A stretch of 64,000 bases of DNA from Paracoccus sp. DMF-8 (GTDB lineage Bacteria > Pseudomonadota > Alphaproteobacteria > Rhodobacterales > Rhodobacteraceae). The notes below the pieces were generated by a model. It saw only the letters and a program-made list of their open reading frames with translations. It did no database searches and had not been told where the DNA came from. The translations under genes were made by a program, and so were the position numbers. The stretch spans positions 62,001 to 126,000 of the forward strand of contig NZ_JARJHL010000010.1 in the NCBI RefSeq assembly GCF_029309835.1, read 5' to 3'. Every line of letters begins with the position of its first letter. Position 1 is the stretch's first letter. Shown here one piece after another: positions 1 to 64,000 of this stretch.

Positions 1-898
1 TTCCTTTACCTTGCTGGGGGCAATCGAATCGCTTCTTTCGGCGGTCGTCGCCGATGGCATGACCGGGCGGCGGCACCGGTCGAACTGCGAACTGGTGGCC
101 CAGGGCGCGGCCAATATCGGCTCGGCCCTCTTTGGCGGTTTCTGCGTCACCGGGACCATCGCGCGGACGGCGACCAATGTGCGTTCGGGCGCGCACGGCC
201 CCGTGGCGGGTATGTTGCATGCGGTCTTTCTGCTGCTGTTCATGCTGGTTGCCGCGCCGCTGGCCGCCTATATTCCGCTGGCCGCGCTTGCCGGTGTTCT
301 TGCCGTCGTCGCCTGGAACATGATCGAGAAGCCCGCCATCGCCATCCTGCTTCGGTCCGGTTGGGGCGAGGCGACGGTGCTGGGCGCCACCTTCTTTCTG
401 ACCATCTTCCGCGACCTGACCGAGGCCATCGTGGTCGGCTTCGCCCTCGGTTCGGTGCTTTTCATCCAGCGGATGAGCAGGGCCACCGCCGTCGACACCC
501 AAACCCCTTTCGTCGGACGGGACGAGGCGGACAGCGCCCACCCGCGCGGAACCTATACCGAGGATGCGGCGGCGGATCCCGAGGTCGTGGTCTATCGCAT
601 CACGGGCGCGCTGTTTTTCGGTGCGACGGCCTCGATCGGGTCGGTGCTGGACCGTATCCAGGACAGCCACAAGGCGTTGATCGTCGATTTCGCGGCCGTG
701 CCTTTCCTCGATCTGACCGGCGCCAATATGATCGAGGGGCTGGCGCACAAGGCACATGACCGCGGTGTGGCGCTGTGGCTGACCGGTGCCAGCCGCGATA
801 TCCGCAGGGTCTTTGTGACCCATGGCCTGAAACGGCCGCTGGTGCATTACGCGACGACGATAGAACGCGCGCTGGCGGTCATTCGCGCGCGGCGATGA
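1..898 (+). CDS. SulP-family anion transporter, C-terminal part (5' end outside window)
   Basis: Inner-membrane anion permease of the SulP (sulfate/bicarbonate) family. The frame is open to the left edge, so only about 298 residues are visible. The first visible residues (GAIESLLSAVVADGMTG) match the conserved late transmembrane core of SulP proteins. Several hydrophobic helices follow, up to about residue 155. A hydrophilic linker leads into a cytoplasmic STAS domain in the last 100 residues (VVVYRITGALFFGA, then DLTGANMIEGLA). The substrate cannot be told from this fragment. It converges with the minus-strand MYG1-family gene; the 215-base gap between them holds no clear terminator or gene. 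Confidence 0.9.
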   Translation, partial: SFTLLGAIESLLSAVVADGMTGRRHRSNCELVAQGAANIGSALFGGFCVTGTIARTATNVRSGAHGPVAGMLHAVFLLLFMLVAAPLAAYIPLAALAGVLAVVAWNMIEKPAIAILLRSGWGEATVLGATFFLTIFRDLTEAIVVGFALGSVLFIQRMSRATAVDTQTPFVGRDEADSAHPRGTYTEDAAADPEVVVYRITGALFFGATASIGSVLDRIQDSHKALIVDFAAVPFLDLTGANMIEGLAHKAHDRGVALWLTGASRDIRRVFVTHGLKRPLVHYATTIERALAVIRARR

Positions 899-1113
899 CC
901 GGCGGCGGGATGCCGGGGGGGCAGGGCGCGGCGGGGTGGCACGGGAATTGCCGTGCATGGTCTTTCCGCGCTTTCACCAGCTTTCCGAGTGTATGGCGCT
1001 GGAGGAGAGAGCGGGCGGGAGCGACCTGATCCGCCCTGCGCGCGGCGAAGGCGGTTGGCCCATTTCACCCGTCGCCCAAGGCCGCTCTGTTCACTGCCGG
1101 GGCTGTCCCGGTA

Positions 1114-2043
1114 TCAGGCTGCCGTCTCGGCTTCCCGCACGGCGATCTCTGCCATGGCGATTGCGGCGTCTCGGGTTGCGGCGGCGGCGATGAAGCGGCC
1201 ATTGTGGCAAAAGATCGCCCCCGGCACGCCGGAGGCTTCCTCCAGTGCCGCGCCACTCAGTCCGGCCCATGAGGCGGGCAGGTCGGCGCGTTGTTCGAAA
1301 CCATCCTCGGATTTGCGGATGCCGCCGATCACCCAATCATCGCCGCGCGGGTTGATGACGAACCACAGGTGATCCGCGCCGGCCCTGACCACGGCAGGGC
1401 GGAAGGGCATGCCCATGGGCAGTTCGAGGATGCGGCTGGTGCCTGCCTTGGCGATGGCATCAAGGACGATGGCTTCAGCGCGTAGCTTGGCGGCGCTGCG
1501 TGCGATGCGGGCCTCGGCGAAGGCGCGGGCGATGGTCAGGGCGGTCTGAAAGGCGCTGTCCTCGGCACCCGGCGCGCTGTCGTCGAAGACCGGCTTCAGG
1601 CTCTCGATCAACTCGGGCAAGAGCATGCCTGTGAGCAGCGACCCGGCGCTGGCCGGGTTGAGCGCGCCATTGTCCAGCAGGTCGACCGGCAGGACGAACC
1701 TTGCATCAAAGGATGCGTGAACCGTTTCGATATAATCGGCTGGGATGCCAGAGGCAGCCAGATAGTCACGGCCGAAGTGGCGCCAGATCAGGCCGAAGGA
1801 ACTGAAGGGCTGGCCATCCTCGCGCAGGGGCGCGCCGCGCTGGTGGTGGTCGAAGATCCCCGCACCGGCATCATAGGCGCCGCCCACGTCATAGATGATG
1901 CGGTCGGGACCGGGGGTGATCCATTCGGCGCCCCGGCTGCGGACCAGTTCCGCCTGCGGAAAAAGCCGCGTCAGCATGACAGTCGAAAAGACCTCATCCG
2001 CATGAAAGCCGCCGGAATGGGTGACGAGATAGGCGGGGGTCAT
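1114..2043 (-). CDS. MYG1/UPF0160-family metal-dependent protein hydrolase
   Basis: About 309 residues. The N-terminus VTHSGGFHADEVFS and the later DVGGAYD and FDHHQRG motifs carry the His and Asp residues typical of the MYG1 family, which is related to DHH phosphoesterases. Human MYG1 is a 3'-5' RNA exonuclease; the bacterial function is not settled. The start at 2043 was chosen because AAGGA lies 9 bases upstream, whereas the ATG at 2052 sits directly against that motif, and the family begins close to the THSGGFHADE motif. The gene is downstream of and on the same strand as the NDUFS4-like gene. Confidence 0.9.
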   Translation of the reverse strand: MTPAYLVTHSGGFHADEVFSTVMLTRLFPQAELVRSRGAEWITPGPDRIIYDVGGAYDAGAGIFDHHQRGAPLREDGQPFSSFGLIWRHFGRDYLAASGIPADYIETVHASFDARFVLPVDLLDNGALNPASAGSLLTGMLLPELIESLKPVFDDSAPGAEDSAFQTALTIARAFAEARIARSAAKLRAEAIVLDAIAKAGTSRILELPMGMPFRPAVVRAGADHLWFVINPRGDDWVIGGIRKSEDGFEQRADLPASWAGLSGAALEEASGVPGAIFCHNGRFIAAAATRDAAIAMAEIAVREAETAA

Positions 2044-2210
2044 GGTCGGCATTCCTTGGTGCGGTCGGATCGTCCGGTCCGGCCGATCCGGCAAATCATA
2101 AGGCAGGGCCGGAAATCCGGCCCCAAAAAATCAACAGGTTGACAAAACTATGCCCCAAACTCGGCGGAAACTACCCAGAGCCGGCACTAACTTTCGCCCG
2201 ATTTACCAAA

Positions 2211-2521
2211 TCAATGCGTCCACGGGCTGCGGCGGTCGGTGGCAAAGTTTTCGCCATAGCCGCGCGGGCGGATGTTCGGGGCGCGCTTGTGCGTTTCGAT
2301 CACCTCATAGTCCAGACCGTTTTCGCGGGCGTAATCCTCGGCCTGCTTGCGGCTGGAGAAACGCAAACGGACCTGGCTTGGGTGTCGTTACTGCTGGTCC
2401 AGCCCATCAGCGGGTCGATTTCGCGGGCGTCGGCCTGCGGAAAGACCAGCAGCCAATCCTTGGTCTTGGCGGTTCCCGATTGCATGGCGTTGCGCGCCGG
2501 CTGGTAAATGCGAACTCGCAT
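2211..2521 (-). CDS. NDUFS4-like complex I accessory subunit (ETC complex I subunit), frameshifted
   Basis: Small protein of about 103 residues, homologous to mitochondrial NDUFS4 and to the matching accessory subunit of alphaproteobacterial respiratory complex I. The N-terminal part ([16 protein letters not shown], then [20 protein letters not shown]) is in one frame. The C-terminal part ([19 protein letters not shown], ending RRSPWTH) continues in another frame after about 2385. A single missing G in CAAGGCCAG explains the break. The start at 2521 is the ATG of MRVRIYQ, with a weak AGAGAG upstream. Family identity is clear; the break is probably a sequence error. Confidence 0.85.
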
Positions 2522-2610
2522 GGCGTGACTCTCTGAAAATCCTGCGGAGATCTTATCGCGCAACGCAGCTTGCCATTCAAGCCGGAACCGGCGGGAAAGG
2601 TTGACGTTTG

Positions 2611-2628
2611 GTCAATGCAATCATTGAC
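2611..2628. promoter_or_regulatory. Palindrome upstream of sodC, possible operator
   Basis: GTCAATG-CAAT-CATTGAC is a perfect 7-bp inverted repeat with a 4-base centre. It ends 15 bases before the sodC start and lies just after a TTGACG that could serve as a -35 element. A dimeric repressor bound here would block transcription. No regulator family is recognised from the half-site. Confidence 0.35.
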
Positions 2629-2643
2629 TGAAAGGTATTACAG

Positions 2644-3171
2644 ATGACGAAATCCTTTGACCGCGTGGCGGCGTCGTGCCGGGTTGCTGCGCTGCTTGCG
2701 GGCTTTGCCCTGGCGGGCACGGCGGCCTATGCGCAGGACCTGACCGCCCAGGTGATGGATGCCGCGTCGGAACCGCGTGGCACGGTCACGGTTTCGCCCC
2801 TGCTGACCGGCGGTTCGCTGATCGTTCTGGACCTGACCGGTCTGCCGCCCGGCACGCATGGCGTCCATCTGCATGAAACCGGCAGTTGCGAGGGGCCGGA
2901 ATTCACCTCGGCCGGGGCGCATATCGCGGGTGGGCACGAACATGGCGTGATGGGGCAGGGCGGCGCGCATCCGGGCGACCTGCCGAACCTGCATGTGCCG
3001 GAAAACGGCGCGCTCAAGGTCGAATATTTCGCGCCTGCCGTCACCGCCGATCTGCTGATGGACGGCGACGGGTCTGCGATTGTCATCCACGCCGACCCGG
3101 ATGACTATACCACGCCCCCCACCGGCAATTCCGGCGCGCGCATCGCCTGCGGGGTCTTTGCCGGGGAATAA
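2644..3171 (+). CDS. sodC: Periplasmic Cu,Zn superoxide dismutase
   Basis: Dismutates superoxide in the periplasm. 175 residues with a clear signal peptide (positively charged start, hydrophobic core, cleavage after about residue 31 at AYA-QD). Cu ligands are in GVHLHE and the later GGHEHG/GAHPGDLPNL region, and the C-terminal DDYTTPPTGNSGARIACG carries the partner cysteine and the conserved Gly-Arg segment. The first cysteine is in ETGSCEG. Length and motif order are normal for bacterial SodC. It stands alone, with its own upstream region and a palindrome at 2611-2628, and is followed by uvrB on the same strand after 65 bases. Confidence 0.95.
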   Translation: MTKSFDRVAASCRVAALLAGFALAGTAAYAQDLTAQVMDAASEPRGTVTVSPLLTGGSLIVLDLTGLPPGTHGVHLHETGSCEGPEFTSAGAHIAGGHEHGVMGQGGAHPGDLPNLHVPENGALKVEYFAPAVTADLLMDGDGSAIVIHADPDDYTTPPTGNSGARIACGVFAGE

Positions 3172-3236
3172 AGCGACCAGACCTTGCATCCTCGCCCGAA
3201 AACGCCAGATTGAGAGGCGAGAACAAAGGTGAAACC

Positions 3237-5427
<2,191 letters not shown>

Positions 5428-5430
5428 GGC

Positions 5431-5661
5431 TCAGCCGCAATAGGCTTCGGTCACCAGACCCTGATCATCGACCAGAATATTCAGCCGCATCGGGCGAAAG
5501 TCCCGCGTCATCGGCATGCCGGGGCGCAAGATGCGGTGCATGATATCGCCGGGGATTTCAATCTGGTCGACCTGCTGGCCGACAAGATCGCCCAAACGGT
5601 CCAGCCCGCAGGCAGGGTCTTTCTGTGCGGGGTCTTCGGCACCGCCGGTCAGGACCAGCAT
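5431..5661 (-). CDS. Peptidase inhibitor I78-family-like protein, start uncertain
   Basis: About 76 residues from the ATG at 5661. A short hydrophobic start (ALMLVLTGG) suggests an export signal or lipoprotein-like leader. The mature part contains CGLDRLGDLVGQ, then HRILRPGMPMTRDFRPMRL and NILVDDQGLVTEAYCG. This layout (two cysteines, RxLxPGxxxTxDxRxxRLN, C-terminal CG) is that of small I78-type proteinase inhibitors. The frame stays open upstream with AGGAG before a possible non-ATG start overlapping the end of parA, so the real start may be near 5695. Probably cotranscribed with the ParA gene. Confidence 0.7.
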   Translation of the reverse strand: MLVLTGGAEDPAQKDPACGLDRLGDLVGQQVDQIEIPGDIMHRILRPGMPMTRDFRPMRLNILVDDQGLVTEAYCG

Positions 5662-5678
5662 CAGCGCGGCGGTATGGA

Positions 5679-6314
5679 TCAGGGCCAGAATGCCAAGATC
5701 TCCTGTGTCAGATTGTGAATTTCGTCGCGCGCGGCGCCGTTGCGCGCCGTTTCGCTGGCACCCATGCCCTGACCAAGCGTTTCGGCATAGGCCACCCGGT
5801 TGGCAAGCTGCGCGGTGGCGACGATGGCGCCCAACTCGCCCGCCTTTTCGGCGATTTCGGCGCCAAGCCGGGTGTTGGGGCGGGTGCGGTTCAGGACGAT
5901 CATCGCCTCGGCCTTTTCGCGGCGGGCAAGGTCCAGAACGCCCTCGGTCGCCCACAGATCGACATGGCTGGCCGCGACCGGCACGATGACCAGATCGGCC
6001 ACGCGCAAGGCCGGGCGCAGGTCGCTGTCGATCTTGGGCGGGGTGTCGATGATGACGAAATCGAAACGCTTTTTCAGCTTTTCGGATTCGTAGCTGGCCC
6101 CCCATGCCGAAGAGGTCGAGAATTCCAGATCGTCATCTTCGCCGACGCGGTCCAGCCGTTCCAGAAACCACCGGCCCAGACTGCCCTGCGGGTCGGTGTC
6201 GATCAGGGCGACGGAATGGCCCAGGGCGCGCAGCCGGATGGCCAGATTGACCGCCACGGTGGTCTTGCCCGATCCGCCCTTTTGCTGCGCCACGGTGATG
6301 ATGCGTCCCGCCAT
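5679..6314 (-). CDS. Orphan ParA/MinD-family ATPase
   Basis: 211-residue P-loop ATPase. It has a deviant Walker A (KGGSGKTT, residues 11-18), a LIDTDPQGS switch motif and a FVIIDTPP Walker B, as in ParA proteins that position DNA or protein cargo. AAGGAG sits 6 bases before the chosen ATG; a longer start at 6338 has no such site. No parB or parS-like sequence adjoins it, and the gene lies between an ABM-domain gene and an I78-like gene, so a chromosome-partition role is not supported by context. It may position another cargo. Confidence 0.85.
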   Translation of the reverse strand: MAGRIITVAQQKGGSGKTTVAVNLAIRLRALGHSVALIDTDPQGSLGRWFLERLDRVGEDDDLEFSTSSAWGASYESEKLKKRFDFVIIDTPPKIDSDLRPALRVADLVIVPVAASHVDLWATEGVLDLARREKAEAMIVLNRTRPNTRLGAEIAEKAGELGAIVATAQLANRVAYAETLGQGMGASETARNGAARDEIHNLTQEILAFWP

Positions 6315-6399
6315 CCTGCGCTCCTTGCGGTTGTTCACACCAGATTATGTGGTGCGCCCGGTCGATGCACGTCTTTTTCGCGGCTGCAGCACGAAATTC

Positions 6400-6717
6400 T
6401 CACCAGGTCGAGACGACCTCATACATCACCGGTTCAAAGCTGCGGCACATGGCATGGATGGCGCGGTTTCTGTCGCGCATTTCGGGGGAACGCAGCATGG
6501 CCTGATAATCGCCGCGCGCATCCCATTGCGAATAGGTCGCGATCCGGGTCTGGGCGTCGTTCAGATGGACCGCGCCCGAGACATAGCCCGGCGATTTCGA
6601 GATGACATCGCGATAGGCGTCCTGCAGCGCGTCCAGCACGTCATGGGCGCTGCCCGGCGTCACCTCGAAGGTGCAGATGACGGTCTGGCCGGAAAAACTG
6701 GTGTCGATCCTGGTCAT
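6400..6717 (-). CDS. ABM (antibiotic biosynthesis monooxygenase) domain protein
   Basis: 105 residues forming one dimeric alpha-beta barrel domain of the ABM type, seen from the strand-helix spacing and the family-like segment SPGYVSGAVHLNDAQTRIATYSQWD. Members include quinol monooxygenases, heme-degrading enzymes and stress proteins of unknown role. The sequence does not separate these. It has no signal peptide. On the same strand as parA but more than 80 bases upstream of it, with no firm evidence of an operon. Confidence 0.75.
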   Translation of the reverse strand: MTRIDTSFSGQTVICTFEVTPGSAHDVLDALQDAYRDVISKSPGYVSGAVHLNDAQTRIATYSQWDARGDYQAMLRSPEMRDRNRAIHAMCRSFEPVMYEVVSTW

Positions 6718-6942
6718 GGCTTGCCTCCCCTGGCTTGCTTGCCTTGGGCCATTCTAGGCGCCCTGCGGGGCCGCCGTCAAAGCCGGATCGCGCCCGGATC
6801 GCCCGGCGCGCAAGGGGTGGGCAAGGACCCGGCCATCATGACATCGACAAGTGGGCGAATGCTGCATTCGCCATCCTGAAAATTCCGGCGACCGCATCAA
6901 GGGCGCCGCAAGGAGCGCCCGATCCGCGCGCCGCCGTCCCGG

Positions 6943-8301
6943 TCAGACGTTCAGCAGCAGGTGTTCGCGTTCCCATGGGCTGATGACCTGCAGGAACTCC
7001 TTGAATTCGTTTCTTTTCACCGATTGGTAGACATCGACGAATTCCGCGCCCAGCACGTCGCGCATGGCCTGGCTTTCGTCCATCAGGTCCAGCGCATCGC
7101 CCAGATTATAGGGCAGTTCATCCGCCGACATATAGGCATCGCCCAGACATTCGGCGCGGGGCAGTTTCTGTTCCGTCAGCCCCAGATAGCCGCAGGCCAG
7201 ACTGGCCGCGAGGCCCAGATAGGGGTTGCAATCCATCCCCGCCAGACGGTTTTCCAGCCGCCGCGCCTCGGGGCCGGAAACCGGGACGCGCAGGCCGGTG
7301 GTGCGGTTGTCGCGGCCCCATTCAAGATTGATGGGCGCCGCGAAATCGGGAACATAGCGGCGATAGCTGTTGACGTAAGGCGCCAGCAGGGCAATCGCTG
7401 CGGGCAGGTGGTTCTGCATGCCCGCGATGAAATGCAGGAATTCCGGCGTTTCGCGGCCCTGCTTGTCGGAAAAGATGTTCTTGCCGGTTTTCGCGCTGAC
7501 GACCGAATGGTGGATGTGCATGGCGCTGCCCGGCTCATCCTCGATCGGCTTGGCCATGAAGGTGGCAAAGCAATCGTGACGCAGCGCGGCCTCGCGGATC
7601 AGGCGCTTGAAGTAAAAGATCTGGTCGGCCAGATGGACCGGATCGCCGTGGTTCAGGTTGATTTCGATCTGGCCGGCGCCGCCTTCCTGCAGGATGCCGT
7701 CGATTTCAAAGCCCTGTGCCTCGGCAAAGTCATAGATATCGTCGATGACCTTGCCATATTCATCGACCGCCGACATGGAATAGGCCTGTTTCGCGGCGGC
7801 GCGGCGGCCGGTGCGGCCCATCGGCGGGATGATCGGCTGGTTCGGGTCGATGTTGCGCGCGACCAGAAAGAATTCCATTTCCGGCGCGACGATCGGGCTC
7901 CAGCCCTTGGCTTCATACAGGCCGACGATGCGTTTCAGCAGGTTGCGCGGGGCGACGGGGACGGGATTGCCCTGCTGGTCGCTGACGTCATGGATGACCA
8001 TCAGCGTCATATCCGCCGTCGAGGGCGCGGCGGCTGTGGTCGAAAAATCCGGCGTCAGGATCATGTCGGGTTCGGTGAACGCGCCCGAGGGGTTATCGGC
8101 CCATTCGCCGGTAATCGTCTGAAGAAAGATCGAATTCGGCAGGTAGAACCGTTCCTGCTTGGCGAACTTCGACGCGGGCATGGCCTTGCCGCGCGCGACC
8201 CCCGCGATATCGGCGACGATGCATTCCACCTCATCCATGCGGCGCCCGGCGACGTAATCCTGCGCGGCCTGCAGGGTGTGGTCCAGCCAGTCGGGTCTCA
8301 T
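6943..8301 (-). CDS. Glutamine synthetase family protein, gamma-glutamylpolyamine synthetase-like
   Basis: 452-residue ATP-dependent ligase of the glutamine synthetase fold. Visible active-site segments are the first metal-binding region APEMEFFLVAR, the EGGAGQIEINLNHG stretch, the ATP-side MHIHHS, and NRLAGMDCNPYL near the end. It lacks the adenylylation-loop layout of GlnA and resembles PuuA-type enzymes that join glutamate to an amine. Its ATG overlaps the stop of the upstream amidotransferase (ATGA at 8298-8301), so the two are translationally coupled. Together they suggest gamma-glutamylation of an amine followed by hydrolysis, as in the Puu pathway; the actual amine is unknown. Confidence 0.85.
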   Translation of the reverse strand: MRPDWLDHTLQAAQDYVAGRRMDEVECIVADIAGVARGKAMPASKFAKQERFYLPNSIFLQTITGEWADNPSGAFTEPDMILTPDFSTTAAAPSTADMTLMVIHDVSDQQGNPVPVAPRNLLKRIVGLYEAKGWSPIVAPEMEFFLVARNIDPNQPIIPPMGRTGRRAAAKQAYSMSAVDEYGKVIDDIYDFAEAQGFEIDGILQEGGAGQIEINLNHGDPVHLADQIFYFKRLIREAALRHDCFATFMAKPIEDEPGSAMHIHHSVVSAKTGKNIFSDKQGRETPEFLHFIAGMQNHLPAAIALLAPYVNSYRRYVPDFAAPINLEWGRDNRTTGLRVPVSGPEARRLENRLAGMDCNPYLGLAASLACGYLGLTEQKLPRAECLGDAYMSADELPYNLGDALDLMDESQAMRDVLGAEFVDVYQSVKRNEFKEFLQVISPWEREHLLLNV

Positions 8302-9005
8302 GCGGCACCCCTGTTCTGGGCGGTGTCTCTGGCGCGGGGCGCCTTGAAGAATGTCTCGATCCGGTCGGCGATGCTGGCGGAATCGGCCTGACCCATGCGG
8401 GTTTCGGCGCGGGCCAGCAGGTCGTCGGGCACGATACCCCGGGCGCGGTGGTCGATCAGCCCTTGCACCATCGTATCGCCGAATTCGGGATGGGCCTGCA
8501 CCGAATAGGCGCGGTCGTCATAGACCAGCGCGGCATTTTCGCAAAAATCGTTGCGACCCACGATCCGCGCCCCTTCAGGCAGTTCGACGACCTGATCCTG
8601 ATGCCAGGCGTTCAGCGTGACGTTCTGACCGTCGAAATCGTAATCCTGCGCGCCGACAGCCCAGCCCTTGGGGCTTTTGACGACCTTGCCGCCAAGCGCC
8701 TGCGCGATGGCCTGATGGCCAAAGCAGATGCCGACCAGCGGCACATGGGCGTCGTAGGCGCGGCGGATGAAGTCTTCCAGCGGGGGGATGAAGGCATGGG
8801 TTTCGTAAACGCCGTGGCGCGATCCGGTCAGCAGCCAGCCATCGGCATCATGGACGCTGGCCGGAAACTCCATCGCTTCGACGTGATAGCTGCGGAAATC
8901 GAAACCGCGCCCCGCCAGCAGTTTTTCGAACATGGTGTCATAGTCGCCGACATCTCCGCGAATGACTTCGGGCGACTGACCGGATTTCAGGATGCCGATA
9001 CGCAT
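8298..9005 (-). CDS. Class I glutamine amidotransferase-like hydrolase
   Basis: 235 residues. The nucleophile elbow GICFGHQAIAQALGG holds the catalytic cysteine, and QAHPEFGD holds the His-Glu pair. This is a stand-alone GATase domain without a synthetase partner domain. It overlaps the glutamine-synthetase-like gene by 4 bases and is first in that two-gene unit. In this setting it is likely a gamma-glutamyl hydrolase, comparable in role but not clearly in subfamily to PuuD. It is divergent from the aminotransferase gene at 9210, with a shared 204-base promoter region. Confidence 0.85.
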   Translation of the reverse strand: MRIGILKSGQSPEVIRGDVGDYDTMFEKLLAGRGFDFRSYHVEAMEFPASVHDADGWLLTGSRHGVYETHAFIPPLEDFIRRAYDAHVPLVGICFGHQAIAQALGGKVVKSPKGWAVGAQDYDFDGQNVTLNAWHQDQVVELPEGARIVGRNDFCENAALVYDDRAYSVQAHPEFGDTMVQGLIDHRARGIVPDDLLARAETRMGQADSASIADRIETFFKAPRARDTAQNRGAA

Positions 9006-9209
9006 GAATTGGCCTATGTTGCTTTGACCACAAGGTAATCCCGCGCGGTGACAGCGGCAAGGGCGGGCAGCGGGGCCTTTGCGTCAAACCCGACATGTTC
9101 GCGCGCTGCCGCAGAATGTCGCAGCCCTGCGCGGTCCTGAACCGAAAGTCCTGACTGACGGCCCTGTGGCTTCGTGCTAGCGTCACCCCGACTGTTACAG
9201 GAGAATGCC

Positions 9210-10337
9210 ATGCCCGGTTTGCGCCCCGACGTCGATCCCGATGGATTGCTTGAATATTCCGTCGTCTTTACCGACCGTTCGCTGAACCATATGTCCAAGC
9301 GTTTCCAGCAGGCGATGCGCGATATTTCCGCGACCCTGCGCGAGGTTTATGGCGCCGAGGCGGTGGCGCTGGTGCCCGGCGGCGGCTCTGCCGCGATGGG
9401 ATCGGTGGCGCGTCAGTTTGCCAGGGGCGGCCATGCGCTGGTCGTGCGCAACGGCTTTTTCAGCTTCCGCTGGAGCCAGATCTTCGACGCCGGCAACTTC
9501 ACCCGCGAAACCACCGTGGTCATGGCCCGCGCCACCGGAAACGAACCGCAGGCCAGCTTTTCGCCCCCGCCGATCGAGGAGGTCGTGGCGAAAATCCGCG
9601 AGGTGAAACCCGATGCGGTTTTCGCCCCCCATGTCGAAACCGCCGCCGGGATGATCCTGCCTGACGATTATATCCGCGCGCTGTCGGATGCCGCACACGA
9701 GGTCGGCGCGCTGATGGTGCTGGACTGCATCGCATCCGGCGCGATCTGGGTCGATATGGCGGCGACCGGCGTCGATGTGCTGATCTCTGCCCCGCAAAAG
9801 GGCTGGTCGGCCTCGCCCTCGGCCGGGATGGTGATGCTGTCGGCCAAGGCTGCCGCGCGGCTGGAGGAAACCACCGGCGACAGCTTTTTCCTGGATCTGA
9901 AGAAATGGCGCGCGATCATGGCGGCCTATGAAAACGGCGGTCATGCCTATCATGCGACCATGCCGACCGATGCGCTGATCGGGCTGCGCGATGCGATGAA
10001 CGAAACCCGCGAATGGGGTTTCGACGCCGCCCGCGATGCGCAATGGAAGCTGGGCAATGCCGTGCGCGCGCTGCTGCGCGACAAGGGCATCCGCCTGCTG
10101 GCCGCCGATGGTTTCGGCGCGCCGGGCGTGGTCGTCGCCTATACCGGTGATGCGGATGTGCAGAACGGCTCGAAGTTTCTGGCGCAGGGCTTGCAGATCG
10201 CGGCGGGCGTGCCGTTGCAGGTGGGCGAGGGCGCGGATTTCCGCACCTTCCGCATCGGGTTGTTCGGTCTGGACAAGCTCAAGGATGTCGATGCCGCCGT
10301 CGCGCGCCTGCAAGAGGCCGTCGACAAGGTTCTGTAA
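9210..10337 (+). CDS. Class V aminotransferase (alanine-glyoxylate aminotransferase family)
   Basis: 375-residue PLP enzyme. The PLP lysine is in ISAPQKGWSASPS, the cofactor aspartate in LMVLDCIASG, and the glycine-rich segment in LVPGGGSAAMG. The family includes alanine-glyoxylate, serine-glyoxylate and 2-aminoethylphosphonate enzymes. The start at 9210 (MPGLRPDVD) follows AGGAG; the open frame extends further but without a ribosome site. It lies between the two ligase units and is divergent from one, so it may process an amine or amino acid delivered by the nearby ABC transporter. It ends at a strong bidirectional terminator. Confidence 0.85.
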   Translation: MPGLRPDVDPDGLLEYSVVFTDRSLNHMSKRFQQAMRDISATLREVYGAEAVALVPGGGSAAMGSVARQFARGGHALVVRNGFFSFRWSQIFDAGNFTRETTVVMARATGNEPQASFSPPPIEEVVAKIREVKPDAVFAPHVETAAGMILPDDYIRALSDAAHEVGALMVLDCIASGAIWVDMAATGVDVLISAPQKGWSASPSAGMVMLSAKAAARLEETTGDSFFLDLKKWRAIMAAYENGGHAYHATMPTDALIGLRDAMNETREWGFDAARDAQWKLGNAVRALLRDKGIRLLAADGFGAPGVVVAYTGDADVQNGSKFLAQGLQIAAGVPLQVGEGADFRTFRIGLFGLDKLKDVDAAVARLQEAVDKVL

Positions 10338-10339
10338 CG

Positions 10340-10375
10340 AAACGCCCCCGCGCGTCACGGCAGCGGGGGCGTTTT
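10340..10375. terminator. Bidirectional rho-independent terminator
   Basis: Stem AAACGCCCCCGC / GCGGGGGCGTTT (12 bp) with an 11-base loop, followed by T residues on the plus strand and preceded by A residues. It lies between the convergent aminotransferase and second ligase genes and can serve both. Confidence 0.9.
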
Positions 10376-11709
10376 CTAGGACGGTGTCCAGAATACAGTT
10401 CGACGGTTTCGTCGTCGGACAGTTCCGCCATGTAATGCAGTTCCTGCCGCTTGGTCATGACGAAATTCTCGATCAGATGGGCGGGGAAAATGCGGGCGAT
10501 ATGCGGGCAGGTCGCGAATGCGTCGATGGCCGCGCCCCAAGTCGCGGGCGGTTGCGCCAGCCCCTGATCATAGGCGTTGCCCTTGATCGGTTCGGGCGCC
10601 TGCATCTTGTCCTCGATCCCGATCAGGGCCGCGCCCAGAACGGCGGCGACCGACAGATAGGGGTTCGCATCGCCCCCCGCCACGCGATGTTCGATCCGCC
10701 GCGCCTTTGGCCCCGATGACGGGATGCGGATGGCCGAGGTGCGGTTTTCATAGGCCCAGCCAATCCCCGTCGGCGCATGGGCATTCGGCACCAGCCGGTC
10801 ATAGCTGTTTTCATGCGGCGCAAAGACCAGCGTCGAGCCGGGCATCGCCGCCAGACAGCCCGCGACCGCATGGCGCAGCATGTCGGAACCTTCCTCGCCG
10901 CCATTGTCGAAAATGTTGTTGCCGTCGCGGTCCAGCACGGAAAAATGCATATGCATCCCCGAACCGTTCCATTCTTCGTAGGGTTTGGCCATGAAGGACC
11001 CGGCGAAGCCATATTGCCGCGCCAGCCCTTTGACTAACATCTTGAACAGCCAAGCGTCGTCGGCGGCCTTCAAGGGGTCGTCCTGATGCATCATGTTGAT
11101 TTCGAACTGCCCCGGCACCGCTTCGGAAATCGCAGTATCGGCGGGAATATCCATCGCCTCGCAGGCGTCGTAAAGCGAGGTAAAGAACCGGTCGAAGGCA
11201 TCCAGCGCCCGCAGCGACAGGGTTTCGGCCCCGGTGCGGCGCTTGCCCGAGCGCGGGCTGGGGCACGCGCAACTTGCCCGCCAGGAATCGTCGATCAGGA
11301 AAAATTCCAGTTCCGTCGCGACGACCGGCGTCAGCCCGGCGGCCTTGTAGCGTTCGACGACGCGGGCCAGCGCCTGCCGCGGATCGCCGTCATAGGGCGT
11401 GCCGTCGGTGTGGAACATCCACAGCGGCAACAGGCCGGTCGGCGCGTCCAGCCAGGGCATGGGCATGAAGCCGCGTTCCGTCGGCAACGGCAGCCCGTCT
11501 GGGTCGCCCGGTTGGAAAACCAGCGGGCTGTCTTCGACATCCTCGCCCCAGATGTCCATGTTCAGGACGGAATAGGGGAATTTCGTGCCCTCGCTGAGGA
11601 TCTTGTGCGAAAAGCGCGCCGGAATGCGTTTGCCCCGCGCCATGCGGACCAGATCCGCCGCGGCAACGCGGATCGTCTTGACGTCGGGGTGGTCGAGTAG
11701 CCAGTCCAT
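10376..11709 (-). CDS. Second glutamine synthetase family protein (amine-glutamate ligase), C-terminus frameshifted
   Basis: About 443 residues, paralogous to but clearly different from the ligase at 6943. Key segments are VATELEFFLID, PGQFEINMMHQDDP, GSGMHMHFSVLD and HRVAGGDANPYLS. Start ATG at 11709 follows AGGTGATCC. After ELSDDETVELY the frame breaks; removing extra T and C bases near 10380-10390 gives a short LDTV-type end, placing the stop at about 10376. It is the last gene of the ABC transporter operon, with its ATG 3 bases after the stop of the upstream permease. This ties it to the imported substrate. The substrate is not known. Confidence 0.85.
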
Positions 11710-11712
11710 GGA

Positions 11713-12550
11713 TCACCTGAAAAGGTTGGGGCGGTAACGCGCGCGCGGCACCGCTCCGGGTAGGTGGCGGTTCAGCCGCCGGTTTGCGACCCCGAGCTGC
11801 CGGATCAGGCACCAGGGTCAACGCGATGAAATAAAAGCGCCACGATCGGATAGGCGACAAAGGGGTTGAAGGTCTTTTCCGCAAGATAGCTGGCGTAATA
11901 CAGGCTGTCGCCGCGCTGCTGGAACGCCGGAAAGGCCGAGAAATAGACCAGCGTCGTGGCATGGAGCAGAAAGATCGCCTCATTCGTATAGGCGGGCCAT
12001 GCAAAGCGCATGGTGATCGGCCAGAACGATCCGGCGATAGCGTTTCCAGCCGGAAAAGCCATAGGCATCGGCGGCTTCCAGATCGGCCTTTGGGACGTTG
12101 CGCAGCGCGCCGTAAAAGATTTCGGCGGGAATAGGCGGCGGTGTTGAGCGTCAGGACGATCAGCACGCGCCCGCCCCATGCGGCTTGGTCAGCCAGCTTG
12201 TCTGGACGGTCAGGCCAAGGATGTCGATGCCCGCGCGGGGCAGTTGCACCAAGAGTTCATAGGCCAGAAAGAACTGGATGAACAAGGGGCTGCCCCGGAA
12301 CAGAAAGATGAACCATTCCGCGGGCTTGCGCGGCAGGGGGTTGGCGCTGGCGCGCGCAGCGCCGCTGGCATTGGCGATGAAAAAGCTTCGATCGGCAGCG
12401 CGAAAAGGCGAAATAGACGTTCCAGATCAGCCCCGAGGCGATCGGCGTCAATTCGTGGCAGAGGGTGAAATCGGAACGCGGCGGCACCCGCTGGCCAATG
12501 CCAAGCGAGCGCAGCACGTAATCCTGAATGATCTGGAAACAGCTGCTCAT
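11713..12550 (-). CDS. Polar amino-acid ABC transporter permease (HisM/ArtM type), several frameshifts
   Basis: About 278 residues when pieced together across frames. It begins MSSCFQIIQDYVLRSLG at 12550 in an ATGA overlap with the preceding permease. Later parts are recognisable as a permease in other frames: AEWFIFLFRGSPLFIQFF, LVQLPRAGIDILGLTVQTS, VLIVLTLNTAAYS and the EAADAYGF loop, ending RYRPNLFR just before the downstream ligase. At least three indels are needed. Overall length and order fit an intact inner-membrane permease, so sequence error is more likely than decay, though decay cannot be excluded. Confidence 0.75.
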
Positions 12551-13429
12551 GCCGCCACCTTGCGCACGGCTTCGCCCGCCATCGTCGCCTGACCGCCCGC
12601 GACGGAGGCGCCGGCGCAGCCGGTCCAGCAGCTTTTCCGAAACCCATGTCATCAGCAGGTAGAACGCCAGCAGGCCAAGGAAATAATAAAGCCGCCAGTC
12701 GGGGTGCGGATAGGCAAAGGAAGATGTCTTGGCCCCGCCCAGTTCGCGCGCCCAATAGACGATATCCTCGACCCCGAGGATGAACAGCAAGGGCGTGGCC
12801 TTGATCAGCACCATCCACAGATTGGCCAGGCCGGGCAGGGCATAGGTCCACATCTGCGGCAGCAGGATGCGCCGTGTCGCCTGTCGGGGCGTCATGCCGT
12901 AGGCCTCGGCGGTTTCCATCTGGGCGCGGGGCACGGCCTGCATGGCGCCGTAAAGGACATTGGCGGAAAAGGCGCCGAAGACGATGGCAAAGGCGGTGAT
13001 CGCCAGAAAGATGCCATAGATGTCATGCACCCAGCCCGGGCTGCTGGACATGGGCAGTTTCGCCGCCGCGCAGACGACGAAGTCATTGCCCTGCCGGACC
13101 GGCACCGAAGGATCGCAATAGACCCGGCTGCGCAGATATTCCAAGCCCTGATCCAGCGCGATGGGCACGAACAGGAAAAAGATGATGTCGGGCACGCCGC
13201 GCACCATCGAGGTATAGATCCTGCCGAACCATCGCAGGGGCGCAAAGGCCGAACGCAGCGCCAGGGCGCCGCCAAAGCCGAACAGCAGCGCGATGGGGGC
13301 GGTGATGGCAAGGACCAGCAGGACCGTGCCGAAGCTGGTGTAGAACATCATGTGGGTGCCGGTCGTCAGATAGCACGACAACCAGACAAGCCCTTCCAGC
13401 GCGGATGGATCGCTACGGTAGGAAAACAT
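12547..13429 (-). CDS. Polar amino-acid ABC transporter permease (HisQ/ArtQ type), frameshifted at C-terminus
   Basis: About 293 residues. Transmembrane segments alternate with the family motif EAYGMTPRQATRRILLPQ (the EAA loop that contacts the ATPase), preceded by SMVRGVPDIIFFLFVPIAL, the conserved RGVP segment. A cysteine-containing insertion near residues 100-125 separates helices. Near 12590 the frame shifts; the corrected end reads QATMAGEAVRKVAA and stops at TGA overlapping the ATG of the next permease. Third gene of the operon after the ATPase and binding protein. Confidence 0.85.
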
Positions 13430-13494
13430 CGGTCAGCCCTGTCGGGCCGTCACGGGGCATGTCCCGCGACGGCGCCGGGTTCATTTCGGGATCA

Positions 13495-14229
13495 TCATTC
13501 GTGGATCGCGGCAGCGTCGCCGAAATGCTTCGTGATCAGCGCATTCAGGCTGCCATCGCCTTTCATGTCGGTGATGGCGGCATCCAGTTTCTCGCGCAGT
13601 TCATTGTCGGACTGACGCAGGCCGACGCCGATCCCTTCGTCCAGAAACACCTCTTCGCCGACAAAGGTCAGATCGTCGCTGTCTTCGACATAGGGGCGGA
13701 CGACCTCGTGATCGCCAAAGCCGGCATCGGCCTCGCCGTTGCGGATGGCCGCGAAAACCTGGTCGATATTCGGGAATTCCAGCATCGTGGCCGGGGTTTC
13801 GGCGATATAGGAGGCCTGAACCGTCCCGGTCTGCACCGCGATGATGCCGCCTTCCAGATCGACGCCGTCCTCCAGCGCGACAAAGGACGAGGCGGCGGGC
13901 GGCAGGTAGTTCTGGGTGAACGAGATCGCCTTTTTGCGTTCTTCGGTGATGCTCATCGCGGCCATGATCGTGTCGTAGTTGCCTGACACGAGGTTCGGAA
14001 TGATCGAATCCCAGTCATTCTTGGCCCGAGTGCATTCCAGCGCCGCGCGCTTGCACAGTTCGTCGCCCAATTCGCGTTCAAAGCCGGCGACCTGGCCGTT
14101 GTCGTCGATGAAGTTATACGGAGGATAGGCGCCCTCGGTCCCCATGCGGACGGTCTGGGACATGCCAGCCCCGGCGGTCAGGCCAGCGGTCAGGGCGGTC
14201 AGGGCAGCGGCAAGCAGCAGTTTTTTCAC
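13495..14229 (-). CDS. Periplasmic amino-acid-binding protein (SBP family 3)
   Basis: 244 residues. A GTG start at 14229 follows AGGAGAG and gives a standard signal peptide (KKLLLAAALTALTAG) cleaved near the GMSQ-TV site. The mature protein has the family 3 signature GTEGAYPPYNFIDDNGQVAGFERELG, here visible as YPPYNF and GFERELGDEL, and the SITEERKKAISFTQNY segment that follows the ligand cleft. It delivers a polar or basic amino acid or similar compound to the permease pair downstream. Exact ligand unknown; the linked amine-glutamate ligases suggest an amine or amino acid used as nitrogen source. Confidence 0.9.
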   Translation of the reverse strand: MKKLLLAAALTALTAGLTAGAGMSQTVRMGTEGAYPPYNFIDDNGQVAGFERELGDELCKRAALECTRAKNDWDSIIPNLVSGNYDTIMAAMSITEERKKAISFTQNYLPPAASSFVALEDGVDLEGGIIAVQTGTVQASYIAETPATMLEFPNIDQVFAAIRNGEADAGFGDHEVVRPYVEDSDDLTFVGEEVFLDEGIGVGLRQSDNELREKLDAAITDMKGDGSLNALITKHFGDAAAIHE

Positions 14230-14252
14230 TTTTTCTCTCCTGTTGGTCGAAC

Positions 14253-15085
14253 TCAGCAATCCGATGTGGCGCTGAGGAATTGACGCAGCCGCGCGGTTTG
14301 CGGTGCGCCGAAGATCTGCGCGGGCGGACCTTGTTCCTCGATCCGGCCCTGATGCAGAAAGATGACGTGATCGCAGACATCGGCGGCAAGGCGCATGTCA
14401 TGGGTCACGATGATCATGGTGCGATGTTCGGCGGCCAGATCCTTGATGACGCGCACGACCTCTTGCTGCAATTCGGGGTCCAGCGCGCTGGTCGGTTCGT
14501 CCAGCAACAACGCCTGGGACCCATGCACAGGGCGCGGGCGATGGCGGCACGCTGTTGCTGGCCGCCCGAAAGCTGGGCAGGCCATGACGCGGCCTTGTCG
14601 CCGATGCCGACCTTGTCCAGCAGCGCGCGGGCCTGTGCCTCGACCTCGGCTGCGGGTCGGCCAAGGACGGTGACAGGCGCCTCCATCACGTTTTGCAGGA
14701 TGGTCAGATGGGACCACAGGTTGAACTGCTGGAACACCATCGACAGATTCGTGCGCAGGCGACGGACCTGGGCGCGGTCGGCGGGCAGGCGCCCCGGCCC
14801 GGCGCTGGTCCATTTCACCGGCTCGCCGTCAAAGATCACATCGCCTTTCTGGCTGTCTTCCAGAAGGTTGCAGCAGCGCAGCAGCGTCGATTTCCCCGAA
14901 CCCGACGATCCGATCAGCCCGATGACATGGCCACGCGGCGCGATCAGGTCGACGCCTTTCAGGACTTCGTGATTGCCATAGGATTTATACAGATCGCGGA
15001 TTTCGATGACCGGACGCGCGGCGGTGTCCGGCGCGACCGGGTGCTCTGCTGGGGAAGATGCGGCAAGGGCCTGATCATGTGTCAT
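14253..15085 (-). CDS. Polar amino-acid ABC transporter ATPase (HisP/GlnQ type), frameshifted
   Basis: About 277 residues. Walker A GSSGSGKST, Q-loop FQQFNLWSH, signature LSGGQQQR, Walker B ALLLDEPTSALD and the H-loop histidine in IIVTHDM are all present, the last two in a second frame after one missing C near 14522 (after MGP). First gene of the operon ATPase, binding protein, permease, permease, ligase. An N-terminal extension of about 25 residues precedes the conserved domain, so a later start is possible. Confidence 0.9.
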
Positions 15086-15172
15086 GCTGCGATCAGGCGA
15101 TATTTGCGGGGCGATTGCAACGGATTCATGCGGCCTGCCGCAGGGTCATTTGGGCGGGCGCCCCCGTGCCGG

Positions 15173-15634
15173 TCAGCCATCCCGGATCCCCAGATCGATC
15201 AGCACCTGTTTGCGGGCCAGCCCTGAATCGCGGTCGCTGACCCCAAGCAGCCCCGCGACCAGCCGGACCAGCGTTTCCTCGGCGGCGGCGCGGTTGCCAT
15301 CGGCATAGGCGGTTTCCCACAGCGCGGTGACGATGCCAAGCCGGTCCTCCAGCGCGACGCGATCCTTGATCTGGCGGGTAAAGCGGACGGTGTCGGGGGC
15401 CTCGGCCTCGATCAGCTCGGCGGCCGCGCGGCGTTCGGCGGCCTCGGCGGTGGTCAGGCCGTGCCTGCGGGCGATGATCTGGTCGATGCGGTTTCTTTCG
15501 ACCTCGCCGTAATGGTCATCGGCGCGGGCCAGCCGCACCATCAGGGCAGCGATCGCCACCTCTGCATCAGAGGAATCAAGCGGGTCGGATTGCGGGTCAT
15601 CGCCGAACATGCGGCCAAGGATATTTCGAAACAT
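15173..15634 (-). CDS. TerB-like (tellurite resistance/DjlA-type) protein
   Basis: 153 residues, all-helical, with the TerB-like acidic metal-site pattern: LMVRLARADDHYGEVERNRID in the first helices and ETAYADGNRAAAEE in the second half. These paired Asp/Glu residues bind divalent metal in TerB. No other ter genes are nearby, so tellurite resistance is not implied. The same domain is common in alphaproteobacteria as a stand-alone protein of unclear role. It has no signal peptide. Confidence 0.75.
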   Translation of the reverse strand: MFRNILGRMFGDDPQSDPLDSSDAEVAIAALMVRLARADDHYGEVERNRIDQIIARRHGLTTAEAAERRAAAELIEAEAPDTVRFTRQIKDRVALEDRLGIVTALWETAYADGNRAAAEETLVRLVAGLLGVSDRDSGLARKQVLIDLGIRDG

Positions 15635-15811
15635 CGGCGCAGTTTACGGCAATGGCTGGCAGCGGCAAGCTGTCGGATCGGGCAGCGCGCCGGTCATGGG
15701 CTGCGACGCTGGTGACATCAAGGGTCCAACCGGCTTTCGCCACCTGCCGTCCCCGCTGGAAACCGCGCCACGATGACATATCGCGGCGCGGCAACCGGCC
15801 GTCAGCGGGCG

Positions 15812-16729
15812 TCAGTAGTTTTGCGGCACATACAGTTCGCGCGGCAGCACTTCGCGTTCGTAATCGGGGTTGAAGACGCGGTCGGGCAGGTGGATTTCCT
15901 CGTGCGGGACATCCGTATAGGGCATCATGCTGAGCAGATGCGCCATGCAGTTCAGCCGGGCGCGTTTCTTGTCATTGCCGGGGACGATATACCAAGGCGC
16001 CTCGGGGATGTTCGTGCGTTCGAACATTTCCTCTTTTGCCTTGGTGTAATCTTCCCAACGGACGCGGGACTGAAGGTCCATCGGCGACAGTTTCCACTGT
16101 TTCAGCGGGTCGTGGATGCGCATCAGGAATCGCATCTGCTGTTCTTCATCCGTGACCGAGAACCAGTATTTCACCAGCCGGATGCCCGAGCGCACCAGCA
16201 TCCGTTCGAATTCCGGAACGTCGTCAAAGAACTGCTGGACCTGATCTTCGCTGGCAAAGCCCATGACGCGTTCGACACCGGCGCGGTTATACCAGCTGCG
16301 GTCGAACAGCACGATTTCGCCGCCCGCGGGCAGGTGGGGAACGTAACGCTGGAAATACCACTGGGTTTTTTCGCGGTCCGAAGGGGCGGGCAGGGCCACG
16401 ACGCGGGCGACGCGCGGGTTCAGGCGCTGCGTGATCCGCTTGATCGCGCCGCCCTTGCCCGCGCTGTCGCGGCCTTCAAAGATCACCACGACCTTTTCCT
16501 TGTAATGGCTGACCCAGTCCTGCAGGCGGATCAGTTCGGCCTGCAGGCGCAGCAATTCGTGGAAATAGACCTTGCGGTCCAGCGCGTCGGGATGGGCGGC
16601 GCGATAGATGCGCGAGATTTCTTCGGACAGGGCGGCATCTTCCAGCTCGATCTCGATATCTTCGTCCAGCGTGTCCTGAAGCTCGTTTTCAAGCCAGAGG
16701 TTCGGGGTTGGTTGCAGCGGGTTGTCCAT
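15812..16729 (-). CDS. ppk2: Polyphosphate kinase 2
   Basis: 305-residue PPK2-family kinase that moves phosphate between polyphosphate and nucleotides. Walker A is FEGRDSAGKGG, Walker B is IVLFDRSWYNRAGVE, and the lid region has MRIHDPLKQWKLSPMDL. The protein is a single-domain PPK2. An acidic N-terminal extension (DEDIEIELED) precedes the domain. Whether it is ADP- or GDP-preferring cannot be judged. A start at 16729 gives the normal N-terminus. Flanked by the TerB-like gene and a secreted repeat protein on the same strand. Confidence 0.92.
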   Translation of the reverse strand: MDNPLQPTPNLWLENELQDTLDEDIEIELEDAALSEEISRIYRAAHPDALDRKVYFHELLRLQAELIRLQDWVSHYKEKVVVIFEGRDSAGKGGAIKRITQRLNPRVARVVALPAPSDREKTQWYFQRYVPHLPAGGEIVLFDRSWYNRAGVERVMGFASEDQVQQFFDDVPEFERMLVRSGIRLVKYWFSVTDEEQQMRFLMRIHDPLKQWKLSPMDLQSRVRWEDYTKAKEEMFERTNIPEAPWYIVPGNDKKRARLNCMAHLLSMMPYTDVPHEEIHLPDRVFNPDYEREVLPRELYVPQNY

Positions 16730-16804
16730 GATTGTCTTGTCCTGAGCCAGAGTCGCGCCTGTATATCCCGGGAATTGTGACAGTTCGGTGCGCCCGGGGC
16801 GAGG

Positions 16805-17275
16805 TCAGTCGAAAAACCGCGCACCGCAGGATCGGGTGACGCCAAAGGCAAAGCCCTGGCCCTGTGACTGGGCCAGCGTGCCGCACCATTGGCCGGATGC
16901 CGAAAACAGGCTTTTGGTGCCGCGCGGGCGATAGGCAATCCGCCTGCCCGCGCGGTCGAACAGGTTCAGCGTGCCCGCGCCGTTTTCGACGTAATAGCCC
17001 ACGACCTCGCCATCGCCGGTAAAGATCACGCGCCGCCCGTTTGCCGGATTGTCCGGCGAATTGGCGTAAGAGGCCGATGAATTCGCCGCGCTCGCCGCCG
17101 AATTTGCCGCCGCATTCGGTGAATTCGCCTGTCGCGCGGGGGAATTCGCCGGCGCGCCGGGGCCAAGGTCAAAGGCGAGCCGCGTCTGGTCGATGACAAA
17201 GATCGGCGCATCGGCCAGCGCCGGGGCGGCCGGGGCGCCGGTCAGGCAGAGCAGGAACGGGAAAAGGCTGCGCAT
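16805..17275 (-). CDS. Secreted protein with Ala-Asn-Ser repeats, unknown function
   Basis: 156 residues. The signal peptide (RSLFPFLLCLTGAPAAPALA) was used to choose the start at 17275 instead of the longer frame. After a short strand region (IFVIDQTRLAFDLG) comes a low-complexity tract of about 35 residues rich in NSP, NSA and ANS units (about residues 48-84). The C-terminal part looks folded (GRRVIFTGDGEVVGYYVENG, then SLFSASGQWCGTLAQ) with two cysteines, one in GQWCGT and one in TRSCGA, that could pair. I do not recognise the family. Probably periplasmic. Confidence 0.65.
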   Translation of the reverse strand: MRSLFPFLLCLTGAPAAPALADAPIFVIDQTRLAFDLGPGAPANSPARQANSPNAAANSAASAANSSASYANSPDNPANGRRVIFTGDGEVVGYYVENGAGTLNLFDRAGRRIAYRPRGTKSLFSASGQWCGTLAQSQGQGFAFGVTRSCGARFFD

Positions 17276-17367
17276 GAAAGCATCCGGTCGCAGGAGGGGC
17301 ATGGCCGATGATCGCCCCAAGCCGCCCGGAAAGGCAAGATCCGCAGGGCGGATCCTGCCGCTTCGGC

Positions 17368-19011
17368 CTAGACCAGCCGATCGCCATCCTTGGCCGCGCG
17401 AATGAAATCGGCAAACAGCGGCGAGGGCGCGAAGGGTTTGGATTTCAGTTCCGGGTGGAACTGGACGCCGATGAACCAGGGGTGGCCTTCGACCTCGACG
17501 ATCTCGGGCAGGCGGCCATCGGGGGACATGCCGGAAAAGCGCAGCCCGGCCTTTTCCAGTTCTTCGCGGTAGCTGGCATCGACCTCGTAGCGGTGGCGGT
17601 GGCGTTCCTCGATCTCGGTCGCGCCATAGACGCGGGCGACGTTGGAATCCGGCGCGAGGATCGCGGTATAGGCGCCAAGTCGCATGGTGCCGCCCTTGTC
17701 ATCGGTGACCTTGCGTTCGACCTTGTGATTGCCCTGCACCCATTCCTTGAGGTGGTAGACGACCGGGGTAAAGCGGGTCTTGCCGGATTCGTGGTCGAAT
17801 TCCTCGGATCCGGCATCCGGCATCCCGGCCAGATCACGCGCGGCCTCGATCACCGCCATCTGCATGCCAAGGCAGATCCCCATATAGGGCACATGCTTTT
17901 CGCGGGCATATTTCGCGGCGGCGATCATGCCTTCGGTGCCGCGTTCGCCGAAACCGCCGGGGACCAGAATCGCCTGGAAGTTTTCCAGATAGGGGGCGGG
18001 GTCTTCCTTCTCGAAGATCTCGCTGTCGATCCATTCGGCGCGGACGCGGACGCGGTTGGCCATGCCGCCATGGGTCAGGGCCTCGGCGATGGATTTATAG
18101 GCGTCCTCCAGCTGGGTATATTTGCCGATGACGGCGACGCGGACCTCGCCCTCGGCATTGTCCAGCCGGTCCATGACATCTTCCCAACGCGACATGTCGG
18201 GGCGCGGCGCGGGGCTGATCTGAAAGGCGTCCAGCACGGCGCGGTCCAGACCGGCGCGGTGATAGGCCATCGGGGCCTCGTAGATGGATTTCAGGTCATA
18301 GGCCGGGATCACCGCATCGGGGCGAACGTTGCAGAACAGCGCGATTTTCGCGCGTTCCTTTTCCGGGATCGGATGTTCGGACCGGCAGACCAGCACGTCG
18401 GGGGCAAGGCCGATGGACTGCAATTCCTTGACGCTGTGCTGGGTCGGCTTGGTCTTCAACTCTCCGCTGGCGGCCAGATAGGGCAGCAGCGTCAGATGCA
18501 TCAGGATACATTCGCCACGCGGGCGTTCGTGGGTGAACTGGCGGATCGCCTCGAAAAAGGGCAGGCCCTCGATATCGCCGACGGTGCCGCCGATTTCGCA
18601 GAGCATGAAATCGACCTCATCATCGCCGATGGACAGGAAGTCCTTGATTTCATTGGTGACGTGGGGGATGACCTGAATGGTCTTGCCCAGATAGGCGCCG
18701 CGGCGTTCCTTTTCCAGCACGTTGGAATAGATGCGGCCCGATGAAATGGAATCGGTGCGGCGCGCCGACACGCCGGTAAAGCGTTCGTAATGGCCCAAAT
18801 CCAGATCGGTTTCGGCGCCGTCGTCGGTGACGAAAACCTCGCCATGTTCAAAGGGCGACATCGTGCCCGGATCGACGTTCAGATAGGGGTCCAGCTTGCG
18901 CAGCCTGACGGTATAGCCCCGCGCCTGCAACAGCGCCCCAAGCGCGGCCGAGGCCAGCCCCTTGCCCAGTGAGGAAACCACGCCGCCGGTGATAAAGATA
19001 TAACGCGCCAT
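17368..19011 (-). CDS. pyrG: CTP synthase
   Basis: Converts UTP to CTP using glutamine and ATP. 547 residues, full length. The N-terminal synthase domain begins [19 protein letters not shown] with the P-loop SLGKG, and contains the UTP/Mg motif in [10 protein letters not shown]. The C-terminal glutaminase has the nucleophile cysteine in [10 protein letters not shown] and the His-Glu pair in QFHPELKS. It lies downstream of secG on the same strand, an arrangement seen in related bacteria. No frameshift is seen here. Confidence 0.97.
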
Positions 19012-19157
19012 TGGGGCTCCCGTGATTATTCATCAAGTCGAAAGCGGTCCATCTGGACCGGCATCACGGGAGAATAGCTATATCCGATTCTTCCCGAGGC
19101 CGCAACGGACCGCAAGGTATTGGAAAGAGGCGGCAAGCGCCCCTTATCTTCGTCGGT

Positions 19158-19662
19158 TCAGTTCTGGGTCGCAGGTGCGGCGGGGGTGCTGTCCGCTGCG
19201 GGCGTTTCGGCGGGTGCGGGATCGGCGGGTGCCGGTGTGGCCGGTGCTGCTGCCGGTGTCTCTGCGGGCGCAGTTTCGACGGCTGCGGGCGCAGAGGTCG
19301 TCGGAGCGGGGGCGCCGGGAACGATGGGCGAGCCGGCCGGCGGCGGCGGCGTATAGCCGGGCAGCGCGGGCATGGTCGGATCCGTCGCCGGTGCCGATCC
19401 GCCGATGTTCAGCTGGTCGATCACCGACCCGGTCGAAACATTGCGCGCCGCCATCACGGTCAGCGTCAGCGAGGTCGCCAGAAAGGCGATGGCGAGGATC
19501 CAGGTCACCGCGGGTCAGGGCGTTCGCGGCCTGACGGCCGGTCATGACACCGCCGCCGCCACCACCCATGCCAAGGCCGCCACCTTCGGACCGTTGCAGC
19601 AGAACCAGCGCGATCAGCGCCACGGCCAACAGCAGATGCACGGTCAGAACGATGTTTTCCAC
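19158..19662 (-). CDS. secG: Protein-export membrane protein SecG, frameshifted
   Basis: SecYEG accessory subunit, about 167 residues. The N-terminus (MENIVLTVHLLLAVALIAL, then RSEGGGLGMGGGGGG) is the first helix and Gly-rich loop of SecG. After TGRQAANALTR one extra G near 19512 shifts the frame; the second helix continues as TWILAIAFLATSLTLTVM. A long Ala/Pro/Thr-rich tail of about 85 residues follows, a common addition in alphaproteobacteria. The gene is upstream of pyrG. Confidence 0.93.
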
Positions 19663-19765
19663 GGGGGCGGGCCTTTCTTTCAGCGACGGGTCTATCTAGT
19701 CGCGCAATGCGGGCTTGGCAAGGCGGCGTGATCCGTGATCGGCGCCGCAGGCCTGTTTCATGGCG

Positions 19766-20449
19766 TCAGTGACGCGATTGGCCGTCAAGGATGCGGTCGA
19801 GGATGCGCATGGCCTCGGTCCGGCAGGGGGTCAGGGCGTCGCGATCCTCGCCGGGGAAAAAGCGGGCACGGATCGCGGTCGGCATCGGGGCGGGCGTCTC
19901 GACGTGGATGCGGGGGCCAAGCTTTTCGTTTTCCGCCTGCCAGCTGCGGGCCAGCGCGATCTGCGCCGCCTTGGTCGCGCCATAGCTGCCGAAAAAGCGC
20001 GTGGCGACATGCGGGTCGTCCAGAAACAGCGCCTGTCCCTGACGCCCGCGCAGCAGCGGCTCGATCAGGGCGATCAGCCCCTGAGTCGCGCTGACGTTCA
20101 GATCGACGGATTTCTGGAAATCCCCGGGGTCGATATGGGCGGCGGGGCTGAGGGGGGCGGCATGAATCGCGGTATGCGCCCAGAAATCGACGCCCCCCCA
20201 ACGGGTCATAACGGCCTTGACCATCTGGATCATCGCCTCGGGGTTGGTGACATCCATCGGCGCCAGCGTGGCCGAACCGCCCGCCGCGCGGATGCGGTCG
20301 TCCAGTTCTTCGAGCGCGCCGGTGGTGCGGGCGACGGCCAGGATATGCCAGCCGCGCGCCGCCAGCGCCTCGGCCAGCGCGGCGCCAAGACCGCGCGATG
20401 CGCCGGTGATCAGCGCGATTTTTTCGGATGCGGGATTCGTATCTGTCAT
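19766..20449 (-). CDS. Short-chain dehydrogenase/reductase
   Basis: 227 residues with an N-terminal Rossmann fold. The TGASRGLGAALAEAL motif binds NAD(P) and the adenine-side Asp is in APMDVTN. The catalytic YxxxK is present as YGATK, with the preceding serine position not the usual one (segment TRFFGSYGATKAAQ). Start at 20449 (MTDTNPASEK) is preceded by AAGGGCAG; the longer frame has no support. Substrate cannot be predicted. It lies between secG and gltA on the same strand. Confidence 0.85.
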   Translation of the reverse strand: MTDTNPASEKIALITGASRGLGAALAEALAARGWHILAVARTTGALEELDDRIRAAGGSATLAPMDVTNPEAMIQMVKAVMTRWGGVDFWAHTAIHAAPLSPAAHIDPGDFQKSVDLNVSATQGLIALIEPLLRGRQGQALFLDDPHVATRFFGSYGATKAAQIALARSWQAENEKLGPRIHVETPAPMPTAIRARFFPGEDRDALTPCRTEAMRILDRILDGQSRH

Positions 20450-20585
20450 GATCTGCCCTTTGGCACCGCTCCCCCGGACAAGCAAGCCCCCGCAGGGTCG
20501 CAGCATGGCGCAGGGCAGGGCGCCCATGGCAAAAAGGCCCCCGTGGCGGCTGCCATGGGGGCCTTGTCATCTTGTCAGTCGGCGA

Positions 20586-21879
20586 TCAGCGCTGGTTCAC
20601 GGGGGTATAGTCGCGACGCGCAGCACCCATATACAACTGGCGCGGGCGGCCGATCTTGTTCTGCGGATCGTTCAGCATTTCCTTCCACTGGGCGACCCAG
20701 CCCACCGTCCGCGAGATCGCAAAGATCGGCGTGAACATCGAGGTCGGGAAACCCATCGCCTCCAGAATGATGCCGGAATAGAAATCGACGTTCGGATACA
20801 GCTTTTTGGAAACGAAATATTCGTCCTCCAGCGCGATCCGTTCCAGTTCCCTGGCGACCTTCAGGGTTTCGTTGTCATGGATGCCCAGCAGGTCCAGAAC
20901 CTCATCCGCGGACTGTTTCATCACCTTGGCGCGCGGGTCGAAGTTCTTGTAGACGCGGTGGCCGAAACCCATCAGGCGGAAGGGATCGTCCTTGTCCTTG
21001 GCCTTGGCGATATATTCGGGGATGCGGTCGACGGTGCCGATCTGGCGCAGCATTTCCAGACAGGCCTGGTTGGCGCCGCCATGTGCCGGGCCCCACAGGC
21101 AGGCGATGCCCGCCGCGATACAGGCAAAGGGGTTGGCGCCCGACGAGCCCGCCAGACGCACGGTCGAGGGTCGAGGCGTTCTGTTCATGATCCGCATGCA
21201 GCATCATGATGCGGTCCATCGCCTTGGCCAGAATCGGCGAGACGACATATTCCTCGGTCGGGACGGCAAAGCACATGCGCAGGAAATTCGACGCATAATC
21301 AAGGTCGTTGCGCGGATAGACCATCGGCTGACCCGGGAGATACTTGTAGGCCATGGCGGCGATGGTCGGCAGTTTCGCGATCAGGCGGATCGCCGCGACC
21401 TCGCGCTGCCAGGGGTCGTTAATATCGGTCAGATCGTGGTAGAATGCCGACATCGCGCCGACGACGCCGACCATGGTCGCCATCGGATGCGCATCGCGGC
21501 GGAAGCCGCGAAAGAAGTTGTGCATCTGTTCATGCACCATCGTGTGACGGGTCACGCGACGGTCGAAATCGGCCATCTGTTCCGCATTCGGCAATTCGCC
21601 GTAAAGCAGCAGGAAGCTGGTTTCCAGATGGTTGGAATTCGCGGCCAGCTGTTCGATCGGATAGCCGCGATACCACAGCTCGCCCTTGTCGCCGTCGATA
21701 TAGGTGATCGAGGATTCGCAGGACGCGGTCGAGGTAAAGCCGGGGTCGAAGGTGAAGACATCGGCCTCGCCATCCAGTTTGCGGATGTCGATCGCATCGG
21801 GGCCGACAGTCGGCGACAGCACGGGCAGGTCGTAATCCTGGCCGTTGATATTGACCTTTGCCGATTTAGCATCTGCCAT
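20586..21879 (-). CDS. gltA: Citrate synthase, frameshifted
   Basis: First enzyme of the TCA cycle, about 430 residues, hexameric proteobacterial type. Conserved segments: [23 protein letters not shown] with the first active-site His, [12 protein letters not shown] with the second His, and the C-terminal [13 protein letters not shown]-to-CCC insertion at about 21170, in the codons for the NASTST segment, moves the last third into another frame. The protein is otherwise full length and the locus is the only citrate synthase visible here, so an assembly error is likely. Confidence 0.95.
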
Positions 21880-21932
21880 TCGGGGTTCCCTTTCGCCTGA
21901 AACCGGCCGAAGCCGGTGGGTGGATGGGGCGG

Positions 21933-23340
21933 TCAGCCCAACTGATCCTGTAGCCTGGCCAAGGTTTCTTCCCGGCCAAGCGCGGTCATCATGTCGAATA
22001 CACTGGGGGTCGATGTGCGACCGGCCAAAGCAGAGCGTAGCGGTGCGGCGATCTTGCCCAGGCCCAGGCCCTGCGCGTCGGTCACCGCCTTGGCATTCGC
22101 TTCCAGTTCGTCCCGCTGCCAGTTAGCATTCTGCAGCGCGGCAGTCAATTCTTTCAGCATACCACGGGATACCGAATCCAGCGCGGCCAGCGCTTTTTCC
22201 TCGATTGCGACGGGACGCTCGATCATCGCGAAATGGGCTTGGTCCAGCAATGCGGGCAGGGTTTTCGCCTTTTCCTTCAGCAGGGGCAGAATCGAGGCGC
22301 AAACGTGACAATTGCGTGCCGTTCAGCGCGGGCTGGCCGGTTTCCGCAAGAAGCGCGCCCAGTTCCGCGATCAGCGCGGCGTCATCCATCTGCGCGATAT
22401 GCCAGCCGCTGACATGTTCCAGCTTCTTGAAGTCCAGCCGCGCCGGGGCCTTGCCGATTCCGTCCAGATCGAACCAGTCGCGGGCCTGCGCGTCGGTGAA
22501 CAGCTCGTCATCGCCATGGCTCCAGCCAAGGCGGGCCAGATAGTTGCGCATCGCCGCCGCCGGATAGCCAAGCGCCGCATATTCATGCAGCCCGACCGCG
22601 CCGTGGCGTTTCGACGGCTTCTTGCCGTCGGTGCCGTGGATCAGGGGAATATGGGCGAAAACCGGGATATCCCAGCCCATCGCCTGATAGATCTGGATCT
22701 GGCGCGCGGCATTGGTCAGGTGGTCGTCGCCCCGGATGATATGCGTCACGCCCATGTCGTGATCGTCCACGACTACCGCATGCATATAGGTCGGTGTCCC
22801 GTCCGAACGCAGCAGCACCATGTCGTCCAGCTGGTCATTGGCAAAGGTCACATCGCCCTGCACCGCATCGCGCACGATGGTCTGGCCTGCGCGCGGCGCC
22901 TTCAGCCGGATGACATGGGGCGCATCGGGCCAGGTCGCGGGATCCGCGTCGCGCCAGGGCGACAGGAACAGGGTGCTGCGCCCCTCGGCCTTGGCGGATT
23001 CGCGAAACGAGGTGATTTCCTCGGGCGTCGAATAGCAGCGATAGGCGCTGCCGTTGGCCAGCATCTCCAGCGCGACTTCGGCATGGCGGTCGCGGCCTTC
23101 GAACTGGCTGACGGGGGTGCCGTTCCAGTCAAGACCCAGCCATTCCAGACCCTTCAAAATCGCCTCGGTTGCTTCGGGGGTGGAACGGGCGCGGTCGGTA
23201 TCCTCGATCCGCAGCAGGAATTTCCCGCCCCGGCCGCGTGCGAAAAGCCAGTTGAACAGTGCGGTGCGTGCGCCGCCGATATGAAGATAGCCGGTAGGGG
23301 AAGGGGCGAACCGGGTGACGACGGGCTTGTCTGCAGTCAT
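21933..23340 (-). CDS. gltX: Glutamyl-tRNA synthetase, frameshifted
   Basis: Charges tRNA-Glu; about 468 residues. The HIGH-type motif is in [12 protein letters not shown], and the KMSKS-type motif is [11 protein letters not shown]. One extra base near 22299, after QLSRLR, shifts the anticodon-binding domain, which continues [12 protein letters not shown] and ends LARLQDQLG. Alphaproteobacteria often carry two GltX forms, one of which misacylates tRNA-Gln; this sequence alone does not say which this is. A tRNA-Glu gene is elsewhere in the window at 47052. Confidence 0.93.
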
Positions 23341-23458
23341 TTGGGCCTTGTGGGGTAGCGGCGGGGATCTCGCAGAGGGCGTTAACCATCTGGTAACTCC
23401 TGCCTGTCAAACTCGGCGCAAAAATACGCATATCGTGGGCGAAGGACAAGGATAAGGC

Positions 23459-25755
23459 GTGACATCGGTTGCCGAACCGTTAACGGGGCACATCCCGGCT
23501 GCCAAAAGTGGCAGGGCGCAGGCGCCTGCGCGGGTGGTGCCTCGGGTGTCGCAGATCACAAGGGCGGGCTTTGTGGTCTGGGTGCCGTTCTGGCTGGCGG
23601 TCGGGATCGGGCTGTGGTTTTCGCTGCAGCAGGAACCGGGGCCGGCCTTTTACGCCGCCGTGTCGCTGGTGTTTCTTCTGGCGCTGGCCGGGGCTGTTCT
23701 GCCCCGTTTCGTGCGGTTTTTGCCTGACGACCGGGCGGGTTCAGATCAGATCATCCTGGGCTGTTTCGTGGTCTGCCTGGTCACGGGCGGCGCGCTGCTG
23801 GCCGGGCTGCGGTCGCATATGGTTGCCGCCCCGGTGATGACCTACCGCTATTATGGCCCGGTCGAGGGGCGGGTGGTGATGATCGACCGCTCGGCCCGCG
23901 ACCAGGTCGAGAATCACGCTGGACCATGTGGTTTTGCGCCATACCGCCCCGTCGCGCACGCCGGAAAAGGTGCGGATTTCCCTGATGGGAACAGCGAATG
24001 CGCCCGCGCCGGATGTGCCGGAACCGGGCGAGCATGTCATGCTGACCGCGCATCTGGGGCCGCCGCCCGGCCGTCCGAACCGGGCGGTTTCGATTTTCGG
24101 CGCAATGCCTGGTTCCGAAAGCCTTGGGGCGGTGGAGCTATACCCGCACGCCGATCCTGCGCGCAGGCCCGGCGCAACGGGGCGGCACGATGGCGCTGCA
24201 CCGGCTGCGTATGCAGCTGTCGCAGGCCATGCAGGACCGCATCGGGGGGCAGGCGGGGGCGGTGGCTGCGGCGCTGATGACCGGCGACCGCTCGGGCATT
24301 GCCGAGGCTACGAATGAGGTCATGCGGATTTCCAGCCTCTACCACATCATCTCGATTTCCGGGCTGCATATGACGATGCTCGCGGCTTTCGTCTATGGCA
24401 CGCTGCGTTTTTTTGGGGTGTGCGTGGTCGCGGTGATGGCGCATCTGCGCGGCGGCCCGATGGCGCCACCCTTGCACAAGATCGCGGCGGGGGGCGCGAT
24501 TCTGGCCTCGGCGGGGTATCTGTGGCTGTCGGGGGGCGGGGTCGCGACGGAACGCGCCTTCATCATGGTTGCGGTCATGCTGTTCGCGATTCTGGTCGAC
24601 ATGCGGGCGATTTCCCTGCGCACCGTCGCCATCGCCGCCGTGATCGTCCTTGTTCTGGGCCCCGAGGCCCTGACGACGCCCGGTTTCCAGATGAGCTTTG
24701 CCGCGACCGTGGTGCTGGTCCTGATGTCCCATCCCTGGCGCGCGGTTTCGGCCCATCTGCCGCGATGGAGCCATGCGATCCTGCTGCTGTTCCTGACCTC
24801 TGTCTTTGCGGGGCTGGCGACCGGTCCGCTGGCTGCGGCGCAATTCGGGCGGATCGCACCCTATGGGCTCCTAGCCAATGCGCTGGTCGTGCCGGTGATG
24901 GGGGCTTTCGTGATGAACATGGGCGTGATCGCCCTGTTTCTGGCGCCTTTCGGGCTGGAGGGAATCTCGCTGTGGGTCATGGGGCTGGGCACGACATGGA
25001 TGCTGTGGGTCGCCGAATGGATCGCGGGCTGGAATGGCGCGGACCTGCTGGTGCCCCTGCCGCCCGGCCCGGTCCTGCCGCTGATCGGCACCGGCCTGAT
25101 GCTGACGACATTGACAGCGCGCAGGATGTGGCGCTGGCGCGGATGCCGGCTGCCCGCACCGGTGTTTTCGGTTGGAATTCTGATGCTTGCCGCGGGTTTC
25201 ATGATCTGGATCGGCGCCCGCCGTCCCGATGTCCTGATCTCGGCGCAGGGTGATGCGGTGGGCATCATGACCCCGGCGGGGCGAGCCATGTCCAAGGAAA
25301 GCGGCGGTGCCTTTCACGCCGAAAACTGGCTGGCCGATGACGGGGATGCCGCCAGCCAGGCGCGTTCCGCCGCACGACCGGGGCCGGACCCGTTATGGCA
25401 GGGACCGCGCAACCGGCGCAGCGCGATGGTCGATGCTGGCGGGCAGGCGTTGCGCTTTGTCCACGCCACAGGGAAATCCGCGCCGGATGCCGCGACTGCA
25501 GCCTGCGGCCCCGCGACCGTCGTGATTGTGGATGACCGCGCCGGGCAATCCGGCGATGCCGCATGCCTGCTGCTGGACCTGTCCATCCTGCAGCAAAGCG
25601 GCGCGATCGCGATCTGGTTCGACCGGGGGCGCCCGGTCGTTGCCACGACGGCCCAACGCGGCGGAAGCCGCGACTGGTCACCCGGTCAACCGGGTGCAGG
25701 ACGGGCTTTGGCGGCGGGAATGATGGCGGCGTTAACCGCATCTTCAGGAAATTGA
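23459..25755 (+). CDS. comEC: ComEC/Rec2-family DNA-uptake channel, several frameshifts
   Basis: Large inner-membrane protein of about 765 residues that passes single-stranded DNA during transformation; in Rhodobacter it is used by cells receiving gene transfer agent DNA. Start is GTG at 23459 after AAGGACAAGGATAAGG. Two or three N-terminal helices lead to an OB-like region, then the Competence core with HIISISGLHMTML, GFQMSFAATVVL and many helices. The C-terminal 200 residues replace or degrade the usual metallo-beta-lactamase domain (no HxHxDH seen). At least three indels lie between 23900 and 24130. The rest is open. Confidence 0.88.
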
Positions 25756-25818
25756 TGAAATAAAAGGGAAATGGATTATCCCTTTCCTTTCGAAAGGGTC
25801 AGCAAGAACGGCAGTTTC

Positions 25819-26391
25819 ATGCATGGTATGGTCAATCGCTCGATCGAGCATTTCCTGCGCGCGACCTATGGCGACGCCATCTGGCATGAAATCGCGCAGG
25901 CGGGCGGGATTGATGCCGCTGGCTTCAACGGGATGCGTCAATATCCGGATGACATCACCCAGGCCATGCTGCAGGCGGCCAGCGCAACCCTGGGGAAAAC
26001 GGCTTGCGACATTCTGGAAGATACCGGCGCCTGGCTTGTGCAGATCGAGGCGATGCGCCGCCTGCTGCGTTTCAGCGGCGGCAAATTCTCTGAATTCGTC
26101 CTTGCGCTGGAAGAATTGCCGGCGCGTGCGCGTCTGGTGCTGCCCGACCTTGAAATCCCGCCCCTGATGGTCGCCCAGATCGAACCCGACGTTTACCGTA
26201 TCTACGGGGAGGGTTGGGGCGGGCTGCTCTGGATCGTTTCCGGGGCGCTGCGTGGCATGGCCGATGATTACGGGGTGCTTGCCCTGATCGAAGCGGGCGG
26301 CGCCGGCGTCGAAATGCGCGTCCTGATGCAGGAATATACCCAGGGCCGCCCCTTTGCTTTCGCGCCCGCGACGATATCGGGGCAGGGATGA
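25819..26391 (+). CDS. H-NOX-like (heme NO-binding) domain protein with degenerate heme site
   Basis: 190 residues covering one H-NOX domain. The start at 25819 (MHGMVNRSIEHFLRATYG) matches the canonical H-NOX N-terminus. The body follows the family through QAASATLGK, EDTGAWLV, LLRFSGGKFSEF and VLPDLEIP. At the position of the proximal heme histidine the sequence is EELPARARL, so His appears replaced by Pro101. In the YxSxR propionate motif Tyr126 is kept but Ser and Arg are Ile128 and Gly130. It may bind heme poorly or not at all. It overlaps the diguanylate cyclase by ATGA, so the two probably work together. Confidence 0.82.
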   Translation: MHGMVNRSIEHFLRATYGDAIWHEIAQAGGIDAAGFNGMRQYPDDITQAMLQAASATLGKTACDILEDTGAWLVQIEAMRRLLRFSGGKFSEFVLALEELPARARLVLPDLEIPPLMVAQIEPDVYRIYGEGWGGLLWIVSGALRGMADDYGVLALIEAGGAGVEMRVLMQEYTQGRPFAFAPATISGQG

Positions 26392-27401
26392 GCGGGATGG
26401 TTTCCATCAGCTTCGACTGCGTCGCGCGCCTGCTGCCGATGGCGCTGCACCTGGGACCAGAGGGCGCGATCCATCACGCGGGGGCGACGATGCGCCGTCT
26501 GATCCCGGGGCGAAGCCATTTCAACCACGCCTTCATGATCGACAGGCCGCGCGACGTGACCGATGGTTTCGCCGGGCTGGCGCAGGATCTGCCCGATATC
26601 AGCCGGTTTTTCCTGCGCCTGCGCGATCATCCCGGCACGGTGCTGCGCGGACATGGCATCCGCCTGCAGGACGGGGGGATTGTGCTGAACCTCGGCTTTG
26701 GCGTGGGGCTGCCCGATGCCGTGCGGCAGTTTTCGCTGACCGATACCGATTTTACGCCCGCCGATCTCGCGATGGAGCTGTTGTTTCTGCATGAGGCGAA
26801 CACGGCCGTGCAAAAAGAACTCGCGAATTTCAACCAGCACACGGAAAACGCCCGCCGCGTCGCCGAGATGCAGGCCTATACTGATTCGCTGACCGGGGTG
26901 AACAACCGCCGGGGGTTCGAGATGGCCTTGGAAATTGCCGTGCGGCAGGCGGAACAGATGAAATTTTCGATAGCGCATCTGGATCTCGATCATTTCAAAG
27001 AGGTCAATGACAGGCTGGGACACGCCGCGGGCGATGAGGTGTTGCAGCGCGTCGCCGCGATCCTGCGCGAGGAAACCCGGGCGACCGACACGGTGTCGCG
27101 GATCGGCGGCGATGAGTTCACGCTGATTCTGGCCGCGCCGCGCGGTTCGGAACAGCTGCGCAAATTCGGCGAGCGCATCATCGCGCGCATCGAACGGCCC
27201 ATGATGGTGATGGGGCGGGAAATCCGGATTTCGGTCAGTATGGGGATCACCGAATCCACCCATTATGCTAGGGCGGATGCGGCGCAGATGTTGCTTGACG
27301 CGGATAGGGCGCTTTATGCGGCGAAAAACGCCGGTCGCGGGTGCGTGGTCCTGTTTCGGGACTGTCCTTGCACCGGCGCGAAACCGGATGTGATCCGATG
27401 A
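26388..27401 (+). CDS. HNOBA-type sensor diguanylate cyclase
   Basis: 337 residues. The N-terminal part (about 1-130) resembles the HNOBA domain that pairs with H-NOX proteins. A helical signalling linker (FLHEANTAVQKELANFNQH) leads to the GGDEF domain. The active-site GGDEF is intact at residues 240-244, so it should make cyclic di-GMP from GTP. An RxxD inhibitory site (RATD) lies five residues before it, implying product inhibition. It is translationally coupled to the H-NOX-like gene. Similar H-NOX/cyclase pairs control biofilm in relatives such as Dinoroseobacter. No signal peptide or membrane segment. Confidence 0.9.
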   Translation: MSGMVSISFDCVARLLPMALHLGPEGAIHHAGATMRRLIPGRSHFNHAFMIDRPRDVTDGFAGLAQDLPDISRFFLRLRDHPGTVLRGHGIRLQDGGIVLNLGFGVGLPDAVRQFSLTDTDFTPADLAMELLFLHEANTAVQKELANFNQHTENARRVAEMQAYTDSLTGVNNRRGFEMALEIAVRQAEQMKFSIAHLDLDHFKEVNDRLGHAAGDEVLQRVAAILREETRATDTVSRIGGDEFTLILAAPRGSEQLRKFGERIIARIERPMMVMGREIRISVSMGITESTHYARADAAQMLLDADRALYAAKNAGRGCVVLFRDCPCTGAKPDVIR

Positions 27402-28451
27402 TTACCCGCCCCAGGTCCGCTCCAACACATTCAGCCAGTTCCGCCAGGCGATCTTTTCGACAAGTTCCGTGCCATAGCCATGGGCCAGCATCGCATCGAC
27501 CAGGTTTTGCAGGCTGGCCGCATCCGCCAGATCGCGCGGCATCAGCGCGCCATCGAAATCCGACCCCAAGGCCACACCGTCCTCACCCAGAATGGCAAGC
27601 ATATGATCAAGGTGACGCAGCATGATATCAAAGCCTGCAAAGGCCAGACGCTTGCCATCGGGGCGCAGAAACCCCGAGGCATAGTTCAGCCCCACCAGCC
27701 CGTGCGATTCCGCGATGACCCCAAGCTGCCGGTCGGTCAGGTTGCGCGAACTGGCCGAAACGGCATGCGCGCAGGAATGGCTGGCGACCAGCGGAGCATC
27801 GGAAAGCCGGGCGATGTCGTCGAACCCGGATTCGTTCAGGTGGGACAGGTCCAGCATGATCCGCAGCCCGTTGCATTCGCGGACCAGATCCTTGCCGGCA
27901 TCGGTCAGCCCCGGCCCGGTATCGGGCGAGGAGGGAAAGGCAAAGGGGACGCCATGGCCGTAGCGCGTCGGACGCGACCAGACCGGCCCAAGCGAACGCA
28001 GACCCATCGCATGCCACAGATGCAGGGCATCCAGATCGGCAATCGGCTCGGCCCCTTCGATATGCATGACGGCCGCGATCAGCCCGGCATCCTTTGCCGC
28101 GCGGATATCTGCGGCCGTATGGCAGAGTTTCAGGGTTCCGGTCCGCTCCATCGCCATCAGATTGGCGGCCTGCGCCAGCGCGTGGGGCAGGGATTCGGCG
28201 CTGCCGACCGGGTCCGGCAGGTCCATGGCAAAGGGCGGATTTTCCATCAGCGCGACGGCTGCCGCGTCGTTCGGCCCTTCGGGGGACGGGGTCCAGATGG
28301 CGAAAAAACCGCCCATCATCCCGCCCGCCTTCAGGCGCGGAAGGTCCATGTGACCGGTCCCGTCGCCGCTCAGCCACAGCGCGTCCCGCGCCTTGCCCGC
28401 TGCCACCATGCGTTGCAGGAAATCGTTGTGGCCGTCGAAGACCGGTATCAT
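27402..28451 (-). CDS. Peptidase M19 (renal dipeptidase-like) membrane-dipeptidase family
   Basis: 349-residue zinc dipeptidase. The first metal motif is FDGHNDF at the extreme N-terminus, the bridging Glu is in MHIEGAEP, and later histidines occur in LDLSHLNESG and ASHSCAHAV. The C-terminal Asp is in ALGSDFDGA. No signal peptide is visible, so this member appears cytoplasmic. The family hydrolyses dipeptides, including D-amino-acid-containing ones in some bacteria. Converges with the diguanylate cyclase with no gap between stops (27401/27402). Confidence 0.92.
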   Translation of the reverse strand: MIPVFDGHNDFLQRMVAAGKARDALWLSGDGTGHMDLPRLKAGGMMGGFFAIWTPSPEGPNDAAAVALMENPPFAMDLPDPVGSAESLPHALAQAANLMAMERTGTLKLCHTAADIRAAKDAGLIAAVMHIEGAEPIADLDALHLWHAMGLRSLGPVWSRPTRYGHGVPFAFPSSPDTGPGLTDAGKDLVRECNGLRIMLDLSHLNESGFDDIARLSDAPLVASHSCAHAVSASSRNLTDRQLGVIAESHGLVGLNYASGFLRPDGKRLAFAGFDIMLRHLDHMLAILGEDGVALGSDFDGALMPRDLADAASLQNLVDAMLAHGYGTELVEKIAWRNWLNVLERTWGG

Positions 28452-28995
28452 CGCAAAGTCCTTTCAATCCGACCCGCCGGAAGATGCGACCTTTGCCAGC
28501 GCGCCGCAACCCTTGAACGTCCTCATCCGGGCCGGGGCCGGGTTATCTCATGGGCGAAGTTCCTTGTCGTTCGATCCGTGGGGTTTCGGCCGGGTTCGTG
28601 CGGCAAATGGCACAGGGTTCGGAACTGTCGAATGTCATGGGACCGGTGCGCAGCGCAATGAGGTTGCGGTGGCGTCGAGATTCCGGTGGCGTCTTGGCCA
28701 TCAAGGCCCCCGTTCCGGGTCCCTGGTCGCGGAAACACGCCAAGGGGCAGGGCGTTGGGGACGAAAGCGGCTCCGACTTCGGCCAGTATCGCAGAAATCG
28801 GCTGGATTGCCGGGCTATTGTGGGGCGAGGCAAATATCCAACCTGCGCCAAGGGGGCAAACCGGGCAAGGCCCGGCGCATTTTCCATGACCGCGATGCGG
28901 ATATCGGGGTCTGCGCGGTGTGGGCGGATGTGACGGCATATCCGGCCGCGTCGCCCCGGCGCGTCATTTCGCCGGGGCTGTTGGTTATCGGGGGC
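28452..28995. other. Intergenic stretch without a supported gene
   Basis: 544 bases between the divergently placed dipeptidase start and the metQ end. Open frames exist on both strands (for example 28543-28887 minus) but their predicted proteins look like high-GC random translation: many Pro and Arg, no recognisable domain, and no ribosome site. An inverted repeat CCCCGGCG / CGCCGGGG at 28954-28977 lies just beyond the metQ stop and could be a weak terminator, though it has no T-run. Confidence 0.5.
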
Positions 28996-29778
28996 TTACC
29001 AGGCGGGAATGACGGCGCCTTTGTACTCCTCCTCGATGAAGGATTTCACCTCGGGGGAATGATAGGCCTCGACCAGTTGGGCGACCCAGGGGGCGTTTTC
29101 ATCGGCCTTGCGCACGACGATGACGTTGGCATAGGGGCTGTCGGCATCCTCGATGGCGATGGCGTCCTCTTGCGGGTTCAGACCGGCGTCCAGCGCGTAG
29201 TTGGTGTTGATGATCGCGATATCGGCATCGGGCAGCGAACGCGGCAGTTGCGCGGCCTCGAGTTCAAGGAATTCCAGCTTTTTGGCGTTTTCGGTGATAT
29301 CCAGCGGGGTCGGGATCAGACCGGTGCCGTCCTTCAGCGTGATCAGCCCCTTGGCCTGCAGCAGCAGCAGGGCGCGGCCGCCGTTGGTCGGGTCGTTCGG
29401 GATCGCGACCTTGGCGCCATCGGGCAGTTCGTCCAGCGATTTCAGCGTTTCGGCATAGATGCCCATCGGCGTGGTGATGGTTTTCGCCACCGTGACCAGC
29501 TCAAAGCCGCGATCGGCGATCTGCTGGTCCAGATAGGGCTGGTGCTGGAAGCTGTTGGCATTCAGGTCGCCGTCGTTCAGCGCCTGATTGGGCACGACGT
29601 AATCGGTGAATTCGATCACCTCGATGTTCAGGCCCTTTTCGGCGGCGATGGGGGCGACCTTTTCCATGATCTCGGCATGTTCACCAACCGAGACGCCGAC
29701 CTTGATATCCTCGGCCGAGGCCATGCCGGCAGCCAGAGCGATGGCGGCGGTCAGGGTTGCAAAGCGAAGCTTTTTCAT
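28996..29778 (-). CDS. metQ: Methionine ABC transporter substrate-binding protein
   Basis: 260 residues. Signal peptide MKKLRFATLTAAIALAAGMASA is cleaved before EDI; there is no lipobox cysteine, so unlike E. coli MetQ it is not a lipoprotein. The NlpA-family core is clear: GVSVGEHAEIMEKVAP, SFQHQPYLDQQ, KVAIPNDPTNGGRALLLLQ and NTNYALDAGL. It captures methionine (often D-methionine too) in the periplasm. Third gene of metN-metI-metQ. Confidence 0.93.
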   Translation of the reverse strand: MKKLRFATLTAAIALAAGMASAEDIKVGVSVGEHAEIMEKVAPIAAEKGLNIEVIEFTDYVVPNQALNDGDLNANSFQHQPYLDQQIADRGFELVTVAKTITTPMGIYAETLKSLDELPDGAKVAIPNDPTNGGRALLLLQAKGLITLKDGTGLIPTPLDITENAKKLEFLELEAAQLPRSLPDADIAIINTNYALDAGLNPQEDAIAIEDADSPYANVIVVRKADENAPWVAQLVEAYHSPEVKSFIEEEYKGAVIPAW

Positions 29779-29802
29779 CTGCTTATCTCCTGTGATGAAA
29801 GC

Positions 29803-30477
29803 TCAGCGGCCGCGATTGCGCGGCGCGCGTTTGTCGAATCGGGCGGCGATCCATTCGCCAAGCGATTGCACGATCTGGACCAAGACGATCAGGATGATGA
29901 CGACGGCGGCCATCACCTCGGGCATGAAACGCTGATAGCCGTAACGGATGCCCAGATCGCCCAGACCCTTGCCGCCGACCGCGCCGACCATCGCCGAATA
30001 GCCGATCAGGCTGACCACGGCGAGCGTCAGGCCCAGCACGATCCCCGGCATCGCCTCGGGGACCAGAACCTTGCGCACGATCTGGCCGGGTGTGGCGCCC
30101 ATGGCGCGGGCGGCCTCGATCAGGCCGCCGTCGACCTCGCGGATCGAGGCTTCGACCAGCCGGGCGATAAAGGGGGCGGCGGCGATGGTCAGGGGGACGA
30201 TGGCGGCGGTCGTGCCGATGGATGTGCCCGCGATCCAGCGCGTGAACGGGATGATCGCCACGACCAGAATGATGAAGGGGGTCGAGCGCGCGGCATTGGC
30301 CACCAGCCCAAGCGCGGCGTTCAGCGCGGGGGCGGAAAACAGCTCTCCCCGGCGCGAGGTGGCCAGAAAGACGCCAAGCGGGCCGCCGATCAGCGTGCCG
30401 AACAGCGACGACATGGCCACCATATACAGGGTCTGCAGCGTCGAATCCCACAACAGCGCGATCAGGTTAGCCGACAT
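29803..30477 (-). CDS. metI: Methionine ABC transporter permease
   Basis: 224-residue MetI-type permease with five to six membrane helices. The EAA-loop region reads IEAARAMGATPGQIVRKVLVPEA and family motifs include LVANAARSTPFIILVVAIIPFTR. The ATG at 30477 was preferred over the upstream TTG because AGAGGTG lies about 8 bases before it. It overlaps the end of metN by 11 bases, so the two are translationally coupled. Delivers methionine across the inner membrane. Confidence 0.93.
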   Translation of the reverse strand: MSANLIALLWDSTLQTLYMVAMSSLFGTLIGGPLGVFLATSRRGELFSAPALNAALGLVANAARSTPFIILVVAIIPFTRWIAGTSIGTTAAIVPLTIAAAPFIARLVEASIREVDGGLIEAARAMGATPGQIVRKVLVPEAMPGIVLGLTLAVVSLIGYSAMVGAVGGKGLGDLGIRYGYQRFMPEVMAAVVIILIVLVQIVQSLGEWIAARFDKRAPRNRGR

Positions 30478-31513
30478 AGCCAAGCACCTCTGTCATCATT
30501 CCATGTTCGCCCAGGAAGGCGCGGGCCTCGGCCGGGCGGCGGGCGGGCAGGCTGACGATCAGGCTGCCGAAGGGGTTCGGGCCGATTTCCTCGATGGCGC
30601 CGGCCAGGATATTGGTCTCGATCCCGCATTCGACGGCCAGCCGCGACAGCATCGGGTCGGTGGCGTGATCGCCGACAAAGGTGATCTGCAAGACCGCCTG
30701 CGCCGCATCCGATTGCGGCGCATCGCGCATCTGGCCCGCGACAAAGCCCGGCACGGCGACGCCGGTCACGCCGGTCAGAAAACTGCGGGTGGTCGGATGT
30801 TCGGGGCGCGAAAAGACGGCATAGGTTTCGCCCGCCTCGACGATGCGGCCGCCCTCGATCACGGCGACATGGGTGCAGATATCGCGCACCACGGCCATTT
30901 CATGGGTGATCAGCAGGATGGTCAGGCCCAGTTCGCGGTTGATGTCCTGCAGCAGTTCCAGCACCTGCCGCGTGGTGTCGGGATCAAGGGCCGAGGTCGC
31001 CTCGTCCGACAGCAGGACGCGGGGGCGGGTGGCCAGCGCGCGGGCGATGCCGACGCGCTGTTTCTGGCCGCCCGACAGTTCGGCGGGGTAGCGGTCGGCC
31101 TGCGCGCCAAGCCCGACCAGTTCGATCAGTTGGGCCACGCGCGGGGCGATTTCGCTCTGCGGCACGCCCGCGATTTCCAGCGGCAGGGCGATATTGCCCG
31201 CGACCGTGCGCGAGGCCAGCAGGTTGAAATGCTGAAAGATCATCCCGACTTCGCGGCGCATCGCGCGCAGGTCGGCGCCCTCGGCCTGCGTCACATCGCG
31301 GTCGGCGACGATGACCTGACCCGATGAGGGGCGTTCCAGCCCGTTCACCAGCCGCAGCAGCGTCGATTTGCCCGCGCCAGAGCGGCCGATGATCCCGGTG
31401 ATCGCGCCCTGCGGCACGTCCAGCCAGATATCGTCCAGCGCCACGACATCCCTGCCGCCTTTTTGCGGGAAAAGGCGTGTGACGCCCTGAAATGAGATTG
31501 CCGCCTCGGTCAT
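30467..31513 (-). CDS. metN: Methionine ABC transporter ATP-binding protein
   Basis: 348 residues. Walker A GRSGAGKST, Q-loop FQHFNLLAS, signature LSGGQKQR, Walker B VLLSDEATSALD and the H-loop in ITHEMAVV. The C-terminal 100 residues form the NIL/ACT-like regulatory domain (ALAHQ-type QITFVGDHATDPMLSR) by which methionine in the cell inhibits transport. First gene of the operon; the leader has no recognisable SAM riboswitch. Preceded by AGGACG. Confidence 0.95.
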   Translation of the reverse strand: MTEAAISFQGVTRLFPQKGGRDVVALDDIWLDVPQGAITGIIGRSGAGKSTLLRLVNGLERPSSGQVIVADRDVTQAEGADLRAMRREVGMIFQHFNLLASRTVAGNIALPLEIAGVPQSEIAPRVAQLIELVGLGAQADRYPAELSGGQKQRVGIARALATRPRVLLSDEATSALDPDTTRQVLELLQDINRELGLTILLITHEMAVVRDICTHVAVIEGGRIVEAGETYAVFSRPEHPTTRSFLTGVTGVAVPGFVAGQMRDAPQSDAAQAVLQITFVGDHATDPMLSRLAVECGIETNILAGAIEEIGPNPFGSLIVSLPARRPAEARAFLGEHGMMTEVLGYVG

Positions 31514-31591
31514 GCTGTCGTCCTGTTCATCAGCGCAGAGCTATGCGCGGGTGCGGGTGCTTGGCAAGTGCTGCGACGTGACGCAACTGAA

Positions 31592-31631
31592 AACGCCGTT
31601 CCTGCTTTGGGTGAAAAGCAGGAACGGCGTT
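31592..31631 (-). terminator. Very strong hairpin, probable tpiA terminator
   Basis: Perfect 17-bp inverted repeat AACGCCGTTCCTGCTTT with a 6-base loop. On the minus strand it follows the tpiA stop by about 50 bases and is trailed by TTCAG. It separates tpiA from metN. Confidence 0.8.
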
Positions 31632-31683
31632 CCTTATCACGGAGATCTCATGAATTTTGGAAGATTATTCTTCGCCGCTTCGG

Positions 31684-32430
31684 TCAGGATGCTGCCAGCG
31701 CGGCGATGATCGGGCCGAAATCGGCGGCCTTCAGGCTGGCGCCACCGACCAGCGCACCGTCGACATGGGCGATGGCAAAGATTTCAGCCGCATTGCCCGG
31801 CTTGACCGAGCCGCCGTAAAGCAGCGCGAAATCGCCGCCATCGGGGAAACGGGCGGCCAGCCTGTCGCGCATCAGGGCGTGGACCTCGGCGATCTGGTCG
31901 TTGCTGGGGGTGCGGCCGGTGCCGATGGCCCAGACCGGCTCATAGGCGATGACGGTATTCGCGGCGGTCGCGCAATCGGGGACCGAACCGGCAAGCTGGC
32001 TGGCGATCACGTCCAGCGTCTGGCCGCCGTCGCGCTGGCCTTCGGTTTCGCCGACGCAGATCACCGCGACCAGACCCGCCTGATGGGCGGCGACGGATTT
32101 GGCATGGACATCGGCATCGGTATCGCCGTGATCGCTGCGCCGTTCGGAATGGCCCAGAATGACATGGCTCGCGCCCGCGTCATGCAGTTGTTCGGCCGCG
32201 ATATCGCCGGTATGCGCGCCGGGCGCCCCGGCATGGCAATCCTGCCCGCCGACATTCAGCACCGAACCTGCCGCGCGCCCGACCATCGGATGGATCAGCG
32301 TGGCAGGCGGGCAGATCAGCACATCGCAATCCGGTTGCGGATGATCGGCCAGAAGCTGGTCGATTTCGGCCAGCGCGGCCAGGGTTCCGTTCATTTTCCA
32401 GTTGCCGGCGGCAAGTTTGCGCGGGGCCAT
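31684..32430 (-). CDS. tpiA: Triose-phosphate isomerase
   Basis: Glycolytic and gluconeogenic isomerase of dihydroxyacetone phosphate and glyceraldehyde 3-phosphate. 248 residues, full length. Active-site residues are in AAGNWKMNG (Asn, Lys), VILGHSERR (electrophilic His) and [15 protein letters not shown] (catalytic Glu and flexible loop 6), and the phosphate loop is [12 protein letters not shown]. No frameshift. It ends before a strong hairpin and is monocistronic by appearance. Confidence 0.97.
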
Positions 32431-32571
32431 GAGCCTCTCCCTGTTGGATCTTCGTTCAGGGGCTTAGGCCGGGCAGCCCGCACGATCAAGAGCCGCGCGG
32501 CGCGGGCGCGGGGTGCTTGCGCTAACCGTTGTGAAAAGCGCAGGGGGGCGAATAGCCGCCGGGGCGGCGCC

Positions 32572-32943
32572 TCAGGCCGGGGGATGGGCGCCTGCGATGG
32601 GTTCGAAGCGCACCGATTCGCCGCAGCCGCAGCTTTCGGTGACATTCGGGTTGCGGAACTTGAAGCCGGATTCCAGCAGGCCGGTTTCATAGTCGATTTC
32701 GGTGCCGAACAGGAACATCTGCGCGGTGGGCGCGATCAGCACGCGGGCCTCGCCCTGTTCGACGACCTCATCGCTGGCATGCGGCGCCTCGGCCAGTTCC
32801 ATGGTATATTCCATGCCCGCGCAGCCGCCCTTTTTCAGGCCGATGCGCAGCCCGTGGGCCGATTTCCCGGCCATCAGCCTTGCAATATGCCGTTCCGCGG
32901 CGGGGGTGATGGTGACCGGGGATTTTCCGGGGATCGAGAACAT
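32572..32943 (-). CDS. A-type iron-sulfur cluster carrier (SufA/ErpA/IscA family)
   Basis: 123 residues. The three conserved cysteines of the HesB/IscA family are present: one in KKGGCAGMEY and two in ESCGCGESV near the C-terminus. It accepts or delivers [2Fe-2S]/[4Fe-4S] clusters. GGCAGMEY with a Met after Gly resembles SufA-type rather than IscA-type members, but no suf or isc genes are adjacent, so the exact type is left open. Short N-terminal extension with no signal. Confidence 0.9.
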   Translation of the reverse strand: MFSIPGKSPVTITPAAERHIARLMAGKSAHGLRIGLKKGGCAGMEYTMELAEAPHASDEVVEQGEARVLIAPTAQMFLFGTEIDYETGLLESGFKFRNPNVTESCGCGESVRFEPIAGAHPPA

Positions 32944-32995
32944 GTTGCGCGCCTTTTTCCTGCAATCCCAAAGATAGGGGCTGGCGGGTCGCGGC

Positions 32996-33889
32996 TCAAG
33001 CCCCCCTTGGGGTTGGGTCGATGGCGGCGATCAGCGCCATCACCACCCGCACCGAATTGGTCGCGGCCAGCCCCATGAAGGTCGCCATTTCATTGGCGCT
33101 CGCCCCGCCGCCCGCAAGGTCGGAAACAGAGCGCACGGCGATGAAATCCCTGCCATTGGCGCGGGCGACATGGGCGACGGCGGCGCTTTCCATATCCAGC
33201 ACCTGCGCGTCGAACGTCTCATGCGCCCAGATCCGCAGCGCGGCATTATCGACGAATGCGGGTCCCGACAGGCCATTGCCGCCGATGATGACGCGCGGGA
33301 TATGCGACAACTGGTGCCCCGCATCCGTGCCGGTTTCCAGCGCGATGCCGGCTGCGGCGCGGGCCGCCTCCAGCAGGCGGGGCGCGGCGTTGAACCAGAA
33401 GCGGCGGGGGCGGTCGGTCTGGCCGTCCTGCGCGATTTCCACTGAAAGGGGGTGCATCATGCCGAAATTCGGGGCATCGACGCGAAAGCCGTCCAGAAAA
33501 GGGGGCGGGGCAAAGCCCGCTTGGGTTTCGCGGGCCATGACCGATTCCAGATACTGCCCCCAACGCGCGGGCAGGATGACATCGCCGACATTCAGCGCAG
33601 GATCGGCGCTGCCCGCGATCCCCGACAGGATGATCGCAGAGATGTTGAAGCGATCCAGCGCAAGCTGCGCGCTCATCGCCGCATTGACCATCGACATGCC
33701 CGACAGATAGATCACCACCGCGCGGCCCGCGATATCCGCCGTGGCAAAGTCGATGCCGTTGATGGTCCGGATCGCGACGGGAATGGCCTGCCGGGCCAGT
33801 TCGGCGCGCAGCGCCTGCCATTCGGGCGCATAGGATGTGACGATGGCGATGCGCGGGGTCGGGTCGTGGCTGGGCATCTGGGGTGTCAT
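32996..33889 (-). CDS. Nucleosidase/nucleoside phosphorylase family protein (MTA/SAH nucleosidase-like)
   Basis: 297 residues of the PNP_UDP_1 fold. Family marks include IILSGIAGSADPALNVGDVILP, MESAAVAHVA (substrate-binding Met-Glu) and FIAVRSVSDLAGG (catalytic Asp position). The start at 33889 follows AGGAACCGGCG; 40 upstream residues in the open frame have no family match. Likely cleaves a purine or methylthio nucleoside; it is longer than typical MTA/SAH nucleosidases (about 230 residues) with an insert after FLDGFRVDAP, so its substrate may differ. Divergent from rpsD. Confidence 0.75.
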   Translation of the reverse strand: MTPQMPSHDPTPRIAIVTSYAPEWQALRAELARQAIPVAIRTINGIDFATADIAGRAVVIYLSGMSMVNAAMSAQLALDRFNISAIILSGIAGSADPALNVGDVILPARWGQYLESVMARETQAGFAPPPFLDGFRVDAPNFGMMHPLSVEIAQDGQTDRPRRFWFNAAPRLLEAARAAAGIALETGTDAGHQLSHIPRVIIGGNGLSGPAFVDNAALRIWAHETFDAQVLDMESAAVAHVARANGRDFIAVRSVSDLAGGGASANEMATFMGLAATNSVRVVMALIAAIDPTPRGA

Positions 33890-33987
33890 CGCCGGTTCCT
33901 GCTGCTGGGTCGCGCGAAGGTTGCGCAAGGCCCGCATGGCGTCAATGGGTGGCAGGGGCGTCGGGCATGCAGGGGTGCCGGGCATGC

Positions 33988-34015
33988 TTGACAGTGGCGT
34001 GACAGGCACTATAAG
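33988..34015 (+). promoter_or_regulatory. Sigma-70-type promoter for rpsD
   Basis: TTGACA at 33988-33993 and TATAAG at 34010-34015, separated by 16 bases, about 150 bases before the rpsD start. Good match to the housekeeping consensus and placed where expected for a strongly expressed ribosomal gene. The 150-base leader could hold S4 autoregulatory structure; I did not identify one. Confidence 0.6.
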
Positions 34016-34166
34016 CGCGGCTTCATTGGTGTTGGTGGCCCCCGCAAGGGGATTCCTGTCGGGCTATATGCCAGAGGACAACGCCCTTCTGCCGCCTTGA
34101 CGGTCCGGGGTGACGCTACCCTTCCCGGAACTGCCGTCAAGGTCATCATATCGAAGGAGATCAGCC

Positions 34167-34787
34167 GTGACCAAACGCACCGCTGCCAAGTATAAAATCG
34201 ACCGCCGCATGGGCGAAAACATCTGGGGCCGCGCCAAATCCCCGGTCAACCGCCGCGAATACGGCCCCGGCCAGCACGGCCAGCGCCGCAAGGGCAAACT
34301 GTCCGACTTCGGCACGCAGCTGCGCGCCAAGCAGAAGCTGAAGGGCTATTACGGCGACCTGACCGAAAAGCAATTCCGCCGCATCTATGCCGAGGCAGAG
34401 CGCGTCAAGGGCGACACCGGTGAAAACCTGATCGGCCTGCTGGAGCGTCGTCTGGACGCCGTCGTCTACCGTGCGAAATTCGTCCCGACCATCTTTGCCG
34501 CACGCCAGTTTGTGAACCACGGCCATGTCGAGGTGAACGGCCAGCGCGTCAACATCGCATCCTATCGCGTCAAGGAAGGCGATGTGATTTCGGTCCGCGA
34601 GCGTTCGCGTCAACTGGCGATCGTGCTGGAAGCCGTGGCCCTGGCCGAGCGTGACGTTCCGGATTATCTGGAAGCCGACCACAACAAGATGACCGCGACC
34701 TTCGTGCGCACTCCGGCCCTGGGCGACGTGCCTTATGCCGTCGTGATGGAGCCGAACCTGGTCGTCGAATATTACGCGAAGAACTGA
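34167..34787 (+). CDS. rpsD: 30S ribosomal protein S4
   Basis: 206 residues. Start is GTG, 4 bases after an AAGGAGATCA ribosome site; the protein then reads [20 protein letters not shown]. Family segments [25 protein letters not shown] and the S4 RNA-binding domain ([15 protein letters not shown] to [11 protein letters not shown]) are complete. S4 is a primary 16S-binding assembly protein. It stands outside the alpha operon, as is usual in alphaproteobacteria. Followed by a UUCG-loop terminator. Confidence 0.97.
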
Positions 34788-34814
34788 TCCTTTTCTTCGC
34801 GACTGCCGGAATTG

Positions 34815-34841
34815 GGCCGCGCCTTCGGGTGCGGCCTTTTT
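34815..34841 (+). terminator. rpsD rho-independent terminator
   Basis: 9-bp GC-rich stem GGCCGCGCC / GGTGCGGCC closed by a TTCG tetraloop and followed by TTTTT, 27 bases after the rpsD stop. Confidence 0.92.
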
Positions 34842-34846
34842 CGTTC

Positions 34847-34874
34847 GTATCGCCCGTATCGCCCGTATCGCCGG
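34847..34874. repeat. Three tandem copies of a 9-base unit
   Basis: TATCGCCCG is repeated three times (the last copy ends CCGG) just after the rpsD terminator. Too short and too few copies for CRISPR; a simple repeat. Confidence 0.6.
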
Positions 34875-35006
34875 TGGCGCGGCCGCATGGGTATTTGGGT
34901 GATGAAGAAATCGCAGCCGGTCACGATTTGCGGAAAGCCGGGGCCAAGGATTGAAATTCCGGGGCAGATCCGGACATTCGGAGACAGGCGAGGCACGGAG
35001 GTTGCG

Positions 35007-35855
35007 ATGCGGGCGCGGTTCGGGATGGTTGGTTTTCTGGCATTGCTGGTCTGCGGGGGCGCGGGCGCGGCGCTGGCCGAGGGGCCGGAGGATGAGCGGC
35101 TGCACAGTTGCGAGACATCCTTGCAGGGGGTGCGCACCGAGATCAACTATGTTCAGGATGCGGCCTATTTCGCCAATGTCGGGCGGATCGAGCATCGTTT
35201 CTCGCGTTTCGGCAAGGTGTCCTGTCCGGGCTATGTCACGCTGCGCGAGATCCTGCGGCGCAACGGGATGGAGGATGATGGCAGCTACTGCGTGTTGTGG
35301 GATCGGCAGGGCGACACCTATGTCGGCGCGCAGGTCGGCCATCGCCGGGCCAATGCGGTTTGCGGCGCGAGTTTTTGCGAGCGGGTGAATACCACCAAGG
35401 CCGCCGCCCTGCAGGGTGGCAAGGCCGCGACGGCCGCCGGATTCGAGGCGGTGCAGCAGCGTCCCGGTGCGGCGCTGCTGAGCGTCGCAACCGGCGATAT
35501 GGCGGGCAAGATCGAGGGGGCGGGGGCTGTTGTCAGCGGTCTTGCCAGTTCTCCGGTCGGGGTTGGGGCGGTGCTGGTCGGTGCGGCGGCGACCGGGGGG
35601 GCGCTGTGGTATTGCGCCGAGGGGCCAGAGGCCAATTCCATCGCGGACGAGCCCTTGCCCGCGCCGGAGCCCTATGTCCCGCGTGCCGAGGATTTCCCAG
35701 AGGGGACGATGCTGCCTTCGGGGGCGGGGCAGGATGATGTCGTCTGGTCGTCGACCCTGCCGCCGATGGCAGAGGGTGAGGCGGCAAGGGATACGCCTGT
35801 TCAGGACGGCCCGGCTGTGGATGTGCCTGTCACGGATGTTGCGCCCGCCGAATAG
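35007..35855 (+). CDS. Secreted cysteine-containing protein, unknown function
   Basis: 282 residues. GGAGG precedes the ATG at 35007, which begins a good signal peptide (RARFGMVGFLALLVCGGAG, cleavage after AALA). The mature N-terminal half has cysteines in HSCET, VSCPGYV, SYCVLW, AVCGASFC, and could be disulfide-bonded. A Gly/Ala-rich hydrophobic stretch (SPVGVGAVLVGAAATGG) spans about residues 180-205 and might sit in the membrane. An acidic, Pro-rich tail follows. No family is recognised. It lies between rpsD and the guanidine-regulated sugE. Confidence 0.65.
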   Translation: MRARFGMVGFLALLVCGGAGAALAEGPEDERLHSCETSLQGVRTEINYVQDAAYFANVGRIEHRFSRFGKVSCPGYVTLREILRRNGMEDDGSYCVLWDRQGDTYVGAQVGHRRANAVCGASFCERVNTTKAAALQGGKAATAAGFEAVQQRPGAALLSVATGDMAGKIEGAGAVVSGLASSPVGVGAVLVGAAATGGALWYCAEGPEANSIADEPLPAPEPYVPRAEDFPEGTMLPSGAGQDDVVWSSTLPPMAEGEAARDTPVQDGPAVDVPVTDVAPAE

Positions 35856-35935
35856 CTGTGGCGGGCGGGCAACCACCCGTGCGTCGCATCTGACCGCGAC
35901 CTTGCTCTGCGGGCCGTGGCTGGTTAGGTTCGCGT

Positions 35936-35980
35936 AAAGGACGACCTTTCCATCATGGTTCAAGGTCCGGGACGGCCCGG
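35936..35980 (+). promoter_or_regulatory. Guanidine-II riboswitch (mini-ykkC)
   Basis: Two short hairpins with ACGR loops, the hallmark of this class: AAAGG-ACGA-CCTTT (35936-35949) and CCGGG-ACGG-CCCGG (35967-35980), with a 17-base linker. They end about 8 bases before the GGAG ribosome site of sugE/gdx (ATG at 36000). In this class guanidinium binding makes the two loops dock and frees the ribosome site. The following gene encodes the guanidinium exporter family, which fits. Confidence 0.9.
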
Positions 35981-35999
35981 CATTTGTGCGGAGCACATC

Positions 36000-36314
36000 A
36001 TGGCCTGGGTCTATCTGTTCATTGCCGGTCTGCTGGAAATCCTCTGGGCGTTTTCGATGAAGAAATCGCAGGGCTTCAGCCTGCCTGGGCCGACGGTTGT
36101 CACATTGGTCGCGATGGCGGCCAGTTTTGGTTTGCTGGCCGTCGCGATGCGCAGCCTGCCGCTGGGCACGGCCTATACGATCTGGACGGGAATCGGTGCG
36201 GTTGGCGCCTTTGTGATCGGGATTGCCGTTCTGGGGGAGCCTGTCGGGCCGATGCGCATTGCGGCGGCGGCGCTGATCGTTTCGGGGATCGTGATGATGA
36301 AGCTGTCGGCCTGA
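36000..36314 (+). CDS. sugE: Guanidinium exporter (SugE/Gdx, SMR family)
   Basis: 104-residue small multidrug resistance protein with four membrane helices. It starts MAWVYLFIAGLLEILWAFSMK, where Glu in the first helix is the coupling residue and the following Trp-Ala pattern is typical of Gdx. The WTGIGAVGAFVIGI segment is helix 3. GGAG lies 7 bases before the ATG. Gdx exports guanidinium in exchange for protons. The upstream guanidine-II riboswitch strongly supports this over a general quaternary-amine pump. Confidence 0.95.
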   Translation: MAWVYLFIAGLLEILWAFSMKKSQGFSLPGPTVVTLVAMAASFGLLAVAMRSLPLGTAYTIWTGIGAVGAFVIGIAVLGEPVGPMRIAAAALIVSGIVMMKLSA

Positions 36315-36649
36315 TGCCGGACGGATGCTGCGACGCAACGTCATTTGCCGTCGCAGCCAGCCCCGGCAGGGTCGCTTGCCCGGAAAGGCGCGGCATCCGT
36401 GCCGAAGTTTTCGGCATTATTCGTCTAATTGGTTGATTTTGCGTGGTGTGAATGGCCCGGAAAGGCCGTTCACCCTTGGGAAACCTGTATCGGCCTTTGG
36501 TATTGGGTCTTGCCATAGGGTGTTTTCCATGGACCAATTCCCCCTGTCAGCCGGGTGGGAGAGCCGGCGCGGCATTTGGGAGCAGGAAAGCGACGGGCTG
36601 GAAAGCCCGCTCCCACATGTCGGTGAATGATATGATCAGGGAGAAAATC
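36315..36649 (+). other. Intergenic region with two possible RNA structures
   Basis: 335 bases between sugE and the ABC binding-protein gene. No protein is supported. It contains a hairpin GTGAATGGCC / GGCCGTTCAC near 36447-36472 (one G-U pair), and a larger branched structure near the following gene described separately. A small hairpin GCCGAA / TTCGGC near 36400, followed by ATTATTC, could end the sugE transcript. Confidence 0.5.
36555..36643 (+). promoter_or_regulatory. Candidate structured leader RNA of the branched-chain-type ABC operon
   Basis: CTCCCAC at 36610-36616 can pair with GTGGGAG at 36555-36561, or CTCCCA with TGGGAG at 36577-36582, or CTCCC with the GGGAG ribosome site at 36639-36643. 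Inside lies a stable hairpin CGGGCT-GGAA-AGCCCG (36594-36609) with a GNRA loop. Three mutually exclusive pairings with one of them masking the ribosome site is riboswitch-like. I cannot match it to a known class. Folding was done by eye. Confidence 0.4.
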
Positions 36650-37849
36650 ATGCGCAAGATTCTGATGTCCGCGACCTGTCTGGGCGCGCTGTCGGTCCCG
36701 GCTATGGCCGAGGTTTCCGATGGTGTGGTCAAGATCGGCATCCTGAACGACCAGTCAGGGGTCTATGCGGATTTCGGTGGGAAATATTCGGTCGCCGCGG
36801 CGGAGATGGCGGTCGAGGATTTCGGCGGCAAGGTGCTGGATGCGCCGGTTCAGGTCATCAACGCAGACCACCAGAACAAGCCCGACGTGGCATCGAATAT
36901 CGCGCGCCAGTGGTATGACACCGAACAGGTCGATGCGATCATGGAACTGACCACCTCGTCGGTCGGTCTGGCCGTGCAGGCGCTGAGCCTGGAAAAGAAG
37001 AAGATCACCATCAACACCGGCGCGGCGACGACCGAGCTGACCGGCCCGGCCTGCACGCCCTTTGGCTTTCACTGGGCCTATGACACCCATGCGCTGGCCG
37101 TGGGCACGGGCGGCGCGATCGTCGATCAGGGCGGCGACAGCTGGTTTTTCCTGACTGCGGACTATGCCTTTGGCTATGCGCTGGAAGGTTCGACCTCGGA
37201 AGTCGTGACGGCCAAGGGCGGCACGGTCGCGGGCTCGGTCCGGCACCCGCTGGCGACGACGGATTTTTCGTCCTTTCTGCTGCAGGCGCAAAGCTCGGGG
37301 GCGAAGGTGATCGGTCTGGCGAATGCCGGGCTGGATACGCAGAACTCGATCAAGCAGGCGGCGGAATTCGGGATCGTGACAAGCGGCCAGCGTCTGGCGG
37401 CGCTGCTGTTCACCCTGGCCGAGGTGCATGGTCTGGGTCTTGATGTCGCGCAGGGGCTGACCCTGACCGAAAGCTTTTACTGGGATCGCAACGACGAATC
37501 GCGCGAATTCGCCACCCGCTTCAAGGAGCGGACGGGCATGATGCCGAACATGAACCATGCGGGCACCTATTCGGCGGTCATGTCCTACCTGAAAGCCATC
37601 GAAGCCGCAGGCACCGATGAGACCGAAGCCGTCGCGGCCAAGCTGCATGAACTGCCGGTCAGCGATGCCTTTACCCAGACCGGCAAGGTCGGGCCGAACG
37701 GCCGCCTGATTTCGGATGTCTATCTGTTCGAGGTCAAATCCCCGGACGAAAGCACGGGCGAGTTCGACTATTACAAGCTGCTGGCGACGATTCCGGGCGA
37801 TCAGGCCTATGCCGACCCAGCCCAAAGCGGTTGCCCGCTGGTCCAATAA
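36650..37849 (+). CDS. Branched-chain-type ABC transporter substrate-binding protein
   Basis: 399 residues. GGGAG 6 bases before the ATG at 36650 selects this start. Signal peptide MRKILMSATCLGALSVPAMA. The mature protein has the Leu/Ile/Val-binding fold: DGVVKIGILNDQSGVYADFGG, then MELTTSSVGLAVQALSLEKK and TADYAFGYALEGSTSE. Members bind branched-chain amino acids, amides, urea or aromatic acids. First gene of a five-gene operon. The ligand is not evident; the nearby guanidine system makes nitrogen-rich small ligands worth considering. Confidence 0.88.
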   Translation: MRKILMSATCLGALSVPAMAEVSDGVVKIGILNDQSGVYADFGGKYSVAAAEMAVEDFGGKVLDAPVQVINADHQNKPDVASNIARQWYDTEQVDAIMELTTSSVGLAVQALSLEKKKITINTGAATTELTGPACTPFGFHWAYDTHALAVGTGGAIVDQGGDSWFFLTADYAFGYALEGSTSEVVTAKGGTVAGSVRHPLATTDFSSFLLQAQSSGAKVIGLANAGLDTQNSIKQAAEFGIVTSGQRLAALLFTLAEVHGLGLDVAQGLTLTESFYWDRNDESREFATRFKERTGMMPNMNHAGTYSAVMSYLKAIEAAGTDETEAVAAKLHELPVSDAFTQTGKVGPNGRLISDVYLFEVKSPDESTGEFDYYKLLATIPGDQAYADPAQSGCPLVQ

Positions 37850-37998
37850 GCGCCGACAGACGCGCTGGAAAACCCGGCGGAGGGCGCAGCTTTCCGCCGG
37901 TAAAAAGAAACGAAAACAACAGGTCAGGTCAATAATATGACAATCCACTTTGTCCATGCGAAGGGGCGCATCGCCGCATGTGTCGCGGGGGTGACGGG

Positions 37999-38796
37999 AT
38001 GAGCGCGTCACCCGTCATGGCACAGCCCGCGCCCTCTGATCAGGCGGGTGCCCCCGTCGTTCTGACGGCGCGCGGTCTGGGGCGCGACTTTCACGGATTT
38101 ACCGCCGTCAGCAATGTCGATCTGGATGTGCGCCACGCGCAGATCCATGCGCTGATCGGGCCGAATGGCGCGGGCAAGACGACGGTGTTCAACCTGCTGA
38201 CCAAGTTCCTGCAACCGACGCGCGGACAGATCGAACTGCTGGGCACCGATATCACCCGGATGAAGCCCGAGGCGGTGGCGCGGATGGGGCTGGTGCGCAG
38301 CTTTCAGATCTCGGCCGTGTTTCCCAATCTGACGGTGCTGGAAAACGTCCGCGTGGCCTTGCAGCGCCCCGACAATCTGGCGACGCAGTTCTGGCTGCCG
38401 ATGGGGGTGCTGGACCGGTTGAACGACCACGCCGACAGCTTTATCGACAGGCTGGGGCTGGCGGAATATCGCGACACGCGGGCGGGCGATCTGTCCTATG
38501 GCCGCAAGCGGGTGCTGGAAATCGCAACGACTCTGGCGCTGGACCCCAAGGTGCTGCTGCTGGACGAACCGATGGCCGGGATGGGGCAGGAAGACGTCCA
38601 GATGGTCGCCGCGATCATCCGCGATGTTGCCCGCGAAAGGGCGGTTCTGATGGTGGAACACAATCTCAGCGTCGTGGCCGATATCTGCGACCATGTCACC
38701 GTCCTGCAGCGCGGCGAGATTCTGGCGCAGGGCGATTACGACACGGTCGCCGCCGATCCGCGCGTGCGCACGGCCTATATGGGGACCGAAGACTGA
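37999..38796 (+). CDS. Branched-chain-type ABC transporter ATPase, LivG-like
   Basis: 265 residues. Walker A GPNGAGKTT, signature LSYGRKRVLEIA (SYGRKR form typical of LivG), Walker B VLLLDEPMAGM and a histidine in MVEHNLSVV. The first 30 residues are poorly conserved and Pro-rich; the start at 37999 is uncertain and an upstream ATG at 37978 is possible. Its last base overlaps the livF-like ATG. Confidence 0.9.
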   Translation: MSASPVMAQPAPSDQAGAPVVLTARGLGRDFHGFTAVSNVDLDVRHAQIHALIGPNGAGKTTVFNLLTKFLQPTRGQIELLGTDITRMKPEAVARMGLVRSFQISAVFPNLTVLENVRVALQRPDNLATQFWLPMGVLDRLNDHADSFIDRLGLAEYRDTRAGDLSYGRKRVLEIATTLALDPKVLLLDEPMAGMGQEDVQMVAAIIRDVARERAVLMVEHNLSVVADICDHVTVLQRGEILAQGDYDTVAADPRVRTAYMGTED

Positions 38797-39497
38797 TGGC
38801 GGCATTACTGGACGTATCCGATCTGCACGCCTGGTATGGCGAAAGCCATATCCTGCATGGCGTGAACATGCATGTTCAACAGGGCGAAACGATCTGCATC
38901 CTTGGCCGCAACGGCATGGGCAAGACGACGACCCTGCGCACGATCATGGGCATCCTGCGCAAGCGCAAGGGCCGGATCGGCTTTGACGGGCGCGACCTGA
39001 TGCGCATGTCGCTGCATGCGACGGCCCGCGCGGGCCTGGGCTTCGTGCCTGAAGAACGCGGGATTTTCGCGACGCTGTCGGTCGAGGAAAACCTGCTGCT
39101 GCCGCCCAAGGTCGCCGATGGCGGGATGAGCCTTGATGAAATCTATGACCTGTTCCCCAACCTCAGGGAGCGCCGCAGCAGTGCGGGCACCAAGCTGTCG
39201 GGGGGCGAACAGCAGATGCTGGCGATGGCCCGCATCCTGCGCACCGGCGCGCGTTGCCTGCTGCTGGACGAACCGACCGAAGGGCTGGCCCCGGTCATCA
39301 TCCAGCGCATCGGCGAGGTTCTGGCCGAACTGAAGAAACGCGGCATGACCGTGGTGCTGGTCGAACAGAATTTCCGCTTTGCCTCGAAGGTCGCGGACCG
39401 GTTCTACCTGATGGATCACGGCCAGATGGTCGCGGAATTCCCGGTGGGCGAACTGGCGGCGAATATGGCGATGCTCAATGAACAACTGGGGGTCTAG
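38796..39497 (+). CDS. Branched-chain-type ABC transporter ATPase, LivF-like
   Basis: 233 residues. Walker A GRNGMGKTT (the GRNGMGKTT form seen in LivF), signature LSGGEQQMLAMARIL, Walker B CLLLDEPTEGLAP and the H-loop region LVEQNFRFA. The TGATG overlap with the upstream ATPase means coupled translation. It forms an ATPase pair with the LivG-like subunit. Confidence 0.92.
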   Translation: MAALLDVSDLHAWYGESHILHGVNMHVQQGETICILGRNGMGKTTTLRTIMGILRKRKGRIGFDGRDLMRMSLHATARAGLGFVPEERGIFATLSVEENLLLPPKVADGGMSLDEIYDLFPNLRERRSSAGTKLSGGEQQMLAMARILRTGARCLLLDEPTEGLAPVIIQRIGEVLAELKKRGMTVVLVEQNFRFASKVADRFYLMDHGQMVAEFPVGELAANMAMLNEQLGV

Positions 39498-39500
39498 GAC

Positions 39501-40391
39501 ATGACCATGATCTTTGGCGTCCCGTTGCAGGCGCTGCTGGGTCAGCTCATGCTGGGGCTGATCAACGGGTCTTTCTATGCGCTGCTCAGCCTTGGGCTGG
39601 CGGTGATCTTTGGCCTTTTGCGGGTCATCAACTTTGCCCATGGCGCGCAGTTCATGCTGGGCGCGTTCACCGCGCTGCTGCTGGCGAAACATCTGGGCAT
39701 CGGCTATTGGTTCGCGCTGGTGCTGGTGCCGCTGCTGGTCGGGCTGTTCGGCGTCATCATCGAACGCACCATGCTGTCGCGGCTTTACAAGCTGGACCAC
39801 CTGTATGGGCTGCTGTTCACCTTTGGCCTTGCCCTGACGATCGAGGGCACGTTCCGCTATTTCTTCGGCAGTTCGGGCCTGCCCTATTCGGCGCCCGCCG
39901 CGCTGCAATCGCCGCCGGTCAATCTGGGCTTCATGGTGCTGCCGCGCTATCGGGCATGGGTGATCGTGGCATCGCTGATCGTCTGTCTGGCGACATGGGT
40001 GCTGATCGAAAAAACGAAACTGGGCGCCTATCTGCGTGCGGCGACCGAAAATCCGACGCTGGTTCAGGCCTTTGGCGTGAACGTGCCGCTGCTGCTGACG
40101 CTGACCTATGGTTTCGGCGTGGCGCTGGCCGCGCTGGCCGGGGTGCTGGCCGCGCCGGTCTATCAGGTCTCGCCCTTGATGGGGTCGAACCTGATCATCG
40201 TGGTGTTCGCGGTGGTGGTCGTCGGCGGCATGGGCTCGATCATGGGGGCCATCGTCACCGGCTATGCGCTTGGTCTGGCCGAGGGGCTGACCAAGGTGTT
40301 CTACCCCGAGGCCTCGAATATCGTGATTTTCGTCATCATGGCGATTGTCCTGATCCTGCGGCCCGCGGGCCTTTTCGGAAAGGAGGCCTGA
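39501..40391 (+). CDS. Branched-chain-type ABC transporter permease, LivH-like
   Basis: 296 residues with about eight membrane helices. The start is the ATG 3 bases after the livF-like stop. Characteristic segments: GLINGSFYALLSLGLAVIFG at the N-terminus, RVINFAHGAQFMLG, and the ATPase-contact region ATENPTLVQAFGVNV. It begins the permease half of the operon. Confidence 0.92.
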   Translation: MTMIFGVPLQALLGQLMLGLINGSFYALLSLGLAVIFGLLRVINFAHGAQFMLGAFTALLLAKHLGIGYWFALVLVPLLVGLFGVIIERTMLSRLYKLDHLYGLLFTFGLALTIEGTFRYFFGSSGLPYSAPAALQSPPVNLGFMVLPRYRAWVIVASLIVCLATWVLIEKTKLGAYLRAATENPTLVQAFGVNVPLLLTLTYGFGVALAALAGVLAAPVYQVSPLMGSNLIIVVFAVVVVGGMGSIMGAIVTGYALGLAEGLTKVFYPEASNIVIFVIMAIVLILRPAGLFGKEA

Positions 40392-40392
40392 G

Positions 40393-41393
40393 ATGGCGCA
40401 TCCCACATCCGGCCCCGCGGCGGGGCCGCAGATCCGCGAAATCCGCAGCGCCGGCACGATCCGCATGGCGATCCCGCTGGTCGCGCTGGCGGCGGCGCTG
40501 ATCGCGCCCTTCTGGTTCTATCCGATCTTCGTGATGAAATTCCTGTGCTTTGCGCTGTTCGCGGCGGCCTTCAACCTGCTGCTCGGCTATACGGGTCTGC
40601 TGTCCTTCGGCCATGCGGCGTTTTTCGGGGGCGGGGCCTATTTCACCGCCCATGTCGTCAAGATCTGGGGGCTGACGCCCGAACTGGGCCTGATCGTCGG
40701 CACGCTTGGCGCGGCGGCTCTGGGGCTGGTCATCGGCGCCATCGCCTTGCGGCGCAGCGGGATCTATTTCACCATGATCACGCTGGCCTTGGCGCAGATG
40801 TTCTATTTCTTCTGCCTGCAGGCGCCGTTCACGCATGGCGAGGACGGCCTGCAGCTTGGCCCGCGTGGCCATCTGTTCGGCGTCATCGACCTGGGCCAGG
40901 CGATGAATCTCTATTACTTCGTGCTGGCGGTCGTGCTGATCGGGATGTTCGTGATCTGGCGTTTCGTGAATTCGCCCTTCGGCATGATCCTGCGTTCGAT
41001 CCGGGACAACGAACAGCGGGCGATTTCGCTTGGCTATTCGGTGCAGGCCTACAAGCTGGGCGCCTTCGTCATGTCGGCGGCGCTGTCGGGACTGGCAGGC
41101 GGGTTGAAGGCGCTGGTCTTTCAACTGGCGACGCTGACCGATGTCGCATGGCAGATGTCGGGCGAGGTCGTGCTGATGACCCTGATCGGCGGCATCGGCA
41201 CGCAGGCGGGGCCGGTGGTGGGTTCCGGCGTGTTCATCGCGCTGCAAAACAACCTTGCCACCTCGGATTTTCCGGTGACGATCATCATGGGCGTCGTCTT
41301 CATGGTCTGCGTGCTGGTGTTTCGCCGGGGCATCGTGGGGAATTCTTTGCCTCGCGCATCGGGCGGGCGCTTGGGCTGAAATCCGACAGCTGA
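40393..41393 (+). CDS. Branched-chain-type ABC transporter permease, LivM-like, frameshifted at the end
   Basis: About 333 residues. Core: LLLGYTGLLSFGHAAFFGGGAY, YFTMITLALAQMFYFF and the ATPase-contact loop SIRDNEQRAISLGYSVQAYK. A missing G in a G-run near 41337 (after RRGIVG) turns the C-terminus; corrected it reads EFFASRIGRALGLKSDS and stops at 41393. Last gene of the operon; start follows the livH-like stop by one base. Confidence 0.92.
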
Positions 41394-41511
41394 AAGGCGC
41401 GGGGGCGGGTGCGCTCCCGTTCCATGAACGCGAACACCGCATCCGCGCCATTGCCCTTTGCACCCCCGCGCCGGACCGGCCACATTGGGGCATGACAAGG
41501 AAAGGCAGGTC

Positions 41512-42501
41512 ATGGGACTTTTGATCGACGGGCAATGGCGCGACCAGTGGTATGACACCGACAGCACCGGCGGGCGTTTTCAACGCAGCCAGTCGTCATG
41601 GCGCAACTGGATCACGCCCGACGGCAGCGCAGGCCCAAGCGGGCAGGGCGGCTTCAAGGCAGAGGCCGGGCGCTATCACCTTTATGTCAGCCATGCCTGC
41701 CCCTGGGCGCATCGCACGCTGATCTTTCGCGCGATCAAGGGCTTGCAGGATCTGATCACGGTATCCGCCGTCCATCCGCTGATGCTGGCGGATGGCTGGA
41801 CCTTCGCGCGCGATTTTCCCGGCGCGACCGGGGATGCGCTGTTCGACGCGCCGTTTCTGCGCGACATCTATCTGCGCGCCGATCCCCACGCGACGGGCCG
41901 GGTGACGGTGCCGGTCTTGTGGGACAGGCAGACCGATACCATCGTGTCCAACGAAAGCGCGGAAATCATCCGCATGTTCAATTCGGCCTTTGACGGGCTG
42001 ACCGGCAACCGTGCTGATTACCGGCCTGTGGATCTGCGCGATCAGATCGAGGCGCTGAACACCCGCATCTATGACACGATCAACAACGGAGTCTACAAGG
42101 CCGGTTTCGCGACGACCCAAGCGGCTTATGACGAGGCTGTGGGGCCGCTGTTCGACAGTCTGGACTGGCTGGACGACCTGCTGACAAACCAGCGCTACCT
42201 GACCGGCGCGCGCGTGACCGAGGCCGATTGGCGCCTGTTCACCACGCTTTTGCGCTTTGACCCGGTTTACCACACGCATTTCAAATGCAACCGCCGCTGG
42301 CTGCGCGAATATCCGGCGCTTTGGGCCTTTACGCGCGAGCTTTTCCAATGGCCGGGCGTGGCGGATACGGTGCATTTCGACCATATCGTGACGCATTATT
42401 ACGGCAGCCACCGCAACATCAATCCCTGTGGCATCATCCCGATCAACCCCCTGATCGACTGGCATGAGCCGCATGGGCGAGAGCACCTGAAAGGCGCCTG
42501 A
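41512..42501 (+). CDS. Glutathionyl-hydroquinone reductase (GST Xi class, YqjG/PcpF-like)
   Basis: 329 residues. The catalytic cysteine is in HACPWAHR and the thioredoxin-like N-terminal domain is preceded by the typical long N-terminal segment with GRFQRS. The C-terminal part has the Xi-class conserved HYYGSHRNINPCGIIP. These enzymes reduce glutathionyl-hydroquinones back to hydroquinones. Start at 41512 follows AAAGGCAGGTC; the longer frame is unlikely. The stop overlaps the ATG of the following fused dioxygenase-esterase gene. Confidence 0.93.
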   Translation: MGLLIDGQWRDQWYDTDSTGGRFQRSQSSWRNWITPDGSAGPSGQGGFKAEAGRYHLYVSHACPWAHRTLIFRAIKGLQDLITVSAVHPLMLADGWTFARDFPGATGDALFDAPFLRDIYLRADPHATGRVTVPVLWDRQTDTIVSNESAEIIRMFNSAFDGLTGNRADYRPVDLRDQIEALNTRIYDTINNGVYKAGFATTQAAYDEAVGPLFDSLDWLDDLLTNQRYLTGARVTEADWRLFTTLLRFDPVYHTHFKCNRRWLREYPALWAFTRELFQWPGVADTVHFDHIVTHYYGSHRNINPCGIIPINPLIDWHEPHGREHLKGA

Positions 42502-44039
42502 TGACCACCGGCATCCATCACGTCACCCTGATTACCCGCAAGGTGCAGGCCAATGTCGATTTCTATATGGGCTTTCTGGGCCTGCGCCTGATCAAGCAGA
42601 CCGGCGGTTATGAGGACGCCGAACAGTTGCACCTGTTTTACGGCGACAGGCTTGGCAGCCCCGGATCGCTCATCAGCTTTCTGGTGTGGGAGGATGGGGC
42701 GCCCGGCCGCACGGGTCACGGTCAGGTCAGCGAAGTCGCCTTTGCCGTGCCCCCGGACAGCATCGGCGAGTGGCTGACCCGCGCGATGACCGCCCGCATC
42801 AAGGTCGAAGGACCGACCCATGAATTCGGCGAAACCGTGCTGCGCCTGCGCGATCCGGACGGGGTGATCGTCAAGCTGGTCGGCGTCGATCTGCCCGGCC
42901 CCGCGCCGCTGCCCGATCCGATTGCGCCGACGCGCATCCGGGGCGTCACCATCCTGACCGAAACCCCGGAACGCACCGCCGATTTCATCGCGACATTCGG
43001 CTATGCGGGCGATGAGGTGCAGGGGAACACGCGCCGGATGCGCTCGGACACTGATATCGTCGATGTCCGCAATGGCGCGGGGTTTGTGCCCTCGATCCCC
43101 GGCACGGGCGTTTTCGACCATGTGGCGTTTCGGGCACCCGATGTCGAGGCGGTGCGCCGGATGCGCATCGCGCTGAAGGGCGCGGTCGATATCACCAATG
43201 TTCATGACCGCAAATATTTCCTGTCGCTTTACGTCCGCGACCCCGGCAATACGCTGATCGAATATGCGACCGACGGGCCGGGCTTTACCGTGGACGAAGA
43301 CGCGGACCATCTGGGCGAAACCCTGTTCATCCCGCCCGGTAACAGCGCAAGGGCGCAGGACCTGCGCGTCATGCTGCCCCAGTTTTCGCGACCCGGCGCG
43401 GAACGGATGCCGCAGCGCGACCTGCATTTCACCCATCGCTTTCACACGCCCGCCGACCCGGACGGCAGCGTGATCGTGCTGCTGCACGGCAGCGGCCGGA
43501 ACGAGGCCGACATGATGCCGATGGCCCATCACATCGCGCCCCGCGCGACCCTGCTGGGGGTGCGGGGGCGTTCCACCGAAGAAGGCCATCCGCGCTGGTT
43601 CCGCCGCTATTCCGACATGGAATTCGATCAGGCCGATATCCGGTCCGAGGCAGCGGCCTTTGCCGATTTCCTGCAAGATGCGATCCGCGCCTATGGGCTG
43701 GACGCAGACCGGCTGGGGGTGCTGGGCTATTCCAACGGCGCGAATTTCGCCGCCGCGCTGATGGCGCTGCATCCCGGCCTGATCCGCCGCGCGATCCTGC
43801 TGCGCGCATTGGCCGCGCTGGATGATCTGCCCGCGGTGGATCTGTCCGGGACGGATGTGTTGCTGCTGACCGGCGCCACCGACCCCTATACCAAGGGCAC
43901 GCCGCGTCTGCGGGACTGGCTGGTCGCCAGCGGCGCGCAGGTCGAACCGCATGAATTGACCGCAGGTCACGGCCCGACCCCGCAGGACGAGGCGCTGGCC
44001 CGCGACTGGCTGGCGCATGAAATGCCGAAACTCGCATGA
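42501..44039 (+). CDS. Fused VOC ring-cleavage dioxygenase and alpha/beta-hydrolase (MhqO-MhqD-like)
   Basis: 512 residues in one uninterrupted frame. The N-terminal 305 residues form a two-module VOC protein: HHVTLITRKVQANVDFYMGF begins module 1 and DHVAFRAPDVEAV module 2, with the metal Glu in TLIEYATDGPG. Residues about 315-512 form a small carboxylesterase of the phospholipase/carboxylesterase type: VLLHGSGRNEADMM, LGYSNGANFAAAL with the nucleophile serine, ATDPYT with Asp and AGHGPT with His. In Bacillus the two are separate quinone-response proteins. Coupled to the hydroquinone reductase by overlap. Confidence 0.9.
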   Translation: MTTGIHHVTLITRKVQANVDFYMGFLGLRLIKQTGGYEDAEQLHLFYGDRLGSPGSLISFLVWEDGAPGRTGHGQVSEVAFAVPPDSIGEWLTRAMTARIKVEGPTHEFGETVLRLRDPDGVIVKLVGVDLPGPAPLPDPIAPTRIRGVTILTETPERTADFIATFGYAGDEVQGNTRRMRSDTDIVDVRNGAGFVPSIPGTGVFDHVAFRAPDVEAVRRMRIALKGAVDITNVHDRKYFLSLYVRDPGNTLIEYATDGPGFTVDEDADHLGETLFIPPGNSARAQDLRVMLPQFSRPGAERMPQRDLHFTHRFHTPADPDGSVIVLLHGSGRNEADMMPMAHHIAPRATLLGVRGRSTEEGHPRWFRRYSDMEFDQADIRSEAAAFADFLQDAIRAYGLDADRLGVLGYSNGANFAAALMALHPGLIRRAILLRALAALDDLPAVDLSGTDVLLLTGATDPYTKGTPRLRDWLVASGAQVEPHELTAGHGPTPQDEALARDWLAHEMPKLA

Positions 44040-44042
44040 AAA

Positions 44043-44072
44043 AGCCCCCCGAAGAACGGTCTTCGGGGGGCT
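44043..44072. terminator. Bidirectional terminator between convergent dioxygenase genes
   Basis: 13-bp perfect stem AGCCCCCCGAAGA / TCTTCGGGGGGCT with an ACGG loop, flanked by A-run on one side and TTT on the other. Lies between the fused gene and the second VOC gene. Confidence 0.92.
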
Positions 44073-44077
44073 GATCT

Positions 44078-45021
44078 TTAATCTAGCGGTTTCAAGCCCG
44101 CCTCGATCTGCTGGCGGCGCGATTCCAGAAAGGGCGGCAGGGACAGCCGTTCGCCCAGGGATTCCAGCGGCTCATCGACGGCGAAACCGGGACCGTCGGT
44201 CGCGATCTCGAACAGGTTGCCGCCCGGTTCGCGGAAATAGAGCGAGCGGAAATAGTAACGCTCGACCTCGCCCGAGGACGGGATGCGAAACTCGGCCAGC
44301 CGCTGCGCCCATTGATGGATCGCGGGCACATCCGGGGTGCGGAAGGCGACGTGATGGACCGCGCCCGCGCCTTGTCGCGCGACCGGCAGGCCGGGCTGGA
44401 CCGCGACATGCAGCTCGGCCGCCGGGCCGCCGTCGCCCATTTCAAAGACGTGGACCTGACCCTCGCCATCGGGGCTGGCATAGTCGCGGGTCCTGCGCAT
44501 GTTCAGCACGCGGGACAGCACGGCTTCGGTCGGGGCCAGATCGGGGACCGAGATGGTGATCGGCCCAAGCCCCCGGATCTGATGCGCCGCCGGGACCGGG
44601 CTGCGGTCCCAGGGATGCACCTCGCCCGGCTGATCGGCGGTCAGGCGCAGGCGCTGGCCTTCGGGATCTTCGAAATCCAGCGTGGCGCGACCGTCCAGCG
44701 TGGTGATGCGCCCGCGCGTCAGCCCCTGATCGGCCAGCCGCGCCGCCCAGAAATCCAGGCTGTCCCCGGCCACGCGCAAGCCCGTGCGGCTGATCGAATG
44801 CGTCCCGCGACGTTCCCGCGCCACCGGCCAGTCGAAAAAGGTGATATCGGTGCCCGGTGTCGCCTGTCCGTCGGCATAGAACAGGTGATAGGCGCTGGTG
44901 TCGTCACTGAGTTCACGGTCTTCTTGACCAGCCGCAGCCCAAGCGTATCGGTGTAGAACCGCTTGTTTCCCGGCGCATCGGCGGTGATTGCGGTCAAATG
45001 GTGGATGCCTGTGAGGTCCAT
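44078..45021 (-). CDS. VOC-family ring-cleavage dioxygenase (MhqA/MhqO-like), frameshifted
   Basis: About 314 residues. The first module begins [21 protein letters not shown] with a metal His, and the second begins [12 protein letters not shown] with the Glu in [15 protein letters not shown] missing T near 44910 (in [12 protein letters not shown]) splits it after LVKKTVN. AGGAGG is 5 bases before the ATG at 45021. It is not the same as the fused protein but clearly paralogous. Divergent from the LysR gene; likely its target. Confidence 0.88.
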
Positions 45022-45144
45022 CATATCCTCCTGTCTGTGGTGTCGGGATGGATATCGGTGCCCCGGCGTTCCGTCGCCAGAGCGGCCCTGCCGGAACCGG
45101 TGTTCTGGAATTGCGAACGGCGGCGGCGATGCTATGGTCTGGTC

Positions 45145-46080
45145 ATGCGCTATACGCTGGATGAGCTTGACGCCTTTCTGACCGTGATGGAACTGGGCAC
45201 GGTGACCGCCGCCGCCAGCCGGTTGAACATGTCGAAATCCGTGATCAGCAAGCGGATCAGCGATCTGGAATGCACGCTTGGCACGGCGCTGTTCCGGCGC
45301 AACGCGGGCCGGATCGCCCCGACCGAGGCGGCGCTGCGCCTGACCGAACGCCTGCGCCCGGCGCTGACCGAACTGCGCGCCGCGACCGAAACGGCCGCGC
45401 TGGAGGGCAGCGCCGAAACCTCGCTGCGCGGCCGCCTGTCGATCGCCGCCCCGATGAGCTTTGGCGTCATGTATCTGGGCCCGATCCTTGCCAGCTTTGC
45501 CGCGGCCAACCCCGAACTGGAACTGCGCATCGACTATGACGACCGCGCCCGCGATCTGGTGCAGGACGGGATCGACGTGTCGATCCGCATCGGCGCGATC
45601 CGCGATTCCGCGCTGATCGCCCGCAAGATCTGCGAGGATCGCAGCGTCCCCTGCGCCAGCCCCGATTACATCGCCCGGCATGGCACGCCGCGCGATCTGG
45701 ACGATCTGCACAACCATCAGGTCATCGCCTACAGCCACCTTGCCAATGCGCGGCTGTGGGAATTCGGGCAGGAGACACGCCCGGTCCTGACCCCGGTGCG
45801 CAGCCGAATTTCCCTGAACAACGGCGAGGCGATCCGCGATTTCGCCGTCGCAGGTCTGGGGCTGGCGATCGTGCCCGGTTTCATCGTCGCAAAAGAGCTT
45901 GCCTCGGGGCGGCTGGTGCGTGTCCTGCCCGAAATCGCAAGCAAGACCGTTCCGATTTGCGCGGTCTGGCCGCCCGTCACCCCCATGCCGCTGAAGCTGC
46001 GCGCCTTTGTCGACCATCTGGTCCGGGCCTTTGCCGATGGTCCGCCTTGGCAGGATCATCCTGTTGATCGCACCCTTTAA
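45145..46080 (+). CDS. LysR-family transcriptional regulator
   Basis: 311 residues. The N-terminal winged helix-turn-helix reads [38 protein letters not shown]. The effector domain follows with the LysR-type GDGIDVSIR form and [14 protein letters not shown]. The 123-base region upstream is shared with the divergent dioxygenase gene, the classical LysR-target layout. The ligand is probably an aromatic or quinone, by association only. Confidence 0.9.
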
Positions 46081-47051
46081 GCGGGATTTTCCGGGCGCGA
46101 ATTCCCGTCGCGAATCAATCGGGCATCCGATCTTTGGCGCCATGCTGTCGTTTTTCGATCTGAGATGTCGGAAATTGCGGCATATGGATAAATGTGGGCG
46201 CTAACTTTTATATTCCGCGCCGACCGTTGCGCTCAAGGAGCGGTCGGTTCAGGTATCATCAATGTTCCGGCGCGTCATTCCCCGTAAGTGGGTGATGTGA
46301 AAATAATTAACACTGTGAATTTTAACGGGTTTCCTGTTGCGCTCCCGACAGATTTATTGTGTGTTCCGCAGCGGGGTTTCTGCTGTTGGTTGAGTTGGTG
46401 GTCATTCGATCTTCTCGGATCGTCGGGCGGATTGAAACGAATGTTCTGTTAAATATGATATGATTTCAGTGCAATAGAATTGAACAGTTGTTTTTGCACA
46501 TCGTTTTTCCGCGTAAACTGGTCGTGATTATTCAATCCTAGGCTGCGGTCTAAAAAACAGACCCTTTTACCGGATGGACAGAAATGGCTTTCCCTTAAAT
46601 CCGTCTTATGGTTCTTTGACAATGTGAGGGCAAATCGCCACCCCGAGGATAATGAGTTAGTGGCGTTAAGAGATTTTGTGGTGACGCTGCTCTCACACCC
46701 GTTTCAATCCGTGTATTGTTTCTGATCGAAACGGGGCCTTGTGCCGCCAGCCATCAGTTTCGCTAATCGGTGCCGCGGCGCGGCTGACATGTCCGGCCTG
46801 TGCCGGGCAGCGCTATCTGGTGGCGCGGGGATTGGCAGCCGATCGTCGTGTCGTTCAGGGATGGCCCGGGCCAATCGGTGACCTGCATCCCCGAAACCAG
46901 GATGCCGCATTTGTCCAGCACACGGAAACCGTGCTGGCAATGATGACCGGGCCCAGAGGTCGAACGAAAGTGTCCCATTTTTGCCCCCGTTAGACACGGC
47001 AGGACAAAACCGTCTGATATGTTTCTGATTTTGTTTGGATAAAAACAGAAG
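46081..47051. other. Gene-free AT-rich region with rRNA-leader-like signals
   Basis: 971 bases, mostly much lower in GC than the flanks from about 46180 to 46700. No protein is supported; a minus frame at 46704-46997 lacks any recognisable domain. Features seen: hairpin GGTCT-AAAAAAC-AGACC plus CTTTT (46547-46568), a boxA-like GGTTCTTTGACAATGTG at 46610-46626, a CGCCAC / GTGGCG pair near 46637-46665, and CCCGTTTC / GAAACGGG arms at about 46698-46735. No 16S, tRNA-Ile or tRNA-Ala follows. Confidence 0.6.
46610..46626 (+). promoter_or_regulatory. boxA-like antitermination sequence without an rRNA operon
   Basis: GGTTCTTTGACAATGTG closely resembles the boxA of alphaproteobacterial rRNA leaders (NNTTCTTTGACA). 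Normally 16S rRNA follows within a few hundred bases, but here only non-coding DNA and a minus-strand tRNA follow. Confidence 0.5.
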
Positions 47052-47126
47052 TGGCAGCCCGTAGGAGAGTCGAACCCCTCTTTTCAGGTTGAAAACCTGA
47101 CGTCCTAACCGATAGACGAACGGGCC
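47052..47126 (-). tRNA. tRNA-Glu (anticodon UUC)
   Basis: The cloverleaf is complete: acceptor GGCCCGT pairs with ACGGGCT, the anticodon loop is TTTTCAA with UUC at the anticodon, the T-arm has GGTTCGACT, and CCA is encoded. A T-run (CTGTTTTT) follows on the minus strand as a likely terminator. Located downstream of recJ on the same strand. Confidence 0.97.
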
Positions 47127-47251
47127 ACATTCTTGTTCCGCTCGAGGCCTTGGCTGCGCGGCGTGGAGCGGTGTTTAGGCCAGCACTCGGGGGGGTGCAA
47201 GAGGAAAAATCACTTTCGAGGTGAAATTCATTCGCACGCCCCAAAACCCCT

Positions 47252-49005
47252 TCAGCCTGTTGCCGCAGCATCGTCCAGACGCAGGCGGACGCGTTCGTTT
47301 CCGCCCCAGTGCGACAGTTCCAGCTTGCCCGCCAGATGGAACCGGCGGCCCTTGGCGCCGAGCAGGGCGGGGCCGAGGGGCCGGACATGGCGCCCCATGC
47401 GACCGCGTCCAGCGGCGCCGATCCGGCGCTGCGAAAGCGCAGCCGCAGGTGGCTGTCGCCCATGGTCGCGGCGCTGTCGATCAGCTGGTCGGCAAAGGCA
47501 AAGCGGAGGGCGGGGGCGGCCTGACCAAAGGGGCCGGCGCGTTCCAGCAGTTGCATCAGTTCGACCGTGGCGCCCTGTGGGTCCAGCAGGCCCGAGATGC
47601 GCAGCTCGCCCGCGCCGCTGCGTTCGGCCATTTCGCGCGCCAGCAGGGCCTGCAGGCAGGACATGGCGGCGGGGATGGCATCTTCGGCGACCGTGAGGCC
47701 CGCGGCCATGGCGTGACCGCCGCCTTTCAGCAGCAATCCCTCGGCCGCGAGGCGCTGGATGGCGCGGCCCAGATCAACGCCGGGGACCGAGCGGGCCGAG
47801 CCCTTGCCGATGCCATGCTCGACCCCGATCACGACAGAGGGCAGGTTCATCGCCTCTTTCATGCGGGCGGCGACGATGCCGACGACGCCGGGATGCCAGC
47901 CTTCCCCCGCGGCCCAGGCCAGATTCTGGGCGCTTTCGCTGTCCATATGGGCGGCGGCCTGCGCCAGGGCCTCGGTGCGGACGGCGGCTTCGATGGTGCG
48001 GCGGTCGCGGTTCAGGTCGTCCAGATCCTGCGCCAGCTTTGCGGCCTGACGCGGATCGGTCGTGGACAGGCACAGCGCGCCCAGATCGGCGCGGCCGACG
48101 CGGCCGCCGGCATTGATGCGGGGTCCGATCAGAAAGCCCAGATGAAAGGCCGTGGGGCGCGAATCGAGTTTCGCGACATCGGCCAGCGCGACCAGACCGG
48201 GCCTTTCGCGGCGTGCCATGATCGCCAGACCCTGCCGGACAAAGGCGCGGTTGACCCCGACCAGCGGCGCGACATCGGCCACCGTCGCCAGTGCGACCAG
48301 ATCCAGCAGCGGGATCAGGTCGGGCTGCGGCTGGCCGTCCTGCCGCAGCAGACGATTCGCCTGAACCAGCGTCAGAAAGACCACGCCCGCCGCGCAAAGA
48401 TGGCCTGGACTGCCGTCTTCGTCCATGCGGTTGGGGTTCACCACGGCCACGGCGGGGGGCAGGGTTTCGCCGCCCTGATGGTGGTCCAGCACGATGACAT
48501 CGGCGGCAGCGGCGGCGGCCAGCGCCTCATGGCTGAGGGTGCCGCAATCGACGCAGACGATCAGGTCATGGTCGGCGGCAAGCCGGGTCATGGCGGGGAC
48601 GTTCGGACCATAGCCTTCGTCGATGCGGTCGGGAATATACAGCGTCGCGTCGCGGCCCTGCTGGCGCAGCCAGTCCAGCAGCAGCGCGGCGGAACTGCCG
48701 CCATCGACGTCGTAATCGGCAAAGATCGCGATCTTTTCGCGCCCCTGCAGTGCCGCGACCAGACGGGCGGCGGCCTTGTCCATGTCGCGCAGGGTCAGAG
48801 GATCGGGCAGCAGGTCGCGCAGCTTGGGGTCCAGATAGCCCGGCACCTCGGGGGCGGTCACGCCGCGCGCCGACAGGATGCGGGCCACGGCCAGCGGCAG
48901 GCCGCTGTCCAGCGCGAGGGCCTCGGCCCCGCGTTCAAGGGCGGGATCGGGCGCCGTCCAGCGCCGTCCGGTCAGGGAGTTCTGCACATTCAGGAAAGCG
49001 GTCAT
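47252..49005 (-). CDS. recJ: Single-stranded-DNA-specific exonuclease RecJ, frameshifted
   Basis: 5'-3' exonuclease of recombination and mismatch repair, about 584 residues. Motif I IFADYDVDGGSSAALLL, the DHH motif LDHHQGGE, DCGTLSHEAL with metal residues, and the GGGHAMAAGL loop (DHHA1) are present. A missing C near 47381 shifts the C-terminal OB domain, which then reads LLGAKGRRFHLAGKLEL and ends RVRLRLDDAATG at 47252. Otherwise complete. Confidence 0.94.
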
Positions 49006-49097
49006 GACATGGTTCTGGGGCAGGGCGGTCAGGGTTGCAAGACGACAGCGGGGGCGGGTCCTGCGGCCCGCCCCCTTTCATCCGGTCAAAACCGCGA

Positions 49098-50063
49098 TCA
49101 GCGGATCGGGTTGCGATAGATCATGCGCCGCACCGAGCCGGTTTTCGAGCGCATCAGGATGGTTTCGGTCTGCAGGTAATGCGGTTCGCGCTTGACGCCC
49201 GCGACGATCGAGCCGTTGGTGACGCCGGTCGCGGCAAAGATCACATCGGCGGTGACCAGCTCGTCGCGCGCATAGATGCGGTTCAGGTCGGTGATCCCGG
49301 CCTTTTTCGCACGGCCCTTTTCGTCGTCGTTGCGGAACAGGAGCTTGCCCCACATCTGGCCGCCCATGCATTTCAGGGCCGATGCCGCCAGAACGCCCTC
49401 GGGCGCGCCGCCGGAACCCATATACATGTCGATTCCGGTCAGTTCGGCTTCGGCGCAGTGGATGACGCCCGCAACGTCGCCATCGGTGATCAGGCGGATC
49501 GCGGCCCCGGTCGAGCGAACCTCGGCGATCAGGTCTTCGTGGCGGGGACGTTCAAGGATGCAGACGGTGATATCGCCGGGCTGGACGCCGCGCGCGCGGG
49601 CCAGCGTGGTGACGCGTTCGGCGGGCGACATGTCCAGGCTGACGATATCCTTGGCATAGCCCGGCCCGATGGCCAGCTTTTCCATATAGACGTCGGGGGC
49701 ATGCAGCAGCGTGCCGCGCGGGGCCATGGCGATGACGGTCAGCGCGTTCGGCATGTCCTTGGCGGTCAGGGTCGTACCTTCCAGCGGGTCGAGCGCGATA
49801 TCGACCTCGGGGCCTTTGCCCGAGCCGACTTCTTCGCCGATATACAGCATCGGGGCTTCGTCGCGTTCGCCTTCGCCGATGACCACGACGCCCTTGATGT
49901 CCAGCATGTTCAGCTGTTCGCGCATCGCATTGACCGCCGCCTGATCGGCCGCCTTTTCGTCGCCGCGGCCGATCAGCCGGGCCGAGGCATGGGCTGCGGC
50001 TTCGCTGACGCGGGCAAGGCCGAGCGAAAGCATGCGGTCGTTGAAATCGGTTTTGGCGTTCAT
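49098..50063 (-). CDS. glpX: Fructose-1,6-bisphosphatase class II
   Basis: Gluconeogenic (and in Calvin-cycle species photosynthetic) phosphatase, 321 residues. GlpX-type metal motifs include VVIGEGERDEAPMLYIGEE and VDIALDPLEGTTL (Asp, Asp, Glu), and the substrate region GSGGAPEGVLAAS. Located upstream of recJ on the same strand with a 92-base gap, so it may be cotranscribed. Start at 50063. Confidence 0.95.
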   Translation of the reverse strand: MNAKTDFNDRMLSLGLARVSEAAAHASARLIGRGDEKAADQAAVNAMREQLNMLDIKGVVVIGEGERDEAPMLYIGEEVGSGKGPEVDIALDPLEGTTLTAKDMPNALTVIAMAPRGTLLHAPDVYMEKLAIGPGYAKDIVSLDMSPAERVTTLARARGVQPGDITVCILERPRHEDLIAEVRSTGAAIRLITDGDVAGVIHCAEAELTGIDMYMGSGGAPEGVLAASALKCMGGQMWGKLLFRNDDEKGRAKKAGITDLNRIYARDELVTADVIFAATGVTNGSIVAGVKREPHYLQTETILMRSKTGSVRRMIYRNPIR

Positions 50064-50175
50064 CGTCAGATCCTTGATGACATGTTCGGGCCGCTTCTAC
50101 GCGCCTGCCCCGAATCGGGCAAGGGTGGGGGCGCTAACGGCGGCGGTCGTTTCGCGCATCGGCGGTTTTGCCGCT

Positions 50176-50436
50176 TCAGCCCTTGTCTGTGCCCGACAGT
50201 TCCAGCGCCAGCGCATGGATGCGCGGCACGATATCGCCAAGCGTGTCATGGACCAGACGGTGGCGGGCCAGCCGGTTCAGATCGTTGAAGCGCGCGCTGG
50301 TCATGCGGATGCGGAAATGCGTCTGGCCGCCGTCGCGCCAGCCCGAATGGCCCCGGTGCCCCTCGCTTTCGTCCAGTACTTCAAGCTGTTCGGGGGAAAG
50401 GGCGGCAAGGCGGTCGCGCATCTCATCGACGATCAT
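50176..50436 (-). CDS. BolA-family protein
   Basis: 86 residues. The BolA fold is recognised by the segment DESEGHRGHSGWRDGGQTHFRIRM with the His residues that share an Fe-S cluster with monothiol glutaredoxins, and RLARHRLVHDTLG at the end. Roles in iron sensing and cluster trafficking are known for the family. It is not adjacent to a glutaredoxin here. Divergent from the J-domain gene. Confidence 0.9.
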   Translation of the reverse strand: MIVDEMRDRLAALSPEQLEVLDESEGHRGHSGWRDGGQTHFRIRMTSARFNDLNRLARHRLVHDTLGDIVPRIHALALELSGTDKG

Positions 50437-50514
50437 CGGTTTTTACCTTTTCTGTTACGTGAAATAGCCTAAACTACTGCCTCCGACGAGAACAGGGCCG
50501 AGAACAGGGCAAGT

Positions 50515-51144
50515 ATGATGAGTAGTAGCGATCCGTTCGGTTTCGACATGTCAGCGGCTTCGGACAAGAAGCGCAGGGCCAAGGGACGGCGTGGCATGTC
50601 GGGGGCGTTCGAGACTTCGACACGCAGATGCGACAAGGCGGGATGCGATCAGCCGGGGCAGTATCGCGCGCCGAAATCGCCCCGCGCGCTGGATGATTAT
50701 TACTGGTTCTGCAAGGATCACGTCCGCGAATACAACCTGAACTGGAATTATTTCCAGGGCCAGTCCGAGGCGGAATTCCAGGAATTCCTGGACAATGCGA
50801 CCGTGTGGGAACGTCCGACCAAGCCCTTTCGCCGGGCCACGCAGGAAAGCAAATGGGCGCGTCACGGTGTCGATGATCCGCTGGAAATCCTGGGCGCCAA
50901 CGGCACCAACCCCGAGGTCCGCGTCCGCGCCGCCCGCAAACTGCCCCCGACCGAGCGCAAGGCGCTGGATATTCTGGAGGCCAAGGACAGCTGGACGCGC
51001 GCGGAAATCCGCAAGCAATACAAATCCCTGGTCAAGGATCTGCACCCCGACATGAACGGCGGCGACCGTTCGGACGAGGATCGGTTGCAGGAGGTGGTCT
51101 GGGCCTGGGATCAGATCAAGGAAAGCCGCAGCTTCAAGGATTGA
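50515..51144 (+). CDS. J-domain (DnaJ-like) co-chaperone, J domain at C-terminus
   Basis: 209 residues. The J domain is in the last 65 residues with HPD in LVKDLHPDMNGGDRSDED. The N-terminal 140 residues contain RCDKAGCDQPGQYRAPKSP and DDYYWFCKDHVREYNLNWNYF, in which Cys, Cys, Cys, His spacing suggests a zinc-binding element and which is conserved among Rhodobacterales homologues as I know them. It probably stimulates DnaK for a particular client. Two ATGs (50515, 50518) are possible. Confidence 0.88.
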   Translation: MMSSSDPFGFDMSAASDKKRRAKGRRGMSGAFETSTRRCDKAGCDQPGQYRAPKSPRALDDYYWFCKDHVREYNLNWNYFQGQSEAEFQEFLDNATVWERPTKPFRRATQESKWARHGVDDPLEILGANGTNPEVRVRAARKLPPTERKALDILEAKDSWTRAEIRKQYKSLVKDLHPDMNGGDRSDEDRLQEVVWAWDQIKESRSFKD

Positions 51145-51149
51145 GGTGA

Positions 51150-51237
51150 AGGGGGCTTTGCCCCCCGCGCCTGCGGCGCTTCCCCCGAGGGTATTTCGGT
51201 GATGAAGAAAGCCCGGCAGGTCGATCCGCCGGGCTTT
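51150..51237. terminator. Terminator complex between the J-domain gene and metK
   Basis: A hairpin GGGGGC-TTT-GCCCCC is followed by a stretch shared with 34889-34910, and then by a strong stem AAAGCCCGGC / GCCGGGCTTT at 51208-51237. The latter works in both directions, for the plus J-domain gene and the minus metK gene. Confidence 0.85.
51189..51210. repeat. Short extragenic element, second copy of 34889-34910
   Basis: 22-base segment GGGTATTTCGGTGATGAAGAAA differs at one base from 34889-34910. Both lie downstream of a gene end in non-coding DNA, next to a terminator. It may be part of a dispersed extragenic family common in Rhodobacteraceae. Confidence 0.6.
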
Positions 51238-51256
51238 CGTTTGTGGCGGGCTTGGG

Positions 51257-52423
51257 TCAGATCGCTTTTTGCAGCGCCTCGATCAGGTCGGTGCGTTCCC
51301 ATGAAAAGCCGCCATCGTCCTCGGGGGCGCGGCCGAAATGGCCATAGGCGGCCGTGCGGCGGTAGATCGGGCGGCACAGGTTCAGGTGATCGCTGATGCC
51401 TTTGGGCGTGAGGTCCATGACCCTGGCCAGCGCCTTTTCGATTTCCGCCTCGGGGACGGTATTGGTTTCGAAGGTATTGGCATAGATCGACAGCGGTTTG
51501 GCGACGCCGATCGCATAGCTGAGCTGGATCACGCAGCGTTGGGCCAGGCCCGCCGCGACGACGTTTTTCGCCAGATAGCGCGCGGCATAGGCGGCAGAGC
51601 GGTCGACCTTGGTCGGATCCTTGCCGGAAAACGCACCGCCGCCGTGGAGGGCTGCGCCGCCATAGGTGTCGACGATGATCTTGCGCCCGGTCAGGCCCGC
51701 GTCGCCATCCGGCCCGCCGATCACGAAGGTGCCGGTCGGGTTCACCCACCATTCGGTGTTTTCGGTCAGCCAGCCCTGCGGCAGGACCTCGCGGACATAG
51801 GGTTCGACAATGGCGCGGATATCGTCCGATGTCTGGCTTTCGTCCTTGTGCTGATGCGAAACGACGATGCTGGTGACCTCGACCGGCTTGCCGTTTTCAT
51901 AGCGCAGCGTCAGTTGCGATTTCGCATCCGGGCCAAGCGCGGGTTCGGCGCCGGATTTGCGGGCCTCGGCCAGACGGCGCAGGATGGCATGCGCGTATTG
52001 GATGGGCGCGGGCATGAGTTCGGGCGTTTCATCGACCGCATAGCCGAACATGATGCCCTGATCGCCGGCGGCGTCGTTTTTCACGCCCTGCCAGATATGG
52101 GCCGATTGTTCGTGCAGCAGGTTCAGCACCTTGCAGGTGTTCCAGTGGAATTTTTCCTGCTCATAGCCGATGTCGCGGATGACATCGCGGGCGATCTGGC
52201 CGATCGAGCCCATGTAATGGCTGAGCCGGTCCTGATCGGCCAAGCCGATTTCTCCGCCGATGACCACCATGCCGGTGGTGGCGAAGGCTTCGCAGGCGAC
52301 GCGGGCGCGCGGGTCTTCGGTCAGCAGCGCATCCAGAACGGCATCTGAAATCTGGTCGCACAACTTGTCAGGGTGTCCTTCGGAAACGGATTCCGAGGTG
52401 AACACGTAATTCTGTCTGGCCAT
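51257..52423 (-). CDS. metK: S-adenosylmethionine synthase
   Basis: Makes SAM from methionine and ATP; 388 residues. The start at 52423 ([20 protein letters not shown]) follows GGAGCAACCCC, the ribosome site within the riboswitch. Family motifs [33 protein letters not shown]-type (here [13 protein letters not shown]) and [19 protein letters not shown] are present. Complete and unbroken, 27 codons from the terminator. Regulated by the SAM/SAH riboswitch just upstream. Confidence 0.97.
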
Positions 52424-52428
52424 GGGGT

Positions 52429-52476
52429 TGCTCCGGTGAAATGTAGCCGCCACGTCAGGAAGCCGTTGTGGCGGTC
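52429..52476 (-). promoter_or_regulatory. SAM/SAH riboswitch in the metK leader
   Basis: Read on the minus strand: GACCGCCACAACGGC, then TTCCTGACGTGGCGG, a short linker, and GGAGCA. CCGCCA pairs with TGGCGG and the core ACAACGGCTTCCTG and CGTG with the downstream GGAGCA match the SAM/SAH consensus. GGAGCA is also the metK ribosome site, so ligand binding hides it and blocks translation. This class is known almost only from Rhodobacterales metK leaders. It begins 12 bases after the lnt stop. Confidence 0.93.
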
Positions 52477-52487
52477 AAATCCGAGCG

Positions 52488-54047
52488 TTATGCCACTGGC
52501 CGCGTTTCGTCAACACTGCTGACGCTTTTGCGGCGGCGGGTGGCGATCACGATCAGGGCAAGCAGGGTGGCGATGACAACCGGCCAGTCTCTGGTCCGGC
52601 TCCAGATCGTCGGGGGCAGGGCGCCGGGCAGGCGGGCGTCGATACGACCCTCGACATTCAGGCCAAGGCTTTGGCGGACGGCGCCGCGTGCGTCGATGAC
52701 CGCTGTCACCCCGGTATTGGCGACGCGGATCACGGGCAGGCCGCTTGCTCTGGCGCGCAGCCGGGCCTGCGCCAGATGCTGCCACGGTCCGGCCAGCGTG
52801 CCGAACCATGCGTCATTGGTGATCTGCAGGATCCATTCGGGGCGGTCGGGACCGGTGATCAGGTGGCGCGAAAAGATCGCCTCGTAACAGATCAGGACCT
52901 GAACCGGGGGCAGTTGGTCGGCAAGACCGCGCAGCACCTGCGCCCCGGTCCCCGAGGAATAGCCCGCGCCATGTTGCGCCGCAAAGGACGAGATGCCGAA
53001 GCGCGCCAGCTGATCGCCCCAGGGTGTATATTCGCCAAAGGGCACAAGGTGGAATTTGTCATAGGTCCGGCCGATCCGGCCATCGGCGGTGAATTCGGCG
53101 AAGCTGTTGAAATAGCGGCTGCCTTCGCTGCGCTGGATGCCCAGAAGGACCGGGGCACCGGCGATGCGGGTGATCTCTTGCGGGGCGGTTTCGGCGCGTT
53201 CAAGCAGGAAGTTGACGGCGGTTTCGGGCCAGATCACCGCGTCGGGCGCGCGGTCATCCGCTGTCGGGCCGGTCGAAAGCCGGATCAGCCGGTCGAAAAA
53301 GACCTGCGACCAATAGGGGTCCCATTTCAGCGCCTGTTCGGCATTGGGCTGGACAAGCCGCAGGGTAAAGTCGCGGTCGGCGGGCAGGGGGGCGATGATG
53401 CGGTTGAGGCCCCAGCCATGGGCCAGCGCGATGACCAGCGCAGCCATGACCGATCCGCGCAACGCGCCGCGCATGTCGGTCGCCGGGCCGCGCCACAGCA
53501 GGATCGGCAGGGCCGCCGCCAGCATGGTCAGCGCCGACAGGCCGATGCTGCCGGTCAGCGCGGCCAGTTGCGCGGCGGGCGTGTCGATCCAGATATGGCC
53601 GGTCAGCGCCCAGGGCAGGCCGGTAAAGATCCAGCCCCGGATCCAGTCGGACAGGACAAGCGCCGCGGCAAAACCCGTGGCGCGGTCCTGCCAGCCGGTG
53701 CTGATCCGCCCCGCCAGCCAGCCCGGCACGGCCCAGAACAGCCCGCCGCCCGCCGCGAACAGCACCAGCGCAAAAGGCGCCATCCAGCCGTAGATCTCCG
53801 GTTCGACCAGAAAGGGCTCGACGATCCAGAACATGCTGGCGGCGAAATAGCCGCTGGCGCTGCCAGAAAGGCGGGACGAGAGAGGGGTGCGGCTGCGCGC
53901 GATACGCCAGCACAGCAGCGCAAGGGCCAGAAGGGTGACGAGCCAAAGCCCCCAGGGGGCCTGCCCGAGGGCCGCCGCCGCGCCCGTCGCGACATGGAGC
54001 AGCGCGGAAAGCAGGCTGTCACGTCGCGCGCGGGGCTGCATCGGCAT
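52488..54047 (-). CDS. lnt: Apolipoprotein N-acyltransferase
   Basis: Last step of lipoprotein maturation, 519 residues. N-terminal six to seven membrane helices are followed by a periplasmic nitrilase domain. The catalytic triad is visible: Glu in IWPETAV, Lys in YDKFHLVPFGEY and Cys in LICYEAIF. ITNDAWFG is a further family motif. A terminal helix ends before an Arg-rich tail. Upstream of and on the same strand as metK; the metK riboswitch lies between them, so read-through is possible. Confidence 0.95.
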   Translation of the reverse strand: MPMQPRARRDSLLSALLHVATGAAAALGQAPWGLWLVTLLALALLCWRIARSRTPLSSRLSGSASGYFAASMFWIVEPFLVEPEIYGWMAPFALVLFAAGGGLFWAVPGWLAGRISTGWQDRATGFAAALVLSDWIRGWIFTGLPWALTGHIWIDTPAAQLAALTGSIGLSALTMLAAALPILLWRGPATDMRGALRGSVMAALVIALAHGWGLNRIIAPLPADRDFTLRLVQPNAEQALKWDPYWSQVFFDRLIRLSTGPTADDRAPDAVIWPETAVNFLLERAETAPQEITRIAGAPVLLGIQRSEGSRYFNSFAEFTADGRIGRTYDKFHLVPFGEYTPWGDQLARFGISSFAAQHGAGYSSGTGAQVLRGLADQLPPVQVLICYEAIFSRHLITGPDRPEWILQITNDAWFGTLAGPWQHLAQARLRARASGLPVIRVANTGVTAVIDARGAVRQSLGLNVEGRIDARLPGALPPTIWSRTRDWPVVIATLLALIVIATRRRKSVSSVDETRPVA

Positions 54048-54061
54048 GGCTGGGTTTTGCG

Positions 54062-56272
54062 TCAGGCCTCGGAACCGGCGGGGGCTTCGGTCGCCGGGGC
54101 TGCCTGATCGGTGTCGGTCTTTTTCGCGGCCGGTTTGCGGGTGCGGGGCGCGCGTTTGCGGACGGGGGCCGGTTCTGCGGCGGTTTCACCTGTTTCGGCG
54201 ACGGCCTCGGCAGGGGATTCTGCGAGGGATTCTGCGGGGGCCTCAGTCGCCGCTGCCGCATCGGCTGCGGGTTTTGCGGGCGCGCGAGACGCGCTTGCGG
54301 ACCGGCTTTTTCCCGGCCTCGGGTTCTGCCGGGGTGGTTGCGATGGCCTCGGGCGGGGTGGTGTCGGCGGCGGGAGCTTCCGTTGCGCCAACTTCCGCTG
54401 CGGGGGCTTCCGTTGCGGGGACCTCGGCGGCTTTGCGGCTGCGCGGGGCACGTTTGCGCGGGGCTTTCGGTTTTTCTGCCGGAGCGGTTTCGCCTGCCGC
54501 CGCGCTGCTCACTTCCGGGGCAGCCTCGGCAGAGGGTTCCGCGACGCTGGCCTGTTCCGCAGGCGCCACAGCGACCATGGTTGCCTGAGGAGCGGCAGCC
54601 GGTTCTGCGGCAGGCTGGCGGAGCGGTTCCGGCGCGGGTTCGGACACGATCGAAACCGTCTCTTCCGGCTCGGGGCGGGCAGGGAAGGCATCGGTGCGGA
54701 AACTGCGCAGCATGAAGTCGGGGACGTGATCGCCCATGCCCAGAACCGTGTGGCGGTCGCGTTCGCCACCGCGATCACGGCGACGGTCGCGGCGGTCGCC
54801 ATTGCGCTGTTCGCCCCGCAGATCGTTGCGGTCGTCGTGACGGGGTTCGGTGCGACCCTCTGGCCGACTGTCGCGCGGCTGGTCGTGATCGTGGCGCTGC
54901 GCGCGGGGGGCGGGCTGTTCGCTGGCTGTCGGGCGGCTGTCCAGATGTTCCTCGCGCATGGGCGCATCGGCGGGCTGTTCGCCAGCAGCCTGATCGCGGC
55001 CACCACGGCGGCGGTCGTTGTCGCGGCCACGACCGCGATCACGGTCGCGCCGCATCGCGCGCCATCGCGGCCATCGCGCGAACCGCTGCAGCGGCGATCC
55101 TGCGCGGCCGGGGACAGGGTGAAGCCTTCGGGCAGGGGCGCGCGGGGCAGGGTCTGCTTGACCAGCGATTCGATGGCGGTCAGGTATTTTTCATCCGTCG
55201 GGCGTCGAAATGGAAATCGCCGTGCCCTGCCGCCCGGCGCGGCCGGTGCGGCCGATGCGGTGGACGTAATCCTCGGCATGGCTGGGCAGGTCGAAGTTGA
55301 AGACATGGCTGACCGCCGGAATGTCCAGCCCGCGCGCCGCCACGTCCGAGGCGATCAGGAAACGCAGCGAACCTTCGCGGAAGCCGTCCAGCGTCGCCAT
55401 GCGATGGCGCTGGTCCAGATCGCCATGGATCGGCGAGGCGTCATAGCCATGGGCCTTCAGCGATTTCGCGACGATATCCACATCGGTCTTGCGGTTGCAA
55501 AAGATGATGGCGTTCTTCAGCGCCTCGCCTTCGGCGTCGATCAGGGCGCGCAGCAACTCGCGTTTCTGTTTCGCGGTCTGGTCCTTGCGGGTAGGGGTGA
55601 TCTCGACCAGCCGCTGCGTGATGGTTTCGCTGGTCGTCGCCTGACGCGCAACCTCGATCCGTTCGGGCGAATGCAGGAAGGTGTCGGTGATGCGTTCGAT
55701 TTCCGGCGCCATCGTCGCGCTGAAGAACAGCGTCTGACGGGTGAAGGGCGTCAGTTGAAAGATGCGTTCGATATCGGGGATGAAACCCATGTCCAGCATC
55801 CGGTCGGCTTCGTCCACGACCATGATCTGCACACCGGTCAGCAACAGCTTGCCGCGCTCGAAATGGTCCAGCAGGCGGCCCGGCGTTGCGATCAGCACAT
55901 CGACGCCGCGGTCGATCAGCTTGTCCTGTTCGCCAAAGCCGACGCCGCCGATCAGCAGCGCCTTGGTCAGCTTGGTGTGTTTTCGCATAGGTGTCGAAGT
56001 TTTCGGCGACCTGCGCCGCCAGTTCCGCGTCGGTGCCAGAACCAGACTGCGCGGCATCCGCGCCCGCGCCCGGCCACGGCCAAGCAGCGTGATCATCGGC
56101 AGGGTGAAACTTGCGGTCTTGCCGGTCCCGGTCTGGGCGATCCCCAGCACATCGCGACCTTCCAGAGCGGGCGGGATCGCCCGGCCAGAATCGGCGTCGG
56201 GCTGTCATATCCGGCTTCGGAGATGGCTTTCAGGACCTTGGGGTCAAGTTTCAGATCGGAAAATTTGGTCAT
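54062..56272 (-). CDS. DEAD-box RNA helicase (RhlE-like) with long low-complexity tail, several frameshifts
   Basis: About 735 residues. Start (MTKFSDLKLDPKVL) at 56272. Helicase motifs in order: Q-motif, AQTGTGKT (Walker A), PTRELAAQ, DEAD box VVDEADRMLD, SAT in LFFSATMAP, and HRIGRTGRAGRQG near residue 360. A tail of about 350 residues is rich in Arg-Asp-Gly then Ala-Pro-Glu and Lys/Arg. Indels near 56190, 56045, 55985, 55195, 55060 and 54290 move it between frames, but every part is conserved in one. RNA remodelling, possibly cold-shock or ribosome assembly. Confidence 0.88.
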
Positions 56273-56598
56273 TCAGGGCTTTCGTCATATTGTGCGGTCA
56301 TTCTGCCGCAGCGTTCAGCGTCCATGGCCGGGGTCGGCGCGATCATCAAGGTGATCGGCTTTCCTCGGCTGTCCGGGACCTGTTCCGCACCCTTGCCTTG
56401 CCTGCCGGATGCAGACATGGGGCTGGGTAAAGGAAAACCGGCCTTGCGTCAATCTGATGCGAAAGATTGTGTCGCGGGCATGGGCAGCATTCAGGTTTCG
56501 TCAGCCATGATAGCATGAACCGCCATGGGGAATCGAGGGCCGTGGTTGACGCGCCCCTTGGGCAGGGGCTATCCCGCAGGCGACAACGGATGGCAGAA

Positions 56599-58345
56599 AT
56601 GAACCTCTTTTCGGATATTCGCGCGCTCGTCATCGATGCGCTGAACCAGATGGCTGCGGCGGGCGAACTGCCCTCGGGGCTGGATATGACCGCCGTCGCG
56701 GTCGAGCCGCCGCGCTGACGCCGCGCATGGCGACATGGCCACGAATGCCGCGATGGTGCTGGCCAAGCCCGCGGGCAAAAAGCCCCGCGACATCGCGGAA
56801 ACGCTGGCCGCCCATCTGCGCGAAGATGATCGCATTACCTCGGCCGAGGTGGCGGGACCGGGCTTTCTGAATCTGCGCATCGCGCCCGATCAGTGGCGTG
56901 ACGTGATCCGCGCCGCCCTGCATGACGGCGACGGCTTTGGCCGCGCCGATCTGGGGCGGGGCGTCAAGGTCAATATCGAATTCGTCAGCGCCAACCCGAC
57001 CGGCCCGATGCATGTCGGCCATACGCGGGGCGCGGTGTTCGGCGATGCGCTGGCCGCGCTTCTGCAATTCGCGGGCTATGACGTCACGCGCGAATATTAC
57101 ATCAACGACGGCGGCGCGCAGGTCGATGTGCTGGCCCGTTCCGCCTATGAACGCTACCGCGAGGCCAACGGGCTGGAACCGGAAATCCGCGAAGGCCTGT
57201 ATCCCGGCGATTACCTGATCCCCGTGGGCGAGGCGCTGAAGGCCGAATATGGCGACAGCCTGCTGGACCTGCCCGAAAGCGAATGGCTGGTCCCGATCCG
57301 CGATTTCGCGACCGAACGCATGATGGCGATGATCCGCGATGATCTGGCCCTGCTGGGCGTCGAAATGGATGTTTATTCCAGCGAAAAGGCCCTGTATGGC
57401 ACCGGCCGGATCGAGGCCGCGATCGAACGGCTGCGTCAGGCCGGCCTGATCTACGAAGGCGTGCTGGACCCGCCCAAGGGCAAGATCCCCGACGATTGGG
57501 AGCCGCGCGAACAGACCTTGTTCCGGTCCTCGGCGCATGGCGATGACGTGGATCGCCCGGTCAGGAAATCGGATGGCGCATGGACCTATTTCGCCCCGGA
57601 TATCGCCTATCACTGGGACAAGATCGACCGGGGTTTCGATCAGTTGATCGACGTCTTCGGTGCCGATCATGGCGGCTATGTCAAGCGCATGTCCGCTGCG
57701 GTCAAGGCGCTGTCGAATGGGCGCGTGCCCTTGGACGTCAAGCTGATCCAGCTGGTCAAGCTGTTCAAGAACGGCGAACCCTTCAAGATGTCGAAGCGCG
57801 CGGGCACCTTTGTCACGCTGCGCGATGTCGTCGAACAGGCGGGCAGGGACGTCACGCGCTTCCACCTGCTGACGCGCAAGAACGACGCGGCGCTGGATTT
57901 CGATTTCGACAAGGTTCTGGAACAGTCCAAGGACAACCCGGTCTGGTATGTCCAATATGCCAGCGCGCGGATCAATTCGGTCCTGCGCCGGGCCGCCGAT
58001 ATGGGCGTCGATACCACTGACAGCGCGCTGTCCAATGCCGATCTGGGCCGCCTGACCCATCAGGCCGAACTGGAACTGGCCCGCAAAGTTGCAGAATGGC
58101 CACGCACGGTCGAAATCGCCGCCCGCGCAAACGAGCCGCATCGGATCGCGTTTTTCCTGTATGATATCGCGTCGGACCTGCATTCGCTGTGGAACCGGGG
58201 CAATGACGACACGACCCTGCGTTTCGTGCAGGATGGCGACAGGGCGGAAACGGCGGCAAAAATTGCGCTGGCGCGGTCCGTTGGCGTTGTCATTTCGAAC
58301 GGTCTTGGTATTCTTGGGGTGACTCCGGCAACTGAAATGCGCTGA
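56599..58345 (+). CDS. argS: Arginyl-tRNA synthetase, frameshifted
   Basis: Class I synthetase, about 581 residues. Begins [18 protein letters not shown]. The HIGH motif is in [11 protein letters not shown] and the KMSKS-type motif in [10 protein letters not shown]. An inserted T near 56714, in the codons after AVEPPR, splits the N-terminal domain from the rest. The ATG at 56599 was chosen from the family N-terminus. Essential gene, so an error in the sequence is likely. Followed by a SPOR-domain gene after 69 bases. Confidence 0.95.
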
Positions 58346-58414
58346 TCGAACAGCGCCGGGCCGGGTTTCGAGCAGTGACAGCAAAGCCGGATCAACCGGC
58401 AGGCAGGCAGGACA

Positions 58415-59563
58415 ATGGCAGTGGTTGATTTCCGCTCTGGCGGTGGATTCGTGGGTGCGCAACCTCGTCAGGTGCGCGACTACCCCTATGGACAGGACCC
58501 TCGGGCCGAAGAATCCGAATGGGCCGGACACGGCCATTGGGACGAAGAACGCTACCATGACGATTCCGATGCCCGTTACGCCGCCGATATTTCCGTCGGT
58601 GCGCGTGTCGGTCGGCTGACGCATTATCTGGGCGCGGTGATTTCGGTCGGGCTGATGGTGATGCTGGCGGTCTGGGGCTACAAGCTGGTGATGCGCGATG
58701 TCTCGGGTGTCCCGGTGATCCGCGCGATCGAGGGCGAGGCCCGCACCGCTCCCGACAATCCCGGCGGCGAACTGGTCGCCCGCACCGGGCTGGCCGTGAA
58801 TGCCGTCGCTGCCGGTACCGATGCGCGCCCCGCCAACCAGGTCGCCATCGCCCCCGAGGCGACCGGCCTTGGCGAGGAAGATGTCGCGATGGGCGAACTG
58901 GGCGCGACCGCCCGCCAGCCCTCGCGCGAAACCGAATTGCCGCTGGAGGCGACGAATGCCCGCATCGTCGCCCTGTCCGATGCCGAAGCCGCCGCCGCCC
59001 GTGCCGAGGCGCAGGCCTCGGCCGCGCAGGCCCAGCTTTCCGATGCTCCGGCCAACGAAGGCCCGGTGAACGAGGCGCTGACCGATCTGGACGGCCAGCA
59101 GGTCGTCGCCCCCGAAACCATCAATGCCGTTCTGGCCGAAGCCGCCGCCGCCGCGGCGCAGCCGACGCCGGGCGGTCTGGCCACATCGGCCCGGCCCGCA
59201 CCGCGCCCGCGCCGCACCGCCGCGGCGCAGCCCACGGTGGTCAGCGATGCCGCGCCGGTGGCCGCCCCTGCAGCCGCACCCGTCCAGCGCGTCGCCCCGA
59301 ACGCCGTCGCCTCCGGCGCGCCGCTGGTCCAGATCGGCGCCTTCGACAGCAATGCGCTGGCCGAGGGCGGATGGAATCGCATCTCGGGCAAGTTCGGCGC
59401 GCTGTTTTCCGGCAAGGGGCAGGTGATCCAACGCGCCGAAAGCAATGGCCGCACCTTCTGGCGCCTGCGCGTCGCAGGGTTCGACAGCCGCGACGAGGCC
59501 CGCCGATTCTGCGCCGCGCTGGTTGCCGAAGGCACCGATTGTATCCCGGCATCGGCCCAGTAA
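58415..59563 (+). CDS. SPOR-domain cell-envelope protein
   Basis: 382 residues. A cytoplasmic N-terminus rich in Tyr/Asp/Glu leads to one membrane helix (LGAVISVGLMVMLAVWGYKL, about residues 71-90). A long periplasmic linker of Ala/Pro-rich low complexity follows, ending in a SPOR domain (LVQIGAFDSNALAEGGWNRI, then FWRLRVAGFDSRDEARRFC). SPOR domains bind denuded peptidoglycan glycan at the division septum. Between argS and nagZ, conserved with envelope genes. Distinct from FtsN in sequence. Confidence 0.9.
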   Translation: MAVVDFRSGGGFVGAQPRQVRDYPYGQDPRAEESEWAGHGHWDEERYHDDSDARYAADISVGARVGRLTHYLGAVISVGLMVMLAVWGYKLVMRDVSGVPVIRAIEGEARTAPDNPGGELVARTGLAVNAVAAGTDARPANQVAIAPEATGLGEEDVAMGELGATARQPSRETELPLEATNARIVALSDAEAAAARAEAQASAAQAQLSDAPANEGPVNEALTDLDGQQVVAPETINAVLAEAAAAAAQPTPGGLATSARPAPRPRRTAAAQPTVVSDAAPVAAPAAAPVQRVAPNAVASGAPLVQIGAFDSNALAEGGWNRISGKFGALFSGKGQVIQRAESNGRTFWRLRVAGFDSRDEARRFCAALVAEGTDCIPASAQ

Positions 59564-59570
59564 GCCCTTG

Positions 59571-60566
59571 ATGTCCGATCATTCCAGCAAAGGGACCGGC
59601 GCCACCATTCTGGGTGGAATCGCCGGTCCCGACCTTTCCGGGGCAGAGCGCGCCTTTTTCCGTGACGCCGACCCCTGGGGCTTTATCCTGTTCGGCCGCA
59701 ATATCGACACGCCGGATCGCCTGCGCCGCCTGACCGCCGATCTGCGGGACGCCGTCGGCCGCGATGCCCCCGTCCTGATCGATCAGGAAGGCGGTCGTGT
59801 CCAGCGGATGCGCGCGCCCCATTGGACCGATTGGCCGAACGCGATGGATCAGGCGGCGCGCGGCGCCCGTGCGGTCTGGTTGCAGCATGTGCTGATGGGC
59901 CGAGAACTGCGCGATTGCGGCATCGACAGCGATTGCGCGCCCTGTCTGGATATCGCGACGGAAACCACCCACCCCTTTCTGATGAGCCGCTGCTTTGGCT
60001 TTGACGCCGAAACCGTGACGCGGATGGGGCGGGCGGCGGCGGATGGGCTGCTGGCCTCGGGCGTGTTGCCGGTGATCAAGCATCTGCCCGGCCATGGACG
60101 GACGCGGGTGGACAGCCACCATGACCTGCCGGTGATCGACGCCGCGCTGGAGGATCTGGACCAGAGCGATTTCGCGCCCTTTCGCGCGCTGTCCGATCTG
60201 CCGATGGCGATGACCGCGCATATCCGCCTGACCGCGCTGGATGATGCGCCCGCGACGGCCTCGGCCCCGGCGATCTGGCTGATCCGAGAGCGCATCGGCT
60301 TTGGCGGCTTGCTGATGAGCGATGACATCGGCATGCAGGCGCTGTCGGGCAGCCCCGGCGAACGCGCGGCGGCTGCGGTCGCTGCGGGCTGCGATCTGGT
60401 GCTGAGCTGCAACGAAACCATCGCGCAGATGCAGGCGATTGTCGCGGCTGCCGGGCCGATGACCCCCGCCGCCGTGGCGCGCGCCGATGCGGCGCTGGCC
60501 ATGCGCCGCGCGCCGCAGGATCTGGATCTGGCGGGGTTGCGGGCCGAACTTGCCGCAATGGCCTGA
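59571..60566 (+). CDS. nagZ: Beta-N-acetylhexosaminidase (family 3)
   Basis: 331 residues. GH3 motifs: LIDQEGGRVQRM with the substrate Arg, IKHLPGHGRTRVDSHHDLP with the catalytic Asp-His dyad, and LLMSDDIGMQAL with the nucleophile Asp. It removes GlcNAc from muropeptides in peptidoglycan recycling. Begins 7 bases after the SPOR gene stop without a clear ribosome site, so it may depend on coupling with that gene. Confidence 0.95.
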   Translation: MSDHSSKGTGATILGGIAGPDLSGAERAFFRDADPWGFILFGRNIDTPDRLRRLTADLRDAVGRDAPVLIDQEGGRVQRMRAPHWTDWPNAMDQAARGARAVWLQHVLMGRELRDCGIDSDCAPCLDIATETTHPFLMSRCFGFDAETVTRMGRAAADGLLASGVLPVIKHLPGHGRTRVDSHHDLPVIDAALEDLDQSDFAPFRALSDLPMAMTAHIRLTALDDAPATASAPAIWLIRERIGFGGLLMSDDIGMQALSGSPGERAAAAVAAGCDLVLSCNETIAQMQAIVAAAGPMTPAAVARADAALAMRRAPQDLDLAGLRAELAAMA

Positions 60567-60635
60567 TCGCACGGCTTTGGTTGACTTGCCCCCCGCCTTG
60601 CCCGATCCTGCACGCCTGATGTCCAAAGCCCGCAG

Positions 60636-61494
60636 ATGACCAAGGTCCCCTATCCGACGCCCGTTCCCGACGCGGAATCGCCGCTGATCCACGCCACCGC
60701 CCCCTCGGTCGAGGAGCGGCGGGCCGAAGAGGTGCTGGTCGTCGATGTTTCCGGCTACGAAGGCCCGCTGGACCTGCTGCTGACACTGGCGCGGACGCAA
60801 AAGGTCGATCTGATGCAGATCTCGGTCCCTGGTCTGGCCGAACAATATCTGGTTTTCGTCGAACAGGCCCGCGCCCTGCGGATCGAACTGGCCGCCGATT
60901 ATCTGGTCAGTGGCCGCCTGGCTGGCATTCCTGAAATCGCGCCTGCTGCTGCCCCCCGACCCCGAGGCCGAAGGCCCGAGCGCCGAAGACATGGCCGCGC
61001 ATCTGGCGTTTCAACTGGAGCGGCTGCAGGCGATGCGCGAATCCGCGGCGCGGCTGATGGCGCGGGACCGGCTTGGCCAGCAGCGGTTTGTGCGCGGCGC
61101 GCCGGAACAGATCACCCGCAACCGCCAGACGCGCTGGCAGGCCGGGCTGATCGACCTGATGCGCGCCTATGCGCGGCTGCGCACCCGTGACGAATTCCGC
61201 CCCTATGCCTTTGACAGGCGGGATATTTTCACGATGGAACAGGCGTTGGAGCGGGTTCGCGGCCTGATCGGCTATGTCGGCGACTGGACCGAACTGGCCG
61301 ATTTCCTGCCCGATGGCTGGGCCGATCAGGGCGGGCGGCGGCGTTCGGCCACGGCGGCGACCTTTGCCGCGACGCTGGAGCTGGCGCGGCAGGGGGCGCT
61401 GGAAATTCGCCAGTCCGAGACCTTCGCGCCGATCTCGATCCGGCGCAGGACCGCAGATGACAGGCCCGACAACAGCGGGCGGGAAACCCCATGA
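60636..61494 (+). CDS. scpA: Segregation and condensation protein A, frameshifted
   Basis: Kleisin subunit of the SMC-ScpAB condensin, about 285 residues. Recognised by SGYEGPLDLLLTLARTQKVDL at the N-terminus, where the SMC neck contact lies, and the C-terminal winged helix region. An extra G near 60914 (GTCAGTGGCC for GTCATGGCC) puts the middle and end in another frame (AAWLAFLKSRLLLPPD onward). Its stop overlaps the scpB ATG. Upstream of scpB as usual. Confidence 0.93.
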
Positions 61495-62172
61495 CCGACC
61501 AGACCGAAAACGCTCACATCATCGACGAGGCACCGCGTTTCCCGCCGCCGCCCTTGCCCGAACAGGAACGCATGGTGGAAGCGATCCTGTTCGCCTCGGC
61601 CGCGCCCATGACGCTGCGCGAGATCGGCGCGCGCATGCCTGTCGGCTGTGACCCGGCAGAGGTCATGGCGGGCCTTGTCGCGCGCTATGACGGGCGGGGC
61701 GTGCAACTGGCCCGCGTCGGCGATCTCCTGGGCCTTTCGCACGGCGGGGGATCTGGGTTTCCTGATGCAGGAACAGGCGGTCGATACCCGCTGCCCGTCG
61801 CGCGCCGCGACTGAAACGCTGGCCGTCATCGCCTATCACCAGCCCGTCACCCGCGCCGAAATCGAAGAGATCCGGGGTGTCGCCGTCAGTCGCGGCACGC
61901 TGGACCAGCTGATGGAAATGGAATGGGTGCGGATCGGGCGCAGGCGGATGACTCTGGGCCGTCCGGCGACCTTTGTCGTGACCGAAAGCTTTCTGGATCA
62001 TTTCGGGCTGGAAAGCGCGCGCGACCTGCCGGGACTGACCGAATTGCGGGCGGCGGGCCTGCTGGAATCGCGCCCCCCGTCCGAGGGCGTCGTGGCGCCG
62101 GGGCTGTTCCCCGAACCCGCCCCCGAGGATCGGGACGATGGCCCGGCGGATGATCTTTTTGAAGATGAATGA
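61491..62172 (+). CDS. scpB: Segregation and condensation protein B, frameshifted
   Basis: Winged-helix partner of ScpA, about 226 residues. N-terminal helix region MVEAILFASAAPMTLREIGA and the middle TLAVIAYHQPVTRAEIEEIRG, then VSRGTLDQLMEMEWV, fit ScpB. An extra C near 61728 (in VGDLWAFRT) shifts the frame. Coupled to scpA by ATGA. C-terminal acidic tail is typical in this group. Confidence 0.93.
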
Positions 62173-62184
62173 AAGGGTTGCGGC

Positions 62185-62407
62185 ATGAACATGCAGCAGA
62201 TTATTAATATGCTGACGCGTATGGTCATGCGGCGCGGCATCAATTGGGGCATCAACAAGGCGACGCGCCAGATTTCGAAAACCGGCGCCAGGCAACCGGG
62301 CAGCAAGGGGGCGACCCCGACGGGGAAATCTGCAGAACCGCGCCGCGCGCGAAGCGGCGAAACGCGCCCGTCAGGCCGCCCGGATCACCCGCCGTCTGGG
62401 GCGCTGA
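62185..62407 (+). CDS. Small conserved basic protein, unknown, frameshifted
   Basis: About 73 residues starting MNMQQIINMLTRMVMRRG 12 bases after the scpB stop. It continues GINWGINKATRQISKTG. The end NLQNRAAREAAKRARQ to RITRRLGR is in a second frame after an indel near 62325. This small basic protein follows scpB in Rhodobacteraceae as far as I recall. Function unknown. Its TGA abuts the dcd stop (TCA) at 62408. Confidence 0.6.
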
Positions 62408-63475
62408 TCAGCGGAACTGCTTGGCCAGTTTCAGCCCCTGACCCTGATAGTTCGAGGCGATGCCCGTGCCATACAGCCGGTCAGGCCGCGCCGCCATTCG
62501 TTCATAGACCAGACGGCCGACAACCTGACCATGTTCAAGGGCAAAGGGTGCCTCGTGGCAGCGCACCTCCAGCACGCCGCGCGCGCCCTGGCCCGCCGTG
62601 CCGTGGCCGAAACCGGGATCGAAAAAGCCTGCGTAATGAACGCGGAATTCGCCGACCATCGCCAGATAGGGCGACATTTCGGCGGCGTAATCGGGGGGGA
62701 TCGTCACCGCCTCGCGGCTGACCAGAATATAAAAGGCGCCGGGATCCAGAATCAGCCGCCCGTTTTCGGCATGCAGCGCATCCCAGAAATCCCGCGCCTC
62801 ATAGGCGCCGATACGGTCCAGGTCGATGACGCCGGTATGGGGACGGGCGCGAAAGCCCACCAGATCGCCCGCACGGGGGCGCAGGTCGACGGAAAAGCCC
62901 AGCCCTTCGTCGATCAGCGCCTCGCCCGACACCAGCGGCGTGGTCGCGTGCAGCGCGGTCAGGTCGGCATCCGACAGAACCGCCTGACCATCGCGCAGCC
63001 GCAGCTGGTTCAGGCGCATCCCCGGACGCACCAGCACCGAAAAGGATCGCGGGCAGATTTCCGCATACAGCGGGCCGTCATAGCCATCGGGCAGGCGATC
63101 GAATTCGGTGCCGTTGTCGGTCACCAGCCGGGTCAGCAGGTCCAGCCGCCCGGTCGAGGATTTCGCATTCGCCACCGCATCCAGCCCGTGGGGCAGGGAC
63201 AGATGTTCCATCAGGGGAACCAGATAGACGCAGCCCTTTTCCAGAACCGCGCCGCCGCTCAGGTCCATGCGGTGCATTTCGAAATCCGCCAGCCGGTCCG
63301 ACACGCGGCGGTCGCGACCGGCCAGAAAGGATGCGCGCAGCCGCCATGCGGTCTGGCCAAGGCGCAGGTCAAGGCTGGCGGGCTGGACCTGTTCGGGCAG
63401 GATCGGCGTGCCGGCCCGGATGGCCCCGTCGTCGATCAGCTTGCGCAGCGCGCTGTCGGGAAGAACGCCGTTCAT
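62408..63475 (-). CDS. dcd: Two-domain dCTP deaminase (dCTP deaminase/dUTPase-like fusion)
   Basis: 355 residues, about twice the usual Dcd. The alphaproteobacterial type has two tandem dCTP-deaminase-like domains (DCD_N, DCD_C). N-terminal: ILPEQVQPASLDLRLGQTAW, then ANAKSSTGRLDLLTR with the conserved SSTGR. C-terminal: VSREAVTIPPDYAAEM and GVLEVRCHEAPFALEHGQ. It supplies dUMP for dTMP synthesis. Converges with the small gene with no space between stops. Confidence 0.9.
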   Translation of the reverse strand: MNGVLPDSALRKLIDDGAIRAGTPILPEQVQPASLDLRLGQTAWRLRASFLAGRDRRVSDRLADFEMHRMDLSGGAVLEKGCVYLVPLMEHLSLPHGLDAVANAKSSTGRLDLLTRLVTDNGTEFDRLPDGYDGPLYAEICPRSFSVLVRPGMRLNQLRLRDGQAVLSDADLTALHATTPLVSGEALIDEGLGFSVDLRPRAGDLVGFRARPHTGVIDLDRIGAYEARDFWDALHAENGRLILDPGAFYILVSREAVTIPPDYAAEMSPYLAMVGEFRVHYAGFFDPGFGHGTAGQGARGVLEVRCHEAPFALEHGQVVGRLVYERMAARPDRLYGTGIASNYQGQGLKLAKQFR

Positions 63476-63521
63476 GCGGGAACACCTTTGATCAGGGCAT
63501 GCGGATGGCCCGGAAAAGGGG

Positions 63522-63553
63522 AAACGCCCATCCTCGGCCGAGGATGGGCGTTT
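63522..63553. terminator. Palindromic terminator near tRNA-Pro
   Basis: 32-base perfect palindrome AAACGCCCATCCTCGG followed directly by its complement, with T residues beyond. It sits between tRNA-Pro and dcd, both minus, and probably ends the tRNA transcript. Confidence 0.8.
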
Positions 63554-63560
63554 TCGGGAA

Positions 63561-63639
63561 TGGTCGGGCCGGCGAGATCTCGAACTCGCGGCCTTCCGCC
63601 CCCCAGACGGACGCGCTAACCAGGCTGCGCCACGGCCCG
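63561..63639 (-). tRNA. tRNA-Pro (anticodon GGG)
   Basis: Acceptor CGGGCCG pairs with CGGCCCG, D-arm GCGC/GCGC, anticodon loop CTGGGGG with GGG at positions 34-36, T-arm with GTTCGAGAT, CCA encoded. It lies upstream of dcd on the same strand, with a palindromic terminator between them. Confidence 0.95.
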
Positions 63640-63773
63640 ACGCCGGTGATATAGAGCGAAGCCTGCGACCAGCACAAGGGCTTTGGGGCCGTTTTTTCGA
63701 TCATCATGAAAAACTTGTGCAGGGATTGCGACGGGCCGAAGGGGCAGACTGCGAAACCCGCGCCATTCCGGGA

Positions 63774-64000
63774 TCAGCTGGCCGAAACGCGGCCGCTGGC
63801 CAGCCGTTCGCGCAGTTGCGCGGCCTTGGCGGGCAGGGCGCCGCCCCCGGCCAGCGCACCGCGCAATGCCGCCGAAACGGTAACCAGCCGACCCAGCCAT
63901 TCGGCGGGGGGCGTGTGGTCGATACCGGGAAACAGGGGCAGCGATTCGGTGCTGGCCGCCGGGCGTGTGCGGCGGCGCGCGCTGTCGCGGGCCGGTTCCT
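63774..64000 (-). CDS. C-terminal part of an unrecognised protein (5' end outside window)
   Basis: About 75 residues of an open minus-strand frame that reaches the right edge. It ends EWLGRLVTVSAALRGALAG, then LPAKAAQLRERLASGRVSAS. The final helical, Ala/Leu/Arg-rich part looks coding but I cannot assign a family. Frame assignment is supported only by the lack of stops and the composition. Confidence 0.45.
   Translation of the reverse strand, partial: EPARDSARRRTRPAASTESLPLFPGIDHTPPAEWLGRLVTVSAALRGALAGGGALPAKAAQLRERLASGRVSAS

Follow-up and report, generated by a model that had tools for sequence, protein, structure and literature searches.

The best described relatives of the gene pair analyzed here come from Paracoccus denitrificans and Dinoroseobacter shibae. 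The H-NOX protein of P. denitrificans is reported to lack the axial His, as does that of R. sphaeroides (Kumar and Spiro, 2017; PMC5588039). According to the same report, an hnoX mutant is biofilm-deficient and a dgcAB mutant overproduces biofilm, and its authors proposed inhibition of DgcA by H-NOX in a model that keeps NO (PMC5588039). Later work on this organism describes an increase of acyl-homoserine lactone in a delta-hnox strain grown to high cell density, and c-di-GMP is stated there to have escaped measurement (PMC12582929). The name 'Group 5' was given to such proteins in a 2022 review, by whose account less than 10% of them have the His, most have Pro and no Cys is conserved; the review asks how Group 5 senses anything (PMC8738867). 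In D. shibae, NO-bound H-NOX is reported, in work that reviews cite as Bedrunka 2018, to inhibit Dgc1 (PMC8846402; PMC7232146). The P. denitrificans and Dinoroseobacter proteins are both called NO sensors, yet they differ at the very residue on which heme-based NO sensing depends. Two more systems bear on H-NOX function without heme. The H-NOX domain of the soluble guanylate cyclase (sGC) alpha subunit is described as heme-free, within an enzyme that has PAS, coiled-coil and cyclase domains (PMC8196705), and a heme-free redox form of Vibrio cholerae H-NOX is reported to signal in vitro (PMC7108781). The Vibrio protein differs from the one analyzed here in having the proximal His and a zinc-Cys site and in regulating a histidine kinase. 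A literature search with thin coverage of subscription papers found no heme-binding work on a Pro-type member, and no account, though one may be in print, of the His that sets D. shibae apart, or of the shortened and fused forms described below.

The window, a 64,000-nucleotide stretch of a Paracoccus sp. DMF-8 contig (NZ_JARJHL010000010.1), carries on its + strand an hnoX-like ORF at 25819-26391 that encodes 190 aa and ends with the stop codon 26389-26391. A GGDEF ORF of 337 aa (26388-27401, +) opens inside it, and the hnoX stop and the cyclase start share the sequence ATGA (26388-26391, +). The predicted coupling to a GGDEF enzyme by overlap is therefore real, and the overlap is 4 nt long. 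At the position of the hnoX start, 160 of the 165 group proteins introduced below have Met and five have Val, so that 25819 is to be preferred as the start over an in-frame ATG at 25771. The window genome (18 contigs, 84.5% complete) has a single HNOB match at E<=1, and this is the hnoX ORF. The gene order gltX, comEC, hnoX, GGDEF gene is found both in P. ferrooxidans and in the window. Compared with the P. ferrooxidans proteins, gltX and comEC of the window are each split over two frames (at about 22300-22358 and at 24118); the frames of hnoX and of the cyclase gene are unbroken. Since gltX is normally essential, base errors of the assembly are likely at gltX and comEC.

The hnoX product matches the HNOB profile (PF07700) with 68 bits (E 1.2e-18, against a cut-off of 25.5 bits), and this match, the group alignments and an AlphaFold model identify it as an hnoX orthologue, probably of Group 5. 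The model (m6526bbf235cc, window 25819-26388; pLDDT 91.4, 84 aligned sequences) was closest in a fold comparison to human sGC beta1 (8hbh_B, Z 19.8, rmsd 2.3, 170 aligned), which tied with Nostoc H-NOX (2o09_A, Z 19.1, rmsd 2.5, 169 aligned). The predicted H-NOX fold is kept despite the ligand loss. In a phmmer alignment with Alr2278, the Nostoc H-NOX, 'LDNLHARV' stands over 'LEELPARA', which puts Pro101 (codon CCG, 26119-26121, +) at the place of the proximal heme ligand, His105 of Alr2278. The corresponding MAFFT column has Pro in the window protein and His in Alr2278 and in 23/23 other HNOB proteins. The helix that bears Pro101 runs continuously through 90-107 in the model. The original prediction of a Pro for the proximal His is borne out by both alignments, and the alignment with true H-NOX proteins that it called for places no His at this position. 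It had also read YxSxR as changed to YxIxG. Here the loss of the motif stands and the register does not, as the proposed Y126-x-I-x-G130 lies about four residues early. The MAFFT columns of Tyr134, Ser136 and Arg138 of Alr2278 hold Gly130, Gly132 and Trp133 of the window protein, within the residues 130-133 (GEGW; 26206-26217, +) where YxSxR would stand; the local phmmer alignment gives Y-x-E-x-W in this region, and neither alignment gives YxSxR. Judged by sequence, the heme-ligand positions of the window H-NOX are replaced, and it lacks both marks of a heme-binding, NO-sensing H-NOX, the proximal His and YxSxR. The marks of the fold family are present. The hinge Gly pair, G70 and G142, is found in 165/165 group proteins and Pro114 (26158-26160, +), at the position of Pro118 in Alr2278, in 163/165; the role of the hinge glycines and of the proximal-pocket Pro in H-NOX is described elsewhere (PMC7108781). 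Because Pro114 and both hinge Gly residues are kept, heme could still enter the window H-NOX.

We consider it probable that the window H-NOX is heme-free and regulates its own cyclase by protein contact, in a way comparable to the sGC alpha H-NOX. The sequence points that support this are the loss of His and YxSxR, the near-invariant residues specific to the group, the pairing with GGDEF proteins and the HNOBA domain in the partners. Erosion of the distal subdomain, in-frame fusions, the P. denitrificans phenotypes and the sGC alpha precedent lend further support.

Relatives of the pair were searched at three levels. The window protein found matches, some of them partial, in 97/101 genomes of the genus. 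A profile built from 36 group proteins found matches, a few of them weak, in 216/295 genomes of the family, and across the class the same profile had matches in 11/385 genomes; five of these are the window genome and members of the family, and the six others scored below 100 bits. Going by these matches, gene pairs of this type are common in Rhodobacteraceae. Residues were compared in 165 non-redundant group proteins (36 from Paracoccus and 129 others) that score above 150 bits with near-full profile coverage. This sample leans to the better-scoring matches, since the places listed by the searches were the best-scoring ones, and weaker members are under-sampled in it. It was drawn from 177 ORFs above 150 bits by dropping identical sequences and a P. 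cavernae gene whose frame is broken (L056, L064); the P. denitrificans protein (L214) was dropped as identical to L047. An interrupted gene (L211) fell below the score bar in both halves, and the D. shibae protein (L216) and 14 further Paracoccus loci were fetched later, so these also stand outside the 165. In P. cavernae (L064), hnoX and the cyclase gene are both spread over several frames, by decay or by sequencing error. The comparison set consisted of the 23 other HNOB proteins, retrieved by the group profile, and Alr2278, all aligned with MAFFT.

The proximal column of the 165 proteins holds Pro in 115, His in 15, Gln in 13, Arg in five, Ser in four, Lys, Gly and Asn in three each, and Glu and Ala in two each. 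The replacement is hence shared by relatives, as the original prediction had supposed it might be, but it is not uniform, with ten different residues at the site. In the YxSxR columns Tyr occurs in none, Ser in 32 and Arg in seven, while all three residues are present in 23/23 other HNOB proteins; a Y.S.R string does occur in this region of a single group protein (L050), out of register. The Pro majority, the few His, the Pro of the window protein and the lack of a conserved Cys (the highest Cys column, at window residue 130, has 67/165) agree with the published description of Group 5, and the P. denitrificans H-NOX, the source of the published Group 5 similarity network, scores 259 bits with our group profile. 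The window H-NOX is probably a member of a known group, and the idea of a new, separate sensor class is superseded by what is already in print (PMC5588039; PMC8738867). No CtrA box (TTAA-N7-TTAA) was found within 250 bp upstream in any of the 165.

In variability the proximal site stands near the middle, with 49% of columns more conserved, which fits a residue that has no fixed role. A single base change separates most of the codons found there (CCN, CAR, CAY, CGC), and this would fit drift at a weakly constrained position. Elsewhere the group proteins have R80, R84 and D149 in all 165, E67 and D68 in 164, and further near-invariant residues at W22, D150, Y151, G152 and F179. In all six close Paracoccus pairs, three of them Pro-Pro, dN/dS is 0.10-0.25, which means that selection acts on the whole protein. 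These values, the group-specific residues and the wide occurrence in genus and family make it very improbable that the H-NOX is a leftover turning into a pseudogene, although the loss of the ligand residues, the stop codon that interrupts L211 and the frame breaks of the P. cavernae gene could be taken as signs of decay.

A different possibility is that heme, or NO-heme, is still held by hydrophobic contacts and some other residue, and that NO binding leads to cyclase inhibition. A candidate for such a residue is His2, which is specific to the group and stands where helix A begins. It is found in 149/165 group proteins and in none of the 23 others, which have Lys (15), Tyr (6), Gln (1) or Leu (1) there, and going by helix geometry it presumably lies near the heme pocket. 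However, His2 is kept equally in members that have the proximal His (13/15), and it was rejected as a compensating ligand. The highest His column besides it, at window residue 76, has 85/165, and Ile in the window. The NO physiology of the P. denitrificans hnoX mutants (PMC5588039), the retained Pro114 and hinge Gly residues and a match to copper nitrite reductase in the window genome, which can for this reason probably make NO, also speak for an NO sensor. The group-wide loss of YxSxR speaks against it, and so do the nitrite reductase counts and the shortened relatives given below. On this evidence we regard a heme-based NO sensor as unlikely. It should be added, against the heme-free regulator that we prefer, that NO is kept in the model of the P. 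denitrificans authors and that later work failed to measure c-di-GMP in that organism (PMC12582929).

The published NO evidence comes from a protein of the other type. The D. shibae H-NOX (L216) resembles the window protein in matching the group profile (185 bits), in being without YxSxR and in having an ORF that matches the window cyclase downstream, but it keeps the proximal His ('LDDLHDRARLA'), and NO-bound inhibition of its cyclase is what the reviews report. We take L216 to be Dshi_2815, as the match was found in the D. shibae genome. The P. denitrificans protein (HnoX/DgcA, Pden_3719/3720), from another species of the same genus as the window, is 44.4% identical to the window H-NOX over 186 residues; like it, it has Pro at the proximal site ('RELPGRVKLV') and an adjoining GGDEF ORF. 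Since the D. shibae protein is of the His type, its response to NO should not be transferred to Pro types without a test. A report of NO responsiveness for a member of the subfamily that has the His nevertheless counts against the heme-free reading.

Presence of the His was also compared with the capacity for NO production, in 164 entries from 163 genomes. A match to nirK or nirS (thresholds TIGR02376 E<=1e-100 and PF02239 E<=1e-105; several genomes are incomplete) is present in the genome of 9/15 His-type and 54/149 other entries, so that 95/149 non-His entries come from genomes without such a match. One genome with a partial PF02239 match (G225, E 2.2e-36) was counted as negative; P. ferrooxidans (L215) stands outside the 164, and so does D. 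shibae, a His type with a PF02239 match. Fisher tests gave p 0.095 overall, 0.038 outside Paracoccus and 1.0 within it, and independent-pairs tests on the tree were not significant (median p 1). These figures were not counted as showing a link between His and NO production. As for the history of the site, a two-state model on a quick tree put 97.5% of the subtree likelihood on non-His at the root of the group, with 10 changes within the group by parsimony. The overall root with the outgroup, which is not monophyletic on this quick tree, slightly favours His. A His ancestor of the group was not adopted, and the His of the minority may have been either gained or retained.

A GGDEF ORF lies downstream of hnoX on the same strand in 165/165 loci, with the GGDEF motif in 164 and the inhibitory (I) site in 162. 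In 158/165 the match starts no farther than 150 nt from the hnoX stop, and in five further loci the cyclase ORF opens before the hnoX stop and the match begins later. In one locus (L066) the cyclase match runs only from residue 190 on, that is, over the C-terminal part, and in another (L059) about 0.8 kb lies between hnoX and the start of the GGDEF ORF, which sets this locus apart from the rest of the group. Among the 23 other HNOB loci, within the short flank examined, two (L002 and L011) have a downstream ORF that matches the window cyclase. At L219, of the same family and the same place as L002, the H-NOX lies beside a protein that matches window cyclase residues 9-315, as in the window, but it has His and YxSxR and its partner is longer, with a C-terminal part that looks EAL-like by eye. 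The window cyclase itself scores 143.5 bits with the GGDEF profile. Its active-site motif GGDEF (27105-27119, +) and its RxxD site, RATD (27078-27089, +), are intact, as first claimed, and it is predicted to be a diguanylate cyclase. Its model (pLDDT 93.1) has a 37-residue helix before GGDEF (residues 127-163; 26766-26876, +), between the GGDEF domain and an N-terminal HNOBA/PAS-like domain. HNOBA was found in 36/50 aligned partners at E<=1, with a best value of 3e-9; the window cyclase alone gave a weak match (E 0.1). The partner profile also matches PDB 2p04 and residues 206-375 of sGC beta1 (E 1.8e-5). The HNOBA assignment rests on these sequence profiles, as GGDEF domains took up the VIA-align result for the cyclase model, which says little about the N-terminal domain.

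From the HNOBA profile matches and the helix before GGDEF, the H-NOX/cyclase pair resembles a split soluble guanylate cyclase with diguanylate cyclase output. The HNOBA/PAS domain and coiled coil before the cyclase are shared with sGC, and in place of the class III guanylate cyclase domain there is GGDEF. The sGC alpha subunit is a single polypeptide whose N-terminal extension fills the pocket, whereas the window has two genes. If the pair works as we think probable, the Group-5 H-NOX fold would no longer use the Fe-His heme switch. It would dock, as in soluble guanylate cyclase, on the HNOBA (PAS-like) domain and coiled coil of the cyclase made with it, and would regulate, most likely restrain, that enzyme, so that docking sets c-di-GMP output. 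The direct contact between H-NOX and cyclase, its inhibitory sign and the absence of heme in the cell are inferred here. The input to the H-NOX may be another ligand in the old pocket, or there may be none.

The ligand branch of this reading supposes that the vacant pocket was taken by, for example, a fatty acid, an acyl-homoserine lactone or a hydrophobic metabolite, which sets cyclase activity. In its favour are purifying selection, the conserved fold and the presence of the gene in many genomes without an NO-forming nitrite reductase. The next fold matches after H-NOX proteins are TRAPP Bet3 proteins, one of them palmitate-bound (Z 8.2-9.4), though a Z of 8-9 can reflect a common arrangement, and the acyl-homoserine lactone rise reported for delta-hnox P. 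denitrificans (PMC12582929) may point the same way. Taken by itself, such a metabolite sensor seems to us quite unlikely.

Natural variants within Paracoccus also lend support to the contact-based, heme-free regulator. In 13 genomes of the genus the match began only at about residue 61-66, and 12 of these were fetched (G410 was left out); with two genomes taken for their long frame (G473, G482), they make up the 14 further loci. In 11/14, all from one Paracoccus subclade (L224-L229, L231-L233, L236, L237), the H-NOX has about 171 residues and is without 18-19 residues of the window protein (about 20-25 and 36-48), W22 included. Residues 20-48 are taken, by general H-NOX anatomy, to lie in the distal subdomain. 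The anatomy of this subdomain, with helices A-C, has been described (PMC7108781). All 11 keep Pro, their partners have both the GGDEF motif and the I-site, and Trp stands for R80 in each; another locus (L230) has a near full-length H-NOX with Pro. Partial deletion of the distal subdomain beside intact GGDEF partners argues, as far as sequence goes, against the need for a normal heme pocket, and so against the NO sensor considered above. The window protein, however, keeps the subdomain that these 11 have lost.

In the two long frames (L234:488-2122 and L235:380-2014, both on the reverse strand and counted on it; genomes G473 and G482), a Pro-type H-NOX and HNOBA-GGDEF form one 545-aa ORF. Such fusions support a physical linkage of H-NOX and cyclase. 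In both, the GGDEF motif is lost and the MADDYG motif departs, so they show linkage and not activity. With the Trp for R80 in the 11 shortened proteins, the altered MADDYG also means that the 'invariant' residues of the group are no absolutes. Counted against the heme-free reading are the loss of GGDEF in the fusions, the weak HNOBA match of the window cyclase and the atypical partners at L059 and L066. For studies of H-NOX function without heme, ready comparisons are offered by the contrast between His and Pro types, by the shortened forms from Paracoccus and by the fusions.

Because 216/295 family genomes have a match and a match to an NO-forming nitrite reductase is missing from many of the genomes sampled, part of the c-di-GMP control in the family may answer to some other signal. 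A wider view is possible, although we would lean against it for now. The pair would be a widespread c-di-GMP switch of Rhodobacteraceae in which H-NOX is no gas sensor, the emptied pocket binding another metabolite or transmitting a protein contact; His would reappear by drift in scattered lineages, and the NO control of D. shibae would be a trait of the His minority. HNOB genes of any kind occur in 296/394 family genomes, of which 34 have at least two copies by our own count of the listing. One genome (G246) has two group-5 H-NOX genes (L134 and L144).
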